A DNA stretch of 64,000 bases, taken from contig JAQWZF010000023.1 in assembly GCA_029253585.1 (NCBI GenBank), forward strand, positions 62,001-126,000. The letters run 5' to 3'. Each line of letters begins with the position of its first letter. The stretch's first letter is position 1. The notes below the pieces were generated by a model. That model saw nothing but the letters and a program-made list of their open reading frames with translations, did not search any database and was not told the DNA's origin. This DNA is from Gammaproteobacteria bacterium. Its GTDB lineage: Bacteria > Pseudomonadota > Gammaproteobacteria > Pseudomonadales > Pseudohongiellaceae. Shown piece by piece: positions 1 through 64,000 of the stretch. The translations under genes were made by a program, and so were the position numbers.

Positions 1-1
1 G

Positions 2-181
2 TGGTGGCTGCTTGCCGCCCAGAAAGGCGATGCTATCCCGCAGTTTCGACTTGCGCAGATGTACGAGCAGGGCAAGGGCGTGCAGCAAGATCTAGAATTG
101 GCAGAACAGTGGTACCGAGAATCTGCAAGCCGCGGATATCGAAATGCCGTGATTGCTCTGCAACGATTACAGAGTCATTAG
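2..181 (+). CDS. Sel1-like repeat protein, C-terminal part only
   Basis: The gene enters from the left edge, so only the last 59 codons are present, read in frame from base 2 to TAG at 179-181. The peptide contains a clear Sel1-like repeat: a GDAIPQFRLAQMYEQGKGV core followed by AEQWYRESASRGY and a final hydrophobic helix. This is the alternating helix pattern of SLR/TPR-type scaffold proteins, which mediate protein-protein contacts, often in the periplasm. The start, any signal peptide and the number of repeats lie outside the window, so the partner or pathway cannot be inferred. Confidence 0.75.
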   Translation, partial: WWLLAAQKGDAIPQFRLAQMYEQGKGVQQDLELAEQWYRESASRGYRNAVIALQRLQSH

Positions 182-751
182 CCTCCTCTTGCTGAGGGGT
201 AATCTACACCAAGCTGATCCAGCTGAACTTAGTAGCTGCTTGGGGCATAGTAACACCCCTGCAGTATCGGCCTATAAGTCGTCATAGTGCCTTCCTCAAT
301 AGGCCCACCTTGACTTATCAAGAAGAACCATCCTAAATCTGAATCATCATTGTCAGAGTCCCCTCAGGCATTAGATTGACCCCGAGGATCTGCAGAGGTA
401 TCCGTCTGCACTGACGTAATCTCGATCTCCGGAGAAGTGACTCTGAATGTACCGGGGGATCATTGTGAGCTTACCAAGCGATCAGCCAGAACAACGACGA
501 CTAATCTCACTCAACTACCAAACAGCAGAAATATTTCAAGAAAATGCTTGCTACGGCCGTCAATAGTTCTTCATAGTTATCTATTTACCGCTAGCAAGAA
601 CACCCGCTTTGGCGGCAAATTGGTCTCACCGCGATAGTAGTGAAATACATCGCATCTAGCATCAATCGAGCAGGTTTAGAATGTTAGTCGAATTGCCAAA
701 ACAGAAAATTTTCATCATTTTCGAACCAGTAGCCGAGACCATAGCTGTCAA
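182..751. other. 570-bp region without a convincing gene
   Basis: No reading frame here has a ribosome-binding site, a recognisable domain or a natural protein composition. A 66-codon plus-strand frame at 437-637 is judged spurious. On the minus strand, about 250-460, a frame reads with fairly protein-like composition (acidic and Gly/Pro-rich stretches) but is broken by TGA and TAA, so it may be an eroded gene. No repeat, tRNA or clear promoter was seen. The arsC promoter must lie in the AT-rich stretch just before 752. Confidence 0.4.
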
Positions 752-1162
752 ATGAAAAACGTTCTCGTGCTTTGTACTGGTAACTCCTGCCGTTCCATCA
801 TGGCCGAAGGCTTAATTAATCACTTCGGTAAAGGCAGGTACTGCGCCAGTAGCGCGGGAAGTTTTCCCACGGGCTATGTGCATCCTAAATCCCTAGCTAC
901 ACTGAAACGTCATGGGATTGTGGTGGACAAGCCCCGCAGCAAATCCTGGAACGAGCTGGAGCATCAAAATTTCGACCTGCTGATTAGCGTATGTGACGAG
1001 GCTGCAGGTGAGGCCTGCCCGAGCTATCTGCAGAATATTAAGAGACTGCACTGGAGCACTCCGGATCCGGCGAAGGCCGAAGGTAGCGATACTGAGATTG
1101 ACGCCGCATTCGAGGCTGTCTATCAGATGCTTAAACAGAGACTAGAGAAAGAATTATTATGA
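752..1162 (+). CDS. arsC: Arsenate reductase, thioredoxin-linked LMW-phosphatase type
   Basis: This is a cytoplasmic enzyme that reduces arsenate to arsenite for export. The 136-residue protein has the low-molecular-weight tyrosine-phosphatase P-loop near the N-terminus (C8-TGNSC-RS). It also has two further cysteines, C81 and C89, in a [11 protein letters not shown] segment. That three-cysteine arrangement (nucleophile plus a resolving pair) is the one known for thioredoxin-coupled ArsC of the S. aureus pI258 type. The stop codon overlaps the start of the acr3 gene (ATGA), so the two are translationally coupled. No ArsR-type regulator or glutaredoxin-type ArsC is visible next to it. Confidence 0.9.
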
Positions 1163-2202
1163 ACGCAGAGACTACTTCTCCTATGGGACTATTCGAGCGA
1201 TACCTATCTCTGTGGGTTGCGCTTTGCATTGCAACGGGCGTTTTATTCGGCGCTATCGTACCCGATTTCTTCGGACTCATAGCCTCTATAGAATATGCCA
1301 GCGTTAACCTGGTAGTTGCCGTTTTTATCTGGGTGATGATCTATCCGATGATGGTAAACGTCGATTTCGAATCCCTAAAAGATGTCGGCAAGAAGCCGAA
1401 AGGAATCTGCATCACGCTCGTCGTTAACTGGCTGATAAAACCATTTACCATGGCCGCGCTAGGCATCCTCTTCTTCGAGCACCTGCTCGCGGGGCTTGTA
1501 GACCCGCAGTCCGCTAAAGAATATATTGCCGGCATGATTCTGCTAGGCGTTGCGCCGTGCACCGCCATGGTCTTTGTCTGGAGCCAACTCGTTCGTGGCG
1601 ATGCCAACTACACACTGGTGCAAGTTTCCATCAATGACATCATCATGGTGTTTGCCTTCGCGCCACTAACCGCGTTGCTACTCGGCATCACGGATATAGT
1701 TGTGCCCTGGGAAACACTGATTCTTTCCGTGATTCTTTATGTTGTCATCCCACTGGCAGCTGGCTATGTAACCAGAAAGCTTCTGGATAGATCCGGCAGT
1801 GATGAAGGCATAGCAGACTTCACTTCACAGCTAAAACCATTCTCCATCATGGGCCTTCTTGCGACTGTAGTGCTTCTGTTTGGTTTTCAGGCACAGACTA
1901 TTCTCGACAAACCCTTAGTGATAGTCCTAATTGCGATCCCGCTGCTCATTCAGAGTTATGGAATATTTGCCATCGCCTATGGTTGGGGATACTTGTGGCG
2001 CGTGCCATTTAGCACTGCCGCGCCAGCGGCCATGATTGGCACGTCAAATTTCTTCGAGTTAGCCGTAGCGATGGCGATCAGTCTGTTCGGATTAAATTCG
2101 GGGGCAGCGCTAGCCACGGTTGTTGGCGTGCTCGTCGAAGTGCCAGTAATGCTGTCTCTGGTTGCCTTCGCCAATCGAACCCGGGAGCATTTCGATCACT
2201 GA
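1159..2202 (+). CDS. acr3: ACR3-family arsenite efflux permease
   Basis: This inner-membrane carrier exports arsenite, the product of the upstream ArsC. The 347-residue protein has about ten hydrophobic segments. It carries the family hallmark of a conserved cysteine in the fourth membrane segment (C134 in a [14 protein letters not shown] stretch), and an [14 protein letters not shown] segment with a conserved Glu near residue 300. It overlaps arsC by 4 nt. It belongs to the bile-acid/arsenite permease fold, not the ArsB fold. It converges on prpF, which ends 25 bp downstream, and no strong terminator is seen between them. Confidence 0.9.
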
Positions 2203-2227
2203 AATTGAGAATAGATTTTTGCCGACT

Positions 2228-3418
2228 CTAGAACGAATCCCCGGAAATTCTCACCCAGCCCTCCATTAACACCCTAGCACTTCGACTCATAAGCGCCTTC
2301 TTGGCCTGCCACTGGCCATCAACCTCAACCACCTCGGCGCCTACCTTCAAGGTGCCGGAGGGATGCCCGAAAACTACCGAACTCGGGCTGCCACCACCCG
2401 CTGCCAGATTAACCAGAGTGCCAGGAATGGCCGCCGCGGTGCCGATAGCAACGGCAGCCGTGCCCATCATCGCATGGTGCAACTTACCCATGGACAGTGC
2501 GCGCACAGAAAGGTCAGTATCCCCTGCGGCAATGGATTTCCCGCTGGAAGAAGTATAGGCACTGGGCTTCGCTACAAAGGCTACCTTGGGCGTGTGTTGC
2601 CGCCCTGCCGCCTCCTTGATATCTGCTATCAAACCCATCTTAACGGCGCCGTGTGCACGAAGAATTTCAAACATGGCCAGTGAACCCTGATCACCATTGA
2701 TCGCATCCTGAAGTTCGCAACCGGTATAGGACACATCTTCGGCGTTGACAAAAATAGTAGGTATGCCCGCATTAATCAGCGTTGCCTTTAGGCTGCCAAG
2801 GCCTGGCACATCGAGGTCGTCTACCAGATTACCCGTTGGAAACATCGAACCCTCACCATCTGCCGGATCCATAAACTCAACTTGCATCTCGGCTGCGGGA
2901 AAGGTCACGCCGTCTAATTCGAAGTCGCCGGTCTCCTGGACCTCACCGTCACGCATGGGTACATTAACGATAATGCTCTTGCGAATATTCGCCTGCCATA
3001 TGCGCACTGCGACGCTACCATTCTCAGGCACCCTGGCCGCCTCGACCAGCTCATTGCTGATTGCGAAGGCACCGACTGCCGCCGTTAGATTGCCGCAGTT
3101 ACCACTCCAGTCGACGAAGGCCTTGTCGATCGCTACCTGCCCGAACAAATAGTCTACATCGTGGTCGGGCACCTCACTCTTTGAGACGATTACTGTCTTG
3201 CTAGTACTGGAGGTTGCGCCGCCCATGCCATCGGTTTGTTTACCGTACGGATCTGGACTGCCGATGACACGCAACAGCAACTTATCTCGCGCCTCACCGG
3301 CAAGCTGCGCCACGTCCGGAAGATCTGTCAATTTAAAGAAGACACCCTTACTCGTTCCTCCACGCATATAGGTAGCCGGGATTCTAATCTGAGGAACTTG
3401 AGACATAGTCATACCCAT
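2228..3418 (-). CDS. prpF: 2-methylaconitate cis-trans isomerase PrpF
   Basis: PrpF works with AcnD in the 2-methylcitrate cycle, isomerising the 2-methylaconitate made by AcnD so that it can be hydrated to 2-methylisocitrate. The 396-residue length fits the family. The N-terminal ATYMRGGTSKGVFF motif is diagnostic of the PrpF/diaminopimelate-epimerase-like fold, and a second half-domain begins with a GNCGNLTAAVG segment. It is the last gene of the prp operon, 30 bp after acnD. The start is uncertain: an internal ATG four codons in gives an N-terminus more like known PrpF proteins, and neither start has a strong ribosome site. Confidence 0.92.
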   Translation of the reverse strand: MGMTMSQVPQIRIPATYMRGGTSKGVFFKLTDLPDVAQLAGEARDKLLLRVIGSPDPYGKQTDGMGGATSSTSKTVIVSKSEVPDHDVDYLFGQVAIDKAFVDWSGNCGNLTAAVGAFAISNELVEAARVPENGSVAVRIWQANIRKSIIVNVPMRDGEVQETGDFELDGVTFPAAEMQVEFMDPADGEGSMFPTGNLVDDLDVPGLGSLKATLINAGIPTIFVNAEDVSYTGCELQDAINGDQGSLAMFEILRAHGAVKMGLIADIKEAAGRQHTPKVAFVAKPSAYTSSSGKSIAAGDTDLSVRALSMGKLHHAMMGTAAVAIGTAAAIPGTLVNLAAGGGSPSSVVFGHPSGTLKVGAEVVEVDGQWQAKKALMSRSARVLMEGWVRISGDSF

Positions 3419-3448
3419 TTGTTTTTTAGAAGAGTGAAGTTGTAAACA

Positions 3449-6052
3449 CTACGCGACATTTCGCTCGAGGAATTCCTGTGCGAAACGCTGCAGCACGCCT
3501 CCCGCCGCATACACGGTTACTTCCTCGGCGGTATCCAGGCGGCATTTCATCGGCACCTCTATCGACTCTCCATTGGCGCGCCTAATTATCAGAGTCAACA
3601 TGGCACCCGGAGAAATGCTTCCCTGAATGTCATAGGTCTCTGTGCCATCGAGCACAAGGCTGATTCGGCTCGTGCCCGATTCGAACTGCACCGGCAACAC
3701 ACCCATACCTATCAAATTCTGCCTGTGGATACGCTCGAACCCTTCCGCAGCAATGACTTCAACGCCCGCCAGTCGGACACCCTTGGCAGCCCAATCGCGG
3801 GAAGACCCCTGGCCATAGTCTGCCCCTGCCACAATAATCAATGGCTGACTGCGCTTCATGTAGGTCTCGATTGCCTCCCACATACGCATCACCTCACCTT
3901 CCGGTTCAACTCGTGCTAATGAGCCCTGCACTACCTCCCCATTTTCGCGCACCATCTCGTTGAGCAATTTTGGGTTTGCAAAAGTAGCGCGCTGCGCCGT
4001 TAGATGATCGCCACGGTGTGTCGCATAGGAATTGAAATCAGCCTCGGGCAAGCCCATCTTTTCCAGATAGGCGCCAGCAGCACTATTAAGCTGAATAGCA
4101 TTCGAGGGTGACAGATGATCGGTAGTGATATTGTCACCCAGTATTGCAAGGGGGCGCATGTCTTTCATTGTGCGCTCACCCGCGAGCGCTCCCTCCCAAT
4201 AAGGAGGTCGACGAATATAGGTGCTAGTTGGATTCCAATCGTACAGCGGGCTTTCGGAACGCTCGATGGTTCCCAGGTCGAACATGGGAATATAGATCTG
4301 CTTAAATTGCTCCGGTTTAACCGATGCCGCCACGATCGCATCGATCTCTTCATCGCTGGGCCAGATATCTTTTAATGTGACTGGCTTGCCATCTTTATCG
4401 GTACCGAGGGCATCCTGCTCTATATCGAAACGCATCGTGCCGGCAATCGCGTAAGCTACTACTAACGGAGGTGATGCCAGAAATGCCTGTTTCGCATAGG
4501 GGTGGATACGGCCGTCGAAGTTTCGATTGCCTGAGAGCACGGCGGTGGCATAGAGATCTCTATCTATGACTTCCTTCTGTATCACCGGGTCCAGAGCACC
4601 GCTCATGCCGTTGCAGGTAGTACAGGCAAAGCCAACGATACCGAAACCCAGTTTTTCCAACTCTCGAAGCAGCCCTGCATCTTCGAGATAGAGCTGCGCA
4701 ACCTTCGATCCCGGCGCGAAAGAAGTCTTCACCCAGGATTTACGAACCAGGCCGAGCTCATTCGCCTTCTTCGCTATGAGACCCGCTGCAACCACGTTCC
4801 GTGGATTGCTGGTATTCGTGCACGAAGTAATCGCCGCAATAATCACAGCCCCTTCTGGCATCAGGCCGGCTTCTTCCTCTGCCAAGGCCTTATCCATATC
4901 AACCGCAATACCGCGCTTGCTCAAGTCAGACGTTGGCAAGCGCCTGTGGGGGTTAGACGGGCCGGCCATGTTACGGCCGACACTGGACAGATCGAAGCTA
5001 AGCACTCGCTCGTATTCGGCCTCCGTCAGGGTGTCAGCCCATAGTCCGGCTTGCTTCGCGTATTGCTCGACGAGCGCTACCTGCTCTGGCTCGCGGCCGG
5101 TAAGTTTTAGGTAATCGATGGTCTGCTCGTCGATATAGAACATGGCGGCGGTAGCACCAAACTCTGGCGTCATATTGGAGATAGTTGCACGATCGCCAAT
5201 CGTCAGCTTGGAGGCACCCTCGCCGAAGAACTCTAAATAGGCAGACACGACCTTCTCGTTACGCAGAAACTCAGTAATTGCCAGCACGATATCCGTAGCC
5301 GTAATGCCTGGCTGACGCTTGCCGGTTAATTCGACGCCGATAATATCGGGCAGACGCATCATCGAAGGCCGACCCAGCATAACAGTTTCAGCCTCCAGGC
5401 CGCCAACGCCGATTGCGATAACGCCCAGGGAATCGATATGCGGCGTATGACTGTCGGTGCCCACACAGGTATCGGGGAAGGCAACGCCATCTCGCGATTG
5501 CACAACGGGCGACATTTTCTCCAGATTGATCTGATGCATGATGCCGTTACCGGCGGGAATCACGTCAACATTTTCGAAAGCTGTCTTTGTCCATTCAATA
5601 AAATGAAAACGCTGTTCGTTGCGACGATCCTCGATTGCACGATTCTTATCAAATGCATCAGCCTCGACACCACTGTGCTCCACTGCAAGCGAATGATCTA
5701 CAATCAATTGTGTTGGAACAACCGGGTTTACCTTGGAAGGATCGCCACCCTGCTCGGCGATTGCATCGCGCAGACCTGCCAGATCGACCAGCGCCGTCTG
5801 ACCCAGGATGTCATGACAAACCACCCTGGCCGGATACCAGGGAAAATCCAGATCCTGTAGGCGCTCGATTATCTGCCTCAGGGAATCCGTAAGCGCCTCG
5901 GGGTCGCAGCGCCTAACTAGCTGCTCTGCCAATACTCTAGAGGTATAGGGCAGCCTTGCATAAGATCCGGGCGAGATCGCTTCGACCGCCTCCCGCGTAT
6001 CAAAAAAATCCAGGCTAGTACCCTGCAGTGGTTTGCGATTTGCGCTATTCAT
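3449..6052 (-). CDS. acnD: Fe/S-dependent 2-methylcitrate dehydratase AcnD
   Basis: This cytoplasmic aconitase-family enzyme dehydrates 2-methylcitrate, replacing PrpD in species that also carry prpF. The 867-residue protein has the aconitase layout: the substrate and cluster motifs DTCVGTDSHT near residue 197, TSCTNTSNP (first cluster Cys) and CTTCNG (the other two cluster Cys) in the middle, and the swivel domain with a GADYGQGSSRDWAAKG motif near the C-terminus. The PrpF neighbour supports AcnD rather than a housekeeping aconitase A. It lies 71 bp downstream of prpC. Confidence 0.93.
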   Translation of the reverse strand: MNSANRKPLQGTSLDFFDTREAVEAISPGSYARLPYTSRVLAEQLVRRCDPEALTDSLRQIIERLQDLDFPWYPARVVCHDILGQTALVDLAGLRDAIAEQGGDPSKVNPVVPTQLIVDHSLAVEHSGVEADAFDKNRAIEDRRNEQRFHFIEWTKTAFENVDVIPAGNGIMHQINLEKMSPVVQSRDGVAFPDTCVGTDSHTPHIDSLGVIAIGVGGLEAETVMLGRPSMMRLPDIIGVELTGKRQPGITATDIVLAITEFLRNEKVVSAYLEFFGEGASKLTIGDRATISNMTPEFGATAAMFYIDEQTIDYLKLTGREPEQVALVEQYAKQAGLWADTLTEAEYERVLSFDLSSVGRNMAGPSNPHRRLPTSDLSKRGIAVDMDKALAEEEAGLMPEGAVIIAAITSCTNTSNPRNVVAAGLIAKKANELGLVRKSWVKTSFAPGSKVAQLYLEDAGLLRELEKLGFGIVGFACTTCNGMSGALDPVIQKEVIDRDLYATAVLSGNRNFDGRIHPYAKQAFLASPPLVVAYAIAGTMRFDIEQDALGTDKDGKPVTLKDIWPSDEEIDAIVAASVKPEQFKQIYIPMFDLGTIERSESPLYDWNPTSTYIRRPPYWEGALAGERTMKDMRPLAILGDNITTDHLSPSNAIQLNSAAGAYLEKMGLPEADFNSYATHRGDHLTAQRATFANPKLLNEMVRENGEVVQGSLARVEPEGEVMRMWEAIETYMKRSQPLIIVAGADYGQGSSRDWAAKGVRLAGVEVIAAEGFERIHRQNLIGMGVLPVQFESGTSRISLVLDGTETYDIQGSISPGAMLTLIIRRANGESIEVPMKCRLDTAEEVTVYAAGGVLQRFAQEFLERNVA

Positions 6053-6123
6053 AAATTAACTCTTCGAGCGATTAACTGACTTTGATTTACCTACGCTAGT
6101 AACTACTCTCGCTGATCGACGGG

Positions 6124-7248
6124 CTAGCGTTCGCCGATGTCTACCCACGAACGCGCATCAGGACCCGTATAGTCGGCGCTAGGACGGATGATGCGATTAT
6201 TGGAACGCTGCTCCATAATGTGAGCAGTCCAACCGCTAACGCGCGAGCAAACGAAGATCGGCGTAAACAGCTTGGTAGGGATTCCCATAAAGTTGTAGGC
6301 CGATGCATGAAAGAAGTCGGCGTTACAGAAAAGCTTCTTCTCTTCCCACATCACTTTTTCTACCTCTACGGAAACCGGGTAGAGTGTAGTGTCGCCCACT
6401 TCCTGCGCAAGTTTCTCCGACCATTGCTTGATGATCGCATTACGCGGATCGCTCTCGCGATAGATAGCGTGACCAAAGCCCATGATCTTGTCTTTACGCT
6501 CCAGCATAGCCAGAATATTCTCACGCGCCTCTAGCGGAGACTTCCAATCTTCGATCATGTCCATCGCCGCCTCGTTTGCACCACCGTGCAGAGGACCGCG
6601 CAGTGTTCCGATTGCTCCAGTTACGCAAGAATGCATATCAGACAAAGTTGAAGCACAGACTCTAGCGGCGAATGTCGACGCATTGAACTCATGCTCTGCA
6701 TACAGAATAAGGGAAACATCCATCACTCGCTGATGCATGGCATTCGGTTTCTCGCCGCGCAACATATGCAGAAAATGCCCGGCGATAGAGTCGTCATCGG
6801 TTGCAGTTTCAATACGCTCACCGTCATGACTGAACTTGTACCAATAGCAAACAATCGATGGCAGCAGGGCCAGCAGGCGATCAGCTGCATCTTGCTGTTC
6901 GGCAAAGCTCATCTCTGTTTCGAGATTGCCCAACATAGACGCGCCGGTGCGCATTACGTCCATTGGATGTGCTGTCGCTGGAATATTCTCAAGCACCGTC
7001 TTTAAAGCATCTGGGAGTGAACGGAAGCCTTTAAGCCTGGTGGTGTATTGATCCAACTGAGATTGCGTAGGTAGTTCGCCGTTGTAGAGCAGATAGGCTA
7101 CCTCTTCGAATTTCGCGTTCTCGGCAAGCTCGGCAATATCGTAACCACAGTAGGTCAGACCACTGCCGGTCTTTCCGACTGTACATAGCGTTGTTTCACC
7201 GGCGGATTGACCGCGCAAACCCGCACCACTTAATTTTTTATCAGCCAC
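6124..7248 (-). CDS. prpC: 2-methylcitrate synthase PrpC
   Basis: PrpC condenses propionyl-CoA with oxaloacetate to give 2-methylcitrate. The 374-residue length is typical of PrpC and shorter than GltA-type citrate synthase. Citrate-synthase motifs are visible: a GPLHGGANEAA segment carrying a catalytic His, a GFGHAIYRESDPR segment with the second His, and the C-terminal DYTGPDAR. Translation starts at GTG at 7246-7248, preceded by a GGAG ribosome site; no ATG fits as well. It sits between prpB and acnD in the operon. Confidence 0.93.
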   Translation of the reverse strand: MADKKLSGAGLRGQSAGETTLCTVGKTGSGLTYCGYDIAELAENAKFEEVAYLLYNGELPTQSQLDQYTTRLKGFRSLPDALKTVLENIPATAHPMDVMRTGASMLGNLETEMSFAEQQDAADRLLALLPSIVCYWYKFSHDGERIETATDDDSIAGHFLHMLRGEKPNAMHQRVMDVSLILYAEHEFNASTFAARVCASTLSDMHSCVTGAIGTLRGPLHGGANEAAMDMIEDWKSPLEARENILAMLERKDKIMGFGHAIYRESDPRNAIIKQWSEKLAQEVGDTTLYPVSVEVEKVMWEEKKLFCNADFFHASAYNFMGIPTKLFTPIFVCSRVSGWTAHIMEQRSNNRIIRPSADYTGPDARSWVDIGER

Positions 7249-7336
7249 TTTACTTCTCCGTTTATAAATTTGTATTAGTATTCTTATGTACGCTTAACCG
7301 TTTCTTATCGAGCCAGTCTAGAAGCACAATAGTTTT

Positions 7337-8230
7337 TTATTTGTTCTTGCCTTGTGCGAAAAGCGAATCCAGTTTTTCTTCGTAGTCGTGATAACCAAGA
7401 TAGTCATACAACTCCATGCGCGTCTGCATTAGATCGATGACTTTCTTCTGATCCCCCTCTTCCAACAGTGAGCGGTAAACTGTTTCTGCTGCCTTATTCA
7501 TAGCGCGAGAGGCAGAAAGGGGATATAGCACCATAGCGGCTCCCCACTCACCTAGCTGCTTCTTGTTCCAGAGCTCGGTCTGACCAAATTCTGTAATATT
7601 GGCGAGAACCGGCACATCCAAGGCTTCGGAGAAAGCTCGATAGTGCTCTTCGGTTTTTATCGCTTCAGCGAATATTCCATCGGCGCCGGCTGCGGCGTAA
7701 GCCTTGGCTCGCTCTATCGCAGCCTCTAATCCTTCTTGCGCAAATGAATCGGTACGCGCCATGATGAAAAATTCGGGGTCGCTGCGCGCATCTACAGCCG
7801 CAATAATTCGATCCACCATCTCCTCAGTCGAAACGATTTCTTTATTGGGGCGATGGCCGCAACGCTTCTGCGCTACCTGATCTTCCATGTGCACAGCCGC
7901 CGCACCCGCCTTCTCCATATCACGAATGGTCTTGGCTATATTGAACGCACCACCCCAGCCGGTATCGATATCTACCAATAGAGGCACCGTTGTCGCAGCC
8001 GTAATTCGCTGTACATCTACAGTCACATCGTTGAGCGAGGTCATGCCCAAATCCGGCAGGCCATAAGAAATATTCGCTACACCACCACCGGAAAGATAGA
8101 TCGCCTGATGACCGATCTGCTCAGCCATCATGGCGGTAAAGGCATTTACTGTGCCCACGACCTGCAGTGGGTTGCCTGCCTCAATTGCGGCTCTAAATTT
8201 TGCGCCTGGGGATAATTTCGTTTCACTCAT
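7337..8230 (-). CDS. prpB: 2-methylisocitrate lyase PrpB
   Basis: PrpB cleaves 2-methylisocitrate to pyruvate and succinate, closing the propionate route. The 297-residue protein is an isocitrate-lyase/PEP-mutase-fold enzyme. It has the catalytic KRCGH motif (here [10 protein letters not shown]), a VDIDTGWGG metal-binding segment and the family start [29 protein letters not shown] ribosome site precedes the ATG. It is the first enzyme gene after the regulator. Confidence 0.94.
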
Positions 8231-8294
8231 AAGTCACCGTTTCTATTCTAAGGTTCAATCTAAGGTCTAATATTACTAGTTGTTTAATTGGGTC

Positions 8295-9023
8295 TTATTT
8301 CTTTGAGGCCTCATTGATTAAATCGAAGTCTTGCTGATTGTATTGTGCAGAGATATTTTCTCGGGCCTTTCTAATGTGCTTGCGCATAAGCAACTCGGCC
8401 AGATCACCATCTCGATCGGCTATCGCATCGAGAATCGACCGGTGCTCCCTCAGTGCTAGCTGAGGGCGCCCTTCGGACAAACTGCATTGATAGCGGTACA
8501 TTCTTAACAGGTGATACATATCACCTAAGATCTGTTTCACAAGATGGTCATTCTTTGCGCCTTTGACGATCTGATAATGAAAATCCAGATCGCCCTCTTT
8601 TTGAAAATAGGCATGACCAGATTGCAGCTGGGTGTCTGCGGCGTGTTTATCCAGTAGCTGGCCCAGCAGAGCGATCTCTTGGTCAGTCATATTTGCTGCG
8701 GCAAGACGACAGGCAAGCCCTTCCAGAGCCTCGCGAACCTGGTAGATTTCTAATAGCTCATTCAGATTAAGAGAAACAACCCGCGCCCCGACATGGGCAA
8801 TGCGCTCTATAAGGCCGCGACTTTCGAGTCTCTGCATCGCTTCACGCAGGGGGCCTCGGCTGATGCCATATTGGCTCGCCAGCTCTACCTCACTAATCTT
8901 ACTGCCGGGCTTAATATCGCCCTTCGTTATATCACTCTGCAGGGTTTGAAAGGCGCGATCGGCATGGGTTAAGGTTTCTAGCTCAATCACTGTTTCCGAA
9001 GCTGTTTCCACTGAATGTGCCAT
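8295..9023 (-). CDS. GntR/FadR-family transcriptional regulator of the prp locus
   Basis: This is a cytoplasmic DNA-binding repressor or activator, probably sensing a 2-methylcitrate-pathway metabolite. The N-terminal winged helix runs through a SEVELASQYGISRGPLREAM segment. The C-terminal FCD domain has the usual metal and effector residues (DFHYQIVKG, REHRSILDAI, RKHIRKARE). I chose the ATG at 9021-9023; the open frame extends four codons upstream to a TTG pair that falls inside a palindromic operator. It lies 64 bp upstream of prpB and is likely cotranscribed. It resembles the GntR PrpR of Shewanella rather than the sigma-54-type PrpR of enteric bacteria. Confidence 0.88.
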   Translation of the reverse strand: MAHSVETASETVIELETLTHADRAFQTLQSDITKGDIKPGSKISEVELASQYGISRGPLREAMQRLESRGLIERIAHVGARVVSLNLNELLEIYQVREALEGLACRLAAANMTDQEIALLGQLLDKHAADTQLQSGHAYFQKEGDLDFHYQIVKGAKNDHLVKQILGDMYHLLRMYRYQCSLSEGRPQLALREHRSILDAIADRDGDLAELLMRKHIRKARENISAQYNQQDFDLINEASKK

Positions 9024-9024
9024 T

Positions 9025-9036
9025 ATTGTCAACAAT
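9025..9036. promoter_or_regulatory. Palindromic operator, proximal copy
   Basis: The 12-bp site ATTGTCAACAAT is an imperfect palindrome touching the start of the GntR gene. Its perfect partner lies 72 bp upstream. The form fits GntR/FadR-type operators, with TTGT/ACAA half-sites. Autorepression is inferred. Confidence 0.6.
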
Positions 9037-9096
9037 ATCTATAAATAGAGCAGGAAAATTACAGCATTATGGATTTTTAATCAATTACTCGTCTAT

Positions 9097-9108
9097 ATTG
9101 TTAACAAT
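9097..9108. promoter_or_regulatory. Palindromic operator, distal copy
   Basis: The 12-bp site ATTGTTAACAAT is a perfect palindrome. Between it and the proximal copy, on the minus strand, lies a plausible promoter: TTGATT, a 17-nt spacer, then TAATTT. The two operators would flank this promoter, a layout suited to repression of the prp operon. Confidence 0.6.
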
Positions 9109-9244
9109 ACTTCGAGATTACCAGGTATTCATACTTTCCGATCGTTTTTTCCAATACGGATGATCGAAATTAATCATTTTATCTATTACTGCTCGTCGCG
9201 TATCTTCACGTCATACCAATCACTGTTCGAGAGAAGAGACCATA

Positions 9245-9793
9245 ATGATTCAAGAGTCAGGAAAGTTAATTAGTACTCACGTACCCAAAATAACCTTTAA
9301 AACAAGGATTAGAGATGAATCAGTAGGAGGCGAGAACCCTTTCGTCTGGAAAGATGTCACCAGTGCCGAGATTTTCGATGGCAAGCGCATAATCATAGTC
9401 GCTCTGCCTGGCGCGTTCACCCCAACCTGCAGCAGCACCCATCTGCCCGGTTATGAGAAGCACTATGCCGAGTTGAAAGAGCTTGGGGTTGATGAGGTTT
9501 ACTGCATCAGCGTGAACGACGCGTTCTCGATGTTTCAATGGGCGAAACAACTGCATGTAGAACACGTGAAGATGCTGCCCGATGGCAACGCCGACTTCAC
9601 CCGCGAGATGGGCATGTTGGTAAAGAAGGAAAACCTAGGCTTCGGCTCTCGCTCCTGGCGCTATTCGATGCTAGTTGAAGATGGTCGGATCACTGCGTTA
9701 TTCGAAGAGGACGGCAAGACGGACAACTGCCCGACAGATCCTTTCGAATGCAGCGATGTGGAAACTATGCTCGCGCATCTAAAATCGCTGTGA
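9245..9793 (+). CDS. Peroxiredoxin, Prx5/AhpC-TSA type
   Basis: This cytoplasmic thiol peroxidase reduces hydrogen or organic peroxides. The 182-residue protein has the peroxidatic Cys62 in the strongly conserved context LPGAFTPTCSSTHLPGY. The following SVNDAFSMFQWAK and FGSRSWRYSMLVEDG segments are typical of the Prx5 subfamily, usually glutaredoxin- or glutathione-coupled. Two further Cys lie near the C-terminus (DNCPTDPFECSD) and may act in resolution. An AGAAGAGA ribosome site precedes the ATG. It is divergent from the prp operon and is followed by a hairpin terminator. Confidence 0.9.
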   Translation: MIQESGKLISTHVPKITFKTRIRDESVGGENPFVWKDVTSAEIFDGKRIIIVALPGAFTPTCSSTHLPGYEKHYAELKELGVDEVYCISVNDAFSMFQWAKQLHVEHVKMLPDGNADFTREMGMLVKKENLGFGSRSWRYSMLVEDGRITALFEEDGKTDNCPTDPFECSDVETMLAHLKSL

Positions 9794-9837
9794 ACGACTT
9801 ACGCCCGGCTCAGACCCGAGCTTAACCAAGGCTAAAA

Positions 9838-9871
9838 AAGGCGTCATCATTGTTATTAATGAAGACGCCTT
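9838..9871. terminator. Bidirectional hairpin terminator
   Basis: Inverted arms AAGGCGTC and GACGCCTT flank an 18-nt loop that can pair further. A-rich sequence lies before and T-rich sequence after. It separates the peroxiredoxin gene from the convergent FAH-like gene and can serve both. Confidence 0.7.
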
Positions 9872-9915
9872 CTCTGTACTACTACTTCTGCTTTCCGAGC
9901 TTGCGCTCAGACCGA

Positions 9916-11076
9916 CTAGTTACGGTAAGATCTTACCGGCGGCAATTGCGATCCAGACAAATCATCAGGAACACTGGTCTCTAGTCTAACCGTGTGGTGC
10001 AGCGAACCGATTCCCTCGATGTTCGCCTCAATCGTCTCTCCATCAATAAGATAGCCAGAACCGGTTGCGCGCTCGACTCGGCCCGCTCCCGTACCACCGG
10101 ACGTACCGCTTTGCAGCACATCGCCTGGGAAAATTGTGATCAGCGATGAAGCATACTCGATCAGTTCAGGAATGTTGTGAATCATGTCGCCAGCTCGGGC
10201 TTCCTGGACGGTCACGCCGTCGATAACCAAAGTCTGATGCAGACGCTCCATAGGATCGCCGTAGAATTCCTTTGGCACGATCCAGGGACCATGTGGAGCA
10301 AAGGTGTCATGACCCTTGCCGACAAACCAGTCCGAACCAGAACCATAGCCACCGGGTGGACGCCCGCCGCGATCGGAAATGTCCATCGCTACCATGTAAC
10401 CGAATACATGATCGTAGGCGCGGTCTGCGGAAACATACTTACCCGAGCGACCAAATACGATAGCCATCTCGACTTCCCACTCTATGCGATCACGACCGTA
10501 AGGCATGATGATGTCGTCACCGTCGCCAATGATTGCACCACGGGTAGGCTTCAGAAACAGGTAGGGAACGCCGCGGTTCACTTGACGCTCGCGAGTCTGA
10601 GCGGCTCGCTCGTCGTCATTGCAACCTTCACAGGCGTGAGTGTAGAAATTCACAGCCGCATTCATGAGCTTGCTGGGGTATTGAATCGGCGCCATGATAT
10701 CCACCGAAGCAACAGGGTGTACATAGTTTGGCAAATCACCATTCAACATGTCATGTTCTACGAGATGATTAACAATCTCGTAGACCCGGTACTTCAAACC
10801 ATATTCATAGGCTGAAATTAGACCAATGATATCGTCAGGTATCGCAACCGTGGCGTAACGAGGTATAAGCTCCAAAGCGCGGTTCGCAGCAGCCAGTTCA
10901 ACGATCAGCTCATCGTTCTGCACGACCAGACCGACTGTTGGGATGCCATCAATGGCGAACGTTCCAACCTTGAACGGCATGACCGATTCCTGGTCTTGGG
11001 CAAAGACGCTGGCTGAGCTGGCAAAAAATGCTAGCGCTGCTGTAAGCGTTAAATTAAAAAGGGACTTTCTTATCAT
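9916..11076 (-). CDS. Exported fumarylacetoacetate-hydrolase-family protein
   Basis: FAH-fold enzymes hydrolyse or isomerise beta-diketo acids using a divalent metal. The 386-residue protein has a Sec signal peptide (hydrophobic core, then SASVFA-Q at about residue 26). The FAH core follows, with metal ligands in an IEWEVEMAIVFG motif and a VAMDISDRGGRP motif and the conserved FVGKGHDTFAPHGPWIV segment. The C-terminal DVLQSGTSGGTGAG loop is also typical. A short CEGCNDDER insert holds two Cys. FAH proteins are normally cytoplasmic, so the signal peptide is unusual. GGGAG precedes the ATG. The substrate is unknown. It lies 148 bp downstream of the exported cupin gene. Confidence 0.85.
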   Translation of the reverse strand: MIRKSLFNLTLTAALAFFASSASVFAQDQESVMPFKVGTFAIDGIPTVGLVVQNDELIVELAAANRALELIPRYATVAIPDDIIGLISAYEYGLKYRVYEIVNHLVEHDMLNGDLPNYVHPVASVDIMAPIQYPSKLMNAAVNFYTHACEGCNDDERAAQTRERQVNRGVPYLFLKPTRGAIIGDGDDIIMPYGRDRIEWEVEMAIVFGRSGKYVSADRAYDHVFGYMVAMDISDRGGRPPGGYGSGSDWFVGKGHDTFAPHGPWIVPKEFYGDPMERLHQTLVIDGVTVQEARAGDMIHNIPELIEYASSLITIFPGDVLQSGTSGGTGAGRVERATGSGYLIDGETIEANIEGIGSLHHTVRLETSVPDDLSGSQLPPVRSYRN

Positions 11077-11224
11077 TTTTCTCTCCCGTGCTGGGGCACT
11101 GATTAATTGTAGATAAAACTTTTTCGAGCCTAAAGAAGGTATATCCCCCGCAAGCTCTTGTCCAGCGTTTTGAAGGGGAAAAGGCGTCCATCAGATCGGC
11201 TACCAACAGGCGCCCGACGCCGTA

Positions 11225-11860
11225 TTATTCTGTCTTAATCTTAAAATCGCTACCCAGTGCTGGGTTGATGTAGCTATCCGACAGGACGCGATCCGGGTCA
11301 GGACGCACCGAAAGATAGTCCACATGCACAGGCACCTCTAACCAGCCATGTGGAGTGCCCGCCGGGATGATTATGATGTCGCCCTCCTTGACGTGCTTCG
11401 CTATCCAATCGCCCACGATCACACCGCTGCAGGACGGCCCATTCAAGACATCGGTAACATTGCTGCCGGGCACAGATTCATTGCCGTTGAGGATGGTACC
11501 GCCGGTAACCAAGGTCCCGGAGCCTGAGGCGATGTAATAGGTTTCAGTCTGAGCATAGTGCATGATGCCTCGCGCATTGCTGTTGCGCGAGCTACTGCTT
11601 ACTCCGCAGGGCCGCTCTGGATTGGGTGTGGACTGGCCGCTAGCGCGCTCCACCGCGCCCCTATGGATGATTCCAACCGAGAGATTCAACTTGCCGATAT
11701 CACGGCTGACGATCTGCCGATCTACACCGGGCAGCTCGTTTACCATCTGCCACTGCTCCTCGGTAATATAAGTCGCGTAGGTTTCCTCATCCTGTGCCAC
11801 TGCGACTGCAGCAACTAGTGCGATCTGCACGGCGAGAAGGGATTTAGTAACATTGTTCAT
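11225..11860 (-). CDS. Exported cupin-domain protein
   Basis: The 211-residue protein has a signal peptide (hydrophobic start, cleavage after VAVA). A single cupin barrel is seen: a HYAQTETYYIASGSGTLVTGG strand region holding the first metal-binding motif, and a second motif around IIIPAGTPHGWLEV, whose His is a likely metal ligand. Cupins range from dioxygenases and isomerases to non-catalytic binders, so no reaction can be assigned. A strong GGAGA ribosome site precedes the ATG. The gene is codirectional with the exported FAH-family protein, and the two may act on the same periplasmic substrate. Confidence 0.8.
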   Translation of the reverse strand: MNNVTKSLLAVQIALVAAVAVAQDEETYATYITEEQWQMVNELPGVDRQIVSRDIGKLNLSVGIIHRGAVERASGQSTPNPERPCGVSSSSRNSNARGIMHYAQTETYYIASGSGTLVTGGTILNGNESVPGSNVTDVLNGPSCSGVIVGDWIAKHVKEGDIIIIPAGTPHGWLEVPVHVDYLSVRPDPDRVLSDSYINPALGSDFKIKTE

Positions 11861-12105
11861 GAAAATCTCCTTATTCTTATTTTCTTAGTAAAGATTTGTG
11901 TCTATCGATTACAGCTTAGCCCAGACTGTTTTGGCCCGCCAGAGGGTCATTCATCGAAACGAGAATCGAGCTCATCGATGACAATTTCCAGAAAGTGATA
12001 CAAGTCGATCCGCGGCGCACAAAGTTGAAACTTTGTGTGTCAGCTTCTTATCTGAAGACCCCGTAGTTGCTAGAATCCGCCGCTTATTTTGGTTCCCCCA
12101 GCTGT

Positions 12106-14367
12106 ATGAGGTTACTTTCTTTGCCACGCCACTTGTCTTCGCCCAAGAACACCTTCTTTTTTATCCCCGTAATCCTCATCCTGAGCTTCACTGCCAACAC
12201 CGTTTGGGCGCAGGCGACTGGGCAGGAACAACAGGTCGAAGCGAAGAGCCTGCGTGCCGCCCGAGTTAACTCGGCACCGATTCTCGATGGCAAGCTAGAC
12301 GATGCTGTGTGGCAGGAGGCCGAACGCATTACTGACTTTCACCAAAGCCGTCCGGGCGATCATGTAGAGCCCTCAGAGCTAACAGAACTTTATGTGATCT
12401 ATACAACGGACGCGCTCTATGTCGGCGCTCGCATGTTCGACAGCGAGCCCGATCAGATAGCGGCACCTACGCTGCGCCATGGCCAGGGCATGCCATTCGA
12501 CGATCGTCTGGTTATCATTCTCGATCCGTTTAATCAGGGCCGAGCAGGCTATCGTTTCGAAACCAACCTCAATGCCGCGCGCCATGACTCTCTGTATACA
12601 ACCCCGTTTCGATTCACCCTGGACTGGAACACGATCTGGGAGGCGGCGACCAGTGTCGATGGCAACAGCTGGATTGCAGAAGTCGAAATTCCCTTCAAAT
12701 CTCTTCCCTTCGACCCGAACCTGGACACCTGGGGCTTTAACTTCGGCCGCGGCATTCGTCGCCGCAACGAAGAGATGTCATGGGTCTCCCTGGACCGCAC
12801 CTACAACCCCACCATCATGGGTGAGATGAGTGGAATGCAAGGCATGGACCAGGGTGTTGGCCTCGACATAGTGCCAAGCTTCGCAGCGATTCGTCAGCGG
12901 GAATTCAATCCGTCGGGAAGCGCGCAGAATTATGAACCGTCGCTAGATGCCTTCTACCGACTCACGCCTTCACTAAATGCGGCACTGACCATCAACACCG
13001 ATTTTTCAGCAGCCGAGGTTGATAATCGCCAGGTAAACCTTGGTCGTTTCAATCTGTTCTTTCCCGAGAGGCGAGATTTCTTTAACAACGATTCCGATCT
13101 ATTCCAGTTTGGCGGCATCAGTAACATGGCCGGTGGCAATAGCGCATCTAGTGGAGGCTCTCGCGAAAATGCGCGACCGTATTTCTCTCGCAAGCTAGGC
13201 CTAGCCGCAGATGGCAGCCCGGTCGATATCAACTATGGCGGCCGCATCAGTGGGCGTGTTGGGCGATTCAACATCGGTGCCCTCGCTATCAAACAGGACC
13301 AAAACGCTGGGGTTGATGCGTCGGAGTTACTGATCACTCGCGTCTCCGCGAACGTTTTCGATGATTCGCGCATTGGCTTTATCTATACCGATGGCGACCC
13401 TACCTCAGATTTAGATAACAGCGTTGCCGGAGTCGACTTTCAATACATCAACAACCAACTCAGCAATGGTCGCAGACTACAGGGCAATGTGTTCTTTCAG
13501 CAGTCCGACACAACCGGTCTCGATGGCGACGATGCTTCCTATGGTTTCGGTCTGGCCTATCCTTCCAGCGATGGTTTCCGCGCGCGGGTCGGCTATAAAG
13601 TTGTGGAAGACAATTTCAATCCGGCTATGGGTTTTGTGAACAGATCGAATATCGAAGACCTGACTGCCGATGTAGGCTATACCCACTTCTTCGAGAGCGG
13701 TCTCTTTCAGACCGCGTTCGCTGGTATCGACACGCAGCGTATCGAGCTCATAGATGGCGGCCTGCAAACCGAAGTAGTTAACTACCGGCTACTTGAGCTG
13801 GAAACCACATCCCGTGATGGAATAACGCTAAACCATTTCGAAAGCAAAGAAGTAGTGCGCAACACATTTGCCATCTTTCGCCAGACTGGTAATGAGGTCT
13901 ATATTCAGCCTGGGAGTTATGACTTCGGTGAAACCCAGATTGGATTCAACACCGCTGGGCAGAGAGAATTTTCCGGGAGCGTGAACTATCGAACCGGGGA
14001 TTTCTTCAATGGCGAGCGCGTCAACATTAACTCCAGCTTCACCTGGAATCAGTCGCGTTACTTCTCCATGTCGCTGCGTTACGACTGGAACGACATCGAG
14101 CTTCCACAGGGCGATTTCACCACGCGTCTGAGCAGCGTCAATTCCCAGGTAGCATTCTCGCCAAATCTCTACTGGATCAGCCTGCTACAGTACGACAACG
14201 TCTCTGAAGAGATTGGCATCAATACGCGACTGCAGTGGGTTCCCAAGGCGGGTCAGGAGGCATTCGTGGTATTGAATTACAATCTTCAGGATTGGGACCA
14301 AGACAATACCTTCAATACAGCGTTCTCGGATCTGAGCGTTAAGCTTCGCTATACTTTCAGGTTCTAA
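12106..14367 (+). CDS. DUF5916 / CBM9-like outer-membrane-type protein
   Basis: The 753-residue protein has a signal peptide ending VWA-Q. An N-terminal beta-sandwich resembling carbohydrate-binding family 9 follows (PILDGKLDDAVWQEAERI, TELYVIYTTDALYVGARMFD). Next comes a conserved DUF5916 stretch (WGFNFGRGIRRRNEEMSWVS and a FFPERRDFF motif). The C-terminal half is rich in alternating beta strands and ends with an aromatic residue (RYTFRF), suggesting an outer-membrane barrel. The frame is open from a TTG 39 bp upstream, but the ATG at 12106 gives a clean signal peptide. The function of the family is unknown; surface polymer binding or uptake is a guess. Confidence 0.8.
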   Translation: MRLLSLPRHLSSPKNTFFFIPVILILSFTANTVWAQATGQEQQVEAKSLRAARVNSAPILDGKLDDAVWQEAERITDFHQSRPGDHVEPSELTELYVIYTTDALYVGARMFDSEPDQIAAPTLRHGQGMPFDDRLVIILDPFNQGRAGYRFETNLNAARHDSLYTTPFRFTLDWNTIWEAATSVDGNSWIAEVEIPFKSLPFDPNLDTWGFNFGRGIRRRNEEMSWVSLDRTYNPTIMGEMSGMQGMDQGVGLDIVPSFAAIRQREFNPSGSAQNYEPSLDAFYRLTPSLNAALTINTDFSAAEVDNRQVNLGRFNLFFPERRDFFNNDSDLFQFGGISNMAGGNSASSGGSRENARPYFSRKLGLAADGSPVDINYGGRISGRVGRFNIGALAIKQDQNAGVDASELLITRVSANVFDDSRIGFIYTDGDPTSDLDNSVAGVDFQYINNQLSNGRRLQGNVFFQQSDTTGLDGDDASYGFGLAYPSSDGFRARVGYKVVEDNFNPAMGFVNRSNIEDLTADVGYTHFFESGLFQTAFAGIDTQRIELIDGGLQTEVVNYRLLELETTSRDGITLNHFESKEVVRNTFAIFRQTGNEVYIQPGSYDFGETQIGFNTAGQREFSGSVNYRTGDFFNGERVNINSSFTWNQSRYFSMSLRYDWNDIELPQGDFTTRLSSVNSQVAFSPNLYWISLLQYDNVSEEIGINTRLQWVPKAGQEAFVVLNYNLQDWDQDNTFNTAFSDLSVKLRYTFRF

Positions 14368-14390
14368 GCCCAACAAGAAACCAGCACTGA

Positions 14391-14528
14391 TTAGGCCGCT
14401 GCATTGCGGGACAGGAATCCCAACATCCAGGTCTCAATAGATTCTGCCAACCCGGGGATGAAGAGAATCGCCAGACTGACCAGCAATGAAATCGAAATCA
14501 GCAAAGCAAGATAGGTTTTGGTTTTCAT
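14391..14528 (-). CDS. Small single-span membrane protein, 45 residues
   Basis: This gene is too short for ordinary ORF calling. It starts MKTKTYLALLISIS and continues with a hydrophobic stretch of about 20 residues, then a short polar tail ending NAAA before TAA at 14391-14393. An AGGAG ribosome site sits about 9 nt before the ATG, and the start lies only 4 bp after the stop of the upstream barrel-protein gene, so it is probably the last gene of that operon. One membrane span with Lys at the N-terminus suggests an inner-membrane peptide. No family is recognised. Confidence 0.65.
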   Translation of the reverse strand: MKTKTYLALLISISLLVSLAILFIPGLAESIETWMLGFLSRNAAA

Positions 14529-14532
14529 GACA

Positions 14533-15066
14533 CTATACTCCTGTACGCGGAGCTAGTTCGAACACCCAGGTCTCTCCAGACTCGATAGCTTGCCTGGTTA
14601 TTCTCGATCGATACTTCGCTATTTTCTTTTCGATGACGCCGTCGAGTAAGGGGCTATAGAAAACTCTCTCTAGCTTGCGTTCGTAACGAACGCCGTTAAT
14701 GCGCACGACAGCGAGACCATCACCCTCGTACGCTTGCACCGCCCACTTTTTCCAGCGCCGACCTAGCCACGTTCCCATATAGTCTGATGTTATATAGATC
14801 TTACCGTCGCTCTCTTCTATCCAGATGAGTCGAGAACTTAGAGGGTCATCAAGTTGAAGATGAATAGTCCCCACATCATCGGTAAAGCTCCAGTCTGGCT
14901 CAGGACCCGAATAGAGCTCACCCGAAACAAGCTCACCGCCGGGAAAGATAATCGATGGCCCATCATTGTTGCGATTCTCAAAACTCATAGTTGCCAACGC
15001 CACGGCTGGAATTGTCACCAGGGCAATGAGCAGTTGAACAATGACTGTAAAAATTTTTCTCGCCAA
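14533..15066 (-). CDS. Membrane-anchored small-barrel protein of unknown function (paralogue 1 of 3)
   Basis: The 177-residue protein has an N-terminal membrane segment, then a soluble beta-rich domain: NNDGP, FPGGELVSGEL, a PDWSF strand, RLIWIEESDGKIYITSDYMG, LGRRWKKWAVQA, then VRINGVRYERKLERV. The order (short Gly-rich lead, strand pair around a 'dgklYi' motif, Trp-containing helix, strand with 'vrinG') resembles the split-barrel fold of pyridoxamine-oxidase or deazaflavin nitroreductase-like proteins, but no cofactor motif is certain. Two relatives occur in the window (35987-36487 and the right edge). It is the fifth gene of the TRAP-TAXI operon. Confidence 0.7.
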   Translation of the reverse strand: MARKIFTVIVQLLIALVTIPAVALATMSFENRNNDGPSIIFPGGELVSGELYSGPEPDWSFTDDVGTIHLQLDDPLSSRLIWIEESDGKIYITSDYMGTWLGRRWKKWAVQAYEGDGLAVVRINGVRYERKLERVFYSPLLDGVIEKKIAKYRSRITRQAIESGETWVFELAPRTGV

Positions 15067-15121
15067 AATATATCCACTATCCCTACTGGTATAGAGAAAC
15101 TATTTACTCTTCTGTCACAAC

Positions 15122-15445
15122 TTATTCCGCCATTGCGATCAAACGACGCTCTCGCAACAACATGAACAGGGGGACGGTCATAGCAGCCGCGATGACAAAG
15201 GTAAGAACGAAGATCGCTGCCCATAGACCATAAGACATCTTGAGCCGCCCCGTCTCAACAAACGAAAAGACAAGAAACGCAGTTACGACGACGATCAAAT
15301 CATTAGTGAAAGAAGATGCTGCCGGGTTGTCATAGAGGCCTTCTATGTAACTCATCTCCATTGGCTGCAAATTGAAATACCAGGTAACACACACCCCAAT
15401 AACAGCAAGCATACCATATAATATTTGTAGTATTGTTATTTTCAT
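15122..15445 (-). CDS. DUF2834-family membrane protein
   Basis: The 107-residue protein has three or four hydrophobic segments: an N-terminal span MKITILQILYGMLAVIGVC, then WYFNLQP, then two later spans. This is the usual DUF2834 form, of unknown function. The open frame extends 22 codons further upstream into the TauD gene, but the ATG at 15443-15445 restores the family N-terminus and leaves a 13-bp gap after the TauD stop. It is probably cotranscribed with the TauD and TRAP genes. Confidence 0.75.
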   Translation of the reverse strand: MKITILQILYGMLAVIGVCVTWYFNLQPMEMSYIEGLYDNPAASSFTNDLIVVVTAFLVFSFVETGRLKMSYGLWAAIFVLTFVIAAAMTVPLFMLLRERRLIAMAE

Positions 15446-15458
15446 TATTCTTACCCGT

Positions 15459-16307
15459 CTAGTCGAATTGAGAAATCGTAGTTCGATGCAGCAAGCGATC
15501 ATGACCATCATATCCGCCTGTCGCTTTGTGCAGGACGCTGCGGTTATCCCACATTACTAACATATTAGGCTGCCACTTGTGACGATACACAAATTGTGGC
15601 GAGCCTTGATATTGGTAAAGCTCCTGCAATAACTCCTTGCTCTCTTCCTCATCCATGCCAACAAAGCCTTGGATATATCCCGCCGTAGAATACAAAGCCA
15701 ATGCCCCTGTTTCTGAGTGCGCTCGAATAAATAGGTGATTGTGTGTACGCCTGGCCTCATCTGATACAACTATACTCATGCTGCGACCAGTATTTTTTTT
15801 GTGCCTGTCACTATAGACGCCGTCAGGCGAATAGGCAGACTCCGCAGAATGAATTGCGGTTAAGTGCTCAATCTTATTCTTTAGCGTACAAGGCAATTCG
15901 TTGTAGGCTTTGTGTTGATTCGCAAATAGCGTGTCACCGCCAAGGAGAGGAATTTTTATACCGTAGAGACAGGTGGCGATCGGCGGCTTGGCCTGAAAGC
16001 TCCAATCTGTATGCCAGTTCTCTGCAAACAGAGGAGTAGTCTCATTGGCGTCGCGGGATATGGCCGCTATGTGACTACTTCCCTCTATTGGATCGAAGAA
16101 GGGATCGTCGCCAAAATTACCAAAGTGCAGAGTAAAGCGCTCAAGATCTTCGGGGCTTAGTATCTGATCGGGAAACACCAGCACATGGTATTGCAGCCAG
16201 GCCTGACGCAGTTCCGTCACAGCCTCCTCAGAAAGGTCTGTTGAGAGGTCGATATTTCTAACTACGGCTCCACAAGGAGCATCTATAGGCTCGACTACTA
16301 TCATCAC
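15459..16307 (-). CDS. TauD/TfdA-family Fe(II)/2-oxoglutarate dioxygenase
   Basis: This cytoplasmic dioxygenase couples 2-oxoglutarate decarboxylation to substrate hydroxylation; relatives cleave taurine, alkyl sulfates, 2,4-D and similar acids. The 282-residue protein has the iron-binding H99-x-D101 in NWHTDWSF and the distal His in NRSVLHKATGGY, with the 2-oxoglutarate-binding Arg likely in the HDRLLHRTTI segment that follows. It lies 19 bp downstream of the TRAP permease gene, so the substrate is plausibly the organic anion imported by that transporter. The substrate cannot be read from sequence. Confidence 0.88.
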   Translation of the reverse strand: MMIVVEPIDAPCGAVVRNIDLSTDLSEEAVTELRQAWLQYHVLVFPDQILSPEDLERFTLHFGNFGDDPFFDPIEGSSHIAAISRDANETTPLFAENWHTDWSFQAKPPIATCLYGIKIPLLGGDTLFANQHKAYNELPCTLKNKIEHLTAIHSAESAYSPDGVYSDRHKKNTGRSMSIVVSDEARRTHNHLFIRAHSETGALALYSTAGYIQGFVGMDEEESKELLQELYQYQGSPQFVYRHKWQPNMLVMWDNRSVLHKATGGYDGHDRLLHRTTISQFD

Positions 16308-16326
16308 GTCGTTCTCAAAGTAGAAT

Positions 16327-18297
16327 CTAAGATTCCGTAGTTAAGGCTGTCGGAGCATCCCTATCGGCAGCCTCGCTAAGGCTCATCAGCACGCCCGCAA
16401 TCGCCATCACTCCACCGCTAATAATCAGCGCCGCATCACCAACATTGATGCCAATAACTTCGGTTGTCGGCAAGGCAATTAAGCCGCCACCGATTATCAC
16501 CAGGGCGCGACCGACAACACCGAGTGGCCCGGCACGATCCAGAAAACCCACCCCAAGCACATAGCGCTGCAGGGTACCTGCAATCAAAATTATCCCCACT
16601 ATTACTTTAATAGTGGCAAAGAGCGTCTCCCGTGATGTGCCAGACAGAATTAGCGCAGGCTCCAGGACAAAGAAGAAGGGAATAAAATAGATGACGCTGC
16701 CCAGCCGCATCGCCTTGAACCCAGTAGCCAATGCCGACGCACCGGCGATGCTTGCCGCTGCGAACGCACCCAAGGCCACGGGCGGTGTAATAAAGGACAG
16801 CATTCCCCAGTAGAGGATAAACAGATGCACGCTCATCGGATCCAGCCCACCCTGAATCAAGGCAGGCGCCAGAATGATGGCGAGGAAAACATAGGCAGCG
16901 GTCACCGTCATACCTATGCCCAGGAAGAAGCTGGTGAACGCACCCATTAGCAATAGCAACAAAGTCGAATCACCAGCGAGATACAACAGGTCATTAACCA
17001 GGGTTCCCGACAAGCCGGTTACCGATAGTGCTCCTACTATAAGCCCAACCCCTGCCATTATCGTCAACAGCTCCATCAGCAACTTACCCGTCGCCACAAG
17101 AAACGCGCCTCCAGCTTTTAGGTTCCAGCGGTGACTAGGCGAAAGCTGATTCAATACCAGCAACATACCCGTCGCATAGAAAGGCGCGACCGCTTCGCGC
17201 TGCAGATAGACCAGAAGAAAGATCAACACCATGAACGCGGCTATATAAAACCAGCCCTGCTTCATAGTCTCGGTCAAACTAGGCAGTTCATCCCTAGGCG
17301 TGCCCACCAGTCCCTTACGGGCCGCGTAGGCGTCTACTTGAATGAACAATCCAAAAAAGTACAGGAAAGCCGGAATCGCTGCGGCCAGTGCGACGGTGGT
17401 ATATGCCACGTTGAGAAAGGTCGCCATCACGAAGGCCGTCGAGCCCATGATGGGCGGTAGTAGTACACCGCCAGTGGACGCGCAAGCCTCGACGCCCGCA
17501 GCATATTCTTTCTCCATGCCATTCTTCTGCATGGCGGGAATGGTCATCTGCCCCGTAGTCAGCACATTGGTGATCACGCTGCCACTCATGGAGCCCATCA
17601 GTCCACTGGAAACGATTGCCACCTTGGCAGAACCGCCTCGGACATGACCGAACATGGCGAAGGCAAGATTAATGAAGAAACGGCCGCCACCGGTATGCTG
17701 CAGCGCGATACCAAAAATCAGAAAACCGATAACCAGTTGCGCGAATGCGCGGAAGGGCAAACCCAGGATGCTCTCTATGCTCATCACATGATAAGACGCT
17801 GTCTCTGAAGCCGTTGACGACATGCCTGAAATAGGCCCGGGGAGCATATCTGCCACAATCGGATAGAGTGAAAATACCAAGACGAGGAAGAATAGTACCC
17901 AGCCCCCGCTGCGGCGCACTCCCTCCATGATAAGCGCCCAGAGCAGGTAGCTTACCCACACCGCATAGGCTGGCGCCGAAAATTCCCAGCCATAGTCCAA
18001 CATGGTTTCTGCGTTAATAAAGAAGAACACACAGGCACAACATGCCGCAAGGCTTAGCACGCCATCGAGCCATAAGCTCTTGGGACTGCGAAATGAGGGA
18101 TAGATCAAAAAACACAGTGGCAGCAACAAACCCATTAGGGCGTAGTAATAATGGTTCTGCACGGTAATGACAAAATCAAGCAGCGGACTTTCGGAAAACA
18201 GGCGCAGGGAGTCCATCGCAAGAAAGGCACTTGCGACAGCGGCGACGCCTATCAGCCAACGCAGTGGCATGGGTATTTCAGTTCGAATAATTGCCAC
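16327..18297 (-). CDS. TRAP transporter, fused small and large permease subunits (TAXI type)
   Basis: This inner-membrane, ion-driven uptake permease is partnered with the TAXI binding protein encoded just upstream. The 656-residue protein has about 16-18 hydrophobic segments. The large-subunit signature is visible in the middle (GGRFFINLAFAMFGHVRGGS, SSGLMGSMSGSVITNVLTTG and SFITPPVALGAFAAA). The N-terminal spans correspond to the DctQ-like part, so the two permease subunits are fused as in other TAXI systems. The start is GTG, overlapping the TAG of the binding-protein gene by one base; an ATG nine codons in is an alternative. Confidence 0.92.
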   Translation of the reverse strand: MAIIRTEIPMPLRWLIGVAAVASAFLAMDSLRLFSESPLLDFVITVQNHYYYALMGLLLPLCFLIYPSFRSPKSLWLDGVLSLAACCACVFFFINAETMLDYGWEFSAPAYAVWVSYLLWALIMEGVRRSGGWVLFFLVLVFSLYPIVADMLPGPISGMSSTASETASYHVMSIESILGLPFRAFAQLVIGFLIFGIALQHTGGGRFFINLAFAMFGHVRGGSAKVAIVSSGLMGSMSGSVITNVLTTGQMTIPAMQKNGMEKEYAAGVEACASTGGVLLPPIMGSTAFVMATFLNVAYTTVALAAAIPAFLYFFGLFIQVDAYAARKGLVGTPRDELPSLTETMKQGWFYIAAFMVLIFLLVYLQREAVAPFYATGMLLVLNQLSPSHRWNLKAGGAFLVATGKLLMELLTIMAGVGLIVGALSVTGLSGTLVNDLLYLAGDSTLLLLLMGAFTSFFLGIGMTVTAAYVFLAIILAPALIQGGLDPMSVHLFILYWGMLSFITPPVALGAFAAASIAGASALATGFKAMRLGSVIYFIPFFFVLEPALILSGTSRETLFATIKVIVGIILIAGTLQRYVLGVGFLDRAGPLGVVGRALVIIGGGLIALPTTEVIGINVGDAALIISGGVMAIAGVLMSLSEAADRDAPTALTTES

Positions 18298-19499
18298 TAG
18301 CGCCAGACCGGATCGAAACCGGCTTCCTCCAGACGCTCGGCACGCAACAGTGTCCAGGCCTCAACAAACTGGTCTTGATCACGGATGCCTCTGGCTGTCA
18401 TCTCACCCCAGGCCGAAATAAGTACTTCCTGCCGGCGTATCAGTGACTGATTGTGAGCCTCAATGGCATCCGTCCAGACGCCGATCTCACGCCAATAGTT
18501 AACCGCTCCCTCATGGTAGGGAACAACCCAATTAAACACCTGTGATTCCAATGCCCAGCCTATAGCACCAGGATCGGAGTCTTTGAACTCATCGTAGTTC
18601 TCATTGATTACGCGGGTTAGGGAATACACGAAGTCGCTATCCTGAGAGGCAAGCGTAGTTAGCAGTGGGTAGGGATAGGTTCCTGCTTCGTGAGGCTCTT
18701 CATCACTAATAGATGCGCCACGGGTGGCCATATGTTTCGTGAAATAGGGGCCAACCGCCAACATGCGCTCCCAACATCCCGCATCTTCATGGGGTGCGGG
18801 CAACCAATTGATTCCCCTGGGCGAAGCCTCTAGACGAAACGGCGGGCCTGAGACTGTAGTGCCAAATGCGACATCGACATCACCATTAATCACGCCATTC
18901 CATTTAGCGTCATAGCCCGGAAAGTCCACGCGAACCACGTCATCCCAGGTTAGACCACCACAAGCCAGATAGGCCTCCATGGACACATTCAGGGCTGGCG
19001 CCGCTCTCACATAGGGCACCCTGCGGCCACGCAATTCTGCAAAACTGGTAATACCCGTGTCGGCGGCCACCGCCACGGCCTGGTTACTCAAACCGTTGGA
19101 GGTCATCAGTAGCCGCAGTGGCTGTGGCCCCCACTCCGGATTCGCAAACTGAAACATGCCTTCCTGAGCGAAATACGTCGCCACGCCATTGGCGGTAAAA
19201 TCGACCCGGCCACTCTTAAGAGGCAGAAGACGGGACACATCGTTCTGACCCGGGATAACGCGCAGGGTGACGTTGTACTTGTCACGCAACATGGCGCCTA
19301 TGGCCACCGCCTGGTTATAACCTGTTGAACCCAGATTGTACGCCGTCCATGCCATCTGCCGCGGCAGTTCAGGCTCACTGGACTGGGCTTGGGACAGGCT
19401 TGTCAGGGAAAGCGAGGCGAATAGCGAAAGCAGAAGAGTAGCGGACTGAAAAGGTTTGGATCCGTACAAGACTAGTGATTTTGGGGACTGAGACAACAC
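18297..19499 (-). CDS. TAXI-family TRAP solute-binding protein
   Basis: This periplasmic receptor delivers substrate to the adjacent TRAP permease. The 400-residue protein has a signal peptide (SLTSLSQAQS region) and the TAXI lead MAWTAYNLGSTGYNQAVAIG. It continues with a VRVIPGQNDVSRLLPLKSGRVDF-like lobe (here starting LRVIPGQND) and an RVPYVRAAPALNVSMEAYL hinge. The start codon is GTG with AGGAGA six to seven nt upstream; TTG immediately after is also possible. It is the first gene of a six-gene minus-strand unit. Typical TAXI ligands are glutamate, 2-oxoglutarate and other organic acids; the ligand here is not known. Confidence 0.92.
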   Translation of the reverse strand: MLSQSPKSLVLYGSKPFQSATLLLSLFASLSLTSLSQAQSSEPELPRQMAWTAYNLGSTGYNQAVAIGAMLRDKYNVTLRVIPGQNDVSRLLPLKSGRVDFTANGVATYFAQEGMFQFANPEWGPQPLRLLMTSNGLSNQAVAVAADTGITSFAELRGRRVPYVRAAPALNVSMEAYLACGGLTWDDVVRVDFPGYDAKWNGVINGDVDVAFGTTVSGPPFRLEASPRGINWLPAPHEDAGCWERMLAVGPYFTKHMATRGASISDEEPHEAGTYPYPLLTTLASQDSDFVYSLTRVINENYDEFKDSDPGAIGWALESQVFNWVVPYHEGAVNYWREIGVWTDAIEAHNQSLIRRQEVLISAWGEMTARGIRDQDQFVEAWTLLRAERLEEAGFDPVWR

Positions 19500-19755
19500 G
19501 CTAATTCTCCTGAAGATTTTCTATTATTAGCCCGAAGACTAGCAGGGGCGGCAGGCAAGTGGAAGGAATATGCACCCCCGCAAAATCAATTCGGGAATAC
19601 TGGGCAGCCAATGATTCATGAAGTTGGACAACGCCTATGAAGCGAGATACCTTCTACCCTCTATTTGCTTACTCACTAAGGGTTCTGTGGACAGTCTGAG
19701 CTTCAATTTCTCCTTGGCAGCGCACCCTATCCTCCCGAGCCCACAATCATAAAAC

Positions 19756-20901
19756 ATGTACTCGATACTTAGTGTAGCCACCACCATTACTCTGCTTAGC
19801 TCCCTGTTTGTTTGCATCAGGTGGGGCAACGTGGTGTGCCGTGGCACTATTCCAACTTCGCTGCTAACGTTCTGCGCAATCCTCTTCACTTCTGGATTGG
19901 ATGTAGGCTTGATCATGTTCCCGCTGGTCGAATTTCCTGTCTATGCTCTAGAGGCCGAGTACAGTTTCGCCAATCCGCTCGCTATAGAGTTTGGCTTCTG
20001 GGGTTTTCTGGTTTGGGCTTTCTATTTCCTAACAACTTTCTACTTTTGCATTGTTGAGCCCAAGGTAAAATTGTTCGAGATTAAAGCCTTAAAGATCGTG
20101 AACAATCTCATCATTATTGCTACCTGCGCCTTTACCGGCTTTCTCTTCCTGGATTCCGTCCCCGATTACATCGAAGGAATTAGTGCAGTTGAAAAATTCG
20201 GTTTGCTTGGAGTTCTCGTCCTTTTTGCCACCTACTCCAGCTCCCATATCCGCTACGTTAAACTGTTAAGCGTCGCATCCGCATCGTTATTCCTGTTGCT
20301 AGGCTTCATTCTGGCCTTTGTTTCTGGCGCATCTTTGAGTGAATTTCTACAAACCGCCACGGGGATAGGCGAATACTTCGGCAATATTCATTACTTCTTC
20401 ACACCCTTGAGTGACTATCATGGCTGGTACTTATTCTGGTGGTTTTCCTGGAGCATTATGATTGGACAGTTTGTCGCCCGGTTTGTCTCGCCTATGCCGA
20501 CCTGGCAATTATTTTTAGCTTTACTAACAATTCCCTCGATCGCCCTGGCACTGTGGTTTACAACGCTCTACTACTATTTCATCAACGAGATAACAATTGG
20601 ACCAATCTTAAATATGGCTATGGTGGGGCTAGGTATTATCTTCGTCGCTAATTCCCTCGACTCTCTGATCCGACTCTACACCGACAATCTAGGCTTCGGT
20701 GTCAGGCGGCTAGGCCTGGGAGTGTACTTAGTCGCGAACTGGGCGCTAATCTACTCACTGATATTACTCTACCAATTTACTCCCTTTCAGATCGAATGGG
20801 TCGGCTTGGCGGTAATCGGTCTCTATGCGGTTATCTATTTCTTATTATTTAAAAGGCGCAAGCGATTTTTCCGCGGCAGCCTCTCAACAAACCCTCTATG
20901 A
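19756..20901 (+). CDS. Short BCCT-like transporter
   Basis: The 381-residue integral membrane protein has about ten hydrophobic segments. Its middle resembles the betaine/choline/carnitine transporter core: [20 protein letters not shown] matches the BCCT Trp-rich segment, and the following [15 protein letters not shown] and [19 protein letters not shown] match the family order. BCCT proteins are usually 500 residues or more, so this one lacks N- and C-terminal portions. The next gene starts 7 bp later and encodes a choline-dehydrogenase-like flavoprotein, which fits uptake plus oxidation of a quaternary-amine alcohol. This is inference; the divergent sequence could carry another substrate. 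Confidence 0.65.
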
Positions 20902-20908
20902 GAAGTTC

Positions 20909-22612
20909 ATGAAAGAAGCGAATACAGCTAACGACTCCTTTGACTATGTAATCGTCGGCGCCGGATCTGCAGGCGCTATTCTCGCCAGTCGCCTATCGGA
21001 AGACAAGAATGTAACCGTGTTATTACTCGAATATGGCGGCAGCGACTCCAGTATTTTTGTTCGTATGCCTTCGGCTCTCTCGATCCCAATGAACTCACCC
21101 ACATACAACTGGGGGTTCGAGTCCCAGCCAGAGCCATTCCTTAATAATCGGCGGATGAATTGCCCCAGAGGAAAAGTGTTAGGAGGGACATCGTCGATCA
21201 ACGGCATGGTTTATGTGCGGGGCCATGCCTCGGATATAGATGACTGGGAAGAGAGCGGCGCCAAGGGCTGGAACTACGCGAACTGTCTGCCCTATTTCAA
21301 AAAGCTGGAAACTCACGAGGTCGTCGAAAGCGAATATGCCGGCGACGCAGGGCCTATAAAAATTAGCGGCGGCAATCGAATGAAGAACCCGCTCTACAGA
21401 GCTTTCGTTCAGGCCGGTGTCGATGCCGGGTACAGCGAGACAGCTGATTATAATGGCTATCAACAAGAAGGCTTCGGTCCCAAGTATATGAACATTGCAG
21501 ATGGTATTCGTGCCTCTACCGGATATTCCTATCTAAAACCGGCAAGACAGCGGGGCAATCTTCACATAGTGAAGCATGCCCTCGTACATCGCGTCTTGCT
21601 AGAGGAGAAAAAAGCAATCGGGGTCGAATGTGAGATTAAGGGACGGACACATTACTACCATGCACGCCGCGAAGTAATCATTGCAGCGGGCGCGATAGGC
21701 TCACCACATCTTTTACAGACCTCTGGTATCGGGGCGCCTGCGGCTATGGCAGAAGCCGGCATAGAACCTCTACACGAACTTACGGGCGTTGGAGAAAATC
21801 TACAGGATCATCTGGAGTTTAATTTCCAGTATCGCTGCAAGCAACCCATTACCCTGAACAGCAAGCTAGGCCTTATCAGCAAGGGCAAAATCGGACTGCG
21901 CTGGCTACTGTTTCGCAGCGGCCTGGGCAGCACAAATCATTTCGAAGCCTGCGCGTTTATCCGTTCGCGAGCCGGCGTGAAGTGGCCGGATATTCAATAC
22001 CATTTCCTTCCTGGCGCTATTGCCTATGATGGTAGCTCCGCCTTCAAGGGGCATGGCTTTCAAGTTCATGTGGGTCACAACAAACCCACGAGTCGAGGCT
22101 TTGTCCACACAGTCGACGCAAATATTAGGAATGCGCCCAAGATACAGTTCAATTACCTGCAGACAGAAGCTGACCGACAAGGCTTCAGAGACGCACTGCG
22201 CCTAACTCGAGAGATTATGAGCCAGCCGGCTATGGACGCCTATAGAGATGAGGTGATCGCCCCCTCTAATGATGTTGAGAGCGACGAAGAAATCGACAGT
22301 TTCATCGCGGACGCTGTAGATAGTGCCTACCACCCTTGCGGTACTTGCAAGATGGGGTCTGATGCCCTCGCGGTAGTCGATGCGGACCTCAGGGTAAGAG
22401 GCATCGCTAATTTACGAGTCGTCGATGCCTCGGTATTCCCCAGTATCACTAACGGCAACATCAATGCGCCGACTATGATGTTGGCCGAGCGCGCGGCCGA
22501 TCTGATTAAAAACAGGGGCACACTACCCCCTATCAAACTGCCTTGGTATACCGATCCGGACTGGGAAACTCAGCAGCGCCGAACCCCAATGCCGACCAGA
22601 GCCTCTAAATAG
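20909..22612 (+). CDS. GMC-family FAD oxidoreductase, choline-dehydrogenase-like
   Basis: This flavoprotein oxidises an alcohol, with electrons passed to the membrane chain or a carrier. The 567-residue protein has the FAD dinucleotide fold [19 protein letters not shown] near residue 15, GMC signature 1 ([19 protein letters not shown]), signature 2 ([15 protein letters not shown]), and the C-terminal catalytic region HPCGTCKMG with [18 protein letters not shown]. No signal peptide is seen. I chose the ATG at 20909, seven bases after the BCCT stop; the frame is open 28 codons further up but that part overlaps the permease gene. BetA-type choline or glucose-alcohol substrates are possible. Confidence 0.88.
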
Positions 22613-22692
22613 CACTCTATTGTAGCGAGCAGGACTCTGACAGGCCCCTAGAATCAGCTGCTGCAGCTTTATCACACTTTATTACAGTCCGG

Positions 22693-22758
22693 CTTATCAC
22701 TACCTATATACCCTATGGTATCCTCCACTAGATTCTGTACTTTAAAGAGGCTAAAACA
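22693..22758 (+). repeat. Leader block copy 1 upstream of PQQ dehydrogenase A
   Basis: This block starts CTTATC and contains CTATATACCCTATGGTATCC. It is nearly the same as the block at 27484-27548 before the second PQQ dehydrogenase. It probably carries the shared promoter; the -10 element may lie in the TATGGTAT part. Its conservation beyond the coding region shows that the promoter was duplicated with the gene. Confidence 0.65.
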
Positions 22759-24813
22759 ATGAAATCACGCTCCTCAACAATGGGCTCACTAGCCAAGAAA
22801 GTCAGCACTTTAGGCCTTCTGGCGGCTGCTTTGGGCTTAAGCCCTCAGATAGCTCTGAGTCAAAACCTGGTTACCGATGACACCGCGGAGTGGTTCACAC
22901 TCGGCGGCGACTACGCCCATACGCGCTACACCCCTGCCGATGAAATTACGGCGGAGAACTTCAATGAACTCGAAGTTGCCTGGGAATGGGATGGCGCCAG
23001 CTTCGGCGGCCGCTCAGGCCGCTCAACACCTACTTATGTAGATGGCAAGTTATTCACTGTATCTGGTGCTCGCCGCAACGTGGTTGCGATCGATCCCAAG
23101 ACTGGCGAGACCCTCTGGTCGTATCGCCTACCAAACACAGGCCGCTGGGAATATTCCATGCGCGCCTCATACGGCAAGGGTATCGGCTATTCACGTATTG
23201 ATGGAAAGGGTGTGGTCTATATCTCCACTCCTGGCTTCTTCCTGGTCGCGCTCGATGCCGAGACCGGCGCCCCACTTGAAGGCTTCGGCGGACAAGTACC
23301 TGTGGATGGCTTCCCATCAACTGGTGTAGTGGACATGCTTGCCGATCTGGGCCATCCCTATGACCCTTATGAAGGCATTCCGCTAGAGACTGGCTACATC
23401 ACGACTTCCTCTCCTCCGATTGTAGTTAACGACACTATCGTCGTGGGCAACTCTGCTGAGCAGGGTTATTTGCAGGCGAGAGTCGAGAACGTACCTGGCG
23501 ATATCCTGGCTTATGACAAGACAACCGGCGAGTTCAAATGGAAGTTCAACGTCATTCCACGTCCGGGTGAGTACGGTCACGAGACTTGGGAAAACGATGC
23601 CTGGCAGTGGACGGGAGACGTATCTTCCTGGGCACCACTAACAGCCGATCCTGAGAACAACATCGTCTATGTTCCAACTAACCCGCCAACGATTGATTAC
23701 TACGGCGGCTTCCGTCCCGGTGATGGTCTGTTTGGTACCAGCCTGATAGCACTGGACACAGAAACTGGCGAACGTCGCTGGCACTTCCAGACGGTGCATC
23801 ACGATGTATGGAACTATGACAACCCGGCTGCGCCTATTCAGCTAGACCTGAATATCCCAGGCCGAGGAGTCGTTTCTTCGGTTCACCAGATCACCAAGCA
23901 GGGCTTTGTCTACTCTTTCGACCGCATGACTGGCGAGCCAATCTGGCCAATCGAAGAGCGCGCAGTTCCAGCCTCACTGGTGCCTGGCGAGAAGCTGTCT
24001 GCAACACAGCCTTTCCCAACTAAGCCGGCGGCCTACGAAATGCAGGGCCTGACTGAAGACGATCTAATCGACTTCACTCCCCAGCTGCGTAGAGAAGCGC
24101 TTGAAGTGATGGCCAATTACGATATGGGCCCTCTGTTTAATCCGCCTATCCATGATACGGATCCATCTGGCAAGATAGCCTCGGCCATGTGCCCGGGTGA
24201 CGGTGGTGGTGCAAATATCAACAACCCACCGGTAGCAGATCCTACAACAGGCTTCCTCTACGTTACGTCTAGAAAGGCTTGCAGCTGGCAGCGAATTATT
24301 CCTGGCGAAGAGGCGGATGCTCGCATCGACCTCCCAACAGGAGCTACTTTCGCAGCCTATGCCAATGGCGCCCGCCCAAGACCACCGCGTCTTGCTTCCG
24401 GCCTGCCTTACTTTAAGCCACCGTACAGCACGATTACTGCCTACGATATGAATTCAGGTGATATTGCGTTCCAGATTCCTACTGGCGAAACCCCTGATCG
24501 TATCCGCAACAACCCTGCTCTGGATGGCATTGATGTGGGTGATACTGGTACTGGCAACGCGATTACCATGGTAACTACGGCAAATATGCTGATTTATTCA
24601 GACATGGATCACGACGGCGAGACCGCCCTTCTTTACGGTATCGACAAGATGACCGGCGAAGAAGTTGGTCGAATCGAAGTGCCAGCTCAGAGTCGCTATG
24701 GCATGAGCTCTTGGATGCACGATGGACATCAGTACATCATCCTGCAGACAGGTTCCAAGCTTACCGCAATGGCAATGCCAGGCGCGCAAGCTACTGGTGG
24801 CGCTGCACACTAG
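22759..24813 (+). CDS. PQQ-dependent dehydrogenase A, exported, without heme domain
   Basis: This is a periplasmic quinoprotein that oxidises an alcohol, sugar or polyol. The 684-residue protein has a signal peptide (cleavage near ALS-QNL) and then an eight-bladed propeller with repeated W-motifs (VVAIDPKTGETLWSYRLP, IALDTETGERRWHFQ, AYDMNSGDIAFQIPTG). The segment equivalent to the catalytic Asp loop reads HHDVWNYDNPAAP (W351-N-Y-D354). The vicinal Cys-Cys of methanol dehydrogenases and the C-terminal heme c of quinohemoproteins are both absent. Electrons probably pass to the diheme cytochrome c encoded 1.9 kb downstream. It is a near copy of the gene at 27549. Confidence 0.88.
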   Translation: MKSRSSTMGSLAKKVSTLGLLAAALGLSPQIALSQNLVTDDTAEWFTLGGDYAHTRYTPADEITAENFNELEVAWEWDGASFGGRSGRSTPTYVDGKLFTVSGARRNVVAIDPKTGETLWSYRLPNTGRWEYSMRASYGKGIGYSRIDGKGVVYISTPGFFLVALDAETGAPLEGFGGQVPVDGFPSTGVVDMLADLGHPYDPYEGIPLETGYITTSSPPIVVNDTIVVGNSAEQGYLQARVENVPGDILAYDKTTGEFKWKFNVIPRPGEYGHETWENDAWQWTGDVSSWAPLTADPENNIVYVPTNPPTIDYYGGFRPGDGLFGTSLIALDTETGERRWHFQTVHHDVWNYDNPAAPIQLDLNIPGRGVVSSVHQITKQGFVYSFDRMTGEPIWPIEERAVPASLVPGEKLSATQPFPTKPAAYEMQGLTEDDLIDFTPQLRREALEVMANYDMGPLFNPPIHDTDPSGKIASAMCPGDGGGANINNPPVADPTTGFLYVTSRKACSWQRIIPGEEADARIDLPTGATFAAYANGARPRPPRLASGLPYFKPPYSTITAYDMNSGDIAFQIPTGETPDRIRNNPALDGIDVGDTGTGNAITMVTTANMLIYSDMDHDGETALLYGIDKMTGEEVGRIEVPAQSRYGMSSWMHDGHQYIILQTGSKLTAMAMPGAQATGGAAH

Positions 24814-24857
24814 AGCGTAATTGGATCGAGTAAAATCGAAAACTAATAGCTCGAAAC

Positions 24858-24898
24858 AAAAAGGGCGGAAGGATTAATAATCCTTCCGCCCTTTTTTT
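24858..24898 (+). terminator. Rho-independent terminator after PQQ dehydrogenase A
   Basis: Perfect arms GGGCGGAAGGA and TCCTTCCGCCC flank a TTAATAA loop and are followed by eight T. The same hairpin, with two changes, follows PQQ dehydrogenase B at 29638-29674, so it was part of the duplicated unit. Confidence 0.9.
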
Positions 24899-25100
24899 TC
24901 TCTAATTTATTCCCTGCTTATTTCCAATTAGATAGCTTTATGTGGCGGCACTTAGCCCGGACTAGCAACTCTGCCAACATTTCAATCCCACAGGTTTACT
25001 CAGAGACACAATCTGTCGCACAAATTGAGTGTTTCCAGTTTTATCTAAGGCCCTTCAAGCTGTAAAATCGGTAGCAATTATAAAGAGTAGAGGCAATACA

Positions 25101-26675
25101 ATGACTAACCCGCTATCCAGACGAGAGTTCCTTAATTTACTGGGCGCCTATGGCGGCACATCAGCGGTGCTCCAGGCAGGTGCCGCTCTGGGATTTATGC
25201 CCAGTAGCAGCCAGGCTGCCGAGATATCGCTGCGCGCCAATAATGGCAAGAAGGTAGCCATTCTCGGCACCGGCATATCTGCTCTCACTACAGCCTGGGA
25301 ACTCACCAAAGCCGGATACGACTGCACTCTACTTGAGGCCTCTCACCGCCCCGGCGGGCGCATGTTCACGGTTAGGGCAGGCACAGTCATCGACGAGATC
25401 GGAAACTATCAGCGCTGTGAATGGGATGACGACCCCCATCTGTATTTTAATGCTGGCGCCGCCCGCATCCCCAGCATTCACAGCAGTGTGCTGAAATACT
25501 GCAAAGAGCTGGAAGTTGAACTACAAGTATTTGTTAACGAAAGCAAGACAGCCTGGGTTCAAGATGATGCGCTAAATGGCGGCAAACCGGTTCGTAACAC
25601 GGATTATTCATCGAGCATGCAGGGATTCGTTTCAGAGATGCTTGCCAAGTCCCTGGGCAACTCAGAAGTAGATTCCTCTCTGACCGAATCCGAATCAGAA
25701 ACATTGCTAGGCATGTTACGCAGCTTCGGCGACCTCAATGAAGACATGCTCTACAAAGGCTCAGTCAGAGCCGGTTATGGTTCAGGCGGATTCCTCGATC
25801 ACGGTACCAAGAAAGATGTCATCGCACTGCGTGACCTTTTAAAGACACGACTGGCACGCAACGTAATGGTCACCACGCAAGAAGGAACAGGCAGTGGCCC
25901 GCTTCTTATGCAACCAGTAGGCGGCATGGATCGCATTATTTATGCATTCGCGAATCGACTTGGCAATCGAATTAAATTCCGCGCCCCGGTAACAGAAGTC
26001 ATGGTCAAAGATAACGGCGTTGAAGTAGCCTATGAAAAAAACGGCGTTACCGAAGTATTGAAGGCTGACTATTGTTTCAACTGTATTCCCAGCCATCTAA
26101 TGAGTGGCATACCTAATAACTTCCCAACTGAGTATACCGAGGCTCTGAATTACATACGCCGCGGCAAAGCCTATAAGGCTGCTTTTCAGGCCAAGGAACG
26201 TTTCTGGGAGAAGGAAAATATTTACGGAGGCATTACCTGGGTTAATGCGCCTATTCAACAGATTTGGTACCCACCGCATAATATTCACGGCAAGAAGGGT
26301 GTGGTACTCGCGGCCTATAATTTTGGCGGCGCTAACTACACCGAGATGTCACAAGAGGATAGGATCGAAGACCTGCTTAAGCATGGCGAGAAAGTTCATC
26401 CTAACTATCGTAAGATGGCAGAGAAGCCTATGACTATCGCCTGGCATCGAATGAATCATATGCTAGGCTGCGCTCCCAGATGGGCTCGAGTTAGAGGCGG
26501 CTGGTCTGACAAAGAAGAGCAGATGTATGAAACTCTTCGGCAGCCAGTGAATGGTCGTCACTACCTGATTGGCGACCAGAGCACGCAGCACTCGGCCTGG
26601 ATGGAAAGTGCTATTCAATCTGCCCATTACGCATTGGCAGATCTAGATCAACGAGTGAGATCAGAACCCGCATGA
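25101..26675 (+). CDS. Tat-exported FAD amine-oxidase-family protein
   Basis: This periplasmic flavoprotein resembles the monoamine oxidase / L-amino-acid oxidase group. The 524-residue protein begins with a twin-arginine signal (SRREFLNLLG, hydrophobic stretch, SSSQAAE). The FAD motif follows (KVAILGTGISALTTAWELTKAG, LLEASHRPGGRM). The C-terminal FAD-contact region includes GDQSTQHSAWMESAIQSAHYAL. The ATG at 25101 follows an AGAGG site; the open frame begins 72 bp earlier but without a signal. Its stop overlaps the cytochrome c start (ATGA), so it probably hands electrons to that cytochrome and works as a dehydrogenase. The substrate is unknown. Confidence 0.85.
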   Translation: MTNPLSRREFLNLLGAYGGTSAVLQAGAALGFMPSSSQAAEISLRANNGKKVAILGTGISALTTAWELTKAGYDCTLLEASHRPGGRMFTVRAGTVIDEIGNYQRCEWDDDPHLYFNAGAARIPSIHSSVLKYCKELEVELQVFVNESKTAWVQDDALNGGKPVRNTDYSSSMQGFVSEMLAKSLGNSEVDSSLTESESETLLGMLRSFGDLNEDMLYKGSVRAGYGSGGFLDHGTKKDVIALRDLLKTRLARNVMVTTQEGTGSGPLLMQPVGGMDRIIYAFANRLGNRIKFRAPVTEVMVKDNGVEVAYEKNGVTEVLKADYCFNCIPSHLMSGIPNNFPTEYTEALNYIRRGKAYKAAFQAKERFWEKENIYGGITWVNAPIQQIWYPPHNIHGKKGVVLAAYNFGGANYTEMSQEDRIEDLLKHGEKVHPNYRKMAEKPMTIAWHRMNHMLGCAPRWARVRGGWSDKEEQMYETLRQPVNGRHYLIGDQSTQHSAWMESAIQSAHYALADLDQRVRSEPA

Positions 26676-27304
26676 GAAATTTACTAACAGCAACAACACT
26701 AATCCTTTCCGCTTTTTCCATATCGGCAGTACAGGCAGCTGAAGGTGATGTAGGAGTTGAGGCCGCGATGGATGATCGCTACTGCACGACCTGTCACGGC
26801 GTCGAGGGCATAGGCAACATCGCCGTTGAAGCTCCTCGACTAGCAGGCATGGAATCTTGGTATCTAAAACGTCAGCTGGAAAATTTCCGCGCAGGAATTC
26901 GTGGAACACACGAGCAAGATACCCAGGGCATCGCCATGCGACCTATGGCGACAAAACTCAGCGATGAAAGTATAGAAGATATCGTCGCATGGGTAGGCAG
27001 TTGGGAGTACGTGCCCGCACAGGCCACCATCGAAGGCGATATAAATCAGGGGCGTAGCGCCTTCCAAAGCTGCGCGGCTTGTCATGGAGCGAATGCCGAA
27101 GGCAACGAAGCTCTGGGAGCACCCGCTCTAGCCGGTCAAAATGATTGGTACATGGTCACCCAGCTGAAGAATTTTCGCGCAGGGTTTCGAGGGGCACACC
27201 CAGAAGATACCTACGGCAGCCAGATGCTGATCATGTCGAAAGCCCTGAGAGACGATCAAGCAATCATTAACGTGGTGAGCTACATCAACACGCTGGTGAA
27301 ATAG
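26672..27304 (+). CDS. Diheme cytochrome c, c4-like
   Basis: This is a periplasmic electron carrier. The 210-residue protein has a signal peptide (SAVQA-A) and two class I cytochrome c domains. Each domain has a CXXCH heme site (C38-TT-C41-H42 and C134-AA-C137-H138) and a later axial Met candidate in matching positions (AMRPMATKLSD and QMLIMSKALRD). The two halves repeat the NFRAGxRGxH motif, showing internal duplication as in cytochrome c4. It is translationally coupled to the upstream FAD protein and lies between the two PQQ dehydrogenases, so it can accept electrons from all three. Confidence 0.92.
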   Translation: MRNLLTATTLILSAFSISAVQAAEGDVGVEAAMDDRYCTTCHGVEGIGNIAVEAPRLAGMESWYLKRQLENFRAGIRGTHEQDTQGIAMRPMATKLSDESIEDIVAWVGSWEYVPAQATIEGDINQGRSAFQSCAACHGANAEGNEALGAPALAGQNDWYMVTQLKNFRAGFRGAHPEDTYGSQMLIMSKALRDDQAIINVVSYINTLVK

Positions 27305-27313
27305 TCTTGGTGT

Positions 27314-27348
27314 AATTCTTTAGCTGCGCTTCCTTACGCTAAAGAATT
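27314..27348. terminator. Hairpin after the cytochrome c gene
   Basis: An 11-bp perfect inverted repeat (AATTCTTTAGC / GCTAAAGAATT) with a 13-nt loop lies 10 bp after the stop. There is no T-run after it, so it may be an RNA-stabilising hairpin or a weak terminator rather than a classic one. Confidence 0.5.
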
Positions 27349-27483
27349 AGACAGTTGAAGTGAAAGAGTCGGCATAGAACGCCAATATTGTACTTAGAAG
27401 CTGGCTCTATCGGTGCGCTCTATTTATCCTGAGAGCCCCTGGAATCATACCCCTGGGCTCAAAGCCGTTTTATTTCAGCCCCA

Positions 27484-27548
27484 CTTATCGCTAGCTATAT
27501 TCCCTATGGTATCCTTCGCTGGATTTTGTATCTAACGAGGCTATACCA
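27484..27548 (+). repeat. Leader block copy 2 upstream of PQQ dehydrogenase B
   Basis: This is the counterpart of 22693-22758, sharing CTATAT, CCCTATGGTATCC and the GAGGCTA ribosome-site region before the ATG. It supports duplication of promoter plus gene. Confidence 0.65.
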
Positions 27549-29606
27549 ATGAAACCATGTTCTTTAATAAATTCGGGCTCAAAGCCTAAGAAGCTCGCAC
27601 GTTTAAGCTTTTTAGCGGCCGCTCTGTGCATATTGCCGCAGATTGGCATGAGCCAGAATCTGGTCACAGACGACACCGTGGAGTGGTACACACTAGGCGG
27701 CGATTACGCACACACCCGTTACACTCCTGCCGATGAGATTACTGCAGAAAATTTCAGCGAACTCGAAGTGGCCTGGGAATGGGACGGCGCTAGTTTCAAT
27801 GGTCGCGCCGGCCGCTCCACACCTACTTATGTAGATGGCAAACTAATCACCGTGTCTGGACCACGCCGCAACGTCGTTGCCATCGATCCAAAGACTGGCG
27901 AAACACTCTGGGCCTACCGCCTGCCAAACACAGGTCGCTGGGAATATTCCATGCGTGCCTCTTACGGCAAAGGTATTGGCTATTCACGCATCGATGGAAA
28001 GGGCGTGGTCTACATCTCCACACCTGGATTCTTTCTAGTCGCGCTAGATGCCGAGACCGGCGCCCCACTTGAGGGCTTCGGTGGACAGGTGCCTGTAGAC
28101 GGCTTCCCTGCGACTGGCGTCGTGGACATGCTTGCCGATCTTGGCCATCCCTATGATCCCTATGAAGGCATCCCACTGGCGACCGGTTACATCACAGCCT
28201 CTTCTCCACCAATCGTAGTTAACGACACGATTGTCGTAGGCAACTCCGCCGAGCAGGGTTACCTGCAGGCGCGAATTGAAAACGTCCCCGGCGATATTCT
28301 GGCCTATGACAAAATTACCGGCGAATTTAAGTGGAAGTTTAATGTGATTCCCAAGCCAGGTGAGTACGGTCATGAGACATGGGAAAACGATGCGTGGCAG
28401 TGGACCGGAGATGTATCTTCCTGGGCACCGCTAACAGCAGACCCTGAGAACAATATCGTCTACGTCCCAACTAACCCGCCAACGATCGATTACTACGGCG
28501 GATTCCGCCCTGGTGACAATCTGTTCGGCACTAGCGTAATCGCGCTGGACACCGAGACCGGTGAGCGCCGCTGGCACTATCAGACGGTAAAACACGATGT
28601 ATGGAACTACGACAACCCCGCCGCTCCGATTCAGTTAGATCTGAATATTCCCGGCAGAGGCATAGTGCCTGCAGTCGCTCAGGTAACCAAGCAAGGCTAT
28701 GTCTATACCTTCGATCGCATGACTGGCGAGCCAATCTGGCCGATGGAAGATCGTGCTGTTCCAGCTTCTGAAGTTCCTGGCGAGAAGTTGTCGACTACAC
28801 AGCCCATCCCAACTAAGCCAGCACCCTTCGAAATGCAAGGCATTAGCGAAGAAGATCTTATCAACTTCACTCCGCAGCTGCGCAGAGAAGCACTAGAAGT
28901 AATGGCAAACTACGACATGGGCCCTCTGTTCAATCCACCAATCCACGCGGCAAACGAAGCAGGCAAGGTCAGCTCGGCCATGTGCCCGGGTGATGGCGGC
29001 GGTGCAAATATTTATGCGCCACCGGTCGCGGATCCAACTTCCGGCTTCCTGTATGTGCCCTCGATGAGAGCCTGTAGCTGGCAGCGTGTGATTCCTGGCG
29101 AAGAAGCGGATGCCCGCATCCCTAACCCAACTGGAACTACTTTCGCGATGTATGCCAATGGCCCTGGCGGCAGACCCCCTCGTCTAGCTTCTGGCCTGCC
29201 CTACTTCAAGCCACCGTATAGCAGCATCACCGCATACGATATGAATACTGGCGAGATTGCGTTTCAGATTCCAACAGGTGAGACACCTGACCGCATCCGT
29301 AACAACCCTGCGCTGGAAGGAATAGATGTTGGCGATACTGGAACTGGAAATCCTGTTTCCATGGTGACCACGAAGAACCTGCTGATCTACTCAGACATGG
29401 ATCACGACGGCCAGACTGCGCTTCTGTATGCCATCGATAAGAAGACTGGTGAAGAAGTAGGACGTGTTGAAGTTCCAGCACAGAGCCGTTATGGCATGAG
29501 CTCCTGGAAGCACGATGGTCATCAGTACATCATCTTGCAGACAGGATCCAAGATAACTGCGATGGCATTACCTGGCGCGCAAGCGACCGGGGGTGCAGCG
29601 CACTAG
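27549..29606 (+). CDS. PQQ-dependent dehydrogenase B, near-identical paralogue of A
   Basis: The 685-residue periplasmic quinoprotein has the same signal peptide type, propeller W-motifs and HDVWNYDNPAAP loop as copy A. Identity by eye is very high over the whole length. Differences cluster at scattered surface positions (for example SFNGRAGRS versus SFGGRSGRS, and the DTDPSGKIAS versus AANEAGKVSS loop). Only two Cys are seen in the mature protein (AMCPGDGGG and RACSWQRVIPG), as in copy A. It has its own leader and terminator, so it can be expressed separately. The two copies may be dose copies or may have diverged in substrate. Confidence 0.88.
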   Translation: MKPCSLINSGSKPKKLARLSFLAAALCILPQIGMSQNLVTDDTVEWYTLGGDYAHTRYTPADEITAENFSELEVAWEWDGASFNGRAGRSTPTYVDGKLITVSGPRRNVVAIDPKTGETLWAYRLPNTGRWEYSMRASYGKGIGYSRIDGKGVVYISTPGFFLVALDAETGAPLEGFGGQVPVDGFPATGVVDMLADLGHPYDPYEGIPLATGYITASSPPIVVNDTIVVGNSAEQGYLQARIENVPGDILAYDKITGEFKWKFNVIPKPGEYGHETWENDAWQWTGDVSSWAPLTADPENNIVYVPTNPPTIDYYGGFRPGDNLFGTSVIALDTETGERRWHYQTVKHDVWNYDNPAAPIQLDLNIPGRGIVPAVAQVTKQGYVYTFDRMTGEPIWPMEDRAVPASEVPGEKLSTTQPIPTKPAPFEMQGISEEDLINFTPQLRREALEVMANYDMGPLFNPPIHAANEAGKVSSAMCPGDGGGANIYAPPVADPTSGFLYVPSMRACSWQRVIPGEEADARIPNPTGTTFAMYANGPGGRPPRLASGLPYFKPPYSSITAYDMNTGEIAFQIPTGETPDRIRNNPALEGIDVGDTGTGNPVSMVTTKNLLIYSDMDHDGQTALLYAIDKKTGEEVGRVEVPAQSRYGMSSWKHDGHQYIILQTGSKITAMALPGAQATGGAAH

Positions 29607-29637
29607 TACGCGGCGCAATCAAGCTATAGCCGCAGTA

Positions 29638-29674
29638 AAAAAGGGCGGAAGGATTAATAACCCTCCCGCCCTTT
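29638..29674 (+). terminator. Rho-independent terminator after PQQ dehydrogenase B
   Basis: Arms AAAAGGGCGG and CCGCCCTTTT surround an inner part degenerate to AAGGATTAATAACCCT. It is a slightly eroded copy of the hairpin at 24858-24898. The T-run also serves the end of the convergent gene at 29706. Confidence 0.8.
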
Positions 29675-29705
29675 TAATTTAAAGCAAGCGATTAGAATCT
29701 GAACT

Positions 29706-30683
29706 CTACTCTGTTTCTTTTGCACGCCCTGCACTTAAAATATTAGATATAGCATAGTTACCTTCGTGGCAGGCATACTCATACATAACGTACTCATCGT
29801 CGCGAGTTAATGGCATAGAAATTGTAAAGGGTTCGGTAAAGTTTACCGGATCGGTAACTGTTGCCTCCCACATGATGGTGGCTTCGCTAACTCGAGTAAA
29901 TCTTTCAAGCACATGTAATTCCTCTGAAACAGGCACACCTTTTAAACGACCGCCTGCAGCACTGCTGGCGATCATGCCACGGTCATTGAAATTACGCGTC
30001 TCTACCACCAGCGAATCGCCTTCCCAGTGCGCAATTGAATCTCCCATCCACAACTTCACGTTGGAGTCGACATGTACGTCCTTGTTCAAGGAAATAATTC
30101 GCACGTCATGGATCATTTCGTGAACTATTGTGAAGCTGTCTGCTGTTTGGATAAAACGGTATGCATTGTTGTAGCCTGCTGGCAACATTGACCCCGGCAC
30201 CCCGCGAGTAATACAACGATCCCATACGGTGTGATTTACCCAATGATCTTCTACATGCGCGAAGCCATAGTCTCTTTTTGCTGCGGCCTCAGGTCGAATC
30301 GGGGCCCGACCATTGGGCGGATCGACGATCATGGAAGTTTGTCCCGTCGACAATACTGTATCCCCCGAATCCAGCCATATCTGGTTGTAGCCTCCAATGC
30401 TGCCGCCGGTTTCGACAACGATATTGTCGTCTGCTAATTCCCTTCTCTCGGCAGTTCGCGCCTCCAAGGCTGCAACTTCGTCAGTACTGAGGAAGGCCTG
30501 ACCAGCTAGTGCTTCAGGTCGTTCGATAGGAGTGATGGTGTCGTTTGTCCATAAGCCTTGTAAATCGGGCTGGCCATGGACTGTGCGGCCAACAATATAG
30601 TCTTGTGGAGCCGCGTTTATTGCAGTTGTGAAAGAGAGAAATCCCAGCAAAGTCGCAGGCATATACATTGAAGCAAGATTCAT
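29706..30683 (-). CDS. Exported CHEGNY-family protein of unknown function (paralogue 1)
   Basis: The 325-residue protein starts at an ATG at 30681-30683 (GGTGA ribosome site) and has a signal peptide ending INAA-P. Family landmarks are RTVHGQPDLQGLWTNDT near the N-terminus, SMIVDPPNGRAPIRPE, a DRCITRGVPGSMLP segment, WMGDSIAHWEGDSLVVETRNFND, and the C-terminal YEYACHEGNYAISNIL. Similar exported proteins are widespread in Acidobacteria and marine gammaproteobacteria without assigned function. The conserved Cys and His of the C-terminal motif, and a second Cys about halfway, could form a disulfide or metal site. It converges on PQQ dehydrogenase B. Confidence 0.75.
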   Translation of the reverse strand: MNLASMYMPATLLGFLSFTTAINAAPQDYIVGRTVHGQPDLQGLWTNDTITPIERPEALAGQAFLSTDEVAALEARTAERRELADDNIVVETGGSIGGYNQIWLDSGDTVLSTGQTSMIVDPPNGRAPIRPEAAAKRDYGFAHVEDHWVNHTVWDRCITRGVPGSMLPAGYNNAYRFIQTADSFTIVHEMIHDVRIISLNKDVHVDSNVKLWMGDSIAHWEGDSLVVETRNFNDRGMIASSAAGGRLKGVPVSEELHVLERFTRVSEATIMWEATVTDPVNFTEPFTISMPLTRDDEYVMYEYACHEGNYAISNILSAGRAKETE

Positions 30684-30983
30684 AATTTCACCCAATAGAC
30701 TATGTCAAGTAGAGGAAAAGACTAGAGCTTATTGAACGATTTGTCTATTACTTGCTGGAGGCTCCATATTACGGGCCTTCTTATTCTCCTGTGAAGAAAT
30801 AGCACTGATATAGAAAGGCGCGCCCGTGGAGAAAATCCGATTCCATCTAAAAATCTAGTGCTCACCGCGTTTATATGATAAACCTATGTCATTGGCTCGG
30901 CGTCACAGTCTGAAGTCGGACGTCATTCTGACACTTCACCTTAACTTATTGGCTTGCAAAGATGAGCTAGAGGAGGAACAAAG

Positions 30984-31769
30984 ATGGATCGACGCAAATT
31001 TCTCAGCAATATGAGTGCGGCCACGGTGGCTTCCATAGCCGGCGGCGCCACTCTATCCGAAAAAGCCGACGCTCTCGAAGAGGCTATGAGCGTTGAGCTT
31101 GATAAGCGCATTGCCACTCCCTGGATGTGCAATATCGAACCCACACCGGAAGAGGTCGTCGGCGATACTCGTCCCTGGTATCAGCACGAAGATCCGCGAC
31201 TGCCAGAGATGCCTGAAGCACCCACCCTAATCGACTTTTTTAAGTTACGCTTTGCGCCGGCTAATCACGTGTTACAAAGTGCTCGCCTTGCCAGGAACAA
31301 CGGCATGGAAGAAAAAGTGGTTCTAGCCTGCCTACTTCATGATATCTGTGTGTCTAACCTGATTCGTACCGACCATGGCTACTGGTGTGCGCAGATGATT
31401 CGTCCCTATGTCGATGAAGAGATTGCATGGGCAATCGAGGCCCACCAGGCTCTGCGATTTTTTCCCGATGAGTCAGTTGGCTATGCGTATCCAGAAGCCT
31501 ACATCCGTTTCTTTGGCGCCGACTACAGACCAGAACCCTATATCTATCAAGCCTATGAGAAAGCAAAAAATCATAAGTGGTATATGACTTCTCGACTTAT
31601 TACTCTGAATGATCTCTATTCTTTCGAGGAAGGCGTGACGGTAGACGTTGATGACTTTACCGACATCATCGGACGTCATTTCCGCCAACCGAAAGAAGGC
31701 CTAGGTTTCGACAACAGTCCTGTTGCTCATATGTGGCGCAGTATGATTTGGCCTAATAATTTTCTATAG
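30984..31769 (+). CDS. Tat-exported HD-domain protein
   Basis: The 261-residue protein opens with a twin-arginine-like signal (MDRRKFLSNMSAATVASIAGGA). The core has HD-fold metal ligands in order: H95 (NHVLQSARLAR), H119-D120 (LLHDICVSN), H131 (DHGYW), H154 (IEAHQALRF) and a distal D210 (LITLNDLYSF). Four His and two Asp would suit a two-metal site, as in myo-inositol-oxygenase/PhnZ-type HD oxygenases as well as phosphohydrolases. An AGGAGG site precedes the ATG. HD enzymes are usually cytoplasmic, so export is unusual. No partner gene is obvious: upstream is divergent and downstream is a terminator. Confidence 0.75.
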   Translation: MDRRKFLSNMSAATVASIAGGATLSEKADALEEAMSVELDKRIATPWMCNIEPTPEEVVGDTRPWYQHEDPRLPEMPEAPTLIDFFKLRFAPANHVLQSARLARNNGMEEKVVLACLLHDICVSNLIRTDHGYWCAQMIRPYVDEEIAWAIEAHQALRFFPDESVGYAYPEAYIRFFGADYRPEPYIYQAYEKAKNHKWYMTSRLITLNDLYSFEEGVTVDVDDFTDIIGRHFRQPKEGLGFDNSPVAHMWRSMIWPNNFL

Positions 31770-31805
31770 CACTTATAGTACTGACCATTTGTAGATCAAC
31801 GTTGC

Positions 31806-31846
31806 AAAAAAGGCGGAGAGACCGGAACGTCTACTCCGCCTTTTTT
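31806..31846. terminator. Bidirectional terminator
   Basis: AAAAAAGGCGGAG and CTCCGCCTTTTTT arms enclose a 15-nt loop. A- and T-runs on both sides allow termination of both the HD-domain gene and the convergent Usp gene. Confidence 0.9.
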
Positions 31847-31860
31847 AATCACCACGAAAT

Positions 31861-32685
31861 CTAGCTCACATTCACCGTAAGAATATTGGTTGCAATCGCA
31901 TCCAATATTTTCTCAGCCGTATTGCCAATCATTGCTGCTTTTATTCCATCACGTGCTGCCGTTCCAACAATAACGATGTCGGCTCCTATCTGCTCAGCAA
32001 TTTCAGGAATAACTTTCGCCGGTGGCCCTTCGATCGTATACGCATTTGCAGAGTCTATACCGGCTTTGGCAGCAAGTTCGTCCTTATAGATATACTTGTC
32101 AGCACTTGGATAGGCATTGATGGCATAGATACTGGAACCCTCGGCTCCCACCAGCAAAGCCTTGCCGTAGCCAATTACCAGATCATTAAGCTGCGTATGT
32201 AAGTCATCATCCCGAGACATATCGATCGCCATCAGCACCTTTATATTAGTTGATATCTCATCCTTCTTTATCTGGTAAACCGGACAGGGCGCATTACGCA
32301 GCAAGGTCCAGTCCGCTGTCTTAAGTAGTCGTCTCTGTGCTCCGGTTCTGGCATTTGCCGCCTTAATGATAAGGCTGGCGCCAGCCCTTAGCGCGGCCGG
32401 GGCAATTGCATCCCGCCATAGAGGAGTCCATTCAACCTCTACAACTACCTTAAGGCCAGCCTCGCGAAGGGGGGCTACCAGAGTATCCAGCCACGCCTGA
32501 TGGCGCGCAGTCTCAACCCGCTCCATGGCATCGGCATCTGCCGTATCTCCACTAAAATGAATAGCCTCGTAGACTTGGATCGCAATATCGTCATTGCGCC
32601 CTGCGATTTTTTCAGCTCGAGTAAGAGCTATCTGATTGTCAGTTGTCGGATCTATTACTGCAAAAATTTTGTTTAGAGTTGGCAT
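31861..32685 (-). CDS. Tandem-domain universal stress protein
   Basis: This cytoplasmic UspA-family protein has two Usp domains in 274 residues, like E. coli UspE. The first domain begins LNKIFAVIDPTTDNQIAL. The second begins NIKVLMAIDMSRDD and ends with the ATP-binding glycine pattern GTAARDGIKAAMIGNTAEKIL. The first domain lacks a clear nucleotide loop. Such proteins support stress survival and motility or adhesion control. It stands alone on the minus strand, 69 bp upstream of a broken macro-domain gene. Confidence 0.88.
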   Translation of the reverse strand: MPTLNKIFAVIDPTTDNQIALTRAEKIAGRNDDIAIQVYEAIHFSGDTADADAMERVETARHQAWLDTLVAPLREAGLKVVVEVEWTPLWRDAIAPAALRAGASLIIKAANARTGAQRRLLKTADWTLLRNAPCPVYQIKKDEISTNIKVLMAIDMSRDDDLHTQLNDLVIGYGKALLVGAEGSSIYAINAYPSADKYIYKDELAAKAGIDSANAYTIEGPPAKVIPEIAEQIGADIVIVGTAARDGIKAAMIGNTAEKILDAIATNILTVNVS

Positions 32686-32754
32686 CTAGTTTCTCCTTGA
32701 TTCGCCAGGCTTATAAAGCCGTTCTGAGATTAATTCCCTAACTACGCAAGAACC

Positions 32755-33227
32755 TTAAGGCTCTACAGCCTGCTCCCCAGCCTGATAGACGGTGTACACA
32801 TAGGTCGGAATATCGAGATCCCCGAGCTGAGATTCGATCAGCGGTTTGACCTGCTCCCAATCTAGTCCACCTACACGGTGGCCAGTCTTGGCAATGCTAG
32901 TGAGTTAAACCCTTCTTTCTCGACTATCTTCTTCAGCGCCCGTAAAGCGTGATTGACTATGGACTCGGAGGCTTTACCCGGTCGGTTCCCTCCCCCATAT
33001 CCACCCTCTTGAGTTATCAAGTTCACGACTCGCGCGCCTTCCGCCCCACCCCAAACCCAAGCCTCACCAGGCTTGGGATGATTCTGATGGCACCAATAGT
33101 GAAAATCTTTATGCATCGCCGGATATTGCTCATGTAGAGACAGCGCCAAGCCTTGGTTCATTGGATCGTTGGCCGCTATCGCCTGCGCCTTGGTTAATAA
33201 AATATCTCCCGTTAATTCGTGAATCAT
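32755..33227 (-). pseudogene. Frameshifted macro-domain (ADP-ribose-binding) gene
   Basis: The first part (MIHELTGDILLTKAQAIA, then WVWGGAEGARVVNLITQEGGYGGG and SLALPRLAT) is an Appr-1''-p/macro domain. It stops at TAG 32871-32873 immediately after ALPRLAT. One base shift at about 32874-32876 restores the expected family ending: GVGGLDWEQVKPLIESQLGD and then VYTVYQAGEQ, to a TAA at 32755-32757. So a single base appears to be missing. The region after QAIA is also about four residues shorter than I recall for the family, losing part of the ADP-ribose-contact loop. A true pseudogene or a base-call error are both possible. Confidence 0.7.
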
Positions 33228-33406
33228 TCACAATCTCCTTCTAAAAATCAGACAAAATATATAGACGAAGCACTCTTCATCCTCTGCATAAGACGATGTT
33301 TTCCAGTAGATGACCGCGCAGATTGATTGGCATCAAGACTTAGTGAATGAGCGCTGAAAACCACGCCTTTATGTAGTATCTTCAAATAATTCGTACAGGA
33401 CCGACC

Positions 33407-33562
33407 ATGCAAGATCTCTATCTACCGATTAAACACTTACATATGTCACTCGCCCTGATTAGCCTCACCGGCTTGCTATTCATCGACTGCATTAACTTTC
33501 GGCTAAACCGACCTGAACCCGGGCCTCGCTTGCCAACAAAAAGGCTCAGCATTTGGAATTAG
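33407..33562 (+). pseudogene. Truncated SirB-like remnant
   Basis: A 51-codon frame begins MQDLYLPIKHLHMSLALISLTG, which matches the start of SirB/YchQ-type small membrane proteins (first span with the KHLH motif). Family members continue for about 120 residues with three more spans. Here the similarity is lost after about residue 24, and the remaining tail (NRPEPGPRLPTKRLS) is unrelated and ends at TAG. It looks like a deletion remnant; no ribosome site is strong. Confidence 0.45.
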
Positions 33563-33705
33563 AGGCCGAATACAGTCTTTCTGGAGCTATTTAGCGTGTT
33601 CTGTGGTTATTTAGCTTCAACTTGTGCCTAATCTCTCACTCGAACTTGAGATATCTGATAATATGCGTCGTTTTGGCTAGGGCATTCCGAATCGTGAGCA
33701 GAATA

Positions 33706-35886
33706 ATGCATATATCGCGTCTGCTATACCTGAGTCTCTCTCTGCTGTTGCTGACTGCACAGAGTAGCTTCGCACAGGAGAACTCCTCTGCCGCGCAACC
33801 GGCTGAAGTTACTGCCGTTGCAAATCCAGAAAACGCAGATGAGAGCGCAAACTCCACCGTCGTCTATAGCTCTGATTTCTTCTCACAATATAACCCTGTA
33901 ACAGCCAACGACATGCTAGACCGTATTCCCGGCATCTCGCTCGGTGGCGGCGGACCAGGTGGTCGCGGCGGAGGTCGCGGACTGGGCACCGGCGGCAACC
34001 TATTAATCAATGGCCAGCGCATAGCGGGTAAGGGAAATTCCGCGAGAGATCAACTCGATCGCATCACCGCTGCGGAAGTCGAGCGCATCGAAATCATTCG
34101 AGACACCACCGGCGCATTGAATGTGCGTGGCGCCAGCGAAGTAATCAATGTGATCTTGCTTGCCTCACAGTCGCGCTCTAGCACCACGGTGGAACTTGTT
34201 AACCGGCTCAATCACGATGACACCCTCGAGACTGGAGGCTCGGTTGCATGGTCACAGCAAGTTGGTAATTTTCAAGCACTGGTGAATCTAGAGGCTAGAC
34301 CTAATTATGAGAATCGTGACAATCGGGAAGTTCGACTAGGCCCGAACAACGAGCTAGTGGGCACTCTGTTCGAGACTAATATCCGCGATCAACAAGAACA
34401 GACTCTCTCTACTAATATGAGCTACAGCCTAGGCGCTCACCGCATGCAGCTTAATGCACTGATTAGCGAGGGCGATCATCCACGCCCTGTTCGTCGAGAC
34501 TTTGTCGATTTTACTGATGCCGGTCTGGTCAATCGTATTGAGGAAGAAGATGTCAACAGAGAAGAAAGTAATTGGGAAGTTGGGGGCGATTATGAGTTCA
34601 GCTTCGAAGATGGTTCACGTCTGTCCGTATTATTCGTTGCCAACGATGAAATCCGCAATAGTGTAAGAGAGCGGTATTCAGCCAACCCTGCGGAAGCGGG
34701 CTTGAGCAAGAACCTATTCATCGATTCCAGGCAAGAGCGCAAGGAATTCATCGTTCAGGGCAATTACAACTTCTCACTAACTGATGCGCAATCTTTGCGC
34801 GTTGGCATCGAGAGCGCCGATACACAGCTCGAATCTAGCTTGCTCATAGGCAGCAGTTTTGGATCGGAACCACCCTCTGCCAGCGTTGGCGGCCTGTCAC
34901 CCCTTCTTTCGGTCTCCAACCCAGGAACCAAGGTTCAGGAAATTCGCTATGAAGGTTTCGCCTTTCATAACTGGACGCTTAGCGATCGCAGCTCACTAGA
35001 AAGCAGTTTGGTCTATGAGACTTCCGAGATCTCCCAGACGGGCGCAGTTAGCAAGACCCGCGACTTTCAGTTCTGGCGCCCTTCCTTCGACTACCGCTTC
35101 AATATCAGAGAAAATTTCCGCTTTCGCGGCACAATTAAACGTAGCGTCTCACAACTGAGCTTCTCAAGCTTCGCCGCGACGACGAACGAAGAGGACCGAG
35201 ACCTCAATGCGCTTGCCGGCAATCCCGAGCTGGAGCCACAAACAAGCTGGGACTATGAAGGACAACTCGAATATCGCCTGCCCAACGATGGCGGGGTGAT
35301 CTCCAGCAGCATTTCCTATTCGGATATCGACAACTACATTGGCAGAATCAATGCCACCATCGACCCTAACGAGCCACTATCGGCGACAGGTAACGTGGCA
35401 CCTGCCAAGCGCTGGGCAATGTTTAATCGGGCGAGTATACGACTAAACAAACTGAACTTACCGAATGCCATATTCGGAATGACTGTAGGCCTATTCGACT
35501 CCGAGATCATCGATCCGTTTCTAAAGACAAAGCAACGCATCGGTGGCCGCGGCTTCGTCGGTATCAATTTTCGTCATGACATTACCTCGCTTGGCCTAAG
35601 CTACGGTATCGATTACAGCCACTCTATCTGGGGCGGCAACTATGACATCGATATCAAGACGATCACCCGCAACGACCGAGAGCGATCGCTGGATCTATTC
35701 GTCTCCAAAGTCTGGTTCGAAGACTGGACCTTCCGCCTAGAATCCGACAACACACTGGATGCTTCCCGTTGCCGATATAGACAGCGCTTCAATGGCACCA
35801 CGATCGATGGCGATATATCACTGATACAGGATTCCTGTAGCAGTCGCTATCGCCGCCTGAACTTAAGCATCCAAACTACTTTTTAA
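33706..35886 (+). CDS. TonB-dependent outer-membrane receptor
   Basis: This outer-membrane gated channel imports siderophores, cobalamin, glycans or other large solutes. The 726-residue protein has a signal peptide (SLLLLTAQSSFA-Q), a plug domain (NDMLDRIPGIS, NLLINGQRIAGKG, DRITAAEVERIEIIRDTTGAL, VINVIL) and a long barrel ending with aromatic TTF. The plug carries an unusual Gly/Arg-rich loop (GGGGPGGRGGGRGLG). I used the ATG at 33706; the frame is open from 33622 but that part is not signal-like. No transporter or regulator neighbours indicate the ligand. Confidence 0.88.
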   Translation: MHISRLLYLSLSLLLLTAQSSFAQENSSAAQPAEVTAVANPENADESANSTVVYSSDFFSQYNPVTANDMLDRIPGISLGGGGPGGRGGGRGLGTGGNLLINGQRIAGKGNSARDQLDRITAAEVERIEIIRDTTGALNVRGASEVINVILLASQSRSSTTVELVNRLNHDDTLETGGSVAWSQQVGNFQALVNLEARPNYENRDNREVRLGPNNELVGTLFETNIRDQQEQTLSTNMSYSLGAHRMQLNALISEGDHPRPVRRDFVDFTDAGLVNRIEEEDVNREESNWEVGGDYEFSFEDGSRLSVLFVANDEIRNSVRERYSANPAEAGLSKNLFIDSRQERKEFIVQGNYNFSLTDAQSLRVGIESADTQLESSLLIGSSFGSEPPSASVGGLSPLLSVSNPGTKVQEIRYEGFAFHNWTLSDRSSLESSLVYETSEISQTGAVSKTRDFQFWRPSFDYRFNIRENFRFRGTIKRSVSQLSFSSFAATTNEEDRDLNALAGNPELEPQTSWDYEGQLEYRLPNDGGVISSSISYSDIDNYIGRINATIDPNEPLSATGNVAPAKRWAMFNRASIRLNKLNLPNAIFGMTVGLFDSEIIDPFLKTKQRIGGRGFVGINFRHDITSLGLSYGIDYSHSIWGGNYDIDIKTITRNDRERSLDLFVSKVWFEDWTFRLESDNTLDASRCRYRQRFNGTTIDGDISLIQDSCSSRYRRLNLSIQTTF

Positions 35887-35986
35887 TTACCCTACAAGAA
35901 AGCCAGATTTCTTATTCGCTGCTAACGAATGAAAAATCTGGCTCTGATTACTATCTATTAGCCCACTTGCGAACAACTAGATTAGG

Positions 35987-36487
35987 CTAACGCGTCGTCC
36001 AGTAAAAAACTTCCCAGGTATGCAGCGGCTCATTCTGACCCGTAATAATCTCACCCTCGAAATCATAGCGCATGGACATTCCGTTGTTGCTTCCATAGGC
36101 CTCCAGCATCGGCAGGCGTGCATCGCCAAAGATCTCGGTTGCTTTCAACGCATAGGTTGCTTCACCAAAGCGAATCCAGCCGTTTGGATTGCTTCTAACT
36201 CGTTTCGCCCAATAACCATTGTCAGGACGCGTCGCAGTGATGATGCCGCCCTCATCTGTAGCGTAGAAGACCTTCACTACAACCGGAGGAAAGCCCTCCA
36301 TCTTAAGATAGACGACTCCATCTACATCGATTGTGTTCCAGTTCTGAGGATGCTGAGTGAGCTGACCACCAATTCTTACGCCTGGCAGCCTCTGGTAATT
36401 AAATGGAGCGGTATAGACATAAAAAACCACAGCCGAGGCAAGCAGGAGGCCCACTACCCAGCCGGTGATTTGCAGTTTGCTAAGCAT
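35987..36487 (-). CDS. Membrane-anchored small-barrel protein (paralogue 2 of 3)
   Basis: The 166-residue protein has an N-terminal membrane span (ITGWVVGLLLASAVVFYVYT) and then a beta-rich domain. Its landmarks match the gene at 14533 in order: RIGGQLTQHPQNWN, VVVKVFYATDEGGIITATRPDNG, YWAKRVRSNPNGWIRFGEATYALKATEI. The pattern 'GG-L...W...  strand-G-I-I-T-A ... W/K-R-V ... I-R-x-G-x-x-Y' suggests a split-barrel fold. The function is unknown. It lies 104 bp downstream of pycB on the same strand. Confidence 0.65.
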   Translation of the reverse strand: MLSKLQITGWVVGLLLASAVVFYVYTAPFNYQRLPGVRIGGQLTQHPQNWNTIDVDGVVYLKMEGFPPVVVKVFYATDEGGIITATRPDNGYWAKRVRSNPNGWIRFGEATYALKATEIFGDARLPMLEAYGSNNGMSMRYDFEGEIITGQNEPLHTWEVFYWTTR

Positions 36488-36591
36488 AACGAAACCTATC
36501 AGCGTTTTGATTCGGGCACTTATTCTCGCATAGATCGCAAACGTGAGGCTGTCCGGTTTGTAAGTTTTAGCGACACACGACAGAGTAGCAA

Positions 36592-38391
36592 CTAGCCAAT
36601 TTCGATCAGCAGCTCGCCCGGAGTAATTCGATCGCCTTTACTGACATTGACACTGAGAACTTTGCCGTCGATATTGGCGTGAATTTCAGTTTCCATCTTC
36701 ATGGCTTCGGTGACTAGAACGGCCTGACCGGAACTGACTGAATCCCCCTGGGCCACGAGCACCTCAACCACATTACCTGGCATAGCCGCAGTGACATGAC
36801 CAGGTTCGGTAGCCTTCTTTCTCTTGTCGCCCTTCTGGGCCACATATTCATTGAGCGGCTCAAAGATTACCTCTTCGGGCATGCCGTCCATAGAAAGATA
36901 AATCTTGCGACGGCCAGCTCCTGACTCTCCGACACCGGTAATAGCTACCTCATAGGATTCACCGTGAACATCGAGTTTGAACTCTGTCGCCATCGATGCC
37001 TTAGGGCGCTCTCCGCTAGTTGGAGGCAATAGCGCTTCCGGCTCTAGGGTGCCATCGGCACGCTGCTGCAAGTACTCTCGTCCGAGATCGGGAAACATCG
37101 CAAACGTCAGAACATCTTCATCATTCTTCGCAAGCTTGGCAATTTCGGCTCGCAAATTTTCTAGCTCAGGCTTAAGTGAGTCCGCTGGACGCTCATCACT
37201 GTAGGCTTCCTTACCGATGGCCTTATTGCGTAGCTGTTCATTTACGGCAGCCGGTGGACGTCCATAGCCACCAAGAAGATAACGCTTAACTTCATTCGTA
37301 ATCGTCTTGTAACGCTCACCAGAAAGCACATTATAAACTGCCTGCGTGCCCACGATCTGTGAGGTTGGAGTCACCAATGGCGGAAAGCCCAGATCCTCAC
37401 GGACTCTGGGAATTTCATCGAACACTTCGCGAATGCGATCAAGCGCATTCTGCTCTTTCAACTGATTCGCCAGATTCGACATCATACCACCCGGTACTTG
37501 ATTGATCTGTACCGAGATATCTTCTCGCGTAAATTCACTTTCGAACTGCTGATACTTTTTCCTCACCTCACGAAAGTAGTCATCGATGGCGGTAAGTTTT
37601 GTAAGATCCAAGCCCGTGTCATAGGCGCTATCTTTAAGAGCTGCGACTTGAGCCTCGGTTGAAGGATGCGAGGTGCCGCCGGCAAAAGCAGAGATAGAGG
37701 TATCGATTCGATCCGCACCTGCCTCCACCGCCTTGAGCTGACACAGGGGAGCAAGACCAGAAGTAGAATGGCTATGAATCGCGAGATCTAGAGGCACAGC
37801 ATCTTTAATAGCCTTAACCAATTCATAAGTTCCGTAAGGGGTCAGGAGTCCCGCCATATCTTTTATAACGATAGAGTCGGCGCCCATATTCTGTAGCTGC
37901 CTGGCTTGCTCCACATAGAGCTCGGCGGTATGCACCGGGCTAGTAGTAAAACAGATAGTTCCCTGCGCGTGCTTTCCCGCGTCTTTAACAGCCTTCATCG
38001 CCGTTTCGACATTACGCAAATCATTCAAGGCATCGAACACGCGAAACACATCGATACCATTGTCCGCAGACTTCTGCACAAAGGCTGTTACTACATCATC
38101 GGCGTAGTGTCTATAGCCCAGCAGATTTTGACCTCTGAGCAGCATCTGTAAACGCGTATTCGGAAGTGCCTCCCTAAGCTTCTGCAGCCGCTCCCAAGGG
38201 TCTTCCTTGAGAAATCGAATACAGGCATCGAAGGTTGCACCACCCCAAACTTCAAGCGACCAGTAACCGATCTCATCGAGTTGCTGACAGATAGGCAGCA
38301 TATCTTCGGTACGCATGCGTGTGGCGATTAATGATTGATGCGCATCACGCAAAATAACATCGGTCACCTGAATGGATCTAGCCTTACTCAT
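36592..38391 (-). CDS. pycB: Pyruvate carboxylase subunit B (carboxyltransferase plus biotinyl domain)
   Basis: This cytoplasmic subunit transfers carboxyl from biotin to pyruvate, giving oxaloacetate. The 599-residue protein has an N-terminal HMGL-like carboxyltransferase barrel (VILRDAHQSLIATRMRTEDML, with metal-site HSHSTSGLA), the PYC/OADA conserved region in the middle, and a C-terminal biotinyl domain with the lysine in EAMKMET. OadA of oxaloacetate decarboxylase is very similar. The adjacent biotin carboxylase and the absence of oadB/oadG favour two-subunit pyruvate carboxylase as in Pseudomonas. CAGGAG precedes the ATG. It supplies oxaloacetate that the nearby PrpC can use. Confidence 0.9.
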   Translation of the reverse strand: MSKARSIQVTDVILRDAHQSLIATRMRTEDMLPICQQLDEIGYWSLEVWGGATFDACIRFLKEDPWERLQKLREALPNTRLQMLLRGQNLLGYRHYADDVVTAFVQKSADNGIDVFRVFDALNDLRNVETAMKAVKDAGKHAQGTICFTTSPVHTAELYVEQARQLQNMGADSIVIKDMAGLLTPYGTYELVKAIKDAVPLDLAIHSHSTSGLAPLCQLKAVEAGADRIDTSISAFAGGTSHPSTEAQVAALKDSAYDTGLDLTKLTAIDDYFREVRKKYQQFESEFTREDISVQINQVPGGMMSNLANQLKEQNALDRIREVFDEIPRVREDLGFPPLVTPTSQIVGTQAVYNVLSGERYKTITNEVKRYLLGGYGRPPAAVNEQLRNKAIGKEAYSDERPADSLKPELENLRAEIAKLAKNDEDVLTFAMFPDLGREYLQQRADGTLEPEALLPPTSGERPKASMATEFKLDVHGESYEVAITGVGESGAGRRKIYLSMDGMPEEVIFEPLNEYVAQKGDKRKKATEPGHVTAAMPGNVVEVLVAQGDSVSSGQAVLVTEAMKMETEIHANIDGKVLSVNVSKGDRITPGELLIEIG

Positions 38392-38420
38392 GCTTTATTC
38401 TCCTGCCAATACTGTGCTGA

Positions 38421-39848
38421 TTACCAGCCTGAATAGGCTGCAACAGCAGCGGCCAGGGCCAGAGCAACTTCGCTAGGATGGCGCTTATCAGAATAGTTTA
38501 ATAGTTCCGGATGCTCAGGCACGAAACTCGTATCGAATTCCCGCTGCCGAAATGATTCATGGGCGAGTATCTGCTTGTAGTAAGCCGCCGTCGTACGAAT
38601 ACCGTGCAGGCGCATATCATCTATTGCCCGCTGCCCCCTAGCGATGACTTCCTCCCAGGAAAGGGCCCAGACAACGAGCTTGAGACACATGGAATCATAA
38701 TAAGGAGGAATCTCATAGCCAGTATAGATAGCGGTATCGACCCGAACTCCGGGACCACCGGGAGCATAGTAGTGTGTTATGCGCCCAAAAGAAGGAAGGA
38801 AGTCGTTCTTCGGATCCTCCGCATTAATACGGAATTGCATGGCGTAGCCACGAAAGCTGATGTCTCCCTGTTTATAGCTGAGCTCTTTGCCCTCGGCGAC
38901 CCGAATCTGCTCGCGCACAATATCGACACCTGTAATCTGCTCGGTGATCGTATGCTCTACCTGAATTCGGGTATTCATCTCCATGAAATAGATGTCTTCG
39001 CCACTCAGCAAAAACTCCACAGTCCCTGCGCTTTCATAGCCGACATAACGAGCGGCGGCAACCGCCATCTCGCCAAGATAGCTACGCTGCTCCTCTGATA
39101 TCTGCGGGCTGGGAGCGATCTCAATCAGTTTCTGATTGCGGCGCTGAATCGAACAATCGCGCTCATACAGATGAACGACATTACCCTGCGAATCACCTAG
39201 AACCTGAACTTCAATATGCTTAGGATTGATTATGCATTTTTCGAGAAAGACCTCGGCCGACCCGAAGGCCTTGGTTGCCTCGGAGATCACACGCGGGTAT
39301 TGGCTCTTCAAGTCTTCTGCATCGTCACAGCGGCGAATACCGCGGCCACCACCCCCGGATGTTGCCTTAATCATCACCGGGTAGCCTACCCGCTCCGCTT
39401 GACAAAGAGCCTCCTCTATATTGGCAAGGTTGCCATCGGAACCCGGCGTCACCGGAACGCCCGCTTGCGTCATGGCGGTGCGCGCCTCGGTCTTATCGCC
39501 CATGCGATGAATAACCTCCGAGGATGGCCCAACATAGGCAATATTCTTTTCTTCGCACAGTCGCGCAAGTTCGGGATTTTCGGAAAGAAAACCATAGCCG
39601 GGATGCAACGCATCGCAGCCAGTCTCAACCGCCAGATTCACAATTCGCGCTGGGTTTAGATAGCCTGCCAGGGGATCGTCCCCAAGAGAATAAGACTCAT
39701 CGGCGCGTTTAACGAATAGCCCATAGCGGTCTGGCTCTGTATAGATGGCAACCGAGCGAATACCCATCTCGGCACAGGCACGGACTATGCGCACGGCGAT
39801 TTCGCCGCGGTTGGCTATTAGCAATTTCTTGATCTGCCGATTACTCAT
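38421..39848 (-). CDS. pycA: Pyruvate carboxylase subunit A (biotin carboxylase)
   Basis: This subunit performs ATP-dependent carboxylation of biotin on the partner subunit. The 475-residue protein has the ATP-grasp layout: LLIANRGEIAVRIVRACAEMG at the N-terminus, the glycine loop KATSGGGGRGIRRC, FLEKCIINPKHIEVQVLGD, and EMNTRIQVEHTITEQITG. It lies 29 bp upstream of pycB on the same strand, so the pair forms an operon. The pairing with a carboxyltransferase-biotinyl subunit separates it from AccC. Confidence 0.9.
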   Translation of the reverse strand: MSNRQIKKLLIANRGEIAVRIVRACAEMGIRSVAIYTEPDRYGLFVKRADESYSLGDDPLAGYLNPARIVNLAVETGCDALHPGYGFLSENPELARLCEEKNIAYVGPSSEVIHRMGDKTEARTAMTQAGVPVTPGSDGNLANIEEALCQAERVGYPVMIKATSGGGGRGIRRCDDAEDLKSQYPRVISEATKAFGSAEVFLEKCIINPKHIEVQVLGDSQGNVVHLYERDCSIQRRNQKLIEIAPSPQISEEQRSYLGEMAVAAARYVGYESAGTVEFLLSGEDIYFMEMNTRIQVEHTITEQITGVDIVREQIRVAEGKELSYKQGDISFRGYAMQFRINAEDPKNDFLPSFGRITHYYAPGGPGVRVDTAIYTGYEIPPYYDSMCLKLVVWALSWEEVIARGQRAIDDMRLHGIRTTAAYYKQILAHESFRQREFDTSFVPEHPELLNYSDKRHPSEVALALAAAVAAYSGW

Positions 39849-40027
39849 GTCTTTCGGGTCCGTAATTTCAGCGCCCAGTCTTTAGTGCCCGCACTTTGTC
39901 GGGTAGCGCTTTTCTATCTCGGGGGAAAAGATTCTACCTAAAATCAGCCAGTTAGGCGACAAGGGAGGTCATTTAATACGATTTAGCGTTGGCGATGCTT
40001 AGCCAGACACTCTAGGCGGCTGAGACG

Positions 40028-41008
40028 CTACCGACTCGCCGCCTCATCCATTTCTCCGCGCCTGGCACCAGCCAGAATTGCCGGCAGTGAATAATTACCC
40101 TCATGACAGGCATATTCATACATCTGCTCATTCAGGCTGGTCATGGGCATTTCTGCAGTCCATGGCTGGCTGTAGAGCTCGGGATCATCGATAGTGAAGG
40201 AGTAATTGATTCTGTCGTCTGCGATACGGGTGAAGCGCTCGGTTAAGGTCACATTCTCCGAGATTAGATATTCCTTTATCTGCCAGGGGTTGAAGTCCTT
40301 GGTGACAACGATCAGGGTATCGCCCTCGTAGTAGCCGATTGAGTCTCCCAACCATTGCTTGAAGGGCAGGTTACGGAAATCTTGATCGATACGCACCACG
40401 CGAACGTTGTGCACCATCTCTGCCAATAACATGACGTGAGTAGGAGACTGCACAATCTGCATATTATTGTTGTAGAAGCTGCTTACGAAGGGCATGGTCG
40501 ATGCATAACTGACCAGGCAACGATCAGCAAGCCCTCTTCCCTCGGGGCCATCGCTTCTATCCCTGCCCATTAGCAGGCTCTCACGCTGCACCTGTCGAAT
40601 CTCCTGGCCGCCGTCCTTCCAGGGAATCTGGCCATCGGCGGGATCGATGATGAGGGATGTCCTGTACATGCCATCCATGAATGCCAAGGCATTGCCGGGT
40701 GCGAACCAAAAGTCGTTGTAGGCACCCACGGCTCCACCAGTGGGGCCCTCGGCACCAGTCTCCGCGAGAAATTCGTTGTATTCCTCTGTGGAGATCATCG
40801 TAGCCAGCATCGTCTCTTCGTCTATCTCCAATTGGTCCCCATAGACTTCCGGTCTTTGCAGAGAAGTCCTGGTCTCATAGGTCCAGATGCCCTGCACATC
40901 CGGCACTCCGAATGAGGTTTTTGGCGGCACGTAGTTCTCTGCCCCATTGGCATAGCTCGCCGATAGAACTATGACAAGCAAGGCGAGTAGATTGGTCTTA
41001 TTTTTCAT
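40028..41008 (-). CDS. Exported CHEGNY-family protein (paralogue 2)
   Basis: The 326-residue protein starts MKNKTNLLALLVIVLSASYANGAE, a clean signal peptide; the open frame extends 22 codons upstream to a TTG, judged non-coding. Landmarks match the other copies: FGVPDVQGIWTYETRTSLQRPEVYG, SLIIDPADGQIPWKDGG, DRCLVSYASTMP, WLGDSIGYYEGDTLIVVTKDF, and the C-terminal YEYACHEGNYSLPAILAGARRGE. The function is unknown. It follows the exported hydrolase gene (41078) by 69 bp on the same strand, so the two may be cotranscribed. Confidence 0.75.
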   Translation of the reverse strand: MKNKTNLLALLVIVLSASYANGAENYVPPKTSFGVPDVQGIWTYETRTSLQRPEVYGDQLEIDEETMLATMISTEEYNEFLAETGAEGPTGGAVGAYNDFWFAPGNALAFMDGMYRTSLIIDPADGQIPWKDGGQEIRQVQRESLLMGRDRSDGPEGRGLADRCLVSYASTMPFVSSFYNNNMQIVQSPTHVMLLAEMVHNVRVVRIDQDFRNLPFKQWLGDSIGYYEGDTLIVVTKDFNPWQIKEYLISENVTLTERFTRIADDRINYSFTIDDPELYSQPWTAEMPMTSLNEQMYEYACHEGNYSLPAILAGARRGEMDEAASR

Positions 41009-41077
41009 GTAAGCCTCGATGTTTCCATACTTGATCGCGCAGCAATCTGGACTGAGAGCTACACAGTTGCTCAAACT

Positions 41078-42202
41078 TTATTGATAACCTTCGGGTGTGT
41101 AAATAATGGAGCTTGGAAATTCCATTTTTCTTACCTCGGAATGCCCGACAAAGACCCCATCCTCCGCTTCTCGCCGACTGCCATAACTGCGCATGAAATC
41201 ACTCTCCCCGGCGCGATCGGGCACCTCGCCATTTAATGCAGCGCGAACAATCTTTGCAACCTCGACCGGCTTCTCACGCTGCGGGTAATGCCCCGCGGTA
41301 GGCAGTATCCAGAAAGAGCTTTCAACATCTCGATCGTTTAGATATGTCAGCCAGACATAGTTAGGTATTCGTATTGGATTAATGTCATCTAACAATCCCC
41401 ACATGTAGGCAACCGGTATTGGACTTCGACTTAAATTTTCCAGCCAACGAAATTCATTCTCCGCGCGCTCTAGCAGGTATCTGCCAACGTGCAGTAGTGC
41501 GCTGTCGCCATCGTTAAATTTAAAAATATCCGAATAGGCTAGTGACTCCGGGTTCCCCTCAGTCATTCGCGGCGCCGCCTTGCGAGACGCTATTAATGCA
41601 GGCCCTCTTTGGGCGTCTAGTAAAGCAAACTGAAACGGCACCAAATTCGCCAGAGGGAGAAACATCCCACTATTGGAAAGGAAATGGTAGTTGATGTTGT
41701 ATTCCGGGTTCGGCTCGTCCAAATAATTACCAAGAAACGCCAGGCCAATGCTGACACCTCGGTCATGTGTGAAAAGCGCAAAATCATAGAACTCAACAAC
41801 CTCGCGCACGAAATAGTCTAGCAACATGGCGTTATCTTCGAGCATATAGCTGAAACCATCGAGTGGCTTGTCGGAGAATCCCGAGCCCGGGAAATCCAGC
41901 GCGGCAATATAGTAGTCGTCTTGCAGCAGCGGGATTAACTTGTAGAAGTCGAAACTGGAATTTGGAAAGCCATGAACGATTAGCAGCTGTGGATTACTAC
42001 TTTCGCCGAAGGTTTGATAGAACACATTGAGCTTTGCTCCATTATTGTTCTCGGTAGTCGAAGTCCATTCGAAATAATCGCCACCCTCGTACCAGTTCTG
42101 CGCTAGATCGGAGTAGAAGGTAAAGTCATCAGCCTGGGCTAGCAGTGAGCTTGTTGCTACCGAGAGAAGGGCAGCGAGGATAATAGCGAGTTTACTTGGC
42201 AT
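41078..42202 (-). CDS. Exported alpha/beta hydrolase with Asp nucleophile (dehalogenase/epoxide-hydrolase-like)
   Basis: The 374-residue protein has a signal peptide (SSLLAQA-D). The alpha/beta hydrolase core shows the oxyanion motif HGFPNSS at 77-83, a DFPGSGFSDKP segment, and the nucleophile elbow THDRGVSIG with D147 as probable nucleophile. An HDRG elbow is typical of epoxide hydrolases and haloacetate dehalogenases. The catalytic His is likely in the TAGHYPQREKP segment. AAGGGA precedes the ATG. The periplasmic location and substrate are inferred and unknown respectively. Confidence 0.82.
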   Translation of the reverse strand: MPSKLAIILAALLSVATSSLLAQADDFTFYSDLAQNWYEGGDYFEWTSTTENNNGAKLNVFYQTFGESSNPQLLIVHGFPNSSFDFYKLIPLLQDDYYIAALDFPGSGFSDKPLDGFSYMLEDNAMLLDYFVREVVEFYDFALFTHDRGVSIGLAFLGNYLDEPNPEYNINYHFLSNSGMFLPLANLVPFQFALLDAQRGPALIASRKAAPRMTEGNPESLAYSDIFKFNDGDSALLHVGRYLLERAENEFRWLENLSRSPIPVAYMWGLLDDINPIRIPNYVWLTYLNDRDVESSFWILPTAGHYPQREKPVEVAKIVRAALNGEVPDRAGESDFMRSYGSRREAEDGVFVGHSEVRKMEFPSSIIYTPEGYQ

Positions 42203-42285
42203 TGGCGTCCCTTCTAAGAAATATTCTATTCATAGGAATTGCTGCATTAGCAATCAAAGGCGATCTATAACGATAACAATTAATT

Positions 42286-43059
42286 CTAGATAAGACCAAA
42301 TATTAACCCAATCGCTATCAGTGCCAACATGGTGCTGACCAGTAGCTGAACCGAACGCAAGGTAATCTTCTTAAGTAAGCGCCTACCAAGAAACGCCCCA
42401 ACAAATGCTGAAAGGCTTGCGGCGGCTACTACGGCCCAATCGATTTCCTGACGCTCGCTGGATAGATCGATACCGTAGACTAGCAATCGAGTCATATCCA
42501 CGAGGACGGCGATAAGTACGCCGGTCGCTATGAATGCCTCCTTGCTGAGATTTGCCTTTATCAGAAACGTACTTCGGAACGCCCCCTGATGACCCGAGAG
42601 GCCACCAAAGAAGCCACTTAGGACCCCACCTAGCGGCAAATATTTCGAATCGAAGGATATTCGGCCCATCACTGGCAGCAGTTCCAACACAACAAAGAGT
42701 AGTATTAGGAAACCGAGAACGAGATTAAGGCCAGAAGTGCTCATAGTGTGGCCTAACAGGGAATACTCTATTGCGGCATTCTCTACAGACAGATCGACGA
42801 GCAAGGCCGCCCCTATCCAGGCGAACAGCACCGCCGGGATACCGAAGCGCAACAATACCCGGGCGTCTGCTCTGCGGCCGAGCAGAAGCAACTTGAAAAG
42901 ATTGTTTGCAAGATGTACCACCGCCGTCATCGCTATGGCTACTTCCAGAGGAAAGAATACAGCGACAACAGGCATTAACAGAGTTCCCAGACCGAAGCCA
43001 GAGAACAAGGTTAAGCCGGAAGCGATGAAAGCAGCCAGGCAAATTATTGCCAGTTCCAT
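42286..43059 (-). CDS. TauE/SafE-family (TSUP) membrane permease
   Basis: This probable inner-membrane exporter of sulfite, sulfoacetate or a related organic anion has 257 residues and about eight hydrophobic spans. It shows the two internal repeats of the family (FSGFGLGTLLMPVVAVFFP in the first half and LSGFFGGLSGHQGAFRSTFL in the second). It lies 83 bp upstream of the hydrolase gene on the same strand. The substrate is not evident. Confidence 0.82.
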   Translation of the reverse strand: MELAIICLAAFIASGLTLFSGFGLGTLLMPVVAVFFPLEVAIAMTAVVHLANNLFKLLLLGRRADARVLLRFGIPAVLFAWIGAALLVDLSVENAAIEYSLLGHTMSTSGLNLVLGFLILLFVVLELLPVMGRISFDSKYLPLGGVLSGFFGGLSGHQGAFRSTFLIKANLSKEAFIATGVLIAVLVDMTRLLVYGIDLSSERQEIDWAVVAAASLSAFVGAFLGRRLLKKITLRSVQLLVSTMLALIAIGLIFGLI

Positions 43060-43295
43060 AAAGCCCTACACCAGTATTGTTAGCACTGCATTATAGCCAC
43101 TATCAACGACCACACTACAGTGAAACCCGGGGCAAGGGCCTAAGCCAGCCCCGCTCAATCACCTCAACTGTTGAAAATCAGCAAGTAAATTACCCACCTC
43201 TACCACTAGACAATCGCGCCGGACAACTATAGCTTTATCCAATCATTACACAGAAGAATAATCGCAAAAAAGATGAGCCCTGATTGGAGAGCAGA

Positions 43296-44507
43296 ATGAC
43301 CCAGCGCCGAGAATTTCTTAAGTTTCTAGCAGCCAGCCCCCTACTTACAAACTATTCCGCTTTTGCACAAGAGGTAGAAGAAACGCTGGGCCAACGGCTC
43401 ACTGACCCCTCCGAGGTAATCAATGTCTTTGAGATGGAGGCAATAGCGCGAGAAAGAATTCCCCCTGCCCACTTAGGCTATCTTTCTACGGGTGTCGACA
43501 GCGATCTTACCCTGAGAGCGAACCGAGCTGGCTTTTCGCGTTTTCAAATACGACCAAGAAGGCTGGTAGATGTCAGCCAAACAGACACATCGGTTAATGT
43601 ACTAGGCAGCGAAGCCAGCTCTCCTATCTTCCTATGCCCGGTCGGGAGTCAGGGCGCCTATCACGCGGACGCGGAATTAGGCACAGCCAGGGCGGCTGCA
43701 GCCAAAGGCCATCACATGGTCTTATCTACACAATCATCAACTTCAGTGGAGCAGGTTTCCGAGGCAAGGGGCGCGCCTATCTGGCATCAACTCTATTCTA
43801 CCAATCGCTGGGAATACACGGTCTCAATGCTGCAACGCGCCGAGGCGGCTGGTTGCACCTCGGTCTGTCTTACCATCGACTTACCGGGTGGGCGCAACAC
43901 GGAAACCCAATCCGTGCTAATGAGAGAAGATACGCGCAACTGTGCCTCCTGCCATACCGGGCAGAGCAAGCCCATGTTCGATGGCTTAAACATGCGTGGT
44001 GTCGGGCTAACGGATGCGGCTATGACCTGGAGTGTCATCCCACGCATGAAAGAAGTAACCAATATGAACATAGTTATAAAAGGTGTTGAGGTAGGCGCGG
44101 ATGCGGCGCTAGCGGCTCAGTACGGTGCTGATGCTATTTGGGTTTCCAACCACGGGGGTCGCGCCACAGAAACCGGCCTTGGCACAATCGAATGCCTACC
44201 GGAAATCGTGAGTGCTGTGAACGGGCGAATACCTATTATCGTCGATGGCGGTTTTCGTCGTGGCACCGATATCTATAAGGCGCTGGCGATGGGCGCTTCG
44301 GCTGTGGGTATCGGACGACCCTATTGCTTTGGCCTAGGCGCATTCGGCCAGGCTGGCGTTGAACGAGTATTGGATCTGCTCAACAGAGAGCTGCTTATCA
44401 CTATGCGCGGCAGCGGTACCCCGACTATCGCCTCTATCGGCCCTGACTATGTTCAGGATGCCGGCTATAGAGTACCCCGCGGCAGTCTCGGTCGAGAACT
44501 ACTGTAG
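43296..44507 (+). CDS. Exported FMN-dependent alpha-hydroxy-acid oxidase with a CXXCH motif
   Basis: The enzyme oxidises an L-2-hydroxy acid (lactate, glycolate or similar). The 403-residue protein starts with a Tat-like leader (TQRREFLKFLAASPLLTNYSAFA-Q). The TIM-barrel core shows the FMN motifs and the catalytic SNHGGRATETG His-Arg, then IPIIVDGGFRRGTDIYKALAMGA. Between LMREDTRN and KPMFDG sits C216-AS-C219-H220, a perfect c-heme attachment motif in the loop that is variable in this family. GGAG lies 6 nt before the ATG at 43296; the upstream TTG is not used here. It is divergent from the TSUP gene. Confidence 0.87.
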   Translation: MTQRREFLKFLAASPLLTNYSAFAQEVEETLGQRLTDPSEVINVFEMEAIARERIPPAHLGYLSTGVDSDLTLRANRAGFSRFQIRPRRLVDVSQTDTSVNVLGSEASSPIFLCPVGSQGAYHADAELGTARAAAAKGHHMVLSTQSSTSVEQVSEARGAPIWHQLYSTNRWEYTVSMLQRAEAAGCTSVCLTIDLPGGRNTETQSVLMREDTRNCASCHTGQSKPMFDGLNMRGVGLTDAAMTWSVIPRMKEVTNMNIVIKGVEVGADAALAAQYGADAIWVSNHGGRATETGLGTIECLPEIVSAVNGRIPIIVDGGFRRGTDIYKALAMGASAVGIGRPYCFGLGAFGQAGVERVLDLLNRELLITMRGSGTPTIASIGPDYVQDAGYRVPRGSLGRELL

Positions 44508-44943
44508 ACCAGCGAGTTCCCTAGCTTCCTCCTCTGTCCAGAGGTTTTTAGCACGCAAGGAACAGGCCTGATAAAGGGTCTGTCCCTAGTCCGCCTTGTC
44601 TTATTCGCGGGCACACCGATAGATAGAACCCGCAGACTGAATCTAGAGCAAATATCGAAAGTATGTATCTAGGTCTATCCAGCCCCCTCCCCTAAGAAGC
44701 TATTAACCAAGAAACAATTTGAACGCGAACCCTTTGCGCCCCTGACCCCTATCGCCCCATTTGGAGGCAGCGCACCATTATGACGCACCAATGTAGCGCG
44801 ATTCCGGGCAAAAAAGTGCCGCTTTGACGCACTAACGCCAAGAATAAGAGGCCTCCAATCATTGGCACAGCTCTTGCAAAACATCCTGTAGCGGGTGGAA
44901 CTGATCACCTCTTACCACTACCAACAAAGGGATAATACAAGAC
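44508..44943. other. 436-bp regulatory region upstream of the porin gene
   Basis: No gene is seen. The region contains the sigma-54 promoter at 44862-44879. Upstream of it are repeated GACGCAC-type words (TATGACGCACCAATG at about 44779 and TTTGACGCACTAACG at about 44823) and GCGC-flanked segments that could be activator (NtrC-like) sites. No terminator was seen directly after the oxidase gene. Confidence 0.5.
44862..44879 (+). promoter_or_regulatory. Sigma-54 (RpoN) promoter
   Basis: TTGGCACAGCTCTTGCAA matches the -24/-12 consensus YTGGCACG-N4-TTGCW with the correct GG-to-GC spacing. It lies 65 bp before the TorF porin start, a suitable distance. It implies activation by an enhancer-binding protein, for example NtrC under nitrogen limitation. 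Confidence 0.8.
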
Positions 44944-45684
44944 ATGAACTCACGAATTCTTTCACTCGCCGCGGCGGGACTATTGCTTTCAGCTGGCACA
45001 GTACAAGCGGACGAATGGACAGCTAACTTCGCCGCTTCCAACAATTACATCTGGCGCGGTCTGACTCAGTCCATAAACGAAGGTGCTATCTCTGGTGGTA
45101 TCGACTACGCCAGTGATAGTGGTTTTTATCTTGGTACTTGGGCGTCCAATGTTTCGTATGACGCAGACGACGCCTATTCATATGAGCATGATATATATTT
45201 TGGTTTCAGTGGGGAAGCCAGTGGTTTCAGTTATGACATAGGATACCTCTACTATAACTACGATGAGAATGCAGGGTATGATTTTGGAGAAATTTATGGA
45301 TCGATTGCTGTTGGAAATTTCAGTCTTGGCCTCTCACTTCTTGCTAATGCTGAGCCAGACGAAGGCCCAGGCGAAGATTTTGGGTTCGCTCAAGCTTCCT
45401 ATACATCGCTTGATTATGTAATTCCGTTAGCCAGTGGAGCAGAAATCGGTTTGCATGCCGGCTTCCACGAGGGCGACTTCATGTATTCATTTAATGGCGC
45501 GACTGACGATTATTGGGATTTCAATGTCAGTATTGCGAAGGACGGCTTCTCCGCAATGATTACGACGACGACCTTAGGTGATGATGATAATGGAGACGGT
45601 GTTGAAGACTATGCCAGTATGCCTGCGAGAGACAATGATGAAATAAAGTTTGTTGTTGGTTACTCTATGGACTTCGAGCTTTAA
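44944..45684 (+). CDS. TorF-family putative porin
   Basis: The 246-residue outer-membrane protein has a signal peptide (GTVQA-D) and a beta-barrel with alternating aromatic and small residues. It carries the family start NFAASNNYIWRGLTQS, SGGIDYASDSGFYLGTWASNV and an aromatic C-terminal strand (GYSMDFEL). This matches the 'gcw_chp' TorF group. An Asp-rich loop (DDDNGDGVED) may bind calcium. Related porins are often linked to ammonium or nitrogen genes. The sigma-54 promoter upstream supports nitrogen or similar control here. Confidence 0.85.
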   Translation: MNSRILSLAAAGLLLSAGTVQADEWTANFAASNNYIWRGLTQSINEGAISGGIDYASDSGFYLGTWASNVSYDADDAYSYEHDIYFGFSGEASGFSYDIGYLYYNYDENAGYDFGEIYGSIAVGNFSLGLSLLANAEPDEGPGEDFGFAQASYTSLDYVIPLASGAEIGLHAGFHEGDFMYSFNGATDDYWDFNVSIAKDGFSAMITTTTLGDDDNGDGVEDYASMPARDNDEIKFVVGYSMDFEL

Positions 45685-45737
45685 AAAATTTAGTTGCAGG
45701 TCTCACCGATTCTAGGGAGACTTATCTAAGCAGACTA

Positions 45738-45774
45738 AAAAGGGTGGCGGAACATTTTGTTCTTCCACCCTTTT
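45738..45774 (+). terminator. Rho-independent terminator after the porin gene
   Basis: GGGTGG and CCACCC arms, with an inner GGAAC/GTTCT pairing around ATTTT, are preceded by A-rich and followed by T-rich sequence. It may also stop the convergent receiver gene. Confidence 0.85.
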
Positions 45775-45885
45775 CTACATTCTCTATCTGGTAATTTATT
45801 CTTGGCATTTGCCTCTAAGGAAATGTTCGCCTAATTAACAAGATTTTTTCTTAGCTGCTTAATAAGAAGAAAAAATCCTGAAACG

Positions 45886-46341
45886 TCAACTGGCTTCGAG
45901 CAAGATAAATTCTGGTTCAATCATCTTCTCAGTGAGAAGTGTACTACCTATCTGCAACTCACTTTCCACGATGCTCAGAATGTCTTCATTGTGCCAAGGT
46001 TTAGATACAAATCTATTAATATGGTCGTTCTCAAGAGCTGCAGCGGCATCTTTCTCACCGATGTAGCCGCTAATGAGTAAGGTACACACATTGGGTTGTC
46101 TATCTTTCGCTATAGCGGCGAACTCAGTGCCAGTCATAACCGGCATCTTCTGATCAGTAATAATTAGGTCAAACTGTCGTTTATCGCACAACTCAAGCGC
46201 CTTCTTGGGGTCTGGACATATACTGACATCGTATTTTTTAAGTCGCAGCATTCTCGCCAAAGAACTCGCAACGAGCGAGTCATCTTCAACCAGAAGCACA
46301 GATACCAGGAGTACAGAATTTCTAATAGCCTTAGTAGTCAT
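45886..46341 (-). CDS. Stand-alone response-regulator receiver protein
   Basis: The 151-residue protein has one CheY-like domain. Acidic pocket VEDD lies near residue 19, the phospho-acceptor Asp is in DLIITDQKMPVMTG, the switch Ser is in LLISGY, and the conserved Lys is in FVSKPW. KPW endings are common in receivers tied to HD-GYP or diguanylate signalling. There is no output domain and no histidine kinase next to it, so it may act as a phosphate shuttle or bind a partner protein. The C-terminal tail of about 25 residues is unassigned. Confidence 0.85.
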   Translation of the reverse strand: MTTKAIRNSVLLVSVLLVEDDSLVASSLARMLRLKKYDVSICPDPKKALELCDKRQFDLIITDQKMPVMTGTEFAAIAKDRQPNVCTLLISGYIGEKDAAAALENDHINRFVSKPWHNEDILSIVESELQIGSTLLTEKMIEPEFILLEAS

Positions 46342-46642
46342 CGGCTAGTTCCATTGATTATAGTTTACTTGCTCTATTACTGTGCATAAGCAGTGCCAAT
46401 TAAGATGCAGAGCTACTCGACTGTGACCGACTTCAAAATTTCAGTCCCCTATCGCCGCTGAGGCCCGAACTATAAGGGGTTGAAATGCTGCTATTCTCTA
46501 CCCCCCGTTTCTCGAGCCTATGATCTCACTTGGTAAATAGTCAAATATATAACAAATACGTATCAATAGAGATTTTTCAGGTTACGTTCTGCATGAAAGA
46601 GCAATATAGAAGTGGCGGGTATCGGCGAGGAAGAAGACATAA
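46342..46642. other. Intergenic region between receiver gene and katG terminator
   Basis: About 300 bp with no supported gene; the plus-strand frame starting at 46612 is a katG shadow. It is AT-rich near 46530-46590 and must hold the minus-strand promoter of the receiver gene. No repeat or RNA motif was recognised. Confidence 0.4.
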
Positions 46643-46676
46643 AAAAACCGGCGTCTGAGACCAGGCGCCGGTTTTT
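46643..46676. terminator. Rho-independent terminator after katG
   Basis: CCGGCG and CGCCGG arms with A/T-run extensions (AAAAA...TTTTT) enclose a 12-nt loop. It lies 26 bp downstream of the katG stop on the minus strand. Confidence 0.85.
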
Positions 46677-46701
46677 AGATCGTTACTTCGACTTCGGTTT
46701 T

Positions 46702-48921
46702 CTACATCAGATCGAATCGATCCAGAGTCATTACCTTCGTCCAGGCACTTACAAAGTCTTGTACAAACTGCCCCTCGGCATCGTCGGCTGCATAGAACTC
46801 AGCTATTGCACGAAGCTCTGAGTTAGATCCGAAGATGAGATCGGCAGGTGTCGCTGTCCATTTCAACATATTTGTAGCTCTGTCTCTGCCTTCGTAAACA
46901 GCTTCATCGGAAGTCGATCGACTCCATACAACAGATAGATCGATCAGATTGACGAAGAAGTCATTGCTCAGAGTGCCAGGCTGGTCGGTAAACACACCGT
47001 GCTTACTTTGACCTGCGTTTGCATCTAGAGCACGCATCCCGCCCACCAGCGCAGTCATTTCTGGGACTGTAAGATTCAGCAACACCGCCTTCTCGATCAA
47101 CATCTCGGCTGGCGAACGCGAATTTCCCATCGCGAAGTAATTACGAAAGCCATCGGCCGTCGGCTCTAGAGCTGCGAATGAAGCTGCGTCGGTATGATCT
47201 TGAGTTGCATCAGCGCGTCCGGGCACGAAGGCTACATCGATATCGTGTCCGCCTTGCTGCGCCGCACTTTCGATTGCAGCCACCCCACCCAGAACAATGA
47301 GATCGGCAAGAGAAACCTGCCTGCGTGAGCTTCTCTCATTGAACTCATTCTGAATACCCTCGAGAACTCCTATCACTCGAGTTAACTCCTGAGGATTATT
47401 CGCTGCCCAGCTGCTCTGAGGCGCCAGACGCACGCGCGCACCGTTAGCTCCACCGCGCATATCAGTACCGCGAAAAGTTGAAGCCGAAGCCCAGGCAGTT
47501 CGAACCAGCTCTGCGGTAGTCAATCCGGAATCCAGAATCTCAGCCTTCAGGCGATTCACATCACGGTTATTGATAGGACCATAGCCAGCCTCAGGAATCG
47601 GATCCTGCCATACATATTCGGCACTAGGAGTCAGGTTGCCCAGATAACGAGAGCTGGGGCCCATGTCGCGATGCGTTAGTTTGAACCATGCGCGAGCGAA
47701 TGCGTCTTCGAATTGCTCAGGGTTCTCCAACCAGCGCATTGTGATCTCGCGGTAGGCGGGATCGACTTTAAGCGCAAGGTCAGTTGTTAGCATCATCGGA
47801 GCATGACGCTTCGATGGATCATGCGCATCGGGCACCAAGTTTGAGGCTGCGCCTTCCGCAGGTTCCCATTGAGTTGCGCCCGCTGGGCTGCGCGTCTGCA
47901 CCCATTCATAACCATATAAGTTTTGTAAAAAATTATTGGTCCATGCGGCAGGATCGATCGTCCATGCGCCTTCCAAGCCACTAGTAATTGTGTCGCCTGC
48001 ATTGCCGCTGCCGTAGCTATTCTTCCAGCCCAGACCCTGCTGCTCTATGCTCGCAGCTTCAGGCTCAACGTCTACGTAGTCGGCTGGGCGTGCAGCGCCG
48101 TGCGCCTTGCCGAAGGTATGCCCGCCGGCAATCAGGGCGACTGTTTCCTCGTCATTCATTGCCATGCGGCCGAATGCTTCGCGAATCGCATCAGCAGCGG
48201 ACTGGGGATCGGCATTGCCGCCAGGTCCTTCTGGGTTTACATAGATTAGACCCATCTGTGTGGCGCCAAGCGCCCCCTCTAGTTCGCCGCGCTCATTGCG
48301 ACGATCGGATGCCAGCCATTCACCCTCTGGGCCCCAATTTACTTCTTCAGCCTCCCAGGCATCGACACGCCCACCGGCGAATCCCAGTGTCTCGAATCCC
48401 ATGGAATCCATTGCCACCGTGCCGGCAAGAATCATCAGGTCGGCCCAGGAAATATTACGGCCGTATTTTTGCTTGATAGGCAGCAGCAACAGCCGCGCCT
48501 TATCGAGGTTGGCATTGTCTGGCCAGCTATTCAGGGGAGCGAAACGCTGCATGCCGCCATCAGCACCGCCACGTCCATCGATGCTGCGATAGGTTCCCGC
48601 ACTGTGCCAGGCCATACGAATAAAGAACGGCCCGTAGTGACCGAAATCAGCCGGCCACCAGTCCTGTGATGTCGTCATCAGGGTTTCCAGGTCTGCCGTT
48701 AGCGCCTGTAGATCGAGATTAGAGAATGCCTCTGCATAGTCGAACTCTCCGCCCATGGGGTCGGAGGCCAGGGAATTCTGCCGCAGGGGCTCGAGACTTA
48801 GCCGATTAGGCCACCAGTAATCATTGTTTGCGACTTGCTCTTGCGCGCTGGCCACATTGATCGGGGCAAGCGTTGAGAGCCCCAGTGCCGCAATAAGTAT
48901 AGGTAGTGTACGTTTAAGCAT
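46702..48921 (-). CDS. katG: Exported catalase-peroxidase KatG
   Basis: This bifunctional heme enzyme removes hydrogen peroxide. The 739-residue protein has the double-domain KatG layout. Distal-pocket R102, W105 and H106 lie in [12 protein letters not shown], the proximal His in [14 protein letters not shown], and the adduct-forming Tyr in [11 protein letters not shown]. The second, non-heme domain follows ([23 protein letters not shown]). Unlike housekeeping KatG it begins with a signal peptide ([19 protein letters not shown]), so it should act in the periplasm, where the window's oxidases make peroxide. GGAGG precedes the ATG. A possible operator lies upstream at 48998-49021. Confidence 0.93.
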
Positions 48922-48997
48922 TTGAAATGCCTCCGTTGATACTTGTTAAACATCTAATAGAATTAGGGTGACTCGTGAATGTACTGCCAAGGAGGTG

Positions 48998-49021
48998 ATC
49001 GGTAAAACGATATATACCGAT
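48998..49021. promoter_or_regulatory. Inverted repeat upstream of katG
   Basis: ATCGGTA and TACCGAT are separated by 10 bp, about 77 bp before the katG start. The dyad is perfect in both 7-bp arms and suits a dimeric regulator. It does not resemble a classic OxyR site clearly. Its function is inferred. Confidence 0.4.
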
Positions 49022-49199
49022 AGATGTGATCGTAATTTTCGATAGATTGGAGCCGGCGTAGGCCCCCGCCCCAAATAGGTCTAAGTGAATAGGCACGCAG
49101 CTATTTGAAAATTCTTCCAGAGATAGGGCTTTAGCCGCCCTCAGAAGCAAAGGTGAGGGAGACGCACATCCGAAGAACTGTGCGTCTCATTGTGCGCGT

Positions 49200-50915
49200 C
49201 TAATTACCGCCCTGGTCTACATACTTCCAGTCTGCGGCACCAAAGAACATCTCGTCCCAACTCTGCAGCCCCCAAGGCACCGAGCGGAAAGGATCGGGGT
49301 TCATCTTGTTCTGCTGGGAATTGTCGAAGGCTCCGGTAGCCGTGATCACAGTACCCGCAGGGACGAACTTTGGCTCTTCATAGGTGTAGGCCAGCTGCCA
49401 GTTATAATTGTAGTTCGCTATGTTGATCAGCTCTTCGCTGCTTCCATCTGGATAGTCCGCGAAGAAGCGCATGCGCTTGCCACGAAAGTGCATATGTGGC
49501 GTAAAGGCAAACAACTTCGCGTCCTTCTCGATTGTGAAAGATTGCGTCATCTCGTAATCAGGATCCTGCGGCGGAATATTTACCCATGTAGGCGTAAAAT
49601 GACAGGCACACTGCCCCGACATTCTCTCTTCGGGCACGAAGCCCTCTGGGTAGAACCACAGCCCTATGCGACTGGCGTCGACGGATTCCTTACCCGTAGT
49701 CGTGTAATGCATCTGCATGGCAATTCTTGTACCGGCCTTCAACAAGCCGCCTGTGTTCGGCGGTTCCATACGGGGGGCCTGCCCAGGAATATAAGGAGCA
49801 ATATTGGGACGATCAGGCTCGCCGCCTAACAGCGAACCGCCGCGGGTGGCTCCGGGCGCGATCAAGCTATGCAGGGTATGGTGCAATACGGTGTGATCCC
49901 CTGGGATATATTGACTCGCCCTCACCCAACGATCTTCCTCAAGGTCCAATTCCACCATCACGTTGTAGTAATCCAAAACCCCAGTGGCGGGAATGCTCTG
50001 TTCTGGAATATCGATAATGTAATCCGGCTCACCGAAGGCCCACTCGGTCTCAGGCCAAACCAACTCTGCCAAAGGATCGCTCCCGCCATCCTTTGGTGAC
50101 CCGGCCTCAATCCAGTGAACAATTTTCTGAGCGTCTGCGTCGGCCAATACCATGTCATTAATAAAATGACCTATTTGGGGATCGATCTGCCCCGGCGGCA
50201 TGCGCTTGGTCATCAATACCTCACGAATCATCTGCGACCACCCCATTACCATAGTGTGGCTGTCGAGAGCGAAAGGCGCTATGCCACCGGCTCTATGACA
50301 GCTAGCACAGTTCTCGGCAATGATAGGGCCTATCTCTTTCTCGTAGGAAGGCGCCTGTTGTTGGTGAGCCGTTTTTATCGGATAGTTGACGGCCGTGCCT
50401 GTGCTCGCCACTTCTATAGTCTGCACGTCCCTACCTGCCGCAATGTCTGTCAATGCCGTAGTTAATTCTTCGCCCACAGGGCCCCGGAACATAATCGTAA
50501 AAGACTTCGGGTTATAAACCAAAACCTCACCGATCTTATCTATACCCAGTGCCTCGGATATCAACCTTGCGTCATCCATCAACACCGGCACATCGATATG
50601 CCGTGCTGTGAGCTCCGCCTTCACCGCATCGCGATCTTTCAATCCCAGTGGATTGATCATGAAGAACTCGATGTCCTGTGCTTCGAAACTGGACTTGAGC
50701 GAATCGAAGTCAGTCAACACATCCCGCGCTGCGGCATCGCCGGCGGCCTGCACTAGCAAGACGATCGCCTGATTGTCGTCATACCAGCTCATCTGATGGA
50801 AATAGCCATCCTGATCCAATAGCGAGAAATCCCCCACTCGCTCGGCCCCCAGGGCTAGCGTCGGTAAGAGTGACAGGGCAAGTAGCGATTTTTGTAAAAG
50901 TGATCTTAGATTCAC
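49200..50915 (-). CDS. Exported redoxin / cytochrome c / copper-monooxygenase-like fusion
   Basis: The 571-residue protein has a signal peptide (PTLALG-A). Three regions follow. First, a thioredoxin-fold, peroxiredoxin-like domain (about 25-165) lacks catalytic Cys: the usual Cys loop reads LVQAAGDAAARD. Second, a cytochrome c segment has C203-AS-C206-H207 and a MPPG motif as possible Met ligand. Third, a C-terminal domain resembles type II copper, ascorbate-dependent (PHM/DBM-like) monooxygenases: HTVLHHTLHS (345-350), MQMHYTTTG (403) and FTPHMHFRGKRMRFF (474, 476). The start is GTG after GGAGAAAAACG. It probably hydroxylates or oxidises a small substrate in the periplasm. The substrate is unknown. 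Confidence 0.8.
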   Translation of the reverse strand: MNLRSLLQKSLLALSLLPTLALGAERVGDFSLLDQDGYFHQMSWYDDNQAIVLLVQAAGDAAARDVLTDFDSLKSSFEAQDIEFFMINPLGLKDRDAVKAELTARHIDVPVLMDDARLISEALGIDKIGEVLVYNPKSFTIMFRGPVGEELTTALTDIAAGRDVQTIEVASTGTAVNYPIKTAHQQQAPSYEKEIGPIIAENCASCHRAGGIAPFALDSHTMVMGWSQMIREVLMTKRMPPGQIDPQIGHFINDMVLADADAQKIVHWIEAGSPKDGGSDPLAELVWPETEWAFGEPDYIIDIPEQSIPATGVLDYYNVMVELDLEEDRWVRASQYIPGDHTVLHHTLHSLIAPGATRGGSLLGGEPDRPNIAPYIPGQAPRMEPPNTGGLLKAGTRIAMQMHYTTTGKESVDASRIGLWFYPEGFVPEERMSGQCACHFTPTWVNIPPQDPDYEMTQSFTIEKDAKLFAFTPHMHFRGKRMRFFADYPDGSSEELINIANYNYNWQLAYTYEEPKFVPAGTVITATGAFDNSQQNKMNPDPFRSVPWGLQSWDEMFFGAADWKYVDQGGN

Positions 50916-51082
50916 CGTTTTTCTCCATCAAATAGGGCAGATTTATTCTCGAATAGGCATTATTCACAATACCCGCCCAATTTACAAAAGGAATCAGGCT
51001 TCGAATTAGCTATATTTTTGACTTTAGCCCGATTATTCTCAACGACTTCCCAGTCCACAAGCAAAAATAACAAAGGCCTGCT

Positions 51083-52414
51083 ATGACCGATCACACCGAA
51101 AGTGGCGCTGAAAAAGCCAAAATCCCCCCCGTGCCACCGTTAGAAAATCCCTATGCAAGCCCGAGTGCTCGAAAATATGCGTTGGTAGTTCTGACCCTCG
51201 TCTACACCTTCAATTTCATCGACAGACAGCTACTCTCCATATTGCAGGAATCGATTAAGGTGGACCTCTCGCTTTCCGATAGCCAGCTTGGCTTGCTAAC
51301 GGGTTTCGCCTTCGCGATGTTCTATGTAACTGCCGGCATTCCCATCGCGCGTTTTGCAGATCGCAGCAATCGAAGGAATATTGTCGCTGTGTCTGTCGGC
51401 CTATGGAGCGCGATGACGGCGGTAAGTGGTCTCGTGCAGAATTATGGGCAATTGCTTGCGGCCAGAATAGGTGTCGGCGTAGGTGAGGCTGGCGGAAGCC
51501 CGCCATCTCACTCCATCGTTTCGGATATCTTTCCGCCTGAAAAACGGGCGAGTGCTCTCGCGTTCTATTCCACCGGTGTAAACCTCGGCATACTGTTCGG
51601 TTTTCTTTTCGGCGGCTGGCTTAACGAATTTTTTGGGTGGCGGGTCGCGTTCATGGTCGTTGGTATTCCAGGTGTATTACTCGCTATCCTCGTGCGAACA
51701 ACGGTTCGCGAGCCTGTTCGAGGCTTGATGGAGAATAGGGCAGCATCGGAGACGCAAGTCCCCTTCACGGAAGTTATCACGCTCTTGTGGAAACGTAAGA
51801 CGTTTCGGCACATGGCATTTGCCTGCGGACTTAATGCCTTTGCCGGATACGGTACCGTAAACTGGATTGCTTCCTTCTTCATCCGCAGTCATGAGATGAG
51901 TACCGGAGAACTGGGAACCTGGCTTGCTCTATCTACAGGATTGTTTGGGGCTATCGGTGTACTGCTTGGCGGTATGCTCGGTGACAAACTAGGAAAGAAA
52001 GACAAGCGCTGGTATCAATGGATACCTGGTATAGCAACCTTGCTTTGCGTGCCGGCAATGCTTGTAGCCTTCCTAACAGATAATCAATATGTTGCCCTCA
52101 TGCTTATATTTATTCCAGGCACACTTCAGAATGTGTACTTAGGAAATTCCATAGCTACTACCCATGCACTTGTGGGACTGCGCTGGCGCGCAACCGCCTC
52201 CGCCATTTTATTTCTCATCATCAACATTATCGGCTTAGGTCTGGGCCCTTTCGGTATCGGTTATTTGAGTGATTTGCTGACACCTTCATTGGGAGTTGAA
52301 TCCTTGCGCTATGCAATGGTGATCCTTCTACCTACTGTAAATATCTGGTCGGCCCTTCACTTCTATCTTGCATCGCGAACATTACGAAAAGAACTAGAAA
52401 TGGCACCTGAATAG
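51083..52414 (+). CDS. MFS transporter, spinster-like
   Basis: This inner-membrane secondary transporter has 443 residues and about 12 spans. The first half shows FNFIDRQLLSILQESIKVDL, then SDSQLGLLTGFAFAMFY and the MFS loop motif IARFADRSNRRNIVAVSVGLWS; then GVGEAGGSPPSHSIVSDIFP. This order is typical of the bacterial Spns/YbjJ-like group, whose substrates range from lipids to organic acids. It is the first of four codirectional genes (with a dipeptidase, an SGNH hydrolase and a sulfatase), so it may take up a hydrolysis product. Confidence 0.85.
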   Translation: MTDHTESGAEKAKIPPVPPLENPYASPSARKYALVVLTLVYTFNFIDRQLLSILQESIKVDLSLSDSQLGLLTGFAFAMFYVTAGIPIARFADRSNRRNIVAVSVGLWSAMTAVSGLVQNYGQLLAARIGVGVGEAGGSPPSHSIVSDIFPPEKRASALAFYSTGVNLGILFGFLFGGWLNEFFGWRVAFMVVGIPGVLLAILVRTTVREPVRGLMENRAASETQVPFTEVITLLWKRKTFRHMAFACGLNAFAGYGTVNWIASFFIRSHEMSTGELGTWLALSTGLFGAIGVLLGGMLGDKLGKKDKRWYQWIPGIATLLCVPAMLVAFLTDNQYVALMLIFIPGTLQNVYLGNSIATTHALVGLRWRATASAILFLIINIIGLGLGPFGIGYLSDLLTPSLGVESLRYAMVILLPTVNIWSALHFYLASRTLRKELEMAPE

Positions 52415-52449
52415 AGATTCTGTGTCTACGAAACTATTGGAGTTAGAAA

Positions 52450-53739
52450 ATGCTACACCTAAACACTGCCGGACTAGTTCGCAGAAGTTTTTTGCTGTCC
52501 TGCGTTCTCGCAGGCATAACAGCATGCTCAGATAACGAGCCCAGCTCAGCAGAAACTGAATCGGCAGCCATAAATGCCGCCACCTCAGTTGCCGAAGTCC
52601 ATGCAGCGAGCCTGGTCTTAGATGCCCATGCGGATATCGTGATTCCTTCAACGTCCAGAGCCTACATGAGTGCCGATGGCTCATCGAAGGTAGATCTCGC
52701 AAAGATGCGTGCCGGCGGCGTCGATGCCGTTGTCATGTCGGTGGCCGTTGGCCCCGGGCCCAGAACTGCGGAAGGTGATGCCGCTGCAAGAGCAGAGGCC
52801 GATGAAAAAATAGCCGCCGTGCACACACTAGTAGAAGAAAGCCAGGGGCAGCTTGTCATGGCGACTACTTCCGCTGAAATCCTTGCCGCCCACGAGGCGG
52901 GTCAGTCTGCACTTATTCTCGGCTTTCAAAATGCTCGCTCTCTACAGAGAAATGTTTCTGCAATCGATGAGTTCTATGCTGAAGGGGTGAGAATATTTGG
53001 CCTCAATCATCTAGGGCACAATGCTTTTTCTGATTCATCGCGACCAGAGTTTAGCGGAGAAACTGGCGCCTTTGAGGTGACCGAAGAGCATGGTGGCTTA
53101 TCCGCCTTAGGCGTAGCTGCCGTGGAAAGAATCAATTCTCTAGGCGCACTGGTAGATGTCTCACAATTATCCAAAGCAGCAACGCTACAAGTACTAGAGT
53201 TAAGCAGCTCTCCAATAATTGCCAGCCACTCAAATGCCAAGACTGTTTCAGACGTGACTCGCAATCTGAGTGATGAAGAGATCGATCGCATTGGCGAGAA
53301 CGGCGGTGTTATCCATGTCGCTGCGTTTAAAGGTTATCTGATTAATATCTCTGAACCCGATTTTGTAGAAGAACTTATAGCCCTGCGGGTAGCTGCAGGA
53401 ATATCCGAAGAATACAATTACCCTTTCGAGCTCTATTGGGAGATCGATGATCTTGCCCAGAGGTCAGTGTTCACAGCCGCCGTTAGCGAGCTGCTCGGGC
53501 CAGCGACGACGGACCATATGATCGAGCACATCGACTACATCGTTGGCCGCATTGGCATCGATCATGTGGGCATTGGCAATGACTTCAATCATGGTAGCGG
53601 CATAGATGACTATAACGACGCCAGCGAAGCGATGAATCTCACCGAGGGTTTGCTAGAGCGCGGCTATTCCCAAGAAGACATTCACAAAATCTGGAGCGGA
53701 AATTTCCTACGTGTTCTGGATGCTGCTGCCGGGGTTTAG
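52450..53739 (+). CDS. Membrane dipeptidase (peptidase M19) lipoprotein
   Basis: This zinc dipeptidase of the renal-dipeptidase family splits dipeptides, possibly including D-amino-acid ones. The 429-residue protein has a lipobox (ITAC, Cys26) after a hydrophobic leader, so it should be lipid-anchored. The metal-site motif LDAHADIVIPS is near residue 57. Further on are the conserved FGLNHLGHNAF, SSSPIIASHSNAKTV and GIDHVGIGNDFNHGSGI. GGAG precedes the ATG. It lies 36 bp downstream of the MFS transporter gene. Confidence 0.88.
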   Translation: MLHLNTAGLVRRSFLLSCVLAGITACSDNEPSSAETESAAINAATSVAEVHAASLVLDAHADIVIPSTSRAYMSADGSSKVDLAKMRAGGVDAVVMSVAVGPGPRTAEGDAAARAEADEKIAAVHTLVEESQGQLVMATTSAEILAAHEAGQSALILGFQNARSLQRNVSAIDEFYAEGVRIFGLNHLGHNAFSDSSRPEFSGETGAFEVTEEHGGLSALGVAAVERINSLGALVDVSQLSKAATLQVLELSSSPIIASHSNAKTVSDVTRNLSDEEIDRIGENGGVIHVAAFKGYLINISEPDFVEELIALRVAAGISEEYNYPFELYWEIDDLAQRSVFTAAVSELLGPATTDHMIEHIDYIVGRIGIDHVGIGNDFNHGSGIDDYNDASEAMNLTEGLLERGYSQEDIHKIWSGNFLRVLDAAAGV

Positions 53740-53838
53740 AACTACGTTTCTGCGCTTTTTAAAGCATGGACTTGGACACAGTTAACTTTTATTCTTACTT
53801 TCAACGTCATTAGATTACTAAGAAGAAAGGAACAATCA

Positions 53839-54771
53839 ATGAAAACCCTATTCACTCTTTTTACAGCTGTAGTTGTGACATGTAGCTCTCTTGCCGCCTC
53901 CGCCGAGACAAGCCTCTTGTTCATAGGCAACAGCTTCACCTACGCCTATGGCTCTGCGGCAAAATTCTATCGCGCAGACTCTGTGACCGATCTTAACAAC
54001 GAAGGTATTGGCGGTGTCCCCGCACTGTTTAAATCTTTTGCCGATCAGGCTGGTCTGGACTACGACGTCTATCTCGAGACTAGAGGTGGCAGCGGATTGG
54101 ACTTTCATCTCGAGAACAAGTTAGGCGTCATAGGACGACGCCCCTGGGATAGGGCTGTGATGCACGGCTTCAGCACTCTGGACAGCAGCAATCCGAATGA
54201 TCCGGCCGTACTCATCGACACCACGGCGCAGATGTCTGATTTTCTACAGGGTCTTAATCCCGATGTTGAAGTGTTTCTCACCGCGACCTGGTCACGTGCA
54301 GACCTTGTGTATAGATCCAACAGCCCCTGGAATGGAACCCCCATAGAACAGATGGCGATAGACGTGCGTGCCGGATACGATGCAGCCGCCGCCGGTGCTG
54401 ATGCGGTAAAATCGGTAAACGGTGTTGGTCAGGCCTGGACGCGAGCCATGGAAAGCGGCATCGCAGATCCCAACCCTTATGACGGAATCGACACAGACCT
54501 AATGGACCTTTGGACTTGGGATCACTATCACGCGAGCGACTATGGGTACTATCTCGAGGCATTAGTCGTCTTCGGCAACCTCACCGGTTTGGATCCGCGC
54601 TCGCTGGGAGAGAACGAATGCTCCGGCTTTGAATTAGGTATGTCTCGGGCTCAAGTTAAAGGGCTGCAACAAGCTGCCTACGATCAACTCGCAAGTGAGG
54701 AGCGCGTAACGGCAGCGCCTCTTATACAGCCAAGACCAGTGCAAGCTGAGCGCTGCGTAGCAGCACGATAG
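53839..54771 (+). CDS. Exported SGNH/GDSL-like hydrolase
   Basis: The 310-residue protein has a signal peptide (SLAASA-E). The SGNH block I Ser is in LLFIGNSFTYAYG (S32), a conserved Gly in NEGIGGVPALF, and the catalytic pair in WTWDHYHASDYGYYL (D228, H231). Such enzymes are esterases or carbohydrate acetyl-esterases. AAAGGA precedes the ATG. The C-terminal 70 residues (NECSGFELGMSRAQVKGLQ onward) are of unknown role. It is codirectional with, and just upstream of, the sulfatase, which suggests joint attack on a decorated polysaccharide. Confidence 0.75.
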   Translation: MKTLFTLFTAVVVTCSSLAASAETSLLFIGNSFTYAYGSAAKFYRADSVTDLNNEGIGGVPALFKSFADQAGLDYDVYLETRGGSGLDFHLENKLGVIGRRPWDRAVMHGFSTLDSSNPNDPAVLIDTTAQMSDFLQGLNPDVEVFLTATWSRADLVYRSNSPWNGTPIEQMAIDVRAGYDAAAAGADAVKSVNGVGQAWTRAMESGIADPNPYDGIDTDLMDLWTWDHYHASDYGYYLEALVVFGNLTGLDPRSLGENECSGFELGMSRAQVKGLQQAAYDQLASEERVTAAPLIQPRPVQAERCVAAR

Positions 54772-54860
54772 CAGCGATTCTACAAGAGAATGTAAAGAAG
54801 AAAAGAGCAGGATTGTCCTTGCTTCACCTGTATGAAACGAAGAACTAACAGAGAACAACT

Positions 54861-56555
54861 ATGCTTTCGAGATCACGAATTATAACTGCGGCGCTACTGG
54901 TTTTAACTACATCTACTATTGCAGTGGCGCAACAGGATACGCGTCCCAATATCGTACTCATACTCGCTGACGACCTTGGCTTCACCGACATCTCTACCTT
55001 TGGTAGCGAAATTAACACGCCCAATATTGCCGAGCTCGCAGCTTCAGGAGTCTCTTTTACTAACTATCATACTGCGGGGAGCTGTGCGCCAGCGCGAGCC
55101 ATGCTGCTAACCGGTGTCGACAGCCATAGAAACGGCGTACCCAATATTCCAGAGGCGTTACCAGCTGAGCAGCAGCAGTATGAAAACTATCAAGGCGTAC
55201 TAAATAATAAAGTAGTAACGCTATCCACAATTCTGCAGGACGCGGGCTATCACACTTACATGACCGGAAAATGGCACCTAGGTCATACCCCTGAATTATT
55301 ACCCTCCTCAAGAGGCTTCGATCGCACCATTGCCATGGCGGATACCGGTGCTGACAACTGGGATCAGCGTCCCTACCTGCCAATCTATGAGCAGGCCAAT
55401 TGGTATGCCGACGGTGAGCGACACACACTCCCAGACGATTTCTATTCATCAAAGTATTTCATCGACAAAACAATCGAGTTTATCGCAGAGAATGAAGCGG
55501 ATGACGAACCCTTTTTCGCCTACGTGCCATTTCAAGCCGTACATATGCCAGTGCAGGCTCCCAAAGAATTTTCTGATAAGTATGCCGGCGTATATGACGA
55601 AGGCTGGGCAGTAATGCGAGAAAAAAGACGACTTGCTGCCGAGGCCGCCGGCGTCGTTCCTCGCAATACCGAGGCAATAGTTACTCCTGGAACAATAGAA
55701 TGGGACGGCTTGAGTGAAGAACAAAAGATTCATCACGCTAGGCGTATGGAAGTCTACGCCGGAATGGTCGATGCGATGGACATGCATATTGGCCGGCTAA
55801 TGGATTACTTAAAAGAAATCGGAGAATTTGAAAACACAATATTTGTCTTCACTTCAGACAACGGTGCCGAAGGCTCCAACTTAATCGGAGTCAATGGACG
55901 AGCAGCTCTTGGATTGCAAAATTGGTTCGACAGAGTGGGTTACAACTCTGATTTTGAAACCCTAGGCGAGGCGAATTCTTTTAATGCGATAGGGCCGAAC
56001 AACGCGACAGTAGCTGCCTCCCCTCTTGCCTATTACAAATTCTACGCCAGCGAAGGTGGTCTGCGCGTGCCGTTGGTTATGTCTGGCCCCGGAATAGCCA
56101 AGCAAAATGAGAAGAGCGACGAGTTCGTCTTTGTCACCGATCTTGCACCTACTATTCTTAGCCTGGTAGATCTCGAGAAACATGATGGTAACTGGAAAGG
56201 CGATTCCATCGAAGAGATTATCGGTACAGATTTTTCTGAGTTTCTGCAAGGCAGCGAGACAGATATTCACAGCGCGTCTGAAGCAATCGGTTACGAACTC
56301 GGTGGCAACCGTGCGCTATTCAAGGGCGACTACAAGTTGGTCTTCAATCGCAGCGCCGTTAATGACCAGAATTGGCATCTGTTTAATATCAAGACAGACC
56401 CAGGAGAAGCTCACGATTTAGCACAGGAAGAGCCCGAGCGCTATGCAGAAATGCTTACAGACTACGAGGAATACGAGAGTAGCAACAACGTGCTGCCCAT
56501 GCCAGAGGGCTATATTCAGAGAAGAGAAATCTTCCGCGGCGTTCAATTGAACTAA
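54861..56555 (+). CDS. Exported arylsulfatase-type sulfatase
   Basis: This sulfate-ester hydrolase has a signal peptide (TIAVA-Q). The 564-residue protein carries the metal Asp pair in VLILADDLGFTD (D37, D38) and the sulfatase signature C75-A-P-A-R in AGSCAPARAMLLTG. That Cys must become formylglycine; no maturation enzyme gene is in the window. The KWHLGH motif and DNGAEGSNL metal segment follow in the expected order. It may remove sulfate from marine polysaccharides or small esters. The gene converges on merT, with 14 bp between the ends. Confidence 0.9.
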   Translation: MLSRSRIITAALLVLTTSTIAVAQQDTRPNIVLILADDLGFTDISTFGSEINTPNIAELAASGVSFTNYHTAGSCAPARAMLLTGVDSHRNGVPNIPEALPAEQQQYENYQGVLNNKVVTLSTILQDAGYHTYMTGKWHLGHTPELLPSSRGFDRTIAMADTGADNWDQRPYLPIYEQANWYADGERHTLPDDFYSSKYFIDKTIEFIAENEADDEPFFAYVPFQAVHMPVQAPKEFSDKYAGVYDEGWAVMREKRRLAAEAAGVVPRNTEAIVTPGTIEWDGLSEEQKIHHARRMEVYAGMVDAMDMHIGRLMDYLKEIGEFENTIFVFTSDNGAEGSNLIGVNGRAALGLQNWFDRVGYNSDFETLGEANSFNAIGPNNATVAASPLAYYKFYASEGGLRVPLVMSGPGIAKQNEKSDEFVFVTDLAPTILSLVDLEKHDGNWKGDSIEEIIGTDFSEFLQGSETDIHSASEAIGYELGGNRALFKGDYKLVFNRSAVNDQNWHLFNIKTDPGEAHDLAQEEPERYAEMLTDYEEYESSNNVLPMPEGYIQRREIFRGVQLN

Positions 56556-56569
56556 ATTTTTCTGGGGTG

Positions 56570-56929
56570 CTAGAGTACAAACTGAATCCAATATTCGCTA
56601 CTTATAAACACCAAGGCCAGACAAGAACTTGCGGCAAACACCGAAGCCTTCTTCCAGTCCGTCCCGCTCTCTTCACAGCAATCACCATCACTCGCCGCGT
56701 TGCTTGCAAAAAAAAGACTGCGCCCTGCTAATGCGAATGCGAGGAGCGTAGCTGTAATTAGAATGGCTTGATAGCGCTCAAAGATCATCAAATTGCTCAT
56801 CCACGCGCCGCTTACGCCCGTTGTCAAGAGCACTAGCGGACCTATGCAACAAATACTCGCCGTGAGCGATGCCGCTATCCCGCCAGCTATTAGGTGGCGA
56901 TAATCAGCTTTTGACTTTATGAATTTCAA
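56570..56929 (-). CDS. merT: MerT-like mercuric/metal transport protein
   Basis: This inner-membrane importer or transfer protein for Hg(II) or a similar thiophilic metal has 119 residues and three hydrophobic spans. The first span ends with vicinal C27-C28 in SICCIGPLVLL, the MerT hallmark. A second vicinal pair C84-C85 (DGDCCEES) lies between spans two and three, where MerT has its cytoplasmic Cys pair. The start is TTG with AGAGGTG six nt upstream. It lies 45 bp after the MerP-like gene. No merA or merR is in the window. Confidence 0.85.
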   Translation of the reverse strand: MKFIKSKADYRHLIAGGIAASLTASICCIGPLVLLTTGVSGAWMSNLMIFERYQAILITATLLAFALAGRSLFFASNAASDGDCCEESGTDWKKASVFAASSCLALVFISSEYWIQFVL

Positions 56930-56974
56930 ATTTCACCTCTATACACGAGCGCGAAGCTCTTCTGCCAACCACCT

Positions 56975-57307
56975 TTAAGGATTTCTAACAACAGACGGAA
57001 AACCAATATTCGTGGTGGCAGCGACTAGTAACGACTTATCGATTTCCTTGCTGAAGAAAATCACTGTCGCTGTTTCGTCATCTAGATCTACTTCAACCTT
57101 TCTGACGCCTTGAACTTTCTGTAGTGAGTTGCGCACGGCAACAACACAACCGACTCAAGTCATATTTTGCACATCGAGAACGACGGCTTCTTCGCCGCGC
57201 TGCAAGGTGTCAGCAATATCAGCATTTGCAATATTCGACAATAAGAACAACACCGCTATAAATGTCATCTCAATTGTATTGCGGGCAAATGATTTAAAAT
57301 ATTTCAA
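56975..57307 (-). CDS. merP: MerP-like metallochaperone with in-frame TGA at the first metal-site Cys (candidate selenoprotein)
   Basis: Read through one TGA (57155-57157), this is a 110-residue exported HMA-domain protein. The signal peptide ends SNIANA-D. The metal loop reads DVQNMT-[TGA]-VGC, where MerP has NMTCxxC. After it, VRNSLQKVQGVRKVEVD, ETATVIF and a final IGFPSVVRNP match MerP strand-helix order to TAA at 56975-56977. Position 51 is therefore probably selenocysteine (U-V-G-C). A 5-bp stem with a 5-nt loop starts 12 nt after the TGA. The start is TTG at 57305-57307 with AGGAG ten nt upstream. Without readthrough only a 50-residue leader would be made. Alternatives are a nonsense mutation or a base error. 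Confidence 0.7.
57128..57142 (-). promoter_or_regulatory. Candidate bacterial SECIS hairpin
   Basis: On the mRNA, GUUGC-CGUGC-GCAAC forms a perfect 5-bp stem with a 5-nt loop whose second base is G. The loop begins 17 nt after the UGA. Bacterial SECIS elements are generally described as an upper stem of at least 4 bp, a small loop with G in the first two places, and 16-37 nt from UGA to loop. All three criteria are met. Confidence 0.55.
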
Positions 57308-57346
57308 AACTATTCGTCTCCTTTTATAGAGTCTATCCTCGATCAA

Positions 57347-59197
57347 CTAAACTACTCCAACACAGCAAGCGCATCCAGTCGCCGCACTCGCTATAACAAC
57401 TTCTGCTGCTTTAACATTTTGCTCCGCCGTTCTCCGAGCGGCAGAAGCAATAGAAGCACTTGTGTATTGGCTAGGGTCAGGCTTGGTCACCACTACTTCT
57501 TGGCCAAAATAACCTGAGTAAACTTGGTATTGATGCTGACCTATATCTGTCGGCACACGAATAGTATTGGCATCGAGAACCTGCACATCGCTCACGGTTG
57601 TTCCATCGCAGATAACTACAGCCTCGGCGGCGTTAGGCAAATTGGTGATCTGCCAACTTGTGGCATCACCAGCTCTTCCACGATCGCCTACGTACGTGCC
57701 GATGTGCAATACGCCACTGTCTTTATCATTCCAAGCGCTGTCTACACCAAGACTTGGATACTCAACTCCTTCGAGTGTTGGTGCCGTGTATTTATCGAGA
57801 TGCTGCACCTTGAATGCGTCGACCCAGTTGCCTTCATTTATCTCGCTGATCATCTGTTGTGCAGAGCGTTGACCTCGAGGCCAAGGCTCTCCATTGTTAA
57901 ACCACCATCCAAACTTATCCATGTCATCGCCAAACCATTTCGGATCCGAGTAACGCTCGGCGGCAGCGCTAAGACGTGATATTGCAGTGTGGTCGCCAAG
58001 AGCTTTAGCCATAGCCATACCGTTGGCGCTGGGAAGAATATCTCGTCGCGGATCGCGCCAGCCTAAGGTCATGGCAGCAGCATCGTAAATCTGAGTGGCT
58101 AATTCCGGCGACTGTGGCAACAGAAAAAACGCCGAATTGATAGCGCTTGTGGCACCAGGAATATTAACTTTAAAATCTTCGATGGGATCGTAGTACAGGG
58201 TCGTCCACTCGACCTGATTCTGCGCATTAATGCCCACGTAATTGTCTCGCATGAACTGTATCCAATCCTCGAATGCGCCATGGGAATTGGAGACACCCAG
58301 CTGGTCGGACAGGTACATGCCTAATCCTGCCGCCGAATTACAGATCGGCCATATCTTGGTGTTCTCACACTGTGGGCCTTCGGGATGATCGGTGTACTGT
58401 CTGTGCAGATGTTCGACGATGCGCGGCTGAGTCCATTCGAACTTTTCGTTCTCATAGCCCGCTATCTCCCATGGCTTTTCCCATTTGTCATCACCGGAGA
58501 CGTATTTGTAGATCGAAAGCAAAAGGTTCAACCAACCGCGAAAGAATAGATTACCGTCGGCACCGATAGGGTCGGGCTGAAGACCCCAAGGTTCGACACC
58601 ATTTGCGGTCCAACCGGGCGAATCGTAGTTTCCATGGACGCGTTCTGGCCATGCTTGAGAGCCTGGTGCATTGGCTGCAACGTATTTATCCCTATCGGGA
58701 CTCGGACCAATGAACGTGTTCCAATCTATAGCAGCCCAATAAGAGGTATGTCTTGTAGCCAGCTCATCCAAAATACGGGTATAGGCTTCGCGCCAGGCCG
58801 GAGTCTGGTCGGCCATCATCATAATCACGTAGCTAGAGTCAGTAAGATCGAAACGTGGATAACTCAGCATGGGCGCGGCACTGTACTGATCCCACCACGG
58901 GTGGGGGCCCTTGCCGTCTTCTGTCCAGTCGATCTCTCCCAGAGGCAATTTAATGCCCCAAGGAAGCTCGATATCTTCGGAGTAGCCCCAGTCATCAGGC
59001 GTAGTGGCCTTCTGCCACATGAAGCGCATCCAACCCTTGGTACGCTCATTATGCTTTGGATAAAAACTGGGGCTATGATTGTAGCGTGCATAGGACTCGC
59101 TTTGGGCGCCAACACAGGCACCTAAGGAGGAAGCGCCTCCGACAACTGCTGCGCTTTTTAAAAAGTCACGACGGGATTTCGTAGAGTTATGCGACAT
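57347..59197 (-). CDS. Tat-exported linalool-dehydratase-isomerase-like protein with Cys-rich tail
   Basis: The 616-residue protein begins with a Tat signal (KSRRDFLKSAAVVGGASS) ending at LGAC28, a possible lipobox. The body has an alpha/alpha-barrel feel and resembles the linalool dehydratase-isomerase (Ldi) domain: RHTSYWAAIDWNTFIGPS near 149, and C277-ENTKIWPI-C286, two Cys nine apart as in the Ldi catalytic pair. The last residues are GCACCVGVV (C609, C611, C612), a probable soft-metal site. GAGGAATAGT precedes the ATG. It lies 39 bp before the MerP-like gene and is likely cotranscribed with merP-merT. The substrate is unknown; family assignment is from motifs only. Confidence 0.65.
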   Translation of the reverse strand: MSHNSTKSRRDFLKSAAVVGGASSLGACVGAQSESYARYNHSPSFYPKHNERTKGWMRFMWQKATTPDDWGYSEDIELPWGIKLPLGEIDWTEDGKGPHPWWDQYSAAPMLSYPRFDLTDSSYVIMMMADQTPAWREAYTRILDELATRHTSYWAAIDWNTFIGPSPDRDKYVAANAPGSQAWPERVHGNYDSPGWTANGVEPWGLQPDPIGADGNLFFRGWLNLLLSIYKYVSGDDKWEKPWEIAGYENEKFEWTQPRIVEHLHRQYTDHPEGPQCENTKIWPICNSAAGLGMYLSDQLGVSNSHGAFEDWIQFMRDNYVGINAQNQVEWTTLYYDPIEDFKVNIPGATSAINSAFFLLPQSPELATQIYDAAAMTLGWRDPRRDILPSANGMAMAKALGDHTAISRLSAAAERYSDPKWFGDDMDKFGWWFNNGEPWPRGQRSAQQMISEINEGNWVDAFKVQHLDKYTAPTLEGVEYPSLGVDSAWNDKDSGVLHIGTYVGDRGRAGDATSWQITNLPNAAEAVVICDGTTVSDVQVLDANTIRVPTDIGQHQYQVYSGYFGQEVVVTKPDPSQYTSASIASAARRTAEQNVKAAEVVIASAATGCACCVGVV

Positions 59198-59370
59198 ACT
59201 ATTCCTCGAATTGGAGACAGTAGTTAATTTTTCTTATTTAGCCTTAATCTTTTACTAATCGATTTTGATCGCCTTTCAGTTTAGAGAATTTTTCCCATGC
59301 TGGCCAGACCTTAACGTAGGCTATGGGATCAGGCTTGATCAATACTGTTACTGCGTAGTTAAATGAGGCG

Positions 59371-60399
59371 ATGACATTCTATGACCTGCAATCACGACTC
59401 ATGCATCTTGGTGTCCTGGCGGCTCTTGCCGCGCTCCCACTGGCCATCAACGGCCAGGACACTGCGGATATTTCTCGAACTGTGCATGGCTACCCCGACT
59501 TTCAGGGCTATTGGAACAATGCCAGCCAGACACCGATCGAACGTCCCGCGAGTCTTGGCGACAAACGTAGCTATACTCTAGAGGAAGCGCGGGCATTGGA
59601 GTCCACTGCGCAGCAATCGGATACCCAGAAGGCTGCTCCTCTAGACCCAGATCGCGCACCCCCTGTAGATGGTGGCGTGATAATGTTTCAAGCCGATGAG
59701 AACTTTGCCAATACCCGAATCAATATTACCCAGATTAATGGCGAGTACCGCACCTCGCTCATAGTCGAGCCTGCCGATGGCCGCTACCCCTATGTAGAAG
59801 GCGGCGCAAACAAAGATGTATTCGGCCAGTGGAGAGCCGCAGGACTCGGTGCCTACGACGGGCCGGAGATTCGCAGTCAGATGGAACGCTGTCTTCACGT
59901 CGGCTCCCAGATGCCGCCGATGATGGCGTGGACCTACAACGCCAACTACCAGATCGTGCAGACCGAAGACTATTTTATGCTCATGTCTGAGATGGCTCAC
60001 GATGCTCGCATCATACCGATCGGTACCGAACGTAGAGCAAATGAATTCTCTAGATGGTTCGGCAACTCAATTGCATATTGGCAGGAAGACATCTTGGTAG
60101 TTCACACTACGGGCTTTCATCCGCAGCAATCTAACTTTTTCATGCAGTCGTCTTATCAGTTTGAGGTGACAGAATATTTTGAACTGGTGTCAGATGGTGA
60201 GATCTTCTATCGCTATACGGTGACCGACCCTATTATCTACAAGCAGCCGCTTACTCTGGAGATGCAATTGCTGCGCAAGACCGATGGCGAGCAGATCTAT
60301 GAATTCGCCTGTCATGAGGGCAACTATAGCCTGCCTAGTATCTTATCTGGCGCACGCCGTGCTGAGGCAGATGCCAGGGCGGCGCTGGAGAATGATTAG
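59371..60399 (+). CDS. Exported CHEGNY-family protein (paralogue 3)
   Basis: The 342-residue protein has a signal peptide (LAALPLAINGQ). It shows the family order: RTVHGYPDFQGYWNNASQTPIERP, SLIVEPADGRYPYVEGG, MERCLHVGSQMP, WFGNSIAYWQEDILVVHTTGF, and YEFACHEGNYSLPSILSGARRAEA. The GARR tail is shared with paralogue 2. The function is unknown. It is divergent from the Ldi-like gene (173 bp between starts), so the two could share a regulatory region. The ATG at 59371 has GAGG very close; the ATG ten codons later is an alternative start. Confidence 0.75.
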   Translation: MTFYDLQSRLMHLGVLAALAALPLAINGQDTADISRTVHGYPDFQGYWNNASQTPIERPASLGDKRSYTLEEARALESTAQQSDTQKAAPLDPDRAPPVDGGVIMFQADENFANTRINITQINGEYRTSLIVEPADGRYPYVEGGANKDVFGQWRAAGLGAYDGPEIRSQMERCLHVGSQMPPMMAWTYNANYQIVQTEDYFMLMSEMAHDARIIPIGTERRANEFSRWFGNSIAYWQEDILVVHTTGFHPQQSNFFMQSSYQFEVTEYFELVSDGEIFYRYTVTDPIIYKQPLTLEMQLLRKTDGEQIYEFACHEGNYSLPSILSGARRAEADARAALEND

Positions 60400-60596
60400 C
60401 TAGAGATTTCTTCAGTACTTCTGCTTTCAACTACCCGTCCACACTCCCATGCGCCAGCTGCCCGGCCATCATTCCAGCTGTGACAAGGCATTCTGCGCAC
60501 AAAGCAATAGACCGAAGCCCTTGAGATTCAGCGGTATTTCATTCACTCTTCGTCTTGCAAAATAAAAACCAAACTCAGTAGCCGAAGGAAGTAAAA

Positions 60597-62321
60597 ATGT
60601 CTCGATCAACATACCCAGTATTCACACTCTTCTGCGCACTCGGCTTAGCAGCGTGTAGCCCCGAAAGCTCTATTACTGCGCCAAGCAACACGGCTGCAGT
60701 AGATACTGAATGTGAGCGGGCCGACCTGGTTCTCTACAACACCACTATCTATACATCTAATACCGATCAGTGGACCGCCGAGGCAGTGGCCAGCAAGGAT
60801 GGACAAATTGTTTTCGTGGGCTCGAACAGTGAGGCCGAGGAGTATATATGTGGCTCTGCCCAGGCACTCGATCTGGAAGGCAGAACCGTTTACGCCGGCT
60901 TCACCGACAGCCACCAGCACCTCGAGGGAGTGGGACGACGTACTAAGACACTGAGCCTCTTTGGCATTCCGACTCTCCAAGAGACCGTCCAGACCATAGA
61001 AGACTGGACTGCAAATATTCCAGACGGCGATTGGGTTCAAGGCCGGGGCTGGATAGAACGGGAATGGGCCGACGAACAACGCTTCCTCAACAAGTACGAC
61101 GTGGACCGCTTTACAGCCGACAAGCCACTGTTCATGCCCAGGGCCGATGGCGTCTCTGCCCTGGTCAATACCAAGGCGATGGAGCTTGCGGGGGTAACTA
61201 GAGAGACACCGGATCCCGAGGGCGGACGCTTCGAGCGAGAATTAGACGGGACGCCTACCGGTTATGTGCTGGCGAATGCGATGAATGTGTTCCGCGAGAT
61301 CCTTCCCCCTGAGACCGATGCCTATCTTAAAGACAATCTACTACGCGGCCTGCGCGCCAACGCCTCTCTAGGTTGGACTCAGACGCAAGACGCTGGCATG
61401 TCCTATCGACTCGTCGGTCTGATGAAGGAGATTCATGAAGAGGGCAACATGGCCCATCGTGTGTATGCAGCCATCCCCGTGAAGGAAGCGGCGACGATGT
61501 TGCAGCGCGGGCGCGAGACGACGGCGGATGATATGTTCGATGTACGTGGCATCAAGGTTTTCATAGATGGCACTCTGGGGTCTCGCGGAGCGGCCCTCAT
61601 CGACAACTATTCCGATGCCGATCATAACGGTTTCATGAACAGAACGACAAAAGAAGAATTAATGCCCATTCTGTATGCCTCCCTGCGACAGGGGATTCAG
61701 ATCGAAACCCATGTCATAGGCGATCGCGCGGTGCGCTCACTTTTAGACTGGTACGACGAAGCCTATAACTATGTCCCGAGAAGCGAATGGGCTAGCGAAG
61801 ATTTACGCTGGCGCATGGAACACGCGCAGATCATTCCGCCTTCAGATCAACAACGCTTTGTCGAGCTGGGTGTACTGCCCTCCATGCAGCCCAGCCATGC
61901 GATAGGCGATCTAAACTTTGCTCCGGATAGATTGGGACGCGACAGGCTCTCCTATGCCTACCCCTGGCAGCAACTGGTAGACAGAGGCCTGATGATACTT
62001 GCCGGCTCGGATGCACCGGTCGAGGAAGGCGACCCACGAATCGAATTCTATGCGGCGGTAGCTAGAAGCCGCCTCAATGGAACTTCCGAGGCAGGCTGGC
62101 ATCCAGAGTTAGCGGTATCTAGAGAGACGGCCCTATTAATGTTAACGCTATGGCCGGCACACGGCGCGTTTCAGGAAGACCTGCGAGGCTCGATAGAAGT
62201 TGGTAAATATGCCGATTTCACCATCTTCGATAACGACATAATGACTATTCCGGTAGCTGACATACTCACTAGCGAGAATGTCATGACTATAGTCGGTGGC
62301 GAAATCACCTTTCAGAGATAG
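60597..62321 (+). CDS. Amidohydrolase-family lipoprotein (YtcJ/amidohydrolase_3 type)
   Basis: This metal-dependent hydrolase acts on amides or related C-N bonds. The 574-residue protein has a lipobox LAAC (Cys20) and is probably anchored to the outer membrane. Motifs run in order: the first metal site GFTDSHQHLEGVG near 104, IKVFIDGTLGSRGAAL, ETHVIGDRAVRSLLDWYDEA, WRMEHAQIIPPSD, and the final Asp in LAGSDAPVEEGDP. The C-terminal GSIEVGKYADFTIFDND closes the composite domain. GAAGG precedes the ATG. The substrate is not known. Confidence 0.87.
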   Translation: MSRSTYPVFTLFCALGLAACSPESSITAPSNTAAVDTECERADLVLYNTTIYTSNTDQWTAEAVASKDGQIVFVGSNSEAEEYICGSAQALDLEGRTVYAGFTDSHQHLEGVGRRTKTLSLFGIPTLQETVQTIEDWTANIPDGDWVQGRGWIEREWADEQRFLNKYDVDRFTADKPLFMPRADGVSALVNTKAMELAGVTRETPDPEGGRFERELDGTPTGYVLANAMNVFREILPPETDAYLKDNLLRGLRANASLGWTQTQDAGMSYRLVGLMKEIHEEGNMAHRVYAAIPVKEAATMLQRGRETTADDMFDVRGIKVFIDGTLGSRGAALIDNYSDADHNGFMNRTTKEELMPILYASLRQGIQIETHVIGDRAVRSLLDWYDEAYNYVPRSEWASEDLRWRMEHAQIIPPSDQQRFVELGVLPSMQPSHAIGDLNFAPDRLGRDRLSYAYPWQQLVDRGLMILAGSDAPVEEGDPRIEFYAAVARSRLNGTSEAGWHPELAVSRETALLMLTLWPAHGAFQEDLRGSIEVGKYADFTIFDNDIMTIPVADILTSENVMTIVGGEITFQR

Positions 62322-62347
62322 TAGTTTTCTAAAAAAGAAGCCGATGA

Positions 62348-62388
62348 GGGGTCGGAGGGATTAAAATTAAATTCCTCCGACCCCTTTA
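62348..62388. terminator. Terminator after the amidohydrolase gene
   Basis: GGGGTCGGAGG and CCTCCGACCCC arms enclose a 15-nt AT-rich loop and are followed by TTTAATTT. A partial second copy of the right arm (CGGACCCCTTTAATT) follows directly, a short direct repeat. It can serve both this gene and the convergent DUF6152 gene. Confidence 0.8.
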
Positions 62389-62401
62389 ATTTCGGACCCC
62401 T

Positions 62402-62782
62402 TTAATTCAGGTCAGGCTGCGGGATGAAAACCGTCCCATCCTCAAATTGTATCTCGCGCAGATACATCGTGAACTCACGCCGCCCCTTGCGACCAGTCGC
62501 TTTAACCTTCGCACCCACCTTGAGAATATCCAGAGACACACCCTGACGCTCCAGGGTCGTTCTCGCTCCTGACTCTATGAGCCAGAATGTCTCCTTGCCT
62601 TGCTCGTCGGTATTCTTGATGAGGACAGAGGCGTGGGGGTTCTGAAAACGCACTCGCTCTATGACGCCATTCACAGAAATGATTTCCTGGGTGAAATTTG
62701 CATTGGTTGAGTGATGCGCACTCAATCCAAATGGAAAGCTTAAGAAAGAAAGTAGAGCAATCAGTAGCAGGCCTTTTTTCAT
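62402..62782 (-). CDS. DUF6152-family exported protein
   Basis: The 126-residue protein starts MKKGLLLIALLSF with a signal peptide (PFGLSA-HHS). The HHSTNANF start of the mature protein and VNGVIERVRFQNPHASVLI are typical of DUF6152, a small OB-like beta-barrel of unknown function. A His pair at the mature N-terminus could bind metal. The ATG at 62780-62782 has a GGAG site; the frame is open eight codons further up, overlapping the preceding gene. Such proteins often sit next to the CHEGNY-type family, as here. Confidence 0.75.
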   Translation of the reverse strand: MKKGLLLIALLSFLSFPFGLSAHHSTNANFTQEIISVNGVIERVRFQNPHASVLIKNTDEQGKETFWLIESGARTTLERQGVSLDILKVGAKVKATGRKGRREFTMYLREIQFEDGTVFIPQPDLN

Positions 62783-62795
62783 TTTATTCTCCGCC

Positions 62796-63470
62796 TCAGT
62801 TCGCATTCAGGTCATCGAACCAATCGTAATTTGCATCGGTACAGTTATAGTTATTCAGTTCAGTACCATCAGCACGCCTGAAAAAATATTCCAGCACCAG
62901 TGGTTTCCTGAATATCGACTCGTCCATATAAGTATGAGTTATATGCAGTGTTTCTCCTTGCACTTCTAGAACCTCGATCGCTATGGTGCCTGGAGACTGA
63001 GGAATACCTCGCGACGTACGAATGTATCCATAGGCGTGATTTCTCGACTCAATAATCAGCCTATCGCCTTCAAAGCGCGCGAAGGACGAACCCATCTCGG
63101 GAAAAGAATCACCGTTCAGATTTTTGGTGCTGGGTTGTCCGGTCAAGTCAGATTCATCGCCAACTGGAATCTCTCTTCTCAGATCGAACAGTTCATAGCT
63201 AATCCTTACAAGCCCATCACTTTGCTCGATCTTAATTGGCGCATTGGGGTTTGCCCAAATTCTGGAGGAACTCGCCGGCGTACAATAGAGACTCGGATCA
63301 TCAGAGAGCAGATCATATTCACTCTGAATTCGCTGCCCTTCAGCCGTTAGCGATATCTCGCTCTCTTTTCCAGGACCCTCAAGCATCCAGGTTCCGCTTA
63401 TAGTCGACTGCGCTAGCGCCGAACTAGAAATAGCCAGCAAGCCTAATATGGAAAATATCTTCACTAACAT
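62796..63470 (-). CDS. Exported divergent CHEGNY-family protein (paralogue 4)
   Basis: The 224-residue protein has a signal peptide (ISSSALA-Q). It starts TISGTWMLEGPGKES in the position of the 'LQGxWT' motif of the other copies. It then shows RFEGDRLIIESRNHAYG, which parallels WEGDSLVVETRNFND, and a C-terminal NNYNCTDANYDW, which parallels the CHEGNY motif. It is shorter, lacking the middle DRC region of the full-length members. The function is unknown. It lies 13 bp upstream of the DUF6152 gene and is probably cotranscribed with it and with the barrel gene at the window edge. Confidence 0.7.
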   Translation of the reverse strand: MLVKIFSILGLLAISSSALAQSTISGTWMLEGPGKESEISLTAEGQRIQSEYDLLSDDPSLYCTPASSSRIWANPNAPIKIEQSDGLVRISYELFDLRREIPVGDESDLTGQPSTKNLNGDSFPEMGSSFARFEGDRLIIESRNHAYGYIRTSRGIPQSPGTIAIEVLEVQGETLHITHTYMDESIFRKPLVLEYFFRRADGTELNNYNCTDANYDWFDDLNAN

Positions 63471-63491
63471 ATTTTGTATGCCTCTCTATTT

Positions 63492-64000
63492 TTATTCGCA
63501 GTCTGACACTTCGAACATCCAGATCGCGCCGCTGGTCACTGCAATCTCACTTCCGGAAACTTGTTCGCCACTTCCGCCCATATATTTTCGGCCCAATTCT
63601 GCCAAGACAGGAACGACCTTCTCGGCATCATTCATTATGCGATCGAGACACTGCTCGTAGATCTTCCCCTCATCCCGTATCAGGATTCGATTGTCTTCTT
63701 CCAAGTAGGCCGGCCATTGCTTCCAGAGCCTCCCTATTGTGGAGTTCATATAGCCACTTACGATATAGAGCCGTCCATCGACTACCGGAACCCACACGGT
63801 TCGTGAAGTAGTGGGGCTCAGAGTCTGTATCTCAATTTCTTCTCGATCCTGCAAGAAGCCCCAGCTTCCGGGTGTGCTCGTTAGCTCTCCGCTGCGAAAT
63901 GGCCCACCGATACTGATAGTAAACCAGGGATAGAACTCCACTGGCCCATCGTTGATTCGCATCAACCCATAGGCTAGGGCAGCGAACAGTAGAATAATTC
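63492..64000 (-). CDS. Membrane-anchored small-barrel protein, 5' end cut by window (paralogue 3 of 3)
   Basis: The frame is open from the right edge, so the true start is outside. Visible parts are an N-terminal hydrophobic piece (IILLFAALAYGLM), NDGP, ISIGGPFRSGELTS, VVDGRLYIVSGYMNSTIGRLWKQWP and ILIRDEGKIYEQCLDRI. These line up with the gene at 14533 (NDGP, GGELVSGEL, DGKIYITSDYMGTWLGRRWKKW, VRINGVRYERKLERV). The function is unknown. It is the first visible gene of a minus-strand set with the short CHEGNY protein and DUF6152. Confidence 0.7.
   Translation of the reverse strand, partial: IILLFAALAYGLMRINDGPVEFYPWFTISIGGPFRSGELTSTPGSWGFLQDREEIEIQTLSPTTSRTVWVPVVDGRLYIVSGYMNSTIGRLWKQWPAYLEEDNRILIRDEGKIYEQCLDRIMNDAEKVVPVLAELGRKYMGGSGEQVSGSEIAVTSGAIWMFEVSDCE

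Follow-up and report, generated by a model that had tools for sequence, protein, structure and literature searches.

A MerP-like gene in the window, the whole 64,000-nucleotide stretch of DNA analysed, carries an in-frame TGA where the first metal-binding cysteine belongs, and this UGA is almost certainly decoded as selenocysteine (Sec), judging from sequence comparison. We base this reading on the sel genes and tRNA-Sec of the host genome, a TGA shared by all copies in the genus, an invariant hairpin core, and the cysteine found in every MerP-like match read outside the genus. The product, here called SeMerP, is very probably a periplasmic selenocysteine-containing metal carrier whose synthesis would be directed by the hairpin and which would pass a metal, likely Hg(II), to MerT. 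The coordinates of the features are collected in Table 1.

Table 1. Features of the SeMerP unit and of a second candidate selenoprotein. Positions refer to the window unless a locus is named.
Feature	Position	Strand	Remarks
Ldi-like Tat-type protein, 616 aa	57347-59197	minus	first gene of unit; PF18566, TIGR01409
SeMerP, MerP/HMA-like CDS	57307-56975	minus	in-frame TGA as predicted Sec (NMT-U-V-G-C); TAA stop
TGA (predicted Sec) codon	57157-57155	minus	first metal-binding Cys position; TGA in 28/28 clade copies
SECIS hairpin core (candidate), GTTGC-CGTGC-GCAAC	57142-57128	minus	stem 57142-57138 with 57132-57128; loop 57137-57133
MerT, inner-membrane mercuric transport family	56929-56570	minus	PF02411, E 1.2e-25, 90.2 bits (cut-off 32.9)
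HMA(UxxU)-thioredoxin candidate selenoprotein, loci L236-L255 and others	L249:1423-2166; L053:1298-1627 (minus); L233:2482-3192		

An in-frame UGA conserved within one genus

The SeMerP frame comprises 111 codons, namely 50 codons, the TGA as codon 51, and 59 further codons followed by the stop. Its TTG start is supported by an ATG at the equivalent place in the closest relative. Inspection by eye showed a Shine-Dalgarno-like AAGGAG 10 nt 5' of the TTG and a hydrophobic N-terminus; the mature protein would be periplasmic. When read through, the product matched the Pfam HMA domain PF00403 (E 6.3e-13, 49.3 bits, cut-off 24.8), with the UGA aligned to the Cys of homologues, as in a selenoprotein gene. 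The frame and this match bore out the preliminary description of a MerP reading frame with a single TGA in place of the first NMT-C-x-x-C cysteine. An annotation that takes the TGA as a stop truncates SeMerP at residue 50.

Homologues were collected from 58 relatives in a first search, from a wider set of 84 same-genus genomes, and from 369 genomes of the class. The first search returned a best match with one TGA in 11 genomes, including that of the window. In the genus set, SeMerP was found in 27 of the 84 genomes as 28 copies (E<=3.3e-29), each with TGA at this codon. Six weaker genus matches (E 3e-20 to 2e-14) were stop-free, and the four of these that were read all encoded Cys; one further weak row proved to be the N-terminus of a MerA, its TGA lying 5' of the MerA start. 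Identity among 11 aligned SeMerPs fell to as low as 39% with the TGA kept, and the residues after the UGA were strongly conserved, including the second Cys, a VAVRNSL stretch and a GFP motif.

Across the class, an HMA-type match at E<=1e-6 was detected in 192 of 369 genomes. Apart from the window's own row, ten class rows flagged for TGA among the matches listed were considered as MerPs with TGA outside the genus and rejected, as all ten had Cys at both positions of C-x-x-C. A tree built from 27 Sec rows and 32 Cys rows placed the two types on opposite sides of one branch (support 98/94), a result to be read with caution given the program's warning of few columns (67) and a long-branch join.

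A downstream hairpin and the selenocysteine machinery

The perfect 5-bp hairpin claimed in the preliminary description was present, with a GUUGC/GCAAC stem that begins 12 nt past the TGA and a CGUGC loop at 17 nt. The pattern TGA-N12-GTTGCCGTGCGCAA, with <=2 mismatches allowed, occurred once in the window, compared to 0.02 occurrences expected from shuffles. Among the 28 genus copies, the core GTTGCCGTGCGCA was identical and identically spaced, while flanking synonymous sites varied; the same 13 nt were invariant across 32 loci, which comprised 24 distinct sequences. Synonymous diversity over codons +5 to +9 was zero in these 24 sequences (permutation over codons, 3e-5), compared to a mean of 0.57 and a minimum of 0.19 for 25 other conserved-residue codons. 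A perfect 5-bp stem (G-U allowed) occupied the hairpin position in 24/24 Sec genes versus 1/32 Cys genes, and some 5-bp stem was found in the wider neighbourhood in 9 of the 32 Cys genes.

As given in the accessible text of PMC13188914, the bSECIS model has a loop of 3-9 nt, a stem of 4-16 bp, a distance of 16-37 nt from the UGA, a G in the first two loop positions and an MFE <= -7.5. The SeMerP hairpin falls within these bounds, with a loop of 5, a stem of 5, G as the second loop base, a distance of 17 nt, and an MFE of -9.6 kcal/mol for the 39-nt stretch that contains it. Folding energy did not set the hairpin apart from shuffles in the four stretches compared (z between -0.93 and +0.27), and the core with its 5-bp stem reached by itself -4.0 kcal/mol. 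The minimum-energy fold included the SECIS stem in 13 of the 24 sequences, and for the window's own 43-45 nt it was a different stem. The stem hardly varied: two of the 24 sequences had one G-U wobble, and we detected no covariation or compensatory change. The case for a SECIS element is thus made by nucleotide invariance, not by energy. A search of Rfam returned nothing at gathering score and three chance-level matches (E 2.4-6.6), and the SECIS core had 0 matches in viral contigs.

All four components of the Sec machinery were identified in the window's genome, a draft of 3.35 Mb that is 94% complete: selA (567 bits, cut-off 268), selB (396.6 bits, cut-off 242), selD (280 bits, cut-off 125), and a tRNA-Sec (score 64.5, gathering 47) to which ARAGORN assigned anticodon TCA. 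An objection from missing sel genes therefore does not hold, and the UGA would be decoded by SelB with tRNA-Sec. Of the 37 genus genomes in the first sample, taken with or without SeMerP, 31 had selB at E<=1e-60, as did 4 of 21 genomes from other genera of the order. Sec use is a trait of the genus, so the co-occurrence of SeMerP and selB in 10 of the 11 SeMerP genomes of the sample is expected rather than diagnostic, and counts as weak evidence. Genome G032, counted among the ten, gave a partial selB match below the curated cut-off, and G008, which is 65% complete, carried SeMerP and had no selB match. The selD match (G000:C21:32579-33493, L018) lies inside a 759-aa open frame, versus 311 positions in the family model, which suggests a fused domain.

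Two readings that deny selenocysteine its main role were weighed against these data. In the first, the gene is a pseudogene or carries a sequencing error, and the TGA is either a real stop or a miscalled TGC or TGT, as might be suspected in a draft of 42 contigs. Recurrence of the TGA in 28 of 28 copies excludes a read error in practice, and neither a corrected base nor decay among homologues, the outcomes named beforehand as damaging to the selenoprotein reading, was found; instead, conservation of both protein and RNA continues past the TGA, with an invariant hairpin core. We rejected this explanation on the shared TGA and the synonymous constraint, and consider its probability negligible. 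A regulated stop, in which the 50-residue product is the normal one and Sec read-through is minor and selenium-dependent, would suit the modest stability of the hairpin core, but is very unlikely given how strongly the residues after the UGA are conserved and how little of the metal-binding domain, nearly all of which would be lost, a 50-residue product retains.

Gene neighbours and a second candidate selenoprotein

SeMerP is the middle gene of a three-gene unit. MerT, whose first hydrophobic segment by eye contains a pair of Cys, followed SeMerP in 26 of 28 copies (as a fragment in G009 and as two frames in G467). The exceptions were G032, whose contig runs on for 515 bases in which no MerT was found, and the second G443 copy, where a MerR intervenes. 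Upstream in the window, at a distance of 39 nt, is the Ldi-like gene, which was directly upstream of 23 of the 28 SeMerP copies, including the first G443 copy, where it is cut by the contig start, and G468, where it occupies two frames; it was absent from G032, G002, G010, G431 and the second G443 copy. A convergent sulfatase gene (PF00884) lies on the other side of the unit.

The upstream protein is Ldi-like by family (PF18566, E 3.7e-13, 50.1 bits, gathering 26.1), and its activity is putative. A Tat signal was recognized by TIGR01409 (18.5, cut-off 16.7), with the Pfam Tat model just under its own cut-off (22.1 versus 22.7). Similarity to Ldi structures (PDB 5HLR, 5G1U, 7AD2) was weak, covering ~115 residues around two Cys nine apart (E 1.7e-4). 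Those structures have 371-397 aa, compared to 616 aa for the window protein, which has the Tat signal and a C-terminal C-x-C-C tail in addition. The two Cys aligned with the structures are presumably catalytic.

An alignment scan for the Ldi-like protein over a genome collection with one genome per species (84,980 species) returned 64 loci, mostly from marine-type Gammaproteobacteria (Pseudohongiella, OM182, other Pseudomonadales), along with three Acidobacteria, one Longimicrobiales, two Alphaproteobacteria and one Pseudonocardia. A MerP adjoined the Ldi-like gene in 21 loci and was of the Sec type in all 21; none was found near the remaining loci, a few of which have <1 kb after the gene. 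We considered the C-x-C-C tail as a marker of SeMerP loci and rejected it, as 61 of 62 loci have it whether or not SeMerP is present (the 64 minus L127 and L129, whose matches were cut short); the tail thus belongs to the Ldi-like family. It recalls the C-terminal SCCAG of a MerA in L058. The only tail with a lost Cys (FACC for CxCC) was in L225 (6610-8454), from G441. In L093 (5001-7289), the Ldi-like gene is followed by MerC (PF03203, E 2.2e-12) instead of SeMerP and MerT.

A second conserved selenoprotein candidate in the genus combines an N-terminal HMA-like domain with a thioredoxin domain and has two in-frame TGAs (U-x-x-U), with the motif GMMKSxGGVTU(L/M)SUP in most copies. Eighteen of the 84 genus genomes yielded 22 matches, each with two TGAs; the window's genome gave no match at E<=1e-10. 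The copy in G441 (L253), the genome with the FACC tail, is broken. An NCBIfam scan of one full-length copy reached no cut-off, that of NF041115 included. A mer-type gene lay within 1.5 kb in 4 of the 20 loci read, namely MerC (L239, L249), MerT/MerP (L245) and SeMerP (L236), and the G443 copy is ~5 kb from MerC. Downstream lies a conserved hairpin in which 87.5% of cells paired and one pair was doubly changed; in half of the rows the two outer pairs failed in this register.

The likely metal and the known families

Selenium binds mercury very tightly. SeMerP is most likely, on its sequence, a carrier of soft metal in which the ion, Hg(II) being the best candidate, would be held between Sec and Cys of U-x-x-C and handed to MerT. 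Its best single-domain PDB match was MerP 1afi (75.2 bits, E 4e-20), with single copper domains at 58.0 bits or below, and among NCBIfam models MerP scored 59.7 versus 47.3 bits for CopZ.

No MerA above cut-off was found in the window's genome (best 377.9 versus 454.45), and a 718-aa MerA-like oxidoreductase there was rejected as below cut-off and devoid of the C-terminal Cys pair, so the unit appears to work without mercuric reductase in that genome. Among the 27 SeMerP genomes, only four (G010, G446, G443, G465) had a MerA above cut-off, and each of these lies within 1 kb of a separate Cys-type MerP; G447 and G449 carry SeMerP along with a stop-free MerP and had no MerA above cut-off. Since MerA adjoins Cys MerP, mercury reduction goes with the Cys type in this genus, and SeMerP-MerT usually forms a unit of its own. 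One SeMerP copy of 28 was near a MerA, and that of the window was not. The exception is an island on contig 180 of G443 (L233, 2482-12240) that encodes the UxxU-thioredoxin selenoprotein, a MerR-type regulator, MerC, SeMerP, and MerR-MerT-MerP(Cys)-MerA. There, Sec and Cys MerP stand side by side with SeMerP after MerC, which keeps mercury plausible.

It is possible, if the less probable case, that SeMerP is a selenoprotein for something other than mercury, such as Cu(I), Ag(I) or selenol redox chemistry, with the MerT-like protein moving that substrate. The finding that 23 of the 27 SeMerP genomes have no MerA passing the cut-off, and that in the other four MerA adjoins a Cys MerP, fits this alternative, as do the score below the TIGR02052 cut-off (see below) and significant matches to copper chaperone and pump domains. 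Against it stand the MerT neighbour in all but two copies, the copy that adjoins MerC and a complete mer operon, and the higher score of MerP over copper domains when compared domain for domain. The mercury-type role put forward in the preliminary description thus gained from the adjoining MerT and lost from the missing MerA; it is plausible rather than proven.

SeMerP scored 59.7 bits against TIGR02052 (MerP), whose curated cut-off is 92.55, and is therefore called MerP-like rather than a member of that family. It shares the HMA domain and a neighbouring MerT with classical MerP (TIGR02052; PDB 1AFI), but has Sec-x-x-Cys in place of Cys-x-x-Cys and, in the window, lies outside any MerA operon. 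The top NCBIfam match by E-value was NF045683, a MerT/CopZ fusion-like heavy metal transport selenoprotein (69.9 bits). Both parts of that family, MerT and the HMA domain, are shared, but they are fused there and encoded by two separate genes here, which scored 69.9 and 58.0 bits against a cut-off of 375. As the true family, NF045683 was rejected, with 0 of 398 genomes of the phylum over its cut-off. NF041115, the UxxU metal-binding (seleno)protein, is likewise HMA-type (52.1 bits, cut-off 95), but has two Sec (UxxU) compared to UxxC in SeMerP.

The selenoprotein kind is not wholly new, as NF045683 and a MerP in PMC2398784 precede it. In the accessible part of PMC2398784, the 2008 Global Ocean Sampling survey lists a selenoprotein "Mercuric transport protein MerP" with 2 sequences from 1 sample. 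This is a marine-plankton selenoprotein of the same name, given as a table line without a motif and with 0 Cys homologues. Reviews of 2022 and 2026 include in their lists a selenoprotein of MerT type as well as a "putative mercuric reductase" with UxxU; the word MerP is absent from their main texts. The expectation that surveys had listed mercury-transport selenoproteins was thus right. Beyond the table line, this gene is unmentioned in the accessible portions of the open-licence literature, including PMC13188914, PMC9312934 and PMC12013277. What is new is the three-gene unit of Ldi-like protein, SeMerP and MerT in a genome without a true mercuric reductase.

A bolder proposal, which we regard as improbable in its entirety, is that the unit forms a soft-metal relay distinct from classical resistance and operating without mercuric reductase. 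The Tat-exported Ldi-like protein would free or capture periplasmic soft metal or organometal via its two conserved Cys and the C-x-C-C tail, and SeMerP would carry the metal to MerT, or to MerC in some relatives, with the UxxU HMA-thioredoxin of the genus serving the same metal economy. The occurrence of Sec and Cys carriers in one genus allows a direct comparison of their mercury affinity and hand-over speed. In the accessible parts of the sources above, a MerP-type Sec carrier had been represented by that single survey entry at most; the present gene is conserved, has a defined hairpin and is usually accompanied by a partner transporter.
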